Shown: one piece after another, positions 1-32,025 of the stretch
Layout of the letters: each line of letters begins with the position of its first letter
Position numbering within the stretch: position 1 is the first letter of the stretch
Assembly: GCA_017537745.1 (NCBI GenBank)
Contig: JAFYKF010000003.1
Location: forward strand, 1 to 32,025
Length of the DNA stretch: 32,025 nt
Direction of reading: 5' to 3'
Source of the DNA: Candidatus Saccharimonadota bacterium
GTDB lineage: Bacteria > Patescibacteriota > Saccharimonadia > Saccharimonadales > Saccharimonadaceae
The notes under the pieces: model-generated
The model's input: only the letters and a program-made list of their open reading frames with translations
Told to the model about the DNA's origin: nothing
Databases searched by the model: none
Position numbers and translations under genes: made by a program

Positions 1-83
1 CGGCCTAAGGTGGGGGAGATGATTGGGGTTAAGTCGTAACAAGGCATCGGTACGAGAACGTGTCGATGGATTACCTCCTTTCT
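1..83 (+). rRNA. rrs: 16S ribosomal RNA, 3' end (partial)
   Basis: The window opens inside the 3' end of a small-subunit rRNA. The near-universal GTCGTAACAAGG stretch (helix 44/decoding region) is at about 34-45 and the anti-Shine-Dalgarno CCTCCTTTCT is at 74-83. The 3' end reads GGATTACCTCC instead of the usual GGATCACCTCC. The 5' part lies outside the window. No tRNA, 23S or 5S rRNA follows; a factor-independent terminator at about 247-275 closes the transcript and unrelated protein genes come next. Confidence 0.96.
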
Positions 84-246
84 TGAGAAGGATTTGATGC
101 TTATGAATCCGCGAGGATGCATAATGCTAGGTCGGTTACGGTTGCATCTAGAAGCTTAAGATACAACTTTACCTGTTTTACAGGCGTAACAATAAGCTAA
201 CATACGACTAACGATGAATTAATTGCACAACCAAGTTGTTAAACGT
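84..246 (+). other. 16S rRNA 3' trailer, no tRNA or 23S seen
   Basis: This stretch between the 16S 3' end and its terminator has no open frame of note, no tRNA and no 23S start. It contains a small CCTG/CAGG hairpin near 172-184 and may form part of an rRNA processing stem with sequence upstream of the 16S gene, which is outside the window. Confidence 0.5.
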
Positions 247-275
247 TAAAATCCACCCGCAAGGGTGGATTTTTG
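247..275 (+). terminator. Rho-independent terminator after 16S rRNA
   Basis: An 11-bp stem (AAAATCCACCC, loop GCAA, GGGTGGATTTT) runs straight into a T run. It ends the rRNA transcript about 165 nt after the mature 16S end, which implies that 16S is transcribed without 23S. Confidence 0.88.
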
Positions 276-305
276 AGGAGAACCAACCATCGTATCAACT
301 AAATA

Positions 306-334
306 TTGACAAAATCACCAAAATTTGTTATAAT
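306..334 (+). promoter_or_regulatory. Consensus sigma-70 promoter of the 403 gene
   Basis: TTGACA at 306-311 and TATAAT at 329-334 are separated by exactly 17 bp, a perfect consensus. The predicted start is near 341, leaving a leader of about 60 nt. Confidence 0.88.
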
Positions 335-353
335 ATAGTCATAAGCACTTTAA

Positions 354-398
354 AAATATCCCTAGAGGGGTATCTCGCGAAAAGCGAGGGAAGGGAGA
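354..398 (+). promoter_or_regulatory. Structured 5' leader with two hairpins before the 403 gene
   Basis: The leader holds an imperfect hairpin around 356-372 (ATATCCC / GGGGTAT) and a clean CTCGC-GAAAA-GCGAG hairpin at 374-388, immediately before the purine-rich Shine-Dalgarno AAGGGAG at 391-397. The second hairpin could control ribosome access. No known riboswitch was recognised. Confidence 0.4.
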
Positions 399-402
399 AA
401 AA

Positions 403-1008
403 ATGGATAGCAGAAAGTACAACATCGCGGCGATTATTGAGGACATCGAGAATCAAATCTGGGCGCAATCAACCGTGCAGACTTTCGAACCCTGCATTCC
501 CGAACGGGAAGCCGTCGAAAAGGCCATCGCCGAGGCCACCGAGGACACTATCGTTTTCACGGTGACAGTCGGCTGCGGCGACGATTATAACGGGGTAATC
601 AACTATCTCGTTGAACTTGAAGCGGAAATCCGACTCAGCGACTTTCGCAATCCAAAAACGTTCTTCGGCTTCGCCTTGTCGGACTCAATGTTCGCCGAGG
701 CGGGAGCTTGCGACATTCGGCGCAAGCCCTTGACCCTGGAGGAAGTACGCAAAATCATCGAGGCAGGAGTTACTCCTTGCCTCAATCCTTCGCACCGCGC
801 CACCATCGACGCGATGCGGAACCGATTTGGGATTGACGTTCCAATCCCTGAATCTCCTCCCCGTGTGGAACTGAACCCCGGTGACAGAGTGGTTATTATG
901 GGGGTGCGAGGCTTGCCTCGCCTTACTGATCGCCACGAATACACCAGCACCGAAGTGGCGGAAGCCACGTTCAATTTCAGCGTTTACGAGGTGCTCCTGA
1001 ACGAATAG
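403..1008 (+). CDS. DUF1874-like (STIV B116/AcrIII-1 ring nuclease-like) protein
   Basis: A 201-residue soluble protein. Residues 86-199 resemble the DUF1874 fold of archaeal virus protein B116 and the AcrIII-1/Crn2 ring nucleases, which cleave the cyclic tetra-adenylate messenger of type III CRISPR. In order I see a first beta strand ending in S93, the helix LTLEEVRKIIEAG (111-122), the NPSHRATID turn with H131 where the family has its GH active-site histidine, then R154 and NPGDRVVI (158-165), an Arg-rich turn (169-177) and the closing FSVYEVLL. Residues 1-85 are an extension I do not recognise. The start is set by AAGGGAG just upstream. The gene is monocistronic, with a perfect promoter before it and a strong terminator after. 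Its codons are GC-richer than those of the surface-protein genes. The family call is by eye and moderate; activity is inference. Confidence 0.6.
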   Translation: MDSRKYNIAAIIEDIENQIWAQSTVQTFEPCIPEREAVEKAIAEATEDTIVFTVTVGCGDDYNGVINYLVELEAEIRLSDFRNPKTFFGFALSDSMFAEAGACDIRRKPLTLEEVRKIIEAGVTPCLNPSHRATIDAMRNRFGIDVPIPESPPRVELNPGDRVVIMGVRGLPRLTDRHEYTSTEVAEATFNFSVYEVLLNE

Positions 1009-1020
1009 GGAGCAACCCCG

Positions 1021-1047
1021 GCCCCCGGCATTCGCCGGGGGCTTTTC
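1021..1047 (+). terminator. Terminator of the 403 gene
   Basis: GCCCCCGGC-ATTC-GCCGGGGGC forms a perfect 9-bp GC stem followed by TTTTCC, 12 nt after the stop codon. Confidence 0.92.
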
Positions 1048-1126
1048 CTTGTTAAAAAATATCTTTTAAACCAATATAATCTATTCTTTATCTCATCTAT
1101 AATGGTCCCTACGTCGAGACATTCAT

Positions 1127-1155
1127 TTGATTATATTGGACAAATCTGTTATAAT
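1127..1155 (+). promoter_or_regulatory. Probable promoter of the 1229 gene
   Basis: TTGATT at 1127-1132 and TATAAT at 1150-1155 are 17 bp apart. The rest of the 1048-1228 gap is AT-rich and shows no gene. Confidence 0.65.
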
Positions 1156-1228
1156 AACAGAAGTTGACTAGTGATGGGGAGTTGACAGATTATGTGTGTG
1201 CCATATGTATCTGAAGGGAGGAGTCAGA

Positions 1229-1576
1229 ATGACTGGCATTCAGAGGAATTTTAAAATCACCAGTGGGCCAGACCGTGATGAACTTTTCACCGCGTGTAAA
1301 TACGCATACGAAAAAGGGGTTGTGTTCCCGGTCCAGTTCGTCATAACACATTATACGCGGACCACCGACGACGACGGGAAAAAGAGTGTAGTGCCGAAGC
1401 TTGTAACAGATATAAAAGTTGTCGGTATCGAACACGACTCTGGCAACGGTCAAGTATTCAAGCTTCGTGGCTACTGCAAGGTAGATATTCGACCGCTCGA
1501 GAATAATGATCGGATGTACAAATTTCATGCGCAATACAACACACAATCAAGGAGGGGTACTATTACCCTTGAATAA
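1229..1576 (+). CDS. Hypothetical protein, 115 residues
   Basis: I do not recognise a family. The open frame extends upstream to an ATG at 1196, but AGGGAGGAG at about 1216-1224 sits at the right distance from the ATG at 1229, which I take as the start. The protein is soluble and beta-rich in appearance (VVFPVQFVITHYTRTTDDDG, then KLVTDIKVVGIEH), with no membrane segment and no clear catalytic motif; its two cysteines are about 60 residues apart. It has its own promoter and terminator, like the 403 and 1736 genes on either side. The three look like independent small orphan genes and not an operon. The clear Shine-Dalgarno and terminator argue that it is real. Confidence 0.7.
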   Translation: MTGIQRNFKITSGPDRDELFTACKYAYEKGVVFPVQFVITHYTRTTDDDGKKSVVPKLVTDIKVVGIEHDSGNGQVFKLRGYCKVDIRPLENNDRMYKFHAQYNTQSRRGTITLE

Positions 1577-1589
1577 TCCCATCACCTAC

Positions 1590-1622
1590 GCCCAGGTGGA
1601 ATTCCGCCTGGGCAAATTTTTT
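1590..1622 (+). terminator. Terminator of the 1229 gene
   Basis: GCCCAGGTGG-AATT-CCGCCTGGGC (10-bp stem with one G-T pair) is followed by AAATTTTTTT. Confidence 0.9.
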
Positions 1623-1651
1623 GCAAAAAACTGGCGATAAATTGCTTATGC

Positions 1652-1680
1652 TTGAGGTCCACCCCAGATTATGATAAAAT
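1652..1680 (+). promoter_or_regulatory. Weak candidate promoter of the 1736 gene
   Basis: TTGAGG at 1652-1657 and TAAAAT at 1675-1680 are 17 bp apart. TATGAT at 1670-1675 is an alternative -10. Confidence 0.4.
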
Positions 1681-1735
1681 AACGTCAAATTAAGGGACGT
1701 ACATTAATGGTAAATGCAAAGGTGGTGAAAAACAA

Positions 1736-1984
1736 ATGATCGTTGGCGATAGCAATGTGGAGCAGGTTACGGCTTTTATGTGTAACCTAACAAGCGAATA
1801 TGGCGACAACCCAACCGAAGCGCAGGCTGAATTCTTTGCGAGAAACGAGAGGACGATAATTACCCCCAAAGACGCCATCAGAATTTTGGAGGCAAGAAGC
1901 TGGGAGGACGTAGTAGCCTTTTACAAAAAGGAAATAATGGGAATCGGCCCCGGTGCCAAGAAAAGGAAGTCTAGTCATAAATAA
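1736..1984 (+). CDS. Hypothetical protein, 82 residues
   Basis: A small soluble protein with no family that I recognise. The N-terminal half is acidic and helical (EQVTAFMCNLTSEYG, NPTEAQAEFFARNE) and the C-terminus is strongly basic (GAKKRKSSHK), which could contact nucleic acid; that is only a guess. AAAGGTGG at 1718-1725 serves as Shine-Dalgarno. A 10-codon frame beginning at the ATG at 1707 ends in TGA at 1737-1739, overlapping this start as ATGA, so a coupled leader peptide is possible. It stands alone between the terminator of the 1229 gene and a shared terminator at 2024. Confidence 0.65.
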   Translation: MIVGDSNVEQVTAFMCNLTSEYGDNPTEAQAEFFARNERTIITPKDAIRILEARSWEDVVAFYKKEIMGIGPGAKKRKSSHK

Positions 1985-2012
1985 TTAAAGCAGCCCAACG
2001 GCTCGCCCCCGC

Positions 2013-2047
2013 CAAAAAACTAACCCCGGCGGAGTATTCCGCCGGGG
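2013..2047. terminator. Bidirectional terminator between convergent genes
   Basis: CCCCGGCGGA-GTAT-TCCGCCGGGG (2024-2047) is a perfect 10-bp stem. Read on the minus strand it is followed by TTAGTTTTTT, so it clearly ends the MazG-like gene. The plus-strand tail is weaker but it probably also stops the 1736 gene. Confidence 0.85.
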
Positions 2048-2052
2048 ATAAA

Positions 2053-2415
2053 TTATCTTTCGTCTCCTTCGCCCTTCAAAGCATTACGTCTTGCCCGGCT
2101 CGCCAATTTCTCAATATTACGCTTTGCCACCTCGGACAACGGCACGTCCAAATATAGAGACACTAACGCTACATACCACAATACATCCCCTAATTCCTTT
2201 ATAATTGCATCCCTATCTTCATCGCTAAACTCGCCTTTTTTGTCACGTAAAATCTTTTTAATCTTATCGGCAAATTCACCAGCTTCACCCGCTACCCCAA
2301 GCGCCTTATCTAAAAATCCCACCGTATTAAAATTGCGGTTTTTCATTACTTCACCTAACGATTTAGCATCCAAATCTGTTTTTACCGCCTTTTTTTGATA
2401 ATCGTCAAAATCCAT
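2053..2415 (-). CDS. MazG-like nucleotide pyrophosphohydrolase
   Basis: A 120-residue protein of the all-alpha NTP pyrophosphohydrolase superfamily (MazG/dUTPase-2 type), which hydrolyses nucleoside triphosphates to monophosphates and pyrophosphate and often cleans the nucleotide pool. The two metal-binding motifs are plain: E44-A-G-E47 in GVAGEAGEFADKIKK and E74-L-G-D77 in IIKELGDVLWYVA, with a long charged linker between. The length fits single-domain members. The start has a strong Shine-Dalgarno (TAAGGAGG). A TATAAT lies upstream in the short intergenic region shared with the divergent UMP kinase gene. The natural substrate cannot be read from the sequence. Confidence 0.9.
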   Translation of the reverse strand: MDFDDYQKKAVKTDLDAKSLGEVMKNRNFNTVGFLDKALGVAGEAGEFADKIKKILRDKKGEFSDEDRDAIIKELGDVLWYVALVSLYLDVPLSEVAKRNIEKLASRARRNALKGEGDER

Positions 2416-2463
2416 TTCGCCTCCTTAACTGGCCTAATTATATCATATCAGTATTAAACCTGA

Positions 2464-2469
2464 TATAAT
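2464..2469 (+). promoter_or_regulatory. -10 element of the UMP kinase gene
   Basis: TATAAT follows CTGA, and the start codon is 44 nt downstream. The minus-strand -10 of the MazG-like gene lies in the same roughly 90-bp divergent region. Confidence 0.6.
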
Positions 2470-2512
2470 ATCATTAAACCTCACAAGAACATTTTAGAAA
2501 GGAGAATAACGC

Positions 2513-3244
2513 GTGAAGAATATCAAGATTATTAGCGTCGGTGGCTCAATCATTTCACCAAGCGAGCCAGATACCGAGTTCTTGGCCAAATTTGTTAAAA
2601 TGCTAGCAGATTGGCTAGGCAAAAACCATGACGGTGGACTTATTCTTATCGCTGGCGGTGGTGGTCCTGCGCGGGCGTATCAAAAAGCCTATCACGCTAT
2701 CGAACCGCAAATGACCGATGCGAACATCCATTTCGCCACCAAAGAAGAAGTAAATGAGGCAGCCGACTGGATTGGTGTCATGGCCACTCGTCTCAATGCC
2801 GAACTCCTTCGCGCCTGCCTGGGAAGGCTCGCGCCTACGTCGGTCGTCACGGATCCCACGGCGGCACCAGACAATTGGGAGGGCCGTATTCTTGTAGCTG
2901 CCGGTTGGAAACCGGGGTTCAGCAGCGATAACGATGCTGTATTGCTTGCTGAAAAATACGGCGCCAACACGGTCATTAATCTCTCGAACATCAAGAAAGT
3001 CTGCGACTGCGACCCGACTGATAATCCAGATGCAAAACCCCTTGATCAAATTAACTGGCGCGATTTTCGCAAGATGGTTGGCGACACCTGGGAGCCAGGG
3101 AAGAATACCCCCTTTGACCCCATTGCGAGTAAGCGCGCCGAAGAGCTCGGTCTCACCGTCATCTGTGCTGACGGTCGCAACATCGAGAATACGCGCCGAA
3201 TCCTGGATGATGCCGACTTTGTTGGCACCACCATCTCCTCTTAA
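2513..3244 (+). CDS. pyrH: Uridylate kinase, archaeal-type
   Basis: UMP kinase converts UMP to UDP with ATP, the step that feeds UTP and CTP synthesis in the cytoplasm. This 243-residue amino acid kinase-fold protein has the N-terminal phosphate loop VGGSIISP, the glycine-rich IAGGGGPARAYQ, the helix ADWIGVMATRLNAELL, the substrate-side GWKPGFSSDNDAVLLAEKYGA and the closing VICADGRNIENTRRIL. The pattern and length are closer to archaeal UMP kinases than to the usual bacterial hexameric PyrH. Translation starts at GTG (2513-2515), with AAAGGAG at 2498-2504. It is followed by a hairpin at 3255-3276 and then the methyltransferase gene. The gene symbol is by function. Confidence 0.9.
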   Translation: MKNIKIISVGGSIISPSEPDTEFLAKFVKMLADWLGKNHDGGLILIAGGGGPARAYQKAYHAIEPQMTDANIHFATKEEVNEAADWIGVMATRLNAELLRACLGRLAPTSVVTDPTAAPDNWEGRILVAAGWKPGFSSDNDAVLLAEKYGANTVINLSNIKKVCDCDPTDNPDAKPLDQINWRDFRKMVGDTWEPGKNTPFDPIASKRAEELGLTVICADGRNIENTRRILDDADFVGTTISS

Positions 3245-3254
3245 TGCCGCAACT

Positions 3255-3280
3255 ATCCCCCAGCCATCTGGGGGATTGTG
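3255..3280 (+). terminator. Hairpin after pyrH, weak terminator
   Basis: ATCCCCCAG-CCAT-CTGGGGGAT is a perfect 9-bp stem, but only TGTGCT follows. It may act as a weak terminator or a 3' stabiliser. Confidence 0.6.
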
Positions 3281-3288
3281 CTATCTCG

Positions 3289-3297
3289 TGATATAAT
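3289..3297 (+). promoter_or_regulatory. Extended -10 placed for a leaderless mRNA (3305 gene)
   Basis: TGATATAAT ends 7 nt before the ATG at 3305, so the RNA should begin at or next to the start codon. The surrounding CTATCTCGTGATATAATA recurs at the rpsA promoter. Confidence 0.75.
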
Positions 3298-3304
3298 ATA
3301 GTGC

Positions 3305-3832
3305 ATGGAAGATAGCCGCAATCTAATAGATGAATTAAAAGGTCTTACTAATGAACAAGTTTTTGATACCCTAAATCAAAAACGTAACAGCTTAGAAATC
3401 GCCATTGAAAACGTCGAGCACGATTTCAATATCGGCTCCATTGTGCGCACGGCTAATTCTTTTAATGTCTCAAAAGTCCACATTATTGGTAAGAAAAAAT
3501 ATAATCGTCGTGGCGCTATGTGTACGGATAAATATTTGAAAATTGTTCACCATCCTACATTGGAGGATTTTCTCAAGACTCAAAAAGACAGAGAACTTAT
3601 TGCTATCGAAAACAACACTCCTCGCGCCAAACCCCTTCATGAAAAACAATTTACAGATAATACCACACTTATTTTTGGCTCCGAAAACTCCGGTATCACC
3701 GACGAGTTATTAAAAGCCTCCACCGACGTTCGTTACATCGAAAGTTTTGGCTCCACTCGTTCCGTTAATGTCGGAGCCGCTGCCGCCATCGCCATGTACG
3801 AATGGACTCGCCAGTGTGTTCTCAATAAATAA
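3305..3832 (+). CDS. SpoU/TrmH-family RNA 2'-O-methyltransferase
   Basis: A SPOUT-fold methyltransferase that adds a methyl group from S-adenosylmethionine to a ribose 2'-OH in tRNA or rRNA. All three family motifs are visible: motif 1 around N42-IGSIVRTANSF with R48, motif 2 LIFGSENSGI (122-131) and motif 3 SFGSTRSVNVGAAAAIAMY (147-165), which forms the knot and binds the cofactor. At 175 residues it is a catalytic domain with no L30e-like substrate-binding domain, as in TrmL or TrmH-type single-domain enzymes. No Shine-Dalgarno precedes the ATG; the -10 is 7 nt upstream, so translation is probably leaderless. The target nucleotide is unknown. Confidence 0.9.
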   Translation: MEDSRNLIDELKGLTNEQVFDTLNQKRNSLEIAIENVEHDFNIGSIVRTANSFNVSKVHIIGKKKYNRRGAMCTDKYLKIVHHPTLEDFLKTQKDRELIAIENNTPRAKPLHEKQFTDNTTLIFGSENSGITDELLKASTDVRYIESFGSTRSVNVGAAAAIAMYEWTRQCVLNK

Positions 3833-3834
3833 AG

Positions 3835-4071
3835 CTACATCTTTCCAGTTGCTAGACCAAAGATAAAAGTCAGAATTATAACATGTAGATTCATCGCCAC
3901 AAGAAGCCCCACTATTACACCAATTACACCGTATCGCTTTACCTTATCGTACGATGATACGCCATCAGCTAACCCGTGTGAAATTTGCCTATAAAAAATC
4001 ACCACAAGCCCACCGGCAATCGAAATCACGATCCCCGCTATCATCCATCCAATGCTAAATGTAAAATCCAT
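3835..4071 (-). CDS. Small membrane protein, two transmembrane helices
   Basis: A 78-residue protein of unknown function. Hydrophobic segments lie at about residues 8-26 (WMIAGIVISIAGGLVVIFY) and 48-74 (VIGVIVGLLVAMNLHVIILTFIFG), separated by a short polar loop (RQISHGLADGVSSYDKVKRY), so it should form a helical hairpin in the membrane. It converges on the SpoU gene with 2 nt between the ends. The start is supported by a TGGTATAAT exactly 6 nt upstream of ATG on the minus strand, the leaderless arrangement found repeatedly here. No Shine-Dalgarno is present. Confidence 0.75.
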   Translation of the reverse strand: MDFTFSIGWMIAGIVISIAGGLVVIFYRQISHGLADGVSSYDKVKRYGVIGVIVGLLVAMNLHVIILTFIFGLATGKM

Positions 4072-4077
4072 AACCTC

Positions 4078-4086
4078 ATTATACCA
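4078..4086 (-). promoter_or_regulatory. Extended -10 placed for a leaderless mRNA (4071 gene)
   Basis: On the minus strand TGGTATAAT is followed by 6 nt and then the ATG at 4071. Confidence 0.75.
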
Positions 4087-4100
4087 TCTTTCGAATAATT

Positions 4101-4122
4101 TGTACCAACAAAAATGGTGGGG
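4101..4122. repeat. Left 22-bp direct repeat (att-like)
   Basis: The repeat matches 6681-6702 except for T against C at its third base. It includes ACCAACAAAAATGGTGGGG. Read on the minus strand it looks like a tRNA 3' end (CCCCACCA) followed by TTTTTGTTGGT. Confidence 0.8.
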
Positions 4123-4222
4123 GCGAATTGCTCAGGCATTAACACTCTTTAAAGAAGATATAAAACTGATGCTAAAGAAGTTTAACTTGGATTATCGGAT
4201 GAATCTTTAATTGTCTTCATAT

Positions 4223-6406
4223 TTATAGCTGAATTGCTATTTGTTGCAGAGCTTTGTTTCTTGTCTTCAAATAGCGTTTTTTGACTTTTTCTGAATAGTC
4301 ATAAGGTAAGCTAACATCTTTTGCTAATTCATTATAATATGATATGAAATATATTTGTTCTTGATGCTCAATTTCATTACTTACCTGAGGGCATCTATCT
4401 TTAAGAACTTCAGCTACATGCGTACAATTGAATAATTGGTGAAGGTATTGCTTTAGATAGGATTCTCTAAGATTGCTAATGCTTGTATTTTTCCCCCTCG
4501 TTTTTGTGTTTGAATAATTATCGAAGTTTGTGTTTTTTAGTGGTCTAGTTTTTAGTGCGTCCTGATGCAATACATTCCATAAATTAGAAACACAACGCTT
4601 CACTTGAGCTTCGCCGGGTTTATTATTTGGATCTTGTATATAGGATAGAATATTTTTTACATTAGAACTATCCATTAATGCATAGGTAGCAATCTCTACA
4701 CCAAAATCGTCCGTTATGGTATCGATTGTATCTATATCAACACTAGCAATCCTTTTGTTGAAGAAAATATCTGGCTTAATGAACCCTGATTTATCGAAAA
4801 ATTCTGACAGTTGTGGATATTGTTTGATGATGTTCGGATCTTCTTTTATACTCTTGCCGAGCTGTTCAATATCGTATTGTATGTATGGCATTTCTTGACC
4901 GTTTTCATCAACTTTGAGAGCAAAAGCGCGCCTCGTCCTTACTTCTTGTTCGTTTTCTTTGCATTTAAGCCAATGGTCAGATGCGCGTTTATCACCGGCT
5001 TCATCTTTTTTACCCCAATAGTATTGCACCTCGTGCTCATGTATAAATTTCCGGCACTGTCTCCATGCTTCTTCATCGGCCTGAATTTCAATTTCATCGC
5101 TATCATGATTCGCTTGATAGTAACCAGTTTTAACTTCATTTCCATTCTCATCAAGCACTTTGTTTAAATCTTTGTCAATCTTTGAAAAGCACTTGTTTTT
5201 ATTTTTTCTTAAAACCTGATTTAGTATATAAGCCATGGCGCTACTATTCTCCTTACCATCTGATACCATAAATTTTTGATAGTCGTGGGTGAGTTCATGA
5301 AAAGAAACTAGCATTAAAGAATACAGATCGGAGATAGTTTCAGGTCTGGATTTACTAAGTCCTTCCTCTGACGACAATGACATATCGTTGATTTTATTCT
5401 GCTCTAATACACAATATTCTGTACGCGAGACTCCCGTGCTGACTTGAACCAGTTTTTGTTCCTTATCATTATACCCGGCATTATTGGCTATAATAATGCG
5501 CCTGTCCTTTAATCTGTTATCCAGCGTATCCTTATAGCCGAAATAATTCGCAAGAGCGCCACCTATTTGCGTAGAAGATTTTAAGTCTTGTCGTTCTCTG
5601 GCATCGTTAAACATGTAGCACGCAAATTTCTTTGCCAAGTCACTACCGAAATCTCTCCCTGAATACAGATAGTCACCAACCATGTTTAGCTCGCCCTGAG
5701 ATACTAATGCTCTATTTTCCAAACGGTTTTCGATAGTCTTCAAGTAGCCCTTGTACATGGCCTCGTTTTCGCCGAGGTTATTAACTATTCTATCTACTTG
5801 ATCTGCCGGCTGAAGCTGTGAAATTACTAATCTTCGATACTCCGGATTCTTCAATACTGGGTTCGTAGATAATTCGGGATAATGCTTTTTGCCATTGATT
5901 ATTTGCACTTTTTGGCGCGCAGTGTCTACAATATATGAAGCATAATTTTTAAATTGTTCTGAGTTGACAAAATCTTTTGCACTATCCCCTGATAGCTGAC
6001 CGAGAACATAATGGTCTAGCAAATCCTTGCAAGAAAGTATATCGGCCCTAGATTTAGAATCGGGTTGGTATTGCTCAAGATAGTTTTCTTTCGCGGTTTT
6101 TAAGTGATTCGGATTAGAAAGTATTCTTTCATACTTCGGTAATCGCATTGAGGATCTTTCTAATTTAGCAGGAGAATCTATATCGCCATAGGAATCATAG
6201 TCGTCATCTGAGCCACCCCAGACATTCTCGCCCTCAAAATGTGAGTAACCTTTTTCAGAGTTATTCGCTATTATTTGCCTTGCTTCCTCTACTCGGCGAG
6301 CAGCAACATCGGGATCAAATGGTGGAACATCTTCTAATGGATGTTTTCCTTGGTTTGTTTGTTCATTCTCGTCGGTTAAGTCAATTCTTTCTGCATTTCC
6401 AATCAT
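4223..6406 (-). CDS. Large HExxH (zincin-like) protein of unknown function
   Basis: A 727-residue, mostly hydrophilic protein with no signal peptide or membrane segment. H370-E-L-T-H374 is a zincin zinc-binding motif. About 66 residues later EIEIQADEEAW (around 438-447) offers a glutamate (E440) for a third ligand in an E-x-x-A-D arrangement, as in several gluzincin families. The N-terminal 100 residues are acidic and low complexity (DVPPFDPDVAARRVEEARQI, GGSDDDYDSYGDID). I recognise no other domain. No Shine-Dalgarno is visible before the ATG. It is the only gene inside the repeat-bounded 4101-6702 segment and is AT-rich. It could be a toxin-like or effector protease, or a large orphan protein of the Saccharibacteria lineage; the catalytic role is inferred from the motif alone. 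Confidence 0.7.
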   Translation of the reverse strand: MIGNAERIDLTDENEQTNQGKHPLEDVPPFDPDVAARRVEEARQIIANNSEKGYSHFEGENVWGGSDDDYDSYGDIDSPAKLERSSMRLPKYERILSNPNHLKTAKENYLEQYQPDSKSRADILSCKDLLDHYVLGQLSGDSAKDFVNSEQFKNYASYIVDTARQKVQIINGKKHYPELSTNPVLKNPEYRRLVISQLQPADQVDRIVNNLGENEAMYKGYLKTIENRLENRALVSQGELNMVGDYLYSGRDFGSDLAKKFACYMFNDARERQDLKSSTQIGGALANYFGYKDTLDNRLKDRRIIIANNAGYNDKEQKLVQVSTGVSRTEYCVLEQNKINDMSLSSEEGLSKSRPETISDLYSLMLVSFHELTHDYQKFMVSDGKENSSAMAYILNQVLRKNKNKCFSKIDKDLNKVLDENGNEVKTGYYQANHDSDEIEIQADEEAWRQCRKFIHEHEVQYYWGKKDEAGDKRASDHWLKCKENEQEVRTRRAFALKVDENGQEMPYIQYDIEQLGKSIKEDPNIIKQYPQLSEFFDKSGFIKPDIFFNKRIASVDIDTIDTITDDFGVEIATYALMDSSNVKNILSYIQDPNNKPGEAQVKRCVSNLWNVLHQDALKTRPLKNTNFDNYSNTKTRGKNTSISNLRESYLKQYLHQLFNCTHVAEVLKDRCPQVSNEIEHQEQIYFISYYNELAKDVSLPYDYSEKVKKRYLKTRNKALQQIAIQL

Positions 6407-6619
6407 AGAAAATCCAATTATCTATACTATTTTATCATAATTGACAAAGAATAAAACCCAGATTGTTTAGGGTATTAACAGGTTTTTAATAGGGGTAAAC
6501 TGCATGTTTTTACAGTTTTTTGCCGTAAAAATGCTTCAAGTTTGTTTACTGTTGCCATAAGGTACTTAACAGAAACCTACTACTAAAAAATCGGCCATCT
6601 TGCCAATTTAAATAAAATC
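6407..6619. other. Non-coding, AT-rich, with a stem-loop
   Basis: No open frame or RNA gene is recognised. An inverted repeat, GCATGTTTTTAC at 6502-6513 and GTAAAAATGC at 6525-6534, forms a 10-bp stem with one bulged base. The promoter of the 727-residue gene should lie near 6410-6450 on the minus strand; candidates such as TATGATAAAAT are present but none stands out. Confidence 0.5.
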
Positions 6620-6694
6620 TGGTGGGGATATGTGGACTTGCCCTGCCGAACGCAGCCAATGTCCCGCCTTTTCAAGTTTTTGCACCAACAAAAA
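6620..6694 (-). repeat. tRNA-tail module downstream of tRNA-Ile
   Basis: This 75-bp unit starts right after the CCA of tRNA-Ile (reading the minus strand) and ends in a 21-bp exact copy of that tRNA's T-loop-to-CCA 3' end (6620-6640, identical to 6695-6715). Its first part is alignable with the unit after tRNA-Asn (20231-20300). GTCC at 6661-6664 can pair with GGAC at 6634-6637, and CTGC/GCAG (6643-6646, 6652-6655) forms an inner hairpin. Confidence 0.7.
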
Positions 6695-6702
6695 TGGTGG
6701 GG
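6681..6702. repeat. Right 22-bp direct repeat (att-like) at tRNA-Ile 3' end
   Basis: The partner of 4101-4122. It covers the CCA and the first bases of the tRNA-Ile acceptor strand plus 14 nt downstream. CACCA/TGGTG inside it can also form a small hairpin. Confidence 0.8.
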
Positions 6703-6771
6703 ATATGTGGACTTGAACCACAGACCTCGTCATTATCAGTGACGCGCTCTAACCAGCTGAGCTATATCCCC
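6695..6771 (-). tRNA. tRNA-Ile (anticodon GAT)
   Basis: The minus strand folds as a full cloverleaf: acceptor GGGGATA/TATCCCC, D arm with AGCTCAGCTGGTTAGAGC, anticodon loop CTGATAATG giving GAT, T arm TGTGG-TTCAAGT-CCACA, discriminator A and an encoded CCA (6695-6697). It lies 7 nt downstream of tRNA-Ala and is probably cotranscribed with it. Its 3' end overlaps the right direct repeat of the candidate element. Confidence 0.97.
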
Positions 6772-6778
6772 ACGAAAA

Positions 6779-6855
6779 TGGTGGAGTAACAGGGACTCAA
6801 ACCCTGGACCTCTGCCTTGCAAAGGCAGCGCTCTAATCAACTGAGCTATTACCCC
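6779..6855 (-). tRNA. tRNA-Ala (anticodon TGC)
   Basis: The minus-strand cloverleaf has acceptor GGGGTAA/TTACTCC (one G-U pair), D arm AGCTCAGTTGATTAGAGC, anticodon loop CTTTGCAAG giving TGC, T arm CAGGG-TTTGAGT-CCCTG, discriminator A and an encoded CCA. A TAAAAT at 6879-6884 with TTTACT 17 bp further upstream is a reasonable promoter for the Ala-Ile pair. Confidence 0.97.
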
Positions 6856-6959
6856 ATTGTTAAGATGCAACACAATTAATTTTACACCAAAACCCCAAAA
6901 AAGTAAAGACTAACCGCATAATCCTCCAAAATCGCAATTTATAATCTTAAAACAAGCTA

Positions 6960-6987
6960 TTGACTTTTTTTATCTGCATGCTACAAT
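6960..6987 (+). promoter_or_regulatory. Promoter of the large surface-protein gene
   Basis: TTGACT at 6960-6965 and TACAAT at 6982-6987 are 16 bp apart, and TGC before the -10 makes it an extended element. Confidence 0.7.
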
Positions 6988-7027
6988 AAAAGTGTATAAG
7001 GTTACATACACAAACGAAAAAATAAAA

Positions 7028-10000
7028 ATGAAGAACAAACAGCTTACTTCATATATTCAGAATAAACACCTCGTGCGCATCATGGGTTATGTTGCTTTAA
7101 CCCTTTTGCTGATGATTGTGACATCGATTTTCTTACCTAATCATTATTCCGCCACCAATACCGGCGCAACCACCAAAGCTGCCAACCCCAGTGAACTGAC
7201 GTTCACTAGCACGAGCTCTGCAGCGACGGTCTCTCTGGATGTCACAGATGCGAATGGCTCTTTTGCCGCTAGTAGCTCGAACGTAGCATTTACTCTAAGT
7301 ACAAATAATGCAACCGGCTATACTCTTAATCTCAAATCCAGTGGCAATGATACTGCGTTGACCAATAATACCAACGCAAGCTCTATCAGCAGTATCACAA
7401 GTGCCACTTCATACTCAACTTTTTCGGGAACCAGCAGTGCTTCGCGAGCCTTGAACAACAAATGGGGAATATTACCCAGTAAATATAATGGAGCGAACAA
7501 TACTAGTAATTATTATCCGGTCAGTAGTACGGGATTTAAGATGGACGAGACTTCAGCCGCTAATGCCACGGCCAATAACTATACTATTGGTTTGGGCATC
7601 AGAGCTAATTTCGACGCCGCAACGGGGACTTATGCTAATGCTACACTCGTCATTGAATACGTTGCCAATCCAGTAACTTATAGTATTAACTATAACAAAA
7701 ATACCACTGCTACCGTTACCGGTATGCCTAGTCCAAATCCACAGGGCGGCACCATTTCACAAGGTACTACTTCTACAAGCGTAACTCTTGCTTCTGCTCC
7801 AGAAAGAACAGGATACACCTTCCTTGGTTGGTGCAAGGGAACATCTAGTTCATCCAATGTTACTACCTCAAATGGTGTAGATACTTGTGGTAATGCTTCT
7901 ACTAGCCAATTTGAAGCCGAACAATCTTTTGGTATTGATGCTACTGGTACTTCTCCAGATACTTATTATCTATATGCAATGTGGAGTGCCAATAGTTATA
8001 CTTGTACCAAGCAATATAGACTCCAAAATGCCGATGGCACTTGGGGTGAATACCAATCCGATGGTACTGAACAAATAAAATATGATGCAACTTGTTCGTA
8101 TTCTAAGACAGTTGCTAATTACAAAGGTTCTGCCAATGCCACCAACAATAGCGCCGCCACTACCTCTGGCGTCATGAATAGTACGGATGGAATTACTGTT
8201 TCGTTAGATCTCTATAGAAACACTTTCACCTTCAAAGTAGGTTATAAATACCAGAATGCAGACGGTAGCTACGGCAGTGTTATCAATGTCGTAAATACTA
8301 CTAAGCGCTATGGCGAGACCTTTTCTTGGTCTACGGCAGATATCCCCAACTTTGATTCTACAACTTATCAATCTTCCGCCAATTATACTAATAATAATAT
8401 TGCATCCAATGTAGATCAGGTAATATCCGTAGATAGAAATACGTTTACCGTAACCAAACAATACAGACTTCAAGGTACAGATGGCAATTATCCATCCACC
8501 TATACTAATGACGGTACTGTTGATGTTCTTTATGGTGCAAGTTACTCCTATTCTAAAGCCGCCACTACGACCCATATAGCTGCTTCAAACTCATTAACTA
8601 ATGTAACATCTGCTCAAACTATTTCACTCGATGTCCCAAGAAAAACTGTTACCGTAACCAAACAATACAGACTTCAAGGTACAGATGGCAATTATCCATC
8701 CACCTATACTAATGACGGTACTGTTGATGTTCTTTATGGTGCAAGTTACACCTATTCTAAAGCCGCCACTACGACCCATATAGCTAAGTCGGAAACAATT
8801 ACCAATGTAACAAGTGCCCAAACTATATCGATGAGCGTGCCGAGACAACTAGTTGCCTGTAACAAACAATACAAACTAGAAAATGCTGATGGTACTTGGA
8901 CTAGCTATACACCAGATGGTAGCGTAGATGCCTACTATGGTGGTACCTGTTCCTATAGCAAAACAGTGACTAATTATAGAGGGGCAAGCAATGCTGCCAA
9001 CGGTGCACAGGGAACTACTAGCGCCTCCAATGTAACTACTACTCAAACACTAAGTCTGGATTTCTATCGCAATACCTTCACTTGTCTTATTAAGTATCAA
9101 CTCCAAAATGCGAATGGCTCTTATGCTACTGCTGCCACCGCCATAAATGCAACTAAACGTTATGGTGAAGTCTGTTCCTGGTCTAGGGCTGCAGACGCCA
9201 CCTATAAAGCCGCAAGCTACACTAATAACAGCATTACTGCCAATGTAGATCAAACTGTGAATGTAGATAGGAATACCTTTATATGTAAGATTAGCTACAA
9301 ATACCAAGCCGCGAATGGTTCTTATGGTAATGCTACGGTTGCCGTAAATACCACTAAACGTTATGGCGAATCTTGTTCCTGGTCTACCGCCAGTATCTCC
9401 AACTTCGATTCTACCACCTACAAATCTACCAGTTATACTAACAACAGCATTACTGCCGATGTGGACCAAATCGTTTCCATCGATAGGAATACCTTTACTT
9501 GTCTCATTAAGTACCAACTCCAAAATGCGAACGGCTCTTACGCTACCGCCGCAACTGGTACTAATTCCACCTTGCGTTACGGCGAGACCTGTGCTTGGTC
9601 TAGAGCTGCCGATGCTACTTATAAAGCTGCTAGCTATAGTACCACTATTACGGCTGACGTAAACCAAACTGTAAGTGTAGATAGAAATCCCGTCACTTGC
9701 AATAAGCAATATAGGCTAGAAAATGCTGATGGCTCATTCCCAACTTCTTATACGGCAGATGGTTCGGAAACTATATTGTACGGCGGTTCCTGCTCCTATT
9801 CTAAGACGGTAACTGACTACAAGGGAAGCGCTAACGGCGCTAATGGTTCTGCTGGTACAGCATCGGTTGACAATGTGACGTCCACTCAAACGCTGAGCGT
9901 AAGTCTCTACAGAAATACCTACACTCTAACCGTTACTGCAGGCGCCAATACATCCGGTGCAACCGGTGGTGGTAGCAAAAAATGGGGAGAAAGCGTGACT

Positions 10001-11176
10001 GTTGGTGTAACCAAAGCAGCCAATACAACCTGTGTTGCCTATGCCACTCCAACTTGGACAGCAAGTACCGGCACAGCTCCAGCCGCTGGCGCATCCTCAA
10101 CCTACACCATGCCAAAATCTAATGCTACTGTCACTGCTTCGTCAACCGCCAGTAATATCGCCCAAACAATCACATTCAAGACCCTTGGTGCTACTGATAT
10201 TACTTTAAATAATAACACTAAAACTAATGATGAAACACTTAGTATCACCTGTGGCAGCTACAATATAACTGGAACATTCCCCACAAACTACGATTTTGAT
10301 TCTTGGTCTGCTACCGCTGGCACTTTTGGAAGTAATAGCACGCTATCCACTACTTATACCGTTGTCGGAGATGCAACCATTACTCTTGCTGGCAAACCAA
10401 CACGATGCACGAGTAGGGCAACTTGTATGCAAACCATCACTACCTGCCCAACAGGTGTTACTGAGGTGATGGACGCCAGAGACGGAACACTTTATAAAAT
10501 AAATTCGCTTGCAGATGGTAGATGCTGGATGCTAGATAACCTAGCAATCGATCTTGTAAGCACTCCTTTATCCACGCTGAGTGGCCTTACCAATGCTTCG
10601 TACACGTCGTTAAATTATCTCAAGAACGGTGGCGCTCATTTTTCGACTCAATACGCCGAAGACCCAGTTGAATATTGGACTTCGGGTGGCGGATTCACTA
10701 CCCCTAAGATTTATATGGCCGATAAAGATGTAGTTCCAAGAAATGCTCCAGCCAACGGCAGTGGTAGTAACAAAGTTGGTGGGTACTATAATTATTGCGC
10801 GGCATCAGCAGGTTCGTACTGTTATCACAACAATAGCAGCTCCGGTAATGCAACGGAAGATATTTGTCCTGCAGGCTGGAGCATGCCAACGCGCAATAAT
10901 ATAAACAGTGTCGTCGGTGCCTATAATAATGTTTATAACAATATTCGGAACGCTATGTCGTTGGCAGTCACAGGTTATTATGCTCATCTTGATGGCACTG
11001 CGAGTGGGCAGGGTTTACAAGGCGAATACTGGGCAAGCACATTAAAATCCTCAAGCGATGATTCTATGTACGGTATGCATGTAAACAGCACGAGTGAAGC
11101 ATTCGAATCCAACATGGTGAGATATAATGGCGGCACGATTAGATGCATTTTGCAAGTTCCAACCTATGGCCCATAG
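7028..11176 (+). CDS. Large secreted repeat surface protein with FISUMP C-terminus
   Basis: A protein of about 1,382 residues. A single N-terminal hydrophobic segment (GYVALTLLLMIVTSIFL) acts as signal or anchor. Next come a beta-rich domain also seen in the 17777 protein (TLSTNNATGYTLNLKSSG), an InlB B-repeat/Flg_new-like unit (YSINYNKNTTATVTG to GYTFLGWC, nt 7680-7835), nine tandem repeats of 66-76 residues (nt 8000-9925; KQYRLQNADG or KYQLQNANG at the start, CSYSK or CSWS mid-repeat, VDRN at the end), then a FISUMP-type C-terminus (DGRCWMLDNLAIDL to ICPAGWSMPT and RCI). Such proteins are thought to mediate surface contact. The ATG at 7028 is preferred; an in-frame GTG at 6992 sits too close to the -10. 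Neither has a Shine-Dalgarno. Repeats three and four are nearly identical DNA. Confidence 0.85.
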   Translation: MKNKQLTSYIQNKHLVRIMGYVALTLLLMIVTSIFLPNHYSATNTGATTKAANPSELTFTSTSSAATVSLDVTDANGSFAASSSNVAFTLSTNNATGYTLNLKSSGNDTALTNNTNASSISSITSATSYSTFSGTSSASRALNNKWGILPSKYNGANNTSNYYPVSSTGFKMDETSAANATANNYTIGLGIRANFDAATGTYANATLVIEYVANPVTYSINYNKNTTATVTGMPSPNPQGGTISQGTTSTSVTLASAPERTGYTFLGWCKGTSSSSNVTTSNGVDTCGNASTSQFEAEQSFGIDATGTSPDTYYLYAMWSANSYTCTKQYRLQNADGTWGEYQSDGTEQIKYDATCSYSKTVANYKGSANATNNSAATTSGVMNSTDGITVSLDLYRNTFTFKVGYKYQNADGSYGSVINVVNTTKRYGETFSWSTADIPNFDSTTYQSSANYTNNNIASNVDQVISVDRNTFTVTKQYRLQGTDGNYPSTYTNDGTVDVLYGASYSYSKAATTTHIAASNSLTNVTSAQTISLDVPRKTVTVTKQYRLQGTDGNYPSTYTNDGTVDVLYGASYTYSKAATTTHIAKSETITNVTSAQTISMSVPRQLVACNKQYKLENADGTWTSYTPDGSVDAYYGGTCSYSKTVTNYRGASNAANGAQGTTSASNVTTTQTLSLDFYRNTFTCLIKYQLQNANGSYATAATAINATKRYGEVCSWSRAADATYKAASYTNNSITANVDQTVNVDRNTFICKISYKYQAANGSYGNATVAVNTTKRYGESCSWSTASISNFDSTTYKSTSYTNNSITADVDQIVSIDRNTFTCLIKYQLQNANGSYATAATGTNSTLRYGETCAWSRAADATYKAASYSTTITADVNQTVSVDRNPVTCNKQYRLENADGSFPTSYTADGSETILYGGSCSYSKTVTDYKGSANGANGSAGTASVDNVTSTQTLSVSLYRNTYTLTVTAGANTSGATGGGSKKWGESVTVGVTKAANTTCVAYATPTWTASTGTAPAAGASSTYTMPKSNATVTASSTASNIAQTITFKTLGATDITLNNNTKTNDETLSITCGSYNITGTFPTNYDFDSWSATAGTFGSNSTLSTTYTVVGDATITLAGKPTRCTSRATCMQTITTCPTGVTEVMDARDGTLYKINSLADGRCWMLDNLAIDLVSTPLSTLSGLTNASYTSLNYLKNGGAHFSTQYAEDPVEYWTSGGGFTTPKIYMADKDVVPRNAPANGSGSNKVGGYYNYCAASAGSYCYHNNSSSGNATEDICPAGWSMPTRNNINSVVGAYNNVYNNIRNAMSLAVTGYYAHLDGTASGQGLQGEYWASTLKSSSDDSMYGMHVNSTSEAFESNMVRYNGGTIRCILQVPTYGP
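8447..8785 (+). repeat. Recent 204-bp tandem duplication inside the surface-protein gene
   Basis: Bases 8447-8581 and 8651-8785 are identical except for one T/A change (in GTTACTCC versus GTTACACC). The 204-bp spacing equals 68 codons, one protein repeat. The other repeats in the gene have diverged far more. Confidence 0.9.
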
Positions 11177-11288
11177 CGGGAGAGTCTATTAATTACACCA
11201 CCATGGTTTATAAACTATAGTATGCAGATGCAATGCTAAAAATACTTAGCAAACGTTCATTACGTAGTCATCAGGATAACCAATAGCA
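11177..11288. other. Non-coding spacer
   Basis: Nothing recognisable apart from short AT-rich stretches between the surface-protein stop codon and the end of the predicted small RNA. Confidence 0.5.
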
Positions 11289-11372
11289 AAGGAAAAACCG
11301 CCGTTTGAAGGGCGGTTTTTCAGGTCATACATACACTTGAGTAAACTCGCAGTTGGTGCATCCACTCAAGTT
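11289..11372 (-). ncRNA. Predicted small RNA of about 80 nt
   Basis: On the minus strand a perfect promoter (TTGACA, 17 bp, TATAAT) should start RNA at about 11371-11372. The RNA would begin with a hairpin whose stem is ACTTGAGT/ACTCAAGT (11335-11342 with 11364-11371) around a 21-nt loop that contains an inner GCA/TGC. It would end with a perfect terminator, AAAAACCGCC/GGCGGTTTTT plus CCTTT (stem 11293-11302 with 11311-11320). A 39-codon GTG frame preceded by GGAGGT overlaps this RNA, but that GGAGGT lies upstream of the predicted RNA start, so I prefer a non-coding RNA. No known family is recognised. Confidence 0.6.
11293..11320. terminator. Bidirectional terminator (small RNA and surface protein)
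   Basis: AAAAACCGCC and GGCGGTTTTT form a 10-bp stem around GTTTGAAG, with T runs on both strands. It ends the small RNA on minus and probably the surface-protein transcript on plus. Confidence 0.9.
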
Positions 11373-11378
11373 ACCTCC

Positions 11379-11407
11379 ATTATATATCACGTTATGCATA
11401 ATGTCAA
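11379..11407 (-). promoter_or_regulatory. Perfect consensus promoter of the predicted small RNA
   Basis: Minus-strand TTGACA (11407-11402) and TATAAT (11384-11379) are spaced by 17 bp. An A/T-rich hairpin (CCACA/TGTGG, 11418-11430) lies just upstream and could act like an UP element. Confidence 0.85.
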
Positions 11408-11497
11408 TACTTTTTTTCCACAAAATGTGGAAAAATCATGACCATTTTGTTCGGTAAATCATAAACATATTAAAACATAAAACCAAGAAAAAGCATG

Positions 11498-11526
11498 TTG
11501 ACAAATCAAAAGCGGTATGATATAAT
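11498..11526 (+). promoter_or_regulatory. Perfect consensus promoter of the KGG gene
   Basis: TTGACA at 11498-11503 and TATAAT at 11521-11526 are 17 bp apart, with a TGA extension before the -10. Confidence 0.92.
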
Positions 11527-11577
11527 ATAAGCATAACATTAGTTTTTAATTGGTGGGCAGAAGGAAAGGACAAAACA

Positions 11578-11781
11578 ATGTCTGGAACCAAAGCTGGCGG
11601 CATGAAAGCTGCTGCTACCAACAAAGCTAAATACGGTAAAGAATTTTATGCTCGTATTGGCAAAAAAGGTGGCCAAAACGGTCACACCGGCGGTTTTGCC
11701 GCTAACCCAGCTCTAGCTCGTATCGCTGGTGCTAAGGGTGGTCGCATCTCTCGTCGTGGCCCAGCTAAAAAAGCTGCCTAA
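11578..11781 (+). CDS. KGG-repeat stress-type protein
   Basis: A 67-residue, glycine- and lysine-rich, strongly basic protein of the KGG/Con-10 (general stress protein GsiB-like) type. Two KGG motifs are visible: IGKKGGQNGHTGGF and RIAGAKGGRISRRG. Family members are small hydrophilic proteins linked to desiccation and general stress in spores and bacteria; the molecular role is unclear, and the charge would also allow nucleic-acid binding. A perfect sigma-70 promoter, a 50-nt leader and an AGAAGGAAAGGA Shine-Dalgarno suggest high expression. Two hairpins follow, the stronger one lying inside the coding region of the convergent metalloprotease-like gene. Confidence 0.82.
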   Translation: MSGTKAGGMKAAATNKAKYGKEFYARIGKKGGQNGHTGGFAANPALARIAGAKGGRISRRGPAKKAA

Positions 11782-11782
11782 C

Positions 11783-12175
11783 TCAAAAATCACATTTGGG
11801 GCAATGAAAAACCCCATCCTGTGTCTGAAATCGCGTTAGCCCACAAGAAGGGCAACGCGATTTTTTGTCTAACCAATCTCTATAACTGTCTAATTCCTGC
11901 TGCGCGAAATCTTCATCAAAAGGCACTCCGTACATTGCACATAGCTCCCGTGCCTTCTCCCAAGCCTCGCACTCAGTCCTCAATCGCTCCGGTTCTGTAT
12001 TAAATGAAACGTGCCCACACAAATAATGCCCAAGTTCATGCAAAAGCAGTAAATCGGATGGCTCCTCAGTGCCCAGAATAATTGTTTTTGGTGGCCTGAA
12101 TAAAAATTTTCGTCCCTTCCGCAACCTCAGTTCTGGATACTCCCGCCCCAACCTCTCTAATAAAACCGTATTCAT
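11783..12175 (-). CDS. Small HExxH metalloprotease-like protein with C-terminal zinc ribbon
   Basis: A 130-residue protein. HELGHYLCGH puts a zincin motif at 46-50 on a helix after a hydrophobic stretch (SDLLLLHELGHYLCGH). RTECEAWEKAREL (66-78) can supply the third, glutamate ligand, an arrangement like ImmA/IrrE-type peptidases. The C-terminus has a rubredoxin-like zinc ribbon, C108-P-S-C111 and C125-P-K-C128. ImmA-type enzymes cleave repressors and sit near their regulators, but none is adjacent here. The promoter is a TGGTATAAT at 12206-12214 (minus), about 30 nt upstream, with no clear Shine-Dalgarno. Its 3' end carries the plus-strand terminator of the KGG gene. Confidence 0.75.
   Translation of the reverse strand: MNTVLLERLGREYPELRLRKGRKFLFRPPKTIILGTEEPSDLLLLHELGHYLCGHVSFNTEPERLRTECEAWEKARELCAMYGVPFDEDFAQQELDSYRDWLDKKSRCPSCGLTRFQTQDGVFHCPKCDF
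11828..11866 (+). terminator. Terminator of the KGG gene, embedded in the convergent gene
   Basis: AAATCGCGTT (11828-11837) pairs with AACGCGATTT (11854-11863), extended by GCCC/GGGC, and T6 follows. It lies within the C-terminal codons of the minus-strand 11783-12175 gene. A second hairpin, TTGGGG/CCCCA, is at about 11796-11816. Confidence 0.8.
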
Positions 12176-12220
12176 TTTGTATAAATTATTTATTCAACTG
12201 CCTTAATTATACCATAGCGG

Positions 12221-12388
12221 GTAGTCAATTGTATCTTTCTAGCATCATGAAAATGATTTGAAATTTTAACACGTATATTCCTGCCGGGCCGGACAGGTTC
12301 GCCCCGTTAGGGGCGGTTCTGCCCGCGCCCCAGCGTATGATGTGCTTAAAATTTCAAGTCCCGATGTTAGAAAGATACAATTGACTAC
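12221..12388. repeat. 168-bp palindromic element between divergent promoters
   Basis: Bases 12221-12246 pair with 12363-12388: 21 perfect bp then GCATC/GATGT with one G-T pair. After an asymmetric internal loop, 12258-12269 pairs with 12346-12357 (12 perfect bp). The centre is GC-rich with its own hairpin (CGCCCC-GTTA-GGGGCG, 12300-12315). The arms end in outward-facing TTGACTAC. It could be a MITE-like insertion, a long structured RNA or a cruciform-forming operator. Flanks show no clear target duplication beyond GG. Confidence 0.85.
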
Positions 12389-12410
12389 GGCCCCTATCTC
12401 GTGATATAAT
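12381..12410 (+). promoter_or_regulatory. rpsA promoter, -35 inside the palindrome
   Basis: TTGACT (12381-12386) lies in the right arm of the palindrome; TATAAT (12405-12410) with TGA extension lies outside it, 18 bp downstream. The leader that follows holds ACCTTAAGGT and the Shine-Dalgarno AAGGAAGG. Confidence 0.82.
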
Positions 12411-12465
12411 AGAACAAGTTTTTCGCGCCACCTTAAGGTAGCCGAAAAGGAAGGAAAATAATATA

Positions 12466-13533
12466 ATGGCAAATGCCAAAAAACTAACTATGGATGATCT
12501 CCTAGCAAGTAGCGAGGATTCATCAAAAAAAGTCATCGCAGGTGATACTGTTAAAGGTACAGTTATCTCTGTTAAAAAACACGAGATTCTCATTGATCTC
12601 GGTGCGCAAGGTGTTGGGCTAGTTCCACGTCGTGAAGCATCTTTTGTCCACAATCTTAAGGTTGGCGACGAAGTCACCGCATCGGTTATTGAGGCTGAAA
12701 TGGACGACGGATACGTTCTCCTTAGCCTTCGCAAAGCAGTCAAAGATAAAGGCTGGGATGAAATCCAAGCCAAAATGGACAACGCTGAAACGGTTGAAGT
12801 CACCCCATTTGACGCCAATCGTGGCGGTTTACTCGTTGAATACGAAGGTATTCGTGGGTTCCTCCCAGTTTCACAGCTTTCTGCTGAACACTACCCACGT
12901 GTTGGTTCATCAGATAAAGATGAAATTTTGCAACGCCTCAACTCTCTAGTAGGTAAGGGTATCAACGTCCGCATTATTGATGCATTAAAGAAAGAGAACA
13001 AACTTATCTTCTCTGAAAAGGAAGCTATCAAAGATGGCCTCGCTAAGCGTTTTGCTGAACTCGCCGTTGGTGATACTGTTAAAGGTGTAGTTACCGGTGT
13101 AGTAGACTTTGGTGTATTCGTCAATGTAGATGGCATCGAAGGCCTAGTCCATATCTCTGAAATTTCTTGGGAACGTGTTAATAATCCATCTGATTATGTT
13201 AAGGTTGGCGACCAAATCGAAGCCAAGATTATTGCCATCGACAAAGAACGCCTCTCACTCTCTATGAAACAATTAGTTGAAGATCCATGGCTCTCCGAAG
13301 TAGAGAAGCTCAAAAAAGGTGACAAGGTTGAAGGTACGGTTACCCGTATCACCCCATTTGGTGCCTTCGTTCAGATTAGCCCAGCAGTAGAAGCTTTGGT
13401 ACATGTCTCTGAACTTGGTGAAGGTTCCGATGTTGACCCAGAGAAAGTCTTTACCTTGAACGAACGCAAATCATTCAAAGTTCTAGATATCGACAAAGAA
13501 GGTCGTAAAATCTCCCTATCTATTTCGAAATAG
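12466..13533 (+). CDS. rpsA: 30S ribosomal protein S1 (four S1 domains)
   Basis: S1 binds mRNA on the 30S subunit and helps start translation. This 355-residue version has four S1/OB domains: about 24-90 (GDTVKGTVISVKKHEILIDL), 106-180 (a diverged copy, GGLLVEYEGIRGFLPVSQLS), 200-270 (GDTVKGVVTGVVDFGVFVNV to LSLSMK) and 287-355 (GDKVEGTVTRITPFGAFVQI to ISLSISK). Gram-negative S1 has six domains and many Gram-positive and CPR versions have four, so the length is normal. The leader has a good Shine-Dalgarno. Its TAG stop lies just before the -10 of the next gene, so the acyl-CoA ligase is expressed from its own promoter. S1 may matter here because many mRNAs look leaderless. Confidence 0.95.
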   Translation: MANAKKLTMDDLLASSEDSSKKVIAGDTVKGTVISVKKHEILIDLGAQGVGLVPRREASFVHNLKVGDEVTASVIEAEMDDGYVLLSLRKAVKDKGWDEIQAKMDNAETVEVTPFDANRGGLLVEYEGIRGFLPVSQLSAEHYPRVGSSDKDEILQRLNSLVGKGINVRIIDALKKENKLIFSEKEAIKDGLAKRFAELAVGDTVKGVVTGVVDFGVFVNVDGIEGLVHISEISWERVNNPSDYVKVGDQIEAKIIAIDKERLSLSMKQLVEDPWLSEVEKLKKGDKVEGTVTRITPFGAFVQISPAVEALVHVSELGEGSDVDPEKVFTLNERKSFKVLDIDKEGRKISLSISK

Positions 13534-13536
13534 TTA

Positions 13537-13545
13537 TGCTATAAT
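13537..13545 (+). promoter_or_regulatory. Extended -10 for a leaderless mRNA (13552 gene)
   Basis: TGCTATAAT follows the rpsA stop codon by 3 nt and ends 6 nt before the ATG at 13552. Confidence 0.8.
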
Positions 13546-13551
13546 CGCATT

Positions 13552-15267
13552 ATGAAATACACGAAGAAAGACCTTGCCGAGCGTCCTTGGCTTAAATACT
13601 ACGAAGAAGATAAAATTCCGAGCACTCTAGAATACCCAGATTGCTCTATGGTAGACATGGTAATGCAAGCGGCCGATAAATGGCCAGATAATATTGCCTA
13701 CTCCTACTATGGCCACAAGGTAACTTACAAAAACTTTGTCAAAAAAATCGAAAAAACTGCCCGCGCCCTCAAGAACTACGGTGTTAAAGAGGGCGACCGT
13801 GTAACAATTTGTATGCCAAACACCCCAGAGGGAATCACGATGGTTTATGCCGTCAATATGGTTGGCGCTGTTTGTAATATGGTTCACCCCCTATCTTCTG
13901 AAAAAGAGCTCGAATACTATGTCAAAATCAGTGACTCTAAATACGTCCTCGTTTTTGACGCAGTTTTTGACAAAATCTACAGACTTCGTGATACTGCCCA
14001 ATTAGAGCGCATTATCGTGGTCCGCCCTAGCGACGGTTTGGGTTTCTTGAAGCAACGCATGTACAAGCTTCTTCATGTTAAGAAGGTCCGTTTGCCGGCC
14101 AACGATAGCCGAGTAGTGCTTTGGGAAGATTTTATTGCCAATAGCTATTTTTATCAGGGGAATTACCACGAAGAACGCGGTGCCAATGATCTGGCCGTCA
14201 TCATGTATTCTGGTGGCACCACTGGTGCACCTAAGGCTGTGATGTTATCAAATGGCAACATCAACACCGAAACCACCTGTATTGGCCCGATGATTCGTCA
14301 AATCACTCCTGGTGCCACCGTGCTATCAATTCTGCCGCTCTTTCATTGCTTTGGCCTGGGTATTTGCATCCACACGCCACTTTGCAAAGGCATGAACTGT
14401 ATCTTGATCCCTGCCTTCTCCCACAAACAGTTTGGCGATATTATCAAAAAATACAACCCTAACTTTATCGTTGGCGTACCTACTCTGTTTGAGGCCCTTA
14501 TTAATACCAAGCTAAAAGGCGACGAGTTAAAATCCGTTGCGGCTGCTATTTGTGGTGGGGACGCTCTTAACCAAACTTTACGTGATAAGGTCAATAACTA
14601 TCTGAAAGACCATGGCTCTAATGCGAAAATCCGCGTTGGCTACGGTCTCACCGAAGGCTCCGGCGCTGTTTGTTTGTCGCCAGAGAACACTTTTGCTGAC
14701 GGCATCATTGGTATGCCATTCCCAGATACTGATTTCAAAATCGTCAAGAATGACACTTTCAAGGTTCAGCCAGTAGGAAAAGAAGGCGAAATCTGCATCT
14801 CTGGTCCTCTAGTCATGATGGGATACCTTGGTGACGATGTTGAGACCGCCCAGACCATTCGCCTCCACGATGATGGCAAACTCTGGCTCCATACCGGCGA
14901 TCTCGGTCTCATTGGTGACGATGGCTTAGTTTACTTCGCTCAGAGACTCAAACGCATGATTATCAGTAGCGGCTACAATATTTACCCAACTCATCTTGAA
15001 TCCATCATCAACTCCCATGAAGCCGTCCTCACTTCTACGGTTATTGGTGTCGACCACCCATATAAGGGTCAGGTGCCAAAAGCTTACATCGTCTTAAAAC
15101 CTGGCTACAGAGCTAGCAAGCGTATGGAGCGAGAAATCAGGGAGCTCTTAGAGCGCAATGTTCCAATCTATGCTCTCCCTGCCTCCTATGAATTCCGTGA
15201 TAAGCTCCCGCAAACTCTCGTTGGTAAAGTTGCCTTTAAAAAGCTCGAAGAAGAAAACAAAAAATAG
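13552..15267 (+). CDS. AMP-binding acyl-CoA synthetase (FadD-like)
   Basis: A 571-residue adenylate-forming enzyme that activates a carboxylate, probably a long-chain fatty acid, with ATP and joins it to CoA. The phosphate-binding loop MYSGGTTGAPKAV is near residue 217, the A5 motif GYGLTEGSG near 363, the A7 HTGDLG and A8 RLKRMIISSGYNIYPTHLE near 460-485, and the catalytic lysine region LPQTLVGKVAFKKL is close to the end. The N-terminus (PSTLEYPDCSMVDMVMQAAD) is typical of long-chain CoA ligases. A lineage with few lipid-making genes may use it to process host-derived fatty acids; that is inference. It should be leaderless (-10 6 nt before ATG). Substrate length cannot be read from the sequence. 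Confidence 0.9.
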   Translation: MKYTKKDLAERPWLKYYEEDKIPSTLEYPDCSMVDMVMQAADKWPDNIAYSYYGHKVTYKNFVKKIEKTARALKNYGVKEGDRVTICMPNTPEGITMVYAVNMVGAVCNMVHPLSSEKELEYYVKISDSKYVLVFDAVFDKIYRLRDTAQLERIIVVRPSDGLGFLKQRMYKLLHVKKVRLPANDSRVVLWEDFIANSYFYQGNYHEERGANDLAVIMYSGGTTGAPKAVMLSNGNINTETTCIGPMIRQITPGATVLSILPLFHCFGLGICIHTPLCKGMNCILIPAFSHKQFGDIIKKYNPNFIVGVPTLFEALINTKLKGDELKSVAAAICGGDALNQTLRDKVNNYLKDHGSNAKIRVGYGLTEGSGAVCLSPENTFADGIIGMPFPDTDFKIVKNDTFKVQPVGKEGEICISGPLVMMGYLGDDVETAQTIRLHDDGKLWLHTGDLGLIGDDGLVYFAQRLKRMIISSGYNIYPTHLESIINSHEAVLTSTVIGVDHPYKGQVPKAYIVLKPGYRASKRMEREIRELLERNVPIYALPASYEFRDKLPQTLVGKVAFKKLEEENKK

Positions 15268-15320
15268 CCTACCAGTCTTATCTATTACACTCTTATTTTT
15301 GCTAGCCCAAGCCAGTATTG

Positions 15321-15329
15321 TGGTATAAT
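15321..15329 (+). promoter_or_regulatory. Extended -10 for a leaderless mRNA (15337 gene)
   Basis: TGGTATAAT ends 7 nt before the ATG at 15337. Confidence 0.75.
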
Positions 15330-15336
15330 AGATGAT

Positions 15337-16068
15337 ATGAGAAGAATTATTGGAATTATCACAGGGGTGGCTATACTAGCTTTAATGATTTGGGCGAGTG
15401 TTTTAATTGTCAGCAGCCCCTCTCCAAAACCGCAAATCGGCGAAATAGACTACAGTCTGTTTGATTATGACAACATTATGGCACTAATCGATAATACAGA
15501 CTATAGTAGCATTAATCCAGATTCCATTATCGCTACCAGTGAAATAACTGGTAACTTACCAGAAAAAATCATTGGCGATCCTAATGCTAAAGTCCTCATC
15601 TATGAGTATGCCGATTACGCCTGCTCCCACTGTGCTGAAATGAACACTGTCACCAAGAAGCTCCTCGATAAATACGATGGCAAAGTCGCTATTGTCTACC
15701 GTGGTTTTCTCTTAAATGGCTATCCAAACAATGTTGAAGCTGCTGCCGCCGCCAACGCCGCTGCTATTCAGGGCTACTGGGAGAAATATAAAAATCTCGT
15801 CTACTCCGAACAATCCACCTGGCTTTATCTAACCAGCGACGTCGTCCCATATTTTGGCAATCTATTTGTTGAAGCTTCAGATGGCAAAGGCGACCTTGAT
15901 AAATTCTATGAGGATATGGAAAGCGAATCTATTGCTAAAAAGCTCGCCTTCGACCATGCCATGGGCGAAGCGGTTGAACTGACTGGCACCCCGACCTTCC
16001 GCATTAATGGTGAAAAAATCTCCGGTGGCGATCTCGAAACTTACGTTAGTGATCTCGTTAATAACTAA
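15337..16068 (+). CDS. Membrane-anchored DsbA-like thiol oxidoreductase
   Basis: A 243-residue thioredoxin-fold protein of the DsbA/DsbG-like (Thioredoxin_4) group. One N-terminal membrane segment (IIGIITGVAILALMIWASVL) anchors it outside the membrane. The active site is C96-S-H-C99 in YADYACSHCAEMN, and the cis-proline loop is LTGTPTFRINGE near residue 217. The helical insert (ANAAAIQGYWEKYKNLVY) fits DsbA-type folds. It would form or shuffle disulfides in exported proteins; the large surface protein in this window has paired cysteines in its repeats and is a plausible client. Its TAA stop overlaps the stop of the convergent membrane-protein gene. Confidence 0.9.
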   Translation: MRRIIGIITGVAILALMIWASVLIVSSPSPKPQIGEIDYSLFDYDNIMALIDNTDYSSINPDSIIATSEITGNLPEKIIGDPNAKVLIYEYADYACSHCAEMNTVTKKLLDKYDGKVAIVYRGFLLNGYPNNVEAAAAANAAAIQGYWEKYKNLVYSEQSTWLYLTSDVVPYFGNLFVEASDGKGDLDKFYEDMESESIAKKLAFDHAMGEAVELTGTPTFRINGEKISGGDLETYVSDLVNN

Positions 16069-16856
16069 ATAGAAGAATCCTTTGATAGGACAAAACAATC
16101 CACTAGTTTAGTCTTAGTTTTTAATTGAATATATCCTAAAATGCAGAATACAACTGCACCGGCTAGATTCACCAATAAATCTTTCATCGTATCAATTAAA
16201 CCAATATCAAGGTAACCATTTTCTATCTTTACCACTTCACCATCATTGGTAAACACGTCTGTGTGATTAATATCCTCAATCTTAATCAATCGCTCTTCAT
16301 CCGAACCGTGATACAAATATAAGGTTGCAATATCCTGCACGATAAAATCTTTCTGTGCATCAGTCCGAAGTAGAGAATCGGACGCAAATTCTGCGCACTC
16401 CCACAACACACCTACGGTCATTGATACGCAAAACGCAATTAGCACTGTCACAAACGCCGAGGCCTGCATCTTTTGATTACTGGATAAAGCCATTACTAGT
16501 GAAAACCCAAGTCCTGCACATGCAAATCCACTTAAGGTGTGCAATATCGAATCAAGTAGCGGAATTTTCCCATAAAGTCGCCAAGTTTCACCCATAATCA
16601 TTGCACCAAAAACTCCAAGATAAAAACCGCACTCTAGCACGGCACTCATGCGCACTTTGAATTTAAGCGCCAACACACTAGGGAACAAAAACATCATTAG
16701 TGCCAAAACGCACATTAATATCCCAAACCAGCTCGCAATTATAATCTGATTAACTAGAACCGCAATCACGCCGACAACCATAATTGCACGAAGCACAATG
16801 GTCACAATACTTGTTCGCTTGACATCGCGTTTTATCATCTCCCTTATTTTTCCCAT
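16065..16856 (-). CDS. Multi-pass membrane protein, DUF2238/YjdF-like
   Basis: A 263-residue integral membrane protein with about six hydrophobic segments: VLRAIMVVGVIAVLVNQII, WFGILMCVLALMMFLFPSVL, MSAVLECGFYLGVFGAMI, LGFSLVMALS, FVTVLIAFCVSMTVGVLWEC and LVNLAGAVVFCILGYI. The motifs LDSILHTLSGF, VLWECAEF and DTMKDLLVNLAGA match the conserved H, WE.E and D..D..N..G pattern of DUF2238, whose function is unknown. The frame is open further upstream to 16871, but those codons are the -10 itself (TATAAT at 16863-16868). The ATG at 16856, 6 nt after it, is the better, leaderless start. Confidence 0.72.
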   Translation of the reverse strand: MGKIREMIKRDVKRTSIVTIVLRAIMVVGVIAVLVNQIIIASWFGILMCVLALMMFLFPSVLALKFKVRMSAVLECGFYLGVFGAMIMGETWRLYGKIPLLDSILHTLSGFACAGLGFSLVMALSSNQKMQASAFVTVLIAFCVSMTVGVLWECAEFASDSLLRTDAQKDFIVQDIATLYLYHGSDEERLIKIEDINHTDVFTNDGEVVKIENGYLDIGLIDTMKDLLVNLAGAVVFCILGYIQLKTKTKLVDCFVLSKDSSI

Positions 16857-16862
16857 ACCATC

Positions 16863-16868
16863 ATTATA
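16863..16868 (-). promoter_or_regulatory. -10 for a leaderless mRNA (16856 gene)
   Basis: Minus-strand TATAAT is 6 nt before the ATG at 16856. It would be read as codons if the upstream ATG at 16871 were used, which decides the start. Confidence 0.75.
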
Positions 16869-16898
16869 CACTATAGACGCTAAAAAATACCAAAAACA

Positions 16899-16907
16899 TG
16901 TTATAAT
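16899..16907 (+). promoter_or_regulatory. Extended -10 for a leaderless mRNA (16914 gene)
   Basis: TGTTATAAT ends 6 nt before the ATG at 16914. Confidence 0.78.
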
Positions 16908-16913
16908 GACCCT

Positions 16914-17405
16914 ATGATCTGGAAAATCCTATTGGTTTTGCTAATTTCCATGGTGCCATTAATTGAGCTGCGCGGTGCTATTCCGGTCGCCATCGGTATG
17001 GATCTCGGTCTTCCAGAGTGGCTCGTCCTCATCGTTGCAATCATTGGCAATATTATCCCCATTCCTATTATCTACCTCTTTGCCCGCAAGGTTTTAACTT
17101 GGGGCTCCACCAAATGCAAATGGAAGTTTTTTAAGAAATTCTGCAATTTTTGCCTCAAAAAAGGCGAAAAAGCCGGCGACAAACTCCTTAAAAAAGTCAA
17201 ATGGGGCGTTTACTGGGCACTATTCTTATTTGTGGCTATCCCTATACCAGGTACTGGTGCCTGGACTGGCACTCTTGCTGCAAGCATTTTGAATCTTAAT
17301 TTTAAAAAAGCCACCATTGCCATCATTGCGGGGATTCTTGTTGCCGGTATTATTATGCTTCTCGTTTCACTTGGTGTCTTCAAAGTCATTTTTGGTAGCG
17401 CATAA
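16914..17405 (+). CDS. Putative small multidrug export-family membrane protein (COG2426)
   Basis: A 163-residue membrane protein. It begins with the family hallmark PLIELRGAIPVAIGMDLGLP (residues 15-34), has a second conserved stretch FVAIPIPGTGAWTGTLAAS (105-123), and a basic cytoplasmic loop between (KCKWKFFKKFCNFCLKKGEK). About four helices are seen. Pfam calls the family Putative small multi-drug export protein (PF06695), but transport has hardly been tested and the name is weak. It is divergent from the DUF2238-like gene, 57 nt apart, and both have leaderless promoters. Confidence 0.82.
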   Translation: MIWKILLVLLISMVPLIELRGAIPVAIGMDLGLPEWLVLIVAIIGNIIPIPIIYLFARKVLTWGSTKCKWKFFKKFCNFCLKKGEKAGDKLLKKVKWGVYWALFLFVAIPIPGTGAWTGTLAASILNLNFKKATIAIIAGILVAGIIMLLVSLGVFKVIFGSA

Positions 17406-17439
17406 AACAGATAAGATGTGTTAATTGCTTTTTAATTCG

Positions 17440-17448
17440 TGTTAAAAT
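17440..17448 (+). promoter_or_regulatory. Extended -10 for a leaderless mRNA (17455 gene)
   Basis: TGTTAAAAT ends 6 nt before the ATG at 17455. Confidence 0.7.
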
Positions 17449-17454
17449 AAAACT

Positions 17455-17697
17455 ATGAAAACAGTAAAAATCCACGGCATTTACAAACATTATAAGGGGA
17501 ATTATTATATCGTAGAAGATGTTGGCTACCACTCTGAAACCCTTGAAAAACTCATCATCTATCGTGCTCTCTATGGCGACAATAGGCTCTGGTGCCGCCC
17601 TTACGACATGTTTTTAGAGGAAATCGAGCCAGAAAAACAAGCTAAATTTGGTCAAAAATATCGTTTTGAATTGCAACAGATTAAAAGTAAAGTCTAA
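17455..17697 (+). CDS. DUF1653 domain protein
   Basis: An 80-residue protein that is almost entirely the DUF1653 domain: GIYKHYKGNYYIVEDVGYHS near residue 8, ETLEKLIIYRALYGD and LWCRPYDMFLEEI. The family is widespread in bacteria and small in size, with no established function; the conserved aromatic and charged residues suggest a compact beta fold like an SH3 domain. It is single-copy, with a leaderless promoter and no obvious partner. Confidence 0.88.
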   Translation: MKTVKIHGIYKHYKGNYYIVEDVGYHSETLEKLIIYRALYGDNRLWCRPYDMFLEEIEPEKQAKFGQKYRFELQQIKSKV

Positions 17698-17717
17698 ATA
17701 TCTTTTCAGAAAAGCAC

Positions 17718-17747
17718 TTGACTTGCAAAATTAACGAGTGATATAAT
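17718..17747 (+). promoter_or_regulatory. Promoter of the 17777 surface-protein gene
   Basis: TTGACT (17718-17723), 18 bp, TATAAT (17742-17747) with TGA extension. A leader of about 20 nt with TGGAG follows. Confidence 0.82.
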
Positions 17748-17776
17748 CATAACCATAAACTAGTAGTGGAGTTTAT

Positions 17777-19426
17777 ATGAATCAAATAACGGTCAACGTC
17801 AATGAGCCGAATACTGTTGATCCCGCGGGCACACCTGACGCTGGTATGCTCACTATAGATCACAGTGGTACGGCAATCCTAATTGCCAGTATTGGCATAA
17901 ACATATTAATAGTAATAGTGTCAATCATGGTTCGCCGTCGTCTCCGACGATATAAAGCGAAGAAGGAAAGGAGAGCGAATTCTTCTGGCGCCGGTAGAAA
18001 TCTATCGATGGTGGTATCTTCTTTCTTGTTACTATTTGTTGCCGCCATTGTCTTCGGGGCATTAAAAACCAACGACAGCCATTTCTCTGCTAGTGCAGCA
18101 GATGATGAAGATCCGAACGCCCTTTCTGTCACTGTTGATGATGTAGCCATTAATGTAGAACTTGGTGATGAACCGGTCTACGCTATGGCGTCTAGCACGG
18201 TGACCATCGACGCAGCCACGGCCGCCGGCTACACTCTTAGCGCTTATGTTGAAAATGCTGATTTAACGCAAGAAGGTACGTCAGATAAAATTTCCAGTCT
18301 TGCTGCCTTAGAACCAGCCACCAATCTGAGCGATAATACCTGGGGCGTCGCCCTTACTAGCCCAGAGGACCAAGACAGTGAAGTCTTTGTTGGGCTCCCT
18401 ACTGACGCCGATAGTCCGATGCTCATCAAAGAAACAACAAGTGCTACACCGGCCGGCGATGCTACCACCCTATATTATGCTACCTATGTTGTGCCAGGTT
18501 TAAGCTATGGCACCTACACCGGTGCTACGATTCAATACATCGCCATTGCAAATGTTGATACTACTCGCTACCTGCAAAACATAGCCGACTGGAGAAATGA
18601 TCTGGAAGAGGATGTAGTAGTTGAAGCAGTTGATTCAAGGGATATGAAGGCTTATGTTGTTGCTAAACTAAAAGATGGTAGAATCTGGATGATGCAAAAC
18701 TTAGACTTGGATCTTAATTCCGGGACGGTCTATACCAACGAAGACACAGATTTGGGTTACAATTCCGTTACCGGAGAATATGAAGAAGCATCCTGGCAAC
18801 CAAGCTACAGTACATCTTCCAACGGGAGCGACTGGATAAATTCTACCGATAAGCCAGTGTCTTACAATCTAGGTGATGTATATTGGAATGGTGATGTCAG
18901 TGATTGGAGCGATTGGGATGCATACTACTATGGTTGTGAGTGGAATAGTGAACTGGGGAAATTGGAATGTGACGAAGAACTTAATCCGTTTAATAATTAC
19001 ATAACATCTAGTGGCATACCACAGTATCATTTGGGCAATTATTACAACTGGGCGGCAGCAATTGCTACCAACAAGAGTTCCGACTATGTTGCTGGCGACA
19101 TTGCGGACCAATCTATTTGCCCAGCCGGCTGGACTTTGCCTAGCGTGGATGATTACTTTGATATGTGGGCTGAGTATGGATTTACTACACACTCAATCAA
19201 CGGAGATGACAAACTATGGGAAAGTCCACTCTACTTCGTTACTTCTGGATATTACGACAGCGGAGTTCTAACGTATCTTGGGAGCGATGGCGGTTTTTGG
19301 ACCCCAGAAGGGTACGCAGACAACAATAACCAAGCGTGGGGCGTCGATTATGGCGTAGACGGTTATTTGGATTCGGTCTACGGTTACCGCGATTATGGCC
19401 ATTCCGTCCGCTGTGTCGCCCGCTAA
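17777..19426 (+). CDS. Membrane-anchored surface protein with FISUMP C-terminus
   Basis: A 549-residue protein. Two hydrophobic segments, ILIASIGINILIVIVSIMV (about 31-50) and LSMVVSSFLLLFVAAIVFGAL (about 76-96), flank a very basic loop (RRRLRRYKAKKERR), so the rest (97-549) is probably outside the cell. Residues about 105-270 share the beta domain of the 7028 protein (TIDAATAAGYTLSAYVENAD). Residues about 275-549 form a FISUMP-type domain: AVDSRDMKAYVVAKLKDGRI, WMMQNLDLDL, ICPAGWTLPSVDDY and HSVRCVAR. The extracellular part is acidic and rich in Asp, Tyr and Trp. It looks like a smaller, non-repetitive paralogue of the 7028 protein, with a role at the cell surface that is unproven. Confidence 0.85.
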   Translation: MNQITVNVNEPNTVDPAGTPDAGMLTIDHSGTAILIASIGINILIVIVSIMVRRRLRRYKAKKERRANSSGAGRNLSMVVSSFLLLFVAAIVFGALKTNDSHFSASAADDEDPNALSVTVDDVAINVELGDEPVYAMASSTVTIDAATAAGYTLSAYVENADLTQEGTSDKISSLAALEPATNLSDNTWGVALTSPEDQDSEVFVGLPTDADSPMLIKETTSATPAGDATTLYYATYVVPGLSYGTYTGATIQYIAIANVDTTRYLQNIADWRNDLEEDVVVEAVDSRDMKAYVVAKLKDGRIWMMQNLDLDLNSGTVYTNEDTDLGYNSVTGEYEEASWQPSYSTSSNGSDWINSTDKPVSYNLGDVYWNGDVSDWSDWDAYYYGCEWNSELGKLECDEELNPFNNYITSSGIPQYHLGNYYNWAAAIATNKSSDYVAGDIADQSICPAGWTLPSVDDYFDMWAEYGFTTHSINGDDKLWESPLYFVTSGYYDSGVLTYLGSDGGFWTPEGYADNNNQAWGVDYGVDGYLDSVYGYRDYGHSVRCVAR

Positions 19427-19432
19427 AGCCTG

Positions 19433-19441
19433 TGATATAAT
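19433..19441 (+). promoter_or_regulatory. Extended -10 of the 19469 gene
   Basis: TGATATAAT starts 6 nt after the preceding stop codon. A 27-nt stretch with GTGAGG separates it from the ATG. Confidence 0.7.
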
Positions 19442-19468
19442 ACTATCCAATGATAAAGTGAGGTAAAA

Positions 19469-20224
19469 ATGGCAGAAACACTTAAACCCAACAATGAAGA
19501 ATTAGCGCCAAACGACGCTAGTCAAGCATGGCTGAAAATGAGTAAGGAAGTTGAAGAATTAAGTCAATCAACTGCAAGCGCTACACCGGAAAAATCCGAT
19601 GACGATTCGTTTGCGCCTGCTAGGGGTAGGCGCGATTGGTATAGTGCAGCACCACCAAAGATCAATGCAGAATCCCAACCTCCAGTCACAGAAGTACGCA
19701 ATGCACCGACCCCAAACAGAGAATCATCAAAGAGTTCCACGGGGGAAGAATTGCTATATAAGTTCTTGGATGGGGAAAAACCAGGGCCATACACTGGCGA
19801 AGAATTTGACAAATTTCTTGATGCGGCATTTAGGTATGATTCTCGCGATAGAAAAAAAGATTCAGCTAATAATATGGCTAACCAATCAAAAACCTCTATG
19901 GATGAAGAATTCGCAAAAACGATAAAGTCACTCTCTGGCGAAGAATTCGACAATCTTCTAGATAAGGCAAGCGAAAGCGCTTGGTCTGATGTCGAAAGCC
20001 AACCGGATGCCACACATACAGCGGTCGAAGCACAAAAGGCAGCAATCGCGTCCATAACCGAAGATGCAAAGCGTGCGGAAGATGAAATGAATAGATTTAT
20101 TTATGGGGCTCCCCAGGCACCAGTTCCGCCACAAGCTCGTTATGAACAGCCAGCCACCACCCAGGCGCCAGCCGCATCAAATGAAAAAAGGGGGTTGTTT
20201 AAGTTCTTTGGTAAAAAGAAATAA
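19469..20224 (+). CDS. Hypothetical low-complexity protein
   Basis: A 251-residue, largely disordered protein without a signal peptide or membrane segment. Residues 1-90 are rich in Ser, Pro, Glu and Asn. Three copies of a short motif then occur: TGEELLYKFLDG (about 90), TGEEFDKFLDAAF (about 108) and SGEEFDNLLDKAS (about 155), probably short amphipathic helices. A charged helix (VEAQKAAIASITEDAKRAED) precedes a Pro/Gln-rich stretch and a basic aromatic tail, EKRGLFKFFGKKK, that could touch the membrane or RNA. It follows the surface-protein gene but has its own -10 and Shine-Dalgarno (GTGAGG). I do not recognise a family. Confidence 0.65.
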   Translation: MAETLKPNNEELAPNDASQAWLKMSKEVEELSQSTASATPEKSDDDSFAPARGRRDWYSAAPPKINAESQPPVTEVRNAPTPNRESSKSSTGEELLYKFLDGEKPGPYTGEEFDKFLDAAFRYDSRDRKKDSANNMANQSKTSMDEEFAKTIKSLSGEEFDNLLDKASESAWSDVESQPDATHTAVEAQKAAIASITEDAKRAEDEMNRFIYGAPQAPVPPQARYEQPATTQAPAASNEKRGLFKFFGKKK

Positions 20225-20251
20225 AAAAAATGGCTCCCCCGGCCAGACTCG
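20223..20251 (-). repeat. 29-bp direct copy of the tRNA-Asn 3' end
   Basis: A run of eight A followed by TGGCTCCCCCGGCCAGACTC and G is identical to 20293-20321, which is the 3' end of tRNA-Asn plus its downstream T run (minus-strand reading). The copies are 70 bp apart. Confidence 0.95.
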
Positions 20252-20300
20252 CCCGCGAAGCACCGATGTCTGTCTTTTTGATGTTTTTTCCCAAAAAAAA
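20231..20300 (-). repeat. tRNA-tail module downstream of tRNA-Asn
   Basis: This 70-bp unit follows the CCA of tRNA-Asn (minus strand) and ends with a copy of that tRNA's T-loop-to-CCA segment. Its non-tRNA part aligns with the unit behind tRNA-Ile, sharing TTGG, AAAAA, GACATCGG/GACATTGG, TGC, TTCG, GGGC and AGTC in the same order. Bases 20268-20272 (GTCTG) can pair with 20244-20248 (CAGAC). Confidence 0.7.
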
Positions 20301-20375
20301 TGGCTCCCCCGGCCAGACTCGAACTGGCAACCTCGAAGTTAACAGCTTCTTGCTCCACCATTGAGCTACAGGGGA
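20301..20375 (-). tRNA. tRNA-Asn (anticodon GTT)
   Basis: The minus-strand cloverleaf has acceptor TCCCCTG/CGGGGGA, D arm AGCTCAATGGTGGAGC, anticodon loop CTGTTAACT giving GTT, T arm GCCAG-TTCGAGT-CTGGC, discriminator G and an encoded CCA. The -10 (TGCTATAAT) ends only 8 nt before the mature 5' end, so the primary transcript should start at or within 1-2 nt of it. A T8 run follows the CCA directly. Confidence 0.97.
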
Positions 20376-20383
20376 ATAACCCT

Positions 20384-20392
20384 ATTATAGCA
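20384..20392 (-). promoter_or_regulatory. Extended -10 of tRNA-Asn
   Basis: Minus-strand TGCTATAAT lies 8 nt before the tRNA 5' end. Confidence 0.8.
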
Positions 20393-20407
20393 TATTTTTA
20401 CAAAATG

Positions 20408-20416
20408 TGGTAAAAT
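20408..20416 (+). promoter_or_regulatory. Extended -10 of infB
   Basis: TGGTAAAAT lies divergent to the tRNA-Asn promoter. A leader of about 45 nt with CAGAAAGGAA precedes the infB ATG. Confidence 0.6.
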
Positions 20417-20466
20417 AATACTAGTTATTTTAATTTTACACATTTTTTGTTACAGAAAGGAACAAG

Positions 20467-22245
20467 ATGGAACACAATCAAGAAGAAAAAACCATCCAAA
20501 TTGCCGGTTCTATCACTGTTGACGAGCTAGCAGGGGCCCTTGGCCTTTCTGTAACTGAACTTATCGGTACTCTCTTCAAAAATGGTATCGTTGCCACCAT
20601 CAACCAGCGTCTAGATTTTGAAACGGCCCAGATCATTATTGACGAATTAGGCTTCAAAAACGTCAAACTCGAAAAGAAAAACACCGCTACCAAAACTAGC
20701 GATATTCATCATGAACTCTCTGATAAGGCCGTCTCTCGTCCGCCAGTTGTTGCAGTTATGGGCCATGTCGACCACGGTAAGACTACTCTTCTAGACACCC
20801 TCCTCAATAAAAAGACCGTTGAGAAAGAAGCCGGCGGTATCACTCAGCATATCTCTGCTTATCAGCTAGAACGCGATGGTCGCACCATTACTTTTCTTGA
20901 TACTCCTGGCCACGAAGCTTTCGCTGCTATTCGCCAGCACGGCGCCCAGTTAACAGATATTGTTGTCATTGTGGTTGCCGCTGACGATGGCGTCAAACCT
21001 CAAACCATTGAGGCTATCAACTTTGCCAAATCCGCGAATGCTAAAATCATCGTCGCCATCAATAAGATTGATCGCGAAGGCGCCGACATTGATCGTACCA
21101 AGGCCGACCTCTCTAACCACGGGCTTCAACCTGAAGAATGGGGTGGTGATATCACGATGGTCCCAATCTCCGCTAAACTCAATCAGAATCTCGACCAATT
21201 GGTAGACATGATTTTACTCACCTCTGACATCGAAGAATTAAAAGCTGATATCGACATTCCGGCCGAAGGCCTCGTAATTGAATCACACATGGAAACCGGC
21301 AAAGGCTCAGTAGTTAATCTGTTGGTCACTGGTGGGGAACTCAAAACCGGCGACTTCATTGTGGCTGGCAAGACGTACGGTAAAATTCGCACTATGCTTG
21401 ACTGGCGCGGCAAACCAAAGGGGAAAGCCACTCCGTCTACCCCAGTTACGGTAACCGGTTTTAAAGAACTTCCGGACTTTGGTGACCGCTTCGTAGAGGT
21501 AAACGATGAAAAAACCGCCCGTAAGATGGCGCTCCTCAACGCCCAAGCCGCCGCCGATGAGTCAGCTTCTGCCAACGTTACTTCTACCGACCTCCTTCGT
21601 ATGATGAATACTGCCGATAACTCTAAGGTCTTCAATGTCATCGTTAAGGGCGACGTACTTGGTTCGGTCACTTCGGTTGTGGATTCCCTTAAAATGATCG
21701 ACACTCACGGTGAAATCACCCTTAATATAGTCTCTACGGGTGTCGGCGATATTAATGAAAACGACGTCTATATGGCTGCCGGCGAGCACACCGTTATCTA
21801 TGGTTTTAATGTAAATGTCCCAATCAATATCAGTAAAATGGCCGCTCGTGACAACGTCCCAATTCGTACCTATAAGGTAATCTACGAGCTCCTCGATGAT
21901 GCCAAGCACGAAATGGAAAATCTCCTTGATGCCGAAGTTATTGAAGAAGATAAGGGCGAAATGAAAGTTCTCGGTGTTTTCCGCACTGAAAAAACTCAAA
22001 TTATCGCCGGCGGCGAAGTCCTAAAAGGTGACGTTAAACCAAACTACCTTGTTAAAATCATGAGAAACAAAGAGGAAATTGGTGAAGCTGAAGTGTCCAG
22101 CACCCAAAAGGAGAAAATGGATGTTAAGGAGCTTGTTGCTGGCGAAACCGGTGGCCTCGCTCTAAAAACTGAGCACAAAACCGACCTCCAAATTGGCGAC
22201 CGCCTTAAATTCTTCACTCGCGAGATTAAAAAACGCACTTTGTAA
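20467..22245 (+). CDS. infB: Translation initiation factor IF-2
   Basis: IF-2 is the GTPase that places formyl-methionyl initiator tRNA on the ribosome. At 592 residues this is a short version. It has one IF2 N-terminal motif ([20 protein letters not shown], about 17-36) directly joined to the G domain, without the long variable linker of E. coli IF-2. The G motifs are G1 GHVDHGKT (about 98-105), G2 AGGITQH, G3 DTPGHEAF, G4 NKID and G5 SAK. Domains II-IV follow, with the C2 tRNA-binding domain ending [11 protein letters not shown]. The ATG has the Shine-Dalgarno AAAGGAA. The presence of fmt and def in the same window shows that formylated initiation is retained. Confidence 0.96.
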
Positions 22246-22258
22246 TAAAAGTTTTTTG

Positions 22259-22267
22259 TGTTACAAT
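22259..22267 (+). promoter_or_regulatory. Extended -10 of the 22288 gene
   Basis: TGTTACAAT lies 20 nt before the ATG, with AAGGAG between. Confidence 0.65.
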
Positions 22268-22287
22268 AGGCATAAGGAGTAAATAAA

Positions 22288-22581
22288 ATGCAATTTGACG
22301 ATCAATTTCTACAAGAGATGGGCCTCCAAGCAATGCCAGAGGACCAAAAACAAGCCTTTCTTGACTATGTCCAAGAAGAATTATAGGTTCGCATCGGTGC
22401 ACGTATCGCCAAGGGCCTCACCGAGGTTCAACTGAATGAATTCGACCAGATTACCGATCCTGCCGCTGCTGCTGAATGGCTTGAGAAAAATCGTCCAGAC
22501 TATCGTGAAATCGTTACTCGCACCATCGAAGAGATGAAGCAAGAAATTCGCACCAATCGCTCTAAACTAGTTCAAGAATAA
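22288..22581 (+). pseudogene. DUF5663-like small protein interrupted by an in-frame amber codon
   Basis: A strong Shine-Dalgarno (AAGGAG, 22274-22279) leads to an ATG and 32 codons (MQFDDQFLQEMGLQAMPEDQ and on to YVQEEL), then TAG at 22384-22386. The same frame stays open for another 64 codons (VRIGARIAKGLTEVQLNEFD, later EWLEKNRPDYREIV) to a TAA at 22579-22581. Both halves read as one 97-codon helical protein like the small DUF5663-type proteins of Patescibacteria, so the TAG replaces one residue. No start codon and no good Shine-Dalgarno follow the TAG. Other genes here, such as rpsA and recJ, end at TAG, so TAG is a real stop. It could be a recent nonsense mutation, programmed readthrough or a sequencing error. 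Confidence 0.75.
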
Positions 22582-22586
22582 AAACT

Positions 22587-23363
22587 TTATTTAGCGTACC
22601 CGTTTAAGAAGGATTTTGCATCCATTGGTTTTCGTCCCTCTGGCTGTAATCTGTCAACTGCTATCGCTCGCCCATCCGCACAGGGAATCGTTAAACCGGC
22701 CGTATCACCCCCCTCTAGTATATGAGCCTCTAAAATAATGCAAGAATGACCAAAAAACGTATATTTTGGTTTTGGAAACCCCTGAAAAGCTACAATTTTC
22801 CGTAGCAAAACATTGGCCGAATCAGTCTCTGGCGTTAGCGTGCCCATCTCTTTGGTTAGTTTAGCGGTGAAAGTTGCTTTTGAATCATCTTGTGCTACCG
22901 GTGTAGGTAACTTACTCAAATTCTCGGTAATCCACTCCGCCCCAGTTGTAGCTAAGGCCTTATAAATCACAGCTTTATCTAATGACAATCCGGATAGCGT
23001 CGTCTGGTAGTAAATTGGCCCCGCATCCATCGCCTTCACTAGTTTCATTACTGATACCGAAAAATCCGAATCTCCAGACAAAATCGCGCTCTCAATCGGT
23101 GATGCACCTCTATATAGCGGTAACAGAGAAGGGTGGATGTTCAGAATCCCCTCCGGCTCAAACAATTCTAATACGTCCTCTCGAATCATTACGCCGAAAG
23201 AAGCCAGCACACCGTGCACCTCTGGATTTTCTCGCTTCAAACGCTTTACTTCTTCTAAATCCTCTTTTGTTCTAGCGTGAAAAATCACTTCGCACTTATG
23301 CGACAACACCTCTAACGCCGCATCGGCGAGCATCCCATTTCCAAAGAATATTATCTTTTCCAT
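22587..23363 (-). CDS. fmt: Methionyl-tRNA formyltransferase
   Basis: Fmt formylates methionyl-initiator tRNA with 10-formyltetrahydrofolate. The protein from ATG 23363 has 258 residues, about 50 shorter than E. coli Fmt. The catalytic core has LNIHPSLLPLYRGASPIESA with the N-x-H motif, then SVSVMKLVKAMDAGPIYYQ with the catalytic aspartate. The C-terminal domain is present but shortened, ending RLQPEGRKPMDAKSFLNGY. The frame is open upstream to 23510, but MEKIIFFGNGML is the natural first beta strand and starts 10 nt after the def stop. It is the last gene of the priA-def-fmt block. The open region before this start overlaps def and is not protein-like. Confidence 0.93.
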   Translation of the reverse strand: MEKIIFFGNGMLADAALEVLSHKCEVIFHARTKEDLEEVKRLKRENPEVHGVLASFGVMIREDVLELFEPEGILNIHPSLLPLYRGASPIESAILSGDSDFSVSVMKLVKAMDAGPIYYQTTLSGLSLDKAVIYKALATTGAEWITENLSKLPTPVAQDDSKATFTAKLTKEMGTLTPETDSANVLLRKIVAFQGFPKPKYTFFGHSCIILEAHILEGGDTAGLTIPCADGRAIAVDRLQPEGRKPMDAKSFLNGYAK

Positions 23364-23373
23364 TTTAGTCCCA

Positions 23374-23949
23374 CTACTCTGAGCCGCCCCAGAGTTTTTT
23401 GTTATTTTTAATTTCTTTGTCGTAATCCACTGGCTGTAAATCGCCCTTATCGTCCATCTTGTAAAATGCATCTTCCTCGTCACGGATATGATCAATAAAT
23501 AGTATGCCATTCAAATGGTCAATTTCGTGAAGCAGGGTTCTCGCAAGCTCCCCAGTTGCTTTAATCCTTACCTCTGTACCATCTTCCAATCTTGCCTTGA
23601 CCTTAACTTTAGAGGCGCGGGGCACCTTGCCATAGATAGCTGGCACCGATAAACATCCCTCAAAGTCTTTCACGATTTTGCCGTCTGCCCTTATCACCTC
23701 TGGGTTAATCAAAGCCGTAAACGTCGCCTTCTTCTTATCTTCCATATCATCACGGATGATGATGATGCGCTTCAAAACTCCCATCTGTGGCGCCGCCATT
23801 GCCGCGGATAGTTCATACGGATGCTTATCTTCCCAATCTAGGGACAATTTTCGCATATCAGCAATAATACCGAGAATTTCTTCATCTATTTCTCGGACCT
23901 TTTCACTTTTCTCCCGTAGACGCGGGTCTGGCGTCGTAATTATTTTCAT
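23374..23949 (-). CDS. def: Peptide deformylase
   Basis: This enzyme removes the formyl group from the N-terminus of new proteins, using a metal ion. Its 191 residues show the three motifs: motif 1 AAMAAPQMG (with S where the first Gly is usual), motif 2 EGCLSVP (Cys ligand) and motif 3 HEIDHLNGILFIDH (two His ligands and catalytic Glu). An acidic/basic tail of about 35 residues follows. Its -10 (TATAAT, 23956-23961) begins directly after the priA stop TGA, which thereby forms the TGn extension, and the ATG is 6 nt further, so it can be made as a leaderless mRNA apart from priA. Confidence 0.95.
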   Translation of the reverse strand: MKIITTPDPRLREKSEKVREIDEEILGIIADMRKLSLDWEDKHPYELSAAMAAPQMGVLKRIIIIRDDMEDKKKATFTALINPEVIRADGKIVKDFEGCLSVPAIYGKVPRASKVKVKARLEDGTEVRIKATGELARTLLHEIDHLNGILFIDHIRDEEDAFYKMDDKGDLQPVDYDKEIKNNKKLWGGSE

Positions 23950-23955
23950 AAGCCT

Positions 23956-23964
23956 ATTATATCA
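23956..23964 (-). promoter_or_regulatory. Extended -10 of def formed with the priA stop codon
   Basis: Minus strand: priA ends TGA (23964-23962), directly followed by TATAAT, 6 nt and the def ATG. Confidence 0.8.
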
Positions 23965-25893
23965 TAAAAGGCTTGGCGGCTCAAGAGAGACTCGAAAACC
24001 TTGGTCCAGAGTCCTACACGCCTCAATCAGAGCTTTGCGTGACGCACTTCGCACGATAATTTCCCAAGTATACCCCTGTGAAGTCCTCTCATGGAATGCC
24101 GGCATCGGCGGGGAAATAATCAATCGTTTGTCCCGCCCTAATCTCTGTACAGTCTCTTGTATTTTTCTTAGAACTGTTGCCTCAGTTTTTAAGGTTAAAT
24201 CCAGGCGCATCACATATTTAAACGGTGGGAAACCACTTCTTCGCCTCTGTTTTAACAGATATTCGGCAAAACCATCAAAATCTTCATCTATTGCGTATCT
24301 TAAGACTGGATGTTCCGGTCGATACGTCTGAATCACCACGTTCGCTTCCTCCAGGTGTCCTCGTCCCACTCGGCCAATCACCTGGGTCAAGAGTTGAAAA
24401 ACCCTCTCTTCTGCTGCAAAGTCCGGTAAAGATAGCCCTGCGTCTGCCGCCACCACCCCAACCGTAGCGAGTTTTGGTAAATCTAGCCCTTTTGCCAACG
24501 TCTGTGTTCCTACCAATATATCTACATCTCCATTTCGCACCTCTGAATACATGGAGTCCATCCCTTCACCTTTTTTATTATCAGCATCAAATCTCTTTAC
24601 TCGTGCCTTAGGAAACAATCGTGTAAGCTCGCTCTCTAATAATTTAGTCCCAAACCCCTTATGAATCAAATCCGGACAACCACACTCTGGGCAACCGGCC
24701 GGTACCCTACATGAATACCCACACGTGTGGCACTGCAGGGTATAGCTATCTGCATGTAATGTAAGGGGTAGAAAACAGGTCGGGCAGAGTAATTCATTCC
24801 CGCATTTTTCACAAATTGTAAGAGGGGATGACCCCCTTCGATTATGAAAAATCAACGTCTGTCTCCCATGCCCTAAGTTGGTTTCCATAAGAGAAAGTAA
24901 AGCCCCCGAAAAATACCGGTTCTTGTTGAAATTCGCTCGATCCTTGAAATCAATTATCTGAATCTTTGGCTTAATTGCCTCGGATTTTGCTTTCTCTTTA
25001 AGGCTAATCAAAGACCCCTGTTTTTTTGCAATATAATAATCGGAAATATTTGGCGTTGCCGACCCTAAAATGCAGTCGCCATGTATCTCTTTTGCCATAA
25101 AACTCGCCACTCTTATAGCTGAATACTTTGGTGAGTTCTCCTGGTAATAGGTGGATTCATGCTCCTCATCAATAATGATTAATCCAAGATTGGATAGAGG
25201 TGCAAACAGGGCAGAACGTGGGCCTACTACCACCTGAGGCTCATCTGAATTCAACAGTTTTTCAAAAATCAAATGCCGTTCCGCCTCTGTCTGACCAGAG
25301 TGGATAAGAGTTATTTTGTCCCCAAATACTTCTCCAAATACTTGTACTAACTGACCGGTCAAAGCAATTTCTGGCACCAAAAGGATAACAGACTTTTGCT
25401 CTGAAAGGGCCTTCTCGGCTAGTTTAAGGTAGATGTTTGTTTTACCACTACCAGTAACGCCAAACAGCAGTTTCGTGGCTCCTAGGGCCCTTAAAATGCC
25501 CGTGAGGGCCATTTTTTGGTGGGGGTTGAGCTGAATATCCCGCGCAATATTGGGTTGGAGCTTAGAACAGGTATGAGCCTCATGCTTGCGCCGTTTTTTT
25601 AACACGCCATTTGGTAAAATCATATTAAGCGCACTAGTCGCCGGCACTTGATAATAATCCGCAATCCACTGTGCTGTTGCCACGAGATGTGCCGGCAATG
25701 GCCTTGAATACAAAATTCGTGTAATTCCGCGGCACTTAAAAATCGGTTGAGCAACTTTTTTAATAATCACCCCCGCTGCCCGAAATCTCCCTATTGGTAC
25801 CTCTACGATAGCCCCAGGCTCCAGCGCTTCGTCAAAAGTATATGTTAGTACCTCGCCAACACCATTCCTCGCCGGTAACACCTCATAATACAT
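23962..25893 (-). CDS. priA: Primosomal protein N' (replication restart helicase)
   Basis: PriA is a superfamily 2 3'-5' DNA helicase that reloads the replisome at stalled forks. It has 643 residues. The N-terminal DNA-binding domain (about 1-105) is followed by Walker A FGVTGSGKTNIY (near 157), DEEH box IIIDEEHESTYY (near 241), motif III GSATPN, the zinc-binding insertion with CEKCGNELLCPTC and CHTCGYSCRVPAGCPECGCP (about 350-395), and helicase motifs V-VI (GTQTLAKGLDLP, QVIGRVGRG). The first zinc pair is C-x2-C, as usual. The ATG is 6 nt behind TGATATAAT, so it is leaderless. It heads the priA-def-fmt block, which is common in bacteria. Confidence 0.95.
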   Translation of the reverse strand: MYYEVLPARNGVGEVLTYTFDEALEPGAIVEVPIGRFRAAGVIIKKVAQPIFKCRGITRILYSRPLPAHLVATAQWIADYYQVPATSALNMILPNGVLKKRRKHEAHTCSKLQPNIARDIQLNPHQKMALTGILRALGATKLLFGVTGSGKTNIYLKLAEKALSEQKSVILLVPEIALTGQLVQVFGEVFGDKITLIHSGQTEAERHLIFEKLLNSDEPQVVVGPRSALFAPLSNLGLIIIDEEHESTYYQENSPKYSAIRVASFMAKEIHGDCILGSATPNISDYYIAKKQGSLISLKEKAKSEAIKPKIQIIDFKDRANFNKNRYFSGALLSLMETNLGHGRQTLIFHNRRGSSPLTICEKCGNELLCPTCFLPLTLHADSYTLQCHTCGYSCRVPAGCPECGCPDLIHKGFGTKLLESELTRLFPKARVKRFDADNKKGEGMDSMYSEVRNGDVDILVGTQTLAKGLDLPKLATVGVVAADAGLSLPDFAAEERVFQLLTQVIGRVGRGHLEEANVVIQTYRPEHPVLRYAIDEDFDGFAEYLLKQRRRSGFPPFKYVMRLDLTLKTEATVLRKIQETVQRLGRDKRLIISPPMPAFHERTSQGYTWEIIVRSASRKALIEACRTLDQGFRVSLEPPSLL

Positions 25894-25899
25894 ACCATC

Positions 25900-25908
25900 A
25901 TTATATCA
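25900..25908 (-). promoter_or_regulatory. Extended -10 for a leaderless mRNA (priA)
   Basis: Minus-strand TGATATAAT ends 6 nt before the priA ATG. Confidence 0.8.
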
Positions 25909-25914
25909 CCCTGA

Positions 25915-25957
25915 ATAAAAAAATGGGCCCAGCTTGCCTTTTAGACAAGTCGGGCCC
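25915..25957 (-). terminator. Terminator of the 26284 gene
   Basis: Minus-strand GGGCCC-GA-CTTGTC-TAAAA-GGCAAG-CT-GGGCCC with a T7 tail. It protects the priA promoter from readthrough. Confidence 0.9.
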
Positions 25958-25969
25958 GGGGGCTAATTG

Positions 25970-26284
25970 CTAGACCATGATTGCGCCTTCCACGCAGGCA
26001 TCCATGTGTTTCAGGAAGTGGATAGCCTGTTCTTTGTCAAAGGCCAGGTCGAAGACGATGGCGTCACTTGAGCTTTGTCTCCTGGCAAGGCTGGCCCCAC
26101 ACGTGTAGGCGTACTTTACCAGCGCACGCGCGGTGTCGTACGACCTCTTGGCGGCCAGAGTGTTTGCTCCATCTCTGAGCGCGACGAACCGCTCCTCCCA
26201 GTCGTAGAGACTAAGATTTTCCCGTCCAAAGACACTTATTGGCATTTTGAGTTCAACGGAAACTACTACCTTTTGTACTAACAT
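25970..26284 (-). CDS. Hypothetical protein, 104 residues
   Basis: I recognise no family. The open frame reaches 26308, but AAAGGGG lies 6 nt before the ATG at 26284, which I take as start (MLVQKVVVSVELKMPISVFG). The protein begins with a beta strand, then alternates helices rich in Ala and charged residues (WEERFVALRDGANTLAAK, AIHFLKHMDACVEGAIMV). It is soluble and GC-rich in codon use (many GCG, CGC, GGC), like the orphan genes at 403-1576. It has a perfect sigma-70 promoter, a 90-nt leader with a terminator-like hairpin, and a strong terminator. The layout suggests a regulated, well expressed small gene. Confidence 0.68.
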   Translation of the reverse strand: MLVQKVVVSVELKMPISVFGRENLSLYDWEERFVALRDGANTLAAKRSYDTARALVKYAYTCGASLARRQSSSDAIVFDLAFDKEQAIHFLKHMDACVEGAIMV

Positions 26285-26321
26285 TTCTTGCCCCTTTCGA
26301 AAGATCATATACTTCCTGCTC

Positions 26322-26358
26322 TATATAAAAGCTCCCCGCCCATACTAAGAGAAGAGCT
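26322..26358 (-). promoter_or_regulatory. Leader hairpin before the 26284 gene, attenuator-like
   Basis: Minus-strand AGCTC (26358-26354) pairs with GAGCT (26334-26330), with further G-C pairs inside, and TTTTATAT follows. It resembles an intrinsic terminator placed in the 5' leader, so premature termination could control the gene. Confidence 0.4.
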
Positions 26359-26377
26359 GAATCGTATACCATTCTTA

Positions 26378-26406
26378 ATTATAACGTAATTATGATAAAT
26401 TGTCAA
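26378..26406 (-). promoter_or_regulatory. Perfect consensus promoter of the 26284 gene
   Basis: Minus-strand TTGACA (26406-26401) and TATAAT (26383-26378) are 17 bp apart. Confidence 0.88.
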
Positions 26407-26481
26407 GTAGTGGGTAAGATATCAAACCTAACAAGAGGATGTAATGTCGTTGTAATTTTTACCCAAAATCTTACAAAACAT

Positions 26482-26490
26482 GCTATAATG
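26482..26490 (+). promoter_or_regulatory. Extended -10 of the HTH-recJ operon
   Basis: TGCTATAAT is followed by a short leader with GCGAGG before the ATG at 26513. Confidence 0.7.
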
Positions 26491-26512
26491 AAACAAGTAA
26501 AAGCGAGGTAAA

Positions 26513-26803
26513 ATGTTAGATATATTTGTTACATCCCGGGTGCGCCGTAAAATCATCGTTGTTTTTGCTAAATATCCCGATTTCAAAACTCACGTTAGGG
26601 GTTTAGCCAAGCTAATCAAAGAGGATCCTGGTAATATCCAGCGCGAATTAAATCATCTGGTAGATGGCGACTTTCTCACTGTCACCAAGCGTGGTCGCAT
26701 TAAAATCTATCAAACCAACAAAAGCTTCCCAATTTTAAAGGAACTCCAGAGCATTGTGATTAAGAGCCAAAAGAGTAGCCGGCCAAACAAAACCATCAAC
26801 TAG
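26513..26803 (+). CDS. Winged-helix DNA-binding protein
   Basis: A 96-residue protein with a winged helix-turn-helix of the ArsR/MarR-like type. SRVRRKIIVVFAKYPDFKTH is helix 1, VRGLAKLIKEDPGNIQRELNHLVDGDFL holds helices 2-3 (recognition helix NIQRELNHL), and TVTKRGRIKIYQTNKSF is the wing. A helix (PILKELQSIVIK) for dimerisation ends the protein, so no sensor domain is visible. It lies 15 nt upstream of recJ in one transcript and may regulate this operon or a repair response; that is inference. Similar small HTH proteins act on tandem DHH-type genes in other bacteria, but I cannot name a specific family. Confidence 0.78.
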   Translation: MLDIFVTSRVRRKIIVVFAKYPDFKTHVRGLAKLIKEDPGNIQRELNHLVDGDFLTVTKRGRIKIYQTNKSFPILKELQSIVIKSQKSSRPNKTIN

Positions 26804-26818
26804 AAAAGGGCCAAAACA

Positions 26819-28462
26819 TTGAACAAATTATTTATTCAATTACTAGAATCCCGCCATATTACTGACGACTTTTTGCATCCAAAATACGAAAATCTCACCG
26901 ACCCGTATCTTATTCCAGACATGGAAAAGGCTGTTTCTCGCATCAAAGAAGCTATTAAAAATAGTGAACATGTTCTGATTTATGGCGACTACGACGTGGA
27001 TGGCGTGACGGCCAGCACACTGATGGAAGATGCTCTCACCCTTGCTGGCATTAAACCCGAAAATATTACTATTATGCTTCCAGACCGTTTTGCTGATGGC
27101 TATGGCATGAGTCCTAAAATCATCCAAAAAGCCAAAGACACCAACACTACTCTTGTAATCACCGTAGACTGTGGCTCCAGCAACCACGATATTATCAGGG
27201 AACTAAATACCTTAAAAATAGACACTATTGTCACCGATCATCACGAATGCCCCGAAGCGCTACCAGAGGCTCTCGCCATAATCAATCCTAAACGTAAAGA
27301 CCAAAATATCCCAGATACTCTTAAAAATCTCGCCGGTGTTGGTGTTGCTTTTAAGCTTGCCGAAGCGCTAAAAAATGCCAATTTGATTCAATCCGGCCAA
27401 GAGAAGTGGCTCTTAGACCTCGTCCTAATCGGCACTATCTGTGACAACATGCTCTTAACTGGTGAAAACCGCATCTTAGGCTACTATGGCATTAAAGTCC
27501 TCTCTAAGACTCGTCGTCGCGGCTTAAGAGAGCTCATGCGCATTGCTGGTGTTCAGCCAGATCGCCTCACTTCTGAATCGATCGGTTTCCAACTTGGGCC
27601 AAGGCTAAATGCTGCTGGCCGTCTTGATACCGCCGAGCTATCCCTTAATCTTCTCCGCACAAAATCCCCCACAGAGGCCGCCGCCCTCACTCTTAAGCTA
27701 GAAGAACTTAATAAATCTCGTCGCACCGAACAGCGTGCCGCTACCGATGAAATAGCTACTCGCTACAGAGAAACGCCTAACACCTCATCAGTAATTATCG
27801 AAACCGGCTCTTGGCACGAAGGTATCCTTGGTATTGTTGCCGGACATCTAGTCGAAGATTATCACCAACCGGCTTTTGTGCTAACCGAGCTAGAAGGCAA
27901 CATTCTTAAGGGTTCTGGCCGCAGTTTTGGTGATTTTAACCTTGCCGAAGCCTTAAATCATGCCAAAAATACCATTATTAGTGGTGGCGGCCACGCCGGT
28001 GCTGCCGGAGTTAAACTTTATAAAAAAGACCTAGTGTCTTTTAAAAATCAGATTAATGACTACTATAAAAGCCTCAATCTCAAAGATCAAGACCGCTATT
28101 TTGTTACCACTGCCGACCTCTTTACCGAAGTAGCCGAGGATTTTACCCTGGACCTCTTAGATGACCTCAAGCTCCTAGAACCTTACGGCGCAGGGAACGA
28201 GGAGCCGATCTTTTGCTTACGAAACGCCAATATTCTTCAAATCAAGCATATGGGGACAAACGGTCAACACCTCTGTCTCAATCTCAAGTCAAAAGACGGT
28301 AAGATCATCAAATGCATTGCATTCTCCGCCCCTGAAAAATGGTTCAGTCTCTACCAAGATGAAAACTATGATTTTACCGTCAAGCCTATCGAAAACTACT
28401 GGAATGGCGTGCGTTCAATTGAAGCACGCCTCCTAGATATAAAACCAAGTGCTACTTCTTAG
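26819..28462 (+). CDS. recJ: Single-stranded-DNA exonuclease RecJ
   Basis: RecJ degrades single-stranded DNA 5'-3' in recombination and repair. This 547-residue protein shows the DHH-superfamily motifs YGDYDVDGVTAS (about 59-70), VDCGSS (about 118-123), TDHHECP (about 139-145) and GVGVAF, the DHHA1 domain with SGGGHAGAAG (about 390-399), and the C-terminal OB domain. The frame begins with TTG at 26819, preceded by AAAAGGG at 26804-26810. No ATG candidate fits better, because MNKLFIQLLESRHI reads as the usual short N-terminus. Translation follows the HTH gene. The 3' end overlaps the mscL stop on the other strand by 11 nt. Confidence 0.94.
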   Translation: MNKLFIQLLESRHITDDFLHPKYENLTDPYLIPDMEKAVSRIKEAIKNSEHVLIYGDYDVDGVTASTLMEDALTLAGIKPENITIMLPDRFADGYGMSPKIIQKAKDTNTTLVITVDCGSSNHDIIRELNTLKIDTIVTDHHECPEALPEALAIINPKRKDQNIPDTLKNLAGVGVAFKLAEALKNANLIQSGQEKWLLDLVLIGTICDNMLLTGENRILGYYGIKVLSKTRRRGLRELMRIAGVQPDRLTSESIGFQLGPRLNAAGRLDTAELSLNLLRTKSPTEAAALTLKLEELNKSRRTEQRAATDEIATRYRETPNTSSVIIETGSWHEGILGIVAGHLVEDYHQPAFVLTELEGNILKGSGRSFGDFNLAEALNHAKNTIISGGGHAGAAGVKLYKKDLVSFKNQINDYYKSLNLKDQDRYFVTTADLFTEVAEDFTLDLLDDLKLLEPYGAGNEEPIFCLRNANILQIKHMGTNGQHLCLNLKSKDGKIIKCIAFSAPEKWFSLYQDENYDFTVKPIENYWNGVRSIEARLLDIKPSATS

Positions 28463-28898
28463 CAGATTTTTTCTCATCGTCCGACTTTTTCTCGTCGGCT
28501 TTCTCAGCTTCTTTTTTAGCCGCCCTACGATCTTTTACCCGGTTGAGTCTATTCATACCTTTGATGATCATAAAGATTACCCAAGCGATAATCAAGAATT
28601 GAATCACATTCTGGATGAAATTACCATAAGCAATCACTGCGGCGTCACCTGTACCGAAGAAGTTTGGAATTACTAATGAAAGCTGAGTAAAATCAACTCC
28701 GCCAGCAATCAAACCCACAATCGGCATTACGATATCGTTTACCAATGAATTAACGATTGCCGTGAATGCTCCACCTACCGCCACGCCTACTGCGAGGTCT
28801 ACTACCGAACCACGATTGATAAACTCAATAAACTCTTTTCGAAACCCAGAACTTTTTTCCCGAGCTTCCTTAATTTTTTCTGTTGCTTTCGCTGTCAT
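28452..28898 (-). CDS. mscL: Large-conductance mechanosensitive channel
   Basis: MscL opens under membrane tension and releases solutes during osmotic down-shock. The protein has 148 residues: an amphipathic N-terminus (FRKEFIEFINRGSVVDLAVG), TM1 (VAVGGAFTAIVNSLVNDIVM), a short periplasmic loop (GGVDFTQLSLVIPNFFG), TM2 (NFIQNVIQFLIIAWVIFMII) and a long charged C-terminal helix ending in DEKKSDDEKKSAKK. The homopentamer sits in the cytoplasmic membrane. The ATG at 28898 has AAAGGAG 5 nt upstream and is preferred over an upstream ATG at 28916. Its -10 shares bases with the stop codon of the preceding minus-strand gene. Confidence 0.95.
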   Translation of the reverse strand: MTAKATEKIKEAREKSSGFRKEFIEFINRGSVVDLAVGVAVGGAFTAIVNSLVNDIVMPIVGLIAGGVDFTQLSLVIPNFFGTGDAAVIAYGNFIQNVIQFLIIAWVIFMIIKGMNRLNRVKDRRAAKKEAEKADEKKSDDEKKSAKK

Positions 28899-28915
28899 AA
28901 AAACTCCTTTTCTCA

Positions 28916-28924
28916 ATTATATCA
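28916..28924 (-). promoter_or_regulatory. Extended -10 of mscL formed with an upstream stop codon
   Basis: On the minus strand the stop TGA (28924-28922) of the 29539 gene is directly followed by TATAAT, and mscL starts 17 nt further with a Shine-Dalgarno. Confidence 0.75.
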
Positions 28925-29539
28925 TTTCGACTCTGAAAAGTCAGCAAAATCTGGGTACAAATTGTCAAGGCTGTTATATGATGACTGAAGTGACGCCTTT
29001 AATGCTTCATCCGAAATCTTATCATAAATCGCAGTCTCCTCTGCCATAATTAATTCGATTTCATGAGCCATTTCGTGCGCATAGATTCTATCCAGCATTC
29101 CACTAATCTTGGCATCAAATAGACTGCTTAGTAACTCATCTTGGTGTAGTTGGGCCTGTTCTTCATACTTCTTATATTCTTTAGCACCATCCTTAAAACC
29201 ATATTTCCCGACAAGATAGTTTGTCAAATTTCGGCTCGTATTTGACAATATTGAAGCTAAGCTTGCCGAACTAGAACGAAGCCTCGAGGATTTCACGCTA
29301 GATTGATACCCGTTAATTACTCCCGATGTATAATCCAGATGAAACTTAAATGATATGCTTTCCTCCTTTATGCCCCCGCCTCCACCGCTAAACATCGAGC
29401 TAAAAATTATCACCACGATTATCAGGGCCACCCCACCAATAGCCACCTTAGCCAGCGGTGAACTAAGTAATCCTCCTGCACTCTTCTTTTGTGGTCTCAC
29501 CTGGCTAGAAATACTATTTAAATAAGCTTGATCATCCAT
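28922..29539 (-). CDS. Membrane-anchored hypothetical protein
   Basis: A 205-residue protein with one membrane segment (VAIGGVALIIVVIIFSSMF, about residues 32-50) after a short basic, Ser/Gly-rich cytoplasmic tail and before a Gly run (SGGGGGI). The rest, mainly helical and outside the cell, includes a Ser-rich stretch (SSVKSSRLRSSSASLASILS). It contains HEMAH (about residue 154), formally HExxH, inside a regular charged helix; no third zinc ligand region is clear, so I do not call it a protease. The ATG is 6 nt behind TGGTATAAT, so it is leaderless. No family is recognised. Confidence 0.7.
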   Translation of the reverse strand: MDDQAYLNSISSQVRPQKKSAGGLLSSPLAKVAIGGVALIIVVIIFSSMFSGGGGGIKEESISFKFHLDYTSGVINGYQSSVKSSRLRSSSASLASILSNTSRNLTNYLVGKYGFKDGAKEYKKYEEQAQLHQDELLSSLFDAKISGMLDRIYAHEMAHEIELIMAEETAIYDKISDEALKASLQSSYNSLDNLYPDFADFSESK

Positions 29540-29545
29540 AACCCA

Positions 29546-29554
29546 ATTATACCA
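29546..29554 (-). promoter_or_regulatory. Extended -10 for a leaderless mRNA (29539 gene)
   Basis: Minus-strand TGGTATAAT is 6 nt before the ATG at 29539. Confidence 0.78.
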
Positions 29555-29590
29555 TAAAAATTATCAAACCAAAATCCCTACTCATTTCTA

Positions 29591-29599
29591 TGCTATAAT
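29591..29599 (+). promoter_or_regulatory. Extended -10 for a leaderless mRNA (dnaG)
   Basis: TGCTATAAT ends 6 nt before the ATG at 29606. Confidence 0.8.
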
Positions 29600-29605
29600 C
29601 ATACT

Positions 29606-31240
29606 ATGGATAGCGCGAAGGAGGAGATTAAATCACGACTCGCGGTGGAGGATGTCGTTGGCCAATATGTAGAACTCAAGCGTAGCGGCAGGACCCTTAA
29701 AGGGCATTCTCCTTGGGGTGTCGACAAAACCCCCTCTTTCATGGTTTCTCCAGAGAAGGGCATTTGGCACGATTTTTCCGCCAACAAAGGTGGTGACATT
29801 TTCACTTTCGTGATGGAAGTCGAAGGAATCGGCTTTAAAGAAGCCATGGAAAAACTTGCCGCTCAAGCTGGTGTCGACCTCACCAAGTATTCAGGTGGCG
29901 ACAAAAAACTCACGAACCGCAAACTACGCGCCAAAGAAGCATTAAAACTTGCTACCAAGTATTATCAAGCTTGCCTTGTTCGTGACCGCTCAGTCTGCGA
30001 ATACGTTTTCTACAAACGTAATCTCAATCGTGGCACTGTGGGCGAATTCCAGATTGGTTACAGTCCTGCCTCTGGCAAGGCATTAAAGCAAGTTCTGGAA
30101 AAACGCGGTTTTACCGAGCAAGAGCTCGACGATGCCGGTCTGCTTAACCGTTTCAGAAATGACCTTTTCAAAAACCGCATGATGGTTCCATTTATCGATA
30201 CCACCGGCAATGTCATCGGTTTTACTGCCCGCGTACTCGACAAAAGTGAACCAAAATACCTCAATACTCCCGAAACCATCCTCTTCAATAAATCCCGTTA
30301 CATATTTGGCCTTTACCAAGCCAAAGAATCTATTCGTCGTAACGGCTATGTCGTAATTGTCGAGGGGAACATGGACGTCATCTCATCTCATCAAGCTGGC
30401 GTCAAAGAAGCCGTAGCCACCTCTGGTACCGCCATGACTGAGCAACACCTAAAAGCCCTCTCAAATCTTACGTCAGACATCCGCCTCGCCTATGATGGTG
30501 ATGCTGCCGGTGTCAAGGCTACCGAACGCGCCATTATGCTGGCTGGCGACCTCGGTATTAATCTTACTGTTATATCTGATTACCACGGCGCCAAAGACCC
30601 CGATGAATTAATTCAAAAAGATCCATCTCTCTGGCAAGAAGCCGTCAAAAATAAAATCCCTGCTGTCGACTGGCTTCTCGCAAAATACGAAGAACATCTA
30701 GATCTTCGTGAAGCACCAGATAAAAAACAGTATTCCGACGTTGCACTGAAGCTCCTTAGCTACATCAAAGACGAAGTCGAGCGTGCGGCCTATGAAGCCA
30801 AAATTGCCAAAAAGCTCGAAGTTGACACCTCTGTTTTACATGAAAAAGGTGACCGTTTGAATAAAAAACTAGAACAATCCGCTCATCGCAAATTTCTCAA
30901 AAAACCCAAAACTACCGCCGTACCAGATCATATCAAAAAAATGGAACTTAGCCTCCTTGCACTCAAAGCTTTTGCTGGTTTGTCGGATCTTAAAATCCCT
31001 CTAGATTTGCCAAGTGACAGTGCTGAGCTAGATGAGTTAGAGCTGATTTTTAACCGTGATCACGAAAACATTAAGGACCCTGACTATCAAAAAGAAGCCA
31101 CCGAACTGCTATCTCGCTACAATAAAGCAATCAAGCAGCAAAAAATCAAAGAACTAAACCAAAAGCTTGCAGAACTCGATGAAGACTGTGAAGAATATGA
31201 CTCGATAATTCGTGAAATAACTGACTTGCAAAAAACCTGA
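29606..31240 (+). CDS. dnaG: DNA primase with degenerate zinc-binding domain
   Basis: DnaG makes RNA primers for DNA replication. The protein has 544 residues. The N-terminal domain keeps the fold markers GHSPWGVDKTPSF and WHDFSANKGGDIF, but all four CHC2 zinc ligands are replaced (S35, G38, D56, A59). The RNA polymerase core follows (EYVFYKRNLNRGTVGEFQIG, NRMMVPFIDTTGNVIGFTAR) with a TOPRIM motif VVIVEGNMDVISSHQAG and the Asp pair AYDGDAAG. The C-terminal helicase-binding part is short. The dnaG-rpoD order matches the well known macromolecular synthesis operon, though rpsU is absent. The -10 is 6 nt before the ATG. Confidence 0.93.
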   Translation: MDSAKEEIKSRLAVEDVVGQYVELKRSGRTLKGHSPWGVDKTPSFMVSPEKGIWHDFSANKGGDIFTFVMEVEGIGFKEAMEKLAAQAGVDLTKYSGGDKKLTNRKLRAKEALKLATKYYQACLVRDRSVCEYVFYKRNLNRGTVGEFQIGYSPASGKALKQVLEKRGFTEQELDDAGLLNRFRNDLFKNRMMVPFIDTTGNVIGFTARVLDKSEPKYLNTPETILFNKSRYIFGLYQAKESIRRNGYVVIVEGNMDVISSHQAGVKEAVATSGTAMTEQHLKALSNLTSDIRLAYDGDAAGVKATERAIMLAGDLGINLTVISDYHGAKDPDELIQKDPSLWQEAVKNKIPAVDWLLAKYEEHLDLREAPDKKQYSDVALKLLSYIKDEVERAAYEAKIAKKLEVDTSVLHEKGDRLNKKLEQSAHRKFLKKPKTTAVPDHIKKMELSLLALKAFAGLSDLKIPLDLPSDSAELDELELIFNRDHENIKDPDYQKEATELLSRYNKAIKQQKIKELNQKLAELDEDCEEYDSIIREITDLQKT

Positions 31241-31248
31241 AATAGGCT

Positions 31249-31254
31249 TATAAT
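31249..31254 (+). promoter_or_regulatory. -10 of rpoD, near-leaderless
   Basis: TATAAT lies 8 nt before the ATG at 31263, in the 22-nt gap after dnaG. Confidence 0.6.
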
Positions 31255-31262
31255 TAACGATA

Positions 31263-32025
31263 ATGAATTCAAATAAAGATGATATTTTGAACCTAAAAGA
31301 TTTAAGTTTTGATTTTGAAGAGCCAGACTCTGACGAGCTCGAAAACGAAGAGGAATTAAGCGACGAAGACCTCGCTATCACAGCTGAGAATGTTGATGCT
31401 TTCGCCGATGATTCAGTTCGTTTATATCTTCGTGAAATTGGTAAAATCCCGCTCCTGACTCCAGAAGAAGAAGCTGATCTTGCTCAACGCATTGTCAAAG
31501 GCGACAAAAAAGCTAAAGATAAGATGGTGGAATCAAACATGCGCCTCGTAGTTTCGATTGCTAAGCGTTATGGTGGTCGTGGGCTGGACTTTCTTGATCT
31601 CATTCAAGAGGGAAATACCGGCCTTCTTCGCGCTGTTGAAAAATTTGATCCCGCCAAAGGTTTTAAGTTTTCGACTTATGCCACCTGGTGGGTTCGCCAA
31701 GCTATCACTCGCGCTATTGCCGACCAAGCCCGCACTATTCGTATCCCAGTTCACATGGTTGAGACCATCAATAAAGTTCTTCGTACTACTCGCAAACTCA
31801 CCACAGAGCTAAACCGCGAACCAACCAACGAGGAAATTGCCGAAGAGCTCAATATGGATGTTGACAAGATTGATTATGTCATGCGTATCAAGCAAGATAT
31901 TGCCTCACTTGATGCTTCTGTTGGTAAAGAAGGCGACGACGAAGACTCCGTCCTTGGTGATTTTGTCGAGGATGAAGAGCGTGACAGCCCCGAAGATTCC
32001 GCCGCTAACCAGATTTTAAAAGAGC
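31263..32025 (+). CDS. rpoD: RNA polymerase principal sigma factor (partial, 3' end missing)
   Basis: The start of the primary sigma factor, 254 codons, running off the right edge. A short acidic N-terminus ([20 protein letters not shown]) replaces the long region 1.1. Region 1.2 is [20 protein letters not shown], regions 2.1-2.4 run from [19 protein letters not shown] to [20 protein letters not shown], and region 3.0 is [11 protein letters not shown]. Region 2.4 reads TATAAT and the His and Glu of region 3.0 read the TG of extended -10 elements, consistent with the many TGnTATAAT promoters in this window. A sigma3 domain ([14 protein letters not shown]) follows. It lies just downstream of dnaG. 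Confidence 0.95.

Follow-up and report, generated by a model that had tools for sequence, protein, structure and literature searches.

Small hairpin-forming units behind tRNA genes of Saccharibacteria are probably recent insertions that duplicate the tRNA 3' end

Genomic islands and phages that integrate into tRNA genes use attachment sites in the T loop and leave the tRNA intact after insertion, and a block of identity from the T loop to the CCA end is the classic attachment region. Casposons also insert at the 3' end of a tRNA gene, with a target-site duplication of 14–15 bp, and in vitro their casposase also accepts the ends of single-stranded DNA and ssRNA for integration (PMC6977970). The attC sites of integrons fold into hairpins that have a variable tip, extrahelical bases and an unpaired spacer; they are recognized by their structure, not by their sequence, and occur in arrays (PMC2727003). 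Finally, according to one report (PMC5934647), IS608 relies on base pairing to pick its target, and this choice can be re-programmed.

Here we describe dozens of tiny hairpin-forming inserts that stand directly behind tRNA genes in ruminant-gut Saccharibacteria and carry an arm complementary to the copied tRNA tail. Judging from empty sites and local tails, these units resemble casposons in their position at tRNA 3' ends and in their target-site duplication. However, casposons are large elements with terminal inverted repeats and genes for Cas1 and PolB, whereas the units carry no genes and duplicate mostly 18–22 bp (T loop to CCA); the Cas1 (PF01867) that defines casposons occurs in one of 25 genomes here, and in none of those with scanned units. 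The units also form arrays, and their bulged base (mostly a purine) and variable apex may liken them to the folded attC sites. Unlike integron cassettes, they have a tRNA-specific arm and a tail duplicated from the host tRNA, and they carry no gene; the sole tyrosine recombinase found in the genome under study (G000) is XerC/D-like (259 bits to XerD) and, at 126.8 bits, falls below the cut-off of 265 of the integron integrase model TIGR02249. Small size and hairpins are shared with IS200/IS605 and REP/RAYT elements, but no Y1 transposase (PF01797) exceeded the curated cut-off in 25 genomes, and the target duplication of the units is long. With tRNA-integrating islands and phages, the units have in common the target region and the intact tRNA, but they come without an integrase-bearing element, both of their tails are local and their arm covaries. 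Literature searches for repeats associated with tRNAs in Saccharibacteria yielded nothing of relevance.

The window, i.e. the whole stretch of 32,025 nt that was analysed, contains two units, behind tRNA-Asn and tRNA-Ile. Their parts are as follows, read from the sequence, with other sources in brackets:

20301..20375, minus strand: tRNA-Asn(GTT), the host gene, with CCA encoded (ARAGORN; Rfam RF00005)
20252..20300, minus strand: 49-nt insert of the Asn unit, comprising an A/T-rich hairpin, an A5 leader, the arm and the apex (unit family)
20284..20300, minus strand: H1 of the Asn unit, a T8-GGG-A6 hairpin directly 3' of the CCA (H1 is found across the family)
20264..20272, minus strand: arm of the Asn unit, CAGAC-A-TCG, which pairs with the start of the tail copy, with a bulged A (arm/tail covariation)
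20252..20263, minus strand: apex of the Asn unit, GTGCTTCGCGGG, class A (comparison across units)
20231..20251, minus strand: tail copy of the Asn unit, CGAGTCTGGCCGGGGGAGCCA, equal to tRNA-Asn from C56 to A76 (CCA) at 21 of 21 positions
20223..20230, minus strand: T8 3' of the Asn tail copy, the same as 3' of tRNA-Asn itself
6695..6771, minus strand: tRNA-Ile(GAT), the host gene (ARAGORN)
6641..6694, minus strand: 54-nt insert of the Ile unit, missing at the homologous locus of the relatives G018 and G003 (empty site; flank alignment)
6657..6664, minus strand: arm of the Ile unit, GGAC-A-TTG, which pairs with CAAGTCC
6620..6640, minus strand: tail copy of the Ile unit, equal to tRNA-Ile from C56 to CCA at 21 of 21 positions

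The Asn unit is 70 nt long (20300–20231, a 49-nt insert plus a 21-nt tail copy) and the Ile unit, built on the same plan, 75 nt (6694–6620, 54 nt plus 21 nt). Since the T8 stands 3' of both tail copies at the Asn locus, the repeat there reaches 29 bp. A first-pass annotation of the window had described both units, and its coordinates and sequences were borne out on re-reading. The core that it had aligned by eye, GACATNGG..GGGCNAGTC, has exactly two occurrences in the window and none in 100 dinucleotide-preserving shuffles. The compensatory stems that it had noted, CAGAC/GTCTG for Asn and GGAC/GTCC for Ile, are real, and they are longer than it had given, because TCG/CGA and TTG/CAA extend the pairing past the bulged A. 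As minimum-energy folding of single units did not favour the arm/tail stem (z-scores near 0), the evidence for this stem is comparative. An Rfam search of the window returned only tRNA and SSU rRNA, and a search of the units and of the class F sequences described below gave no credible match; positions 1–81, which lie at the edge of the contig, are the 3' end of a 16S rRNA gene.

Similar units recur behind other tRNAs of this genome. When a copy of the tRNA's own 3' tail was sought within 300 nt downstream of all 46 tRNA genes, 17 had one, compared with about 0.5 (~1%) expected from swapped tails and one in upstream DNA; this count, made by a single rule, includes a neighbouring tRNA-Pro pair as a copy and omits the degenerate Ser(CGA). 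Copies matching at 19–21 of 21 bases follow Ala(GGC), Arg(CCT), Asn, Gln(TTG), Glu(TTC), Ile(GAT), Ser(GCT), Tyr, Val(GAC) and Trp, with two units each behind Gln(TTG) and Ser(GCT), and degenerate or shorter ones follow Leu(GAG), Ser(CGA), Asp, Cys, Thr, Phe and Met. Among congeneric relatives, which are largely or wholly metagenome assemblies and for which only part of each genome's tRNAs was covered, own-tail copies were found behind 11 of 32 tRNAs in G006, 13 of 33 in G007, 13 of 31 in G012, 8 of 36 in G018 and 6 of 23 in G004, against ~1% for swapped tails. Over a locus set biased towards units, own tails matched in 106 of 320 cases and swapped tails in 13 of 2,996. Outside the genus, of 35 tRNAs taken from scattered families, 3 are followed by a tail copy.

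The family comprises at least five apex or payload types and is thus wider than a single core. For the subclass with the apex TTCTTCGAAT (or TTGTTCCAAT), a scan across the 84,980 species of GTDB yielded 75 stretches, about three quarters of them from Candidatus Saccharibacteria, mostly of the ruminant gut, while the remainder look like chance; the tRNA-linked matches come from ruminant-gut Saccharibacteria nearly throughout. There, nearly all such units stand behind a tRNA, of about 15 isotypes in total, with a tail match of 18–21 of 21 and often in tandem. The subclass is present in 32 of 116 genomes of the genus, and a reversed control pattern gave no matches. A loose class-A pattern searched phylum-wide retrieved mostly ordinary tRNA anticodon arms and no convincing unit outside G000. 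In viral contigs, the class-B pattern had no match, and of 77 matches to a looser class-A pattern, the one that obeys the arm rule looks like chance.

After the CCA, a typical unit begins with either a real terminator or a small hairpin that has an A5 leader; the arm, the apex hairpin and the tail (T-loop C56 to CCA) follow in this order. Inserts are mostly 36–170 nt long and contain no open reading frame. The arm is complementary to the tail over its first 7–8 bases, and in many units a single base, mostly a purine, bulges out three pairs away from the junction. Arm and tail covary: in 42 unbulged units of class B, 92.2% of the cells are paired versus 82.5% after shuffling, the covariation score is 0.260 versus 0.078 (reached in 0 of 500 shuffles), both sides change in 6 of 11 pairs, and position 59 occurs in all four Watson-Crick types (UA15, CG13, GC8, AU3). 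By direct Watson-Crick counting, 33% of 129 units have an arm that matches the unit's own tail at 8 of 8 positions, compared with 3% for swapped tails. G.T accounts for 10 of the 94 non-Watson-Crick cells and is therefore not enriched, which suits pairing between DNA strands. The start of the tail copy varies by class, giving copies of 31 down to 8 nt. In Gly(GCC), whose T loop lacks CGA, the copy begins at CGAG in the T stem, so that sequence, and not the place in the tRNA, would seem to decide where the copy starts.

The presence of units is patchy among congeners, and the corresponding empty sites are precise. Alignment of the flank past the last tail copy with what lies behind the corresponding tRNA in unit-free genomes gave 22 usable cases, after exclusion of one further row as a repeat artefact; the flank begins at the very first base after the CCA in 8 of these and within one base of it in 11. 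For the Ile unit of the window, the flank is 79% identical to that of G018 over 182 nt, from base 1 to base 1 after the CCA of tRNA-Ile. One insert has moved between lineages: behind Val(TAC), G006 and G018 carry inserts that are 99.4% identical over 169 nt, although the genomes average 72% identity (80 alignments of at least 300 nt) and the flanks on both sides are unrelated. In each genome, both tail copies equal the end of the local tRNA (CATCAC in one, CACAAC in the other). A single crossover with a donor tail cannot yield two local tails, but a target duplication can; this argument rests on one strong pair and on weaker ones. The arm is the same in both and fits the changed tail one pair less well, i.e. 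the arm stayed constant while the tail changed, and it therefore travels with the element. The inserts behind different tRNAs of one genome are only slightly more similar than expected (permutation p = 0.0125). Another recent transfer between G006 and G018 is a 1.4-kb stretch of 96.6% identity (L158:18349–19756 and L172:904–2316).

Taken together, the units resemble miniature mobile elements of a new kind that have tRNA genes as their targets. They are probably recent insertions that duplicated the 3' end of their target tRNA, and neither RNA decoys nor ordinary att remnants. With moderate confidence, we regard them as non-autonomous miniature insertion cassettes that enter tRNA genes at the 3' end and duplicate the segment from T loop to CCA, so that the tRNA stays intact and a copy of the host's tail closes the cassette. 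The class-dependent start of the tail copy counts against this model, as it would be unusual for a single transposase; so do the negative enzyme searches, the only slightly raised similarity of inserts within a genome and the four stand-alone units described below. The first-pass annotation had proposed one family of tRNA-linked miniature elements with tails that follow the host tRNA and with compensatory stem changes, and had suggested a search for more copies. Many were found, behind other tRNAs of the same genome and in relatives; these surveys, the contrast between own and swapped tails and the arm/tail covariation over the family uphold all three points. Its suggestion that tails arose by crossover in the T loop is not the best explanation, because in the clearest case both tails are those of the recipient tRNA, with an insert from elsewhere between them, and the empty sites are flush with the CCA; the tail copy thus behaves like a target-site duplication. 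Nor are its other options, an att remnant, a CCA-ended decoy or a processing device, favoured, given that no long integrase element was seen and that a terminator-like T run separates tRNA and hairpin in at least a quarter of the units.

Which enzyme could mobilize such cassettes? Reverse transcriptase (PF00078) is absent from G000, G018, G462, G489, G496 and G498, several of which are rich in units, and together with Y1 transposase and Cas1 it fails as a general mobilizing enzyme. (Two to four reverse transcriptase domains, in ORFs of ~370–440 aa, occur in G007, G195, G012, G442 and others, and none in close relatives.) Flanks of up to ~13 kb held no integrase-bearing long form between tail copies, and no tail copies beyond 1.3 kb were seen in the flanks examined; a 1.25-kb interval between tail copies in G018 has a dehydrogenase-like ORF and no integrase. 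The mobilizing enzyme would act in trans, and could be a host enzyme or one outside the families searched.

The arm, which is borne by the element, may serve as a base-pairing guide. The mobile form would then be a single-stranded molecule that pairs through its arm with the target strand from C56 onwards, the apex hairpin would set the 3' end of the element against C56 for strand joining, and subsequent gap filling would duplicate the tail. We consider it possible, though tentative, that insertion is guide-directed: an ssDNA or RNA element with a programmable arm that pairs with the T-arm strand of a chosen tRNA, an apex hairpin as the splint that joins its end at C56, retargeting to another tRNA by a change of arm, and an enzyme that is of a novel kind or that serves the host in repair or tRNA metabolism. 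Should the arm act as a guide, the units would constitute a natural system of insertion directed by base pairing, in which a safe site is built in and for which testable guide–target pairs already exist in the sequences; it would also account for a large class of unannotated repeats in Saccharibacteria. The units may be among the smallest mobile DNAs described, and they occupy up to ~40% of the tRNA genes in small genomes with the tRNAs undisrupted.

Alternatively, the units could be functional RNAs in the tRNA 3' trailer, such as a processing signal, a sponge or a CCA decoy, in which selection maintains hairpin and tail while gene conversion maintains tail identity. Some units (L239, L259, L301, L302) lie between the tRNA and a terminator, the next tRNA or a ribosome-binding site and are therefore probably co-transcribed; moreover, H1 loops resemble stable RNA loops, and the class F payload is structured, with 16 of 23 pairs covarying. 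However, 35 of the 129 units have a T run past the first 15 nt and ahead of the hairpin, as in a terminator. The patchy presence among congeners with precise empty sites, the lack of G.U enrichment in the arm pairs and the local tail of the recently moved insert also speak against this explanation, which we find unlikely. Slightly less plausible still is a mutational by-product without mobility, by which template switching during replication at the tRNA T-arm leaves the start of the tail copied in inverted orientation and the tail itself duplicated. The quasi-palindromic structure, duplications that sometimes extend past the CCA into the terminator and the failure to find a mobilizing enzyme would fit, but one 10-nt apex recurs at ~60 loci behind many isotypes, a 169-nt insert is near-identical across genomes of 72% identity, and the class F payload is conserved. 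Internally deleted remnants of tyrosine-recombinase elements that once integrated at the T loop are very improbable: although the identity block coincides with the classic attachment region, and XerC/D-like and other tyrosine recombinases are present in the genus, no integrase-bearing long form or viral class-B site was found in the searches above, the arm is complementary to the tail, one apex stands behind ~15 isotypes, and conservative integration leaves one donor tail where G006 and G018 have two local ones.

Tandem and mixed arrays also speak for the insertion-cassette reading, and several loci are exceptions to the common plan. The L244 array combines different units with one common tail, and two neighbouring units of L232 have a common arm with one mismatch to the tail. 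In a five-unit array behind tRNA-Gln (L285, minus strand, 3638–3990), the tails share three changes relative to the tRNA, and the CCA has become TCA in the two distal copies; since these tails agree with one another and differ from the tRNA, internal duplication also contributes to the evolution of arrays. In L245, at the end of a contig, tRNA-Ile is followed by a Val-tailed unit, which could reflect an assembly join. A second route of movement is suggested by four stand-alone units (L272, L283, L289, L297), each of which retains its complete tail after a short match (~4–9 nt) to the end of that tail. At L171:533–1860 in G018, a 1.2-kb stretch with a dehydrogenase-like ORF lies between two near-identical Gly-tailed units and may be a gene-carrying cassette or a rearrangement. 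Lastly, the payload of class F has the form of a structured motif without an Rfam match, GTAGGA-NNN-GA-[AT-rich hairpin]-GA-NNN-GACGCC. Of 247 genomes from the order, 37 have this motif, mainly within the family of the window; it often lies behind tRNAs, sometimes flush with the CCA (L163:6970–7040, L244 minus 2799, L229:11122, L389 and others); in the genome of the window, it follows tRNA-Met (G000:C6:91775–91837).
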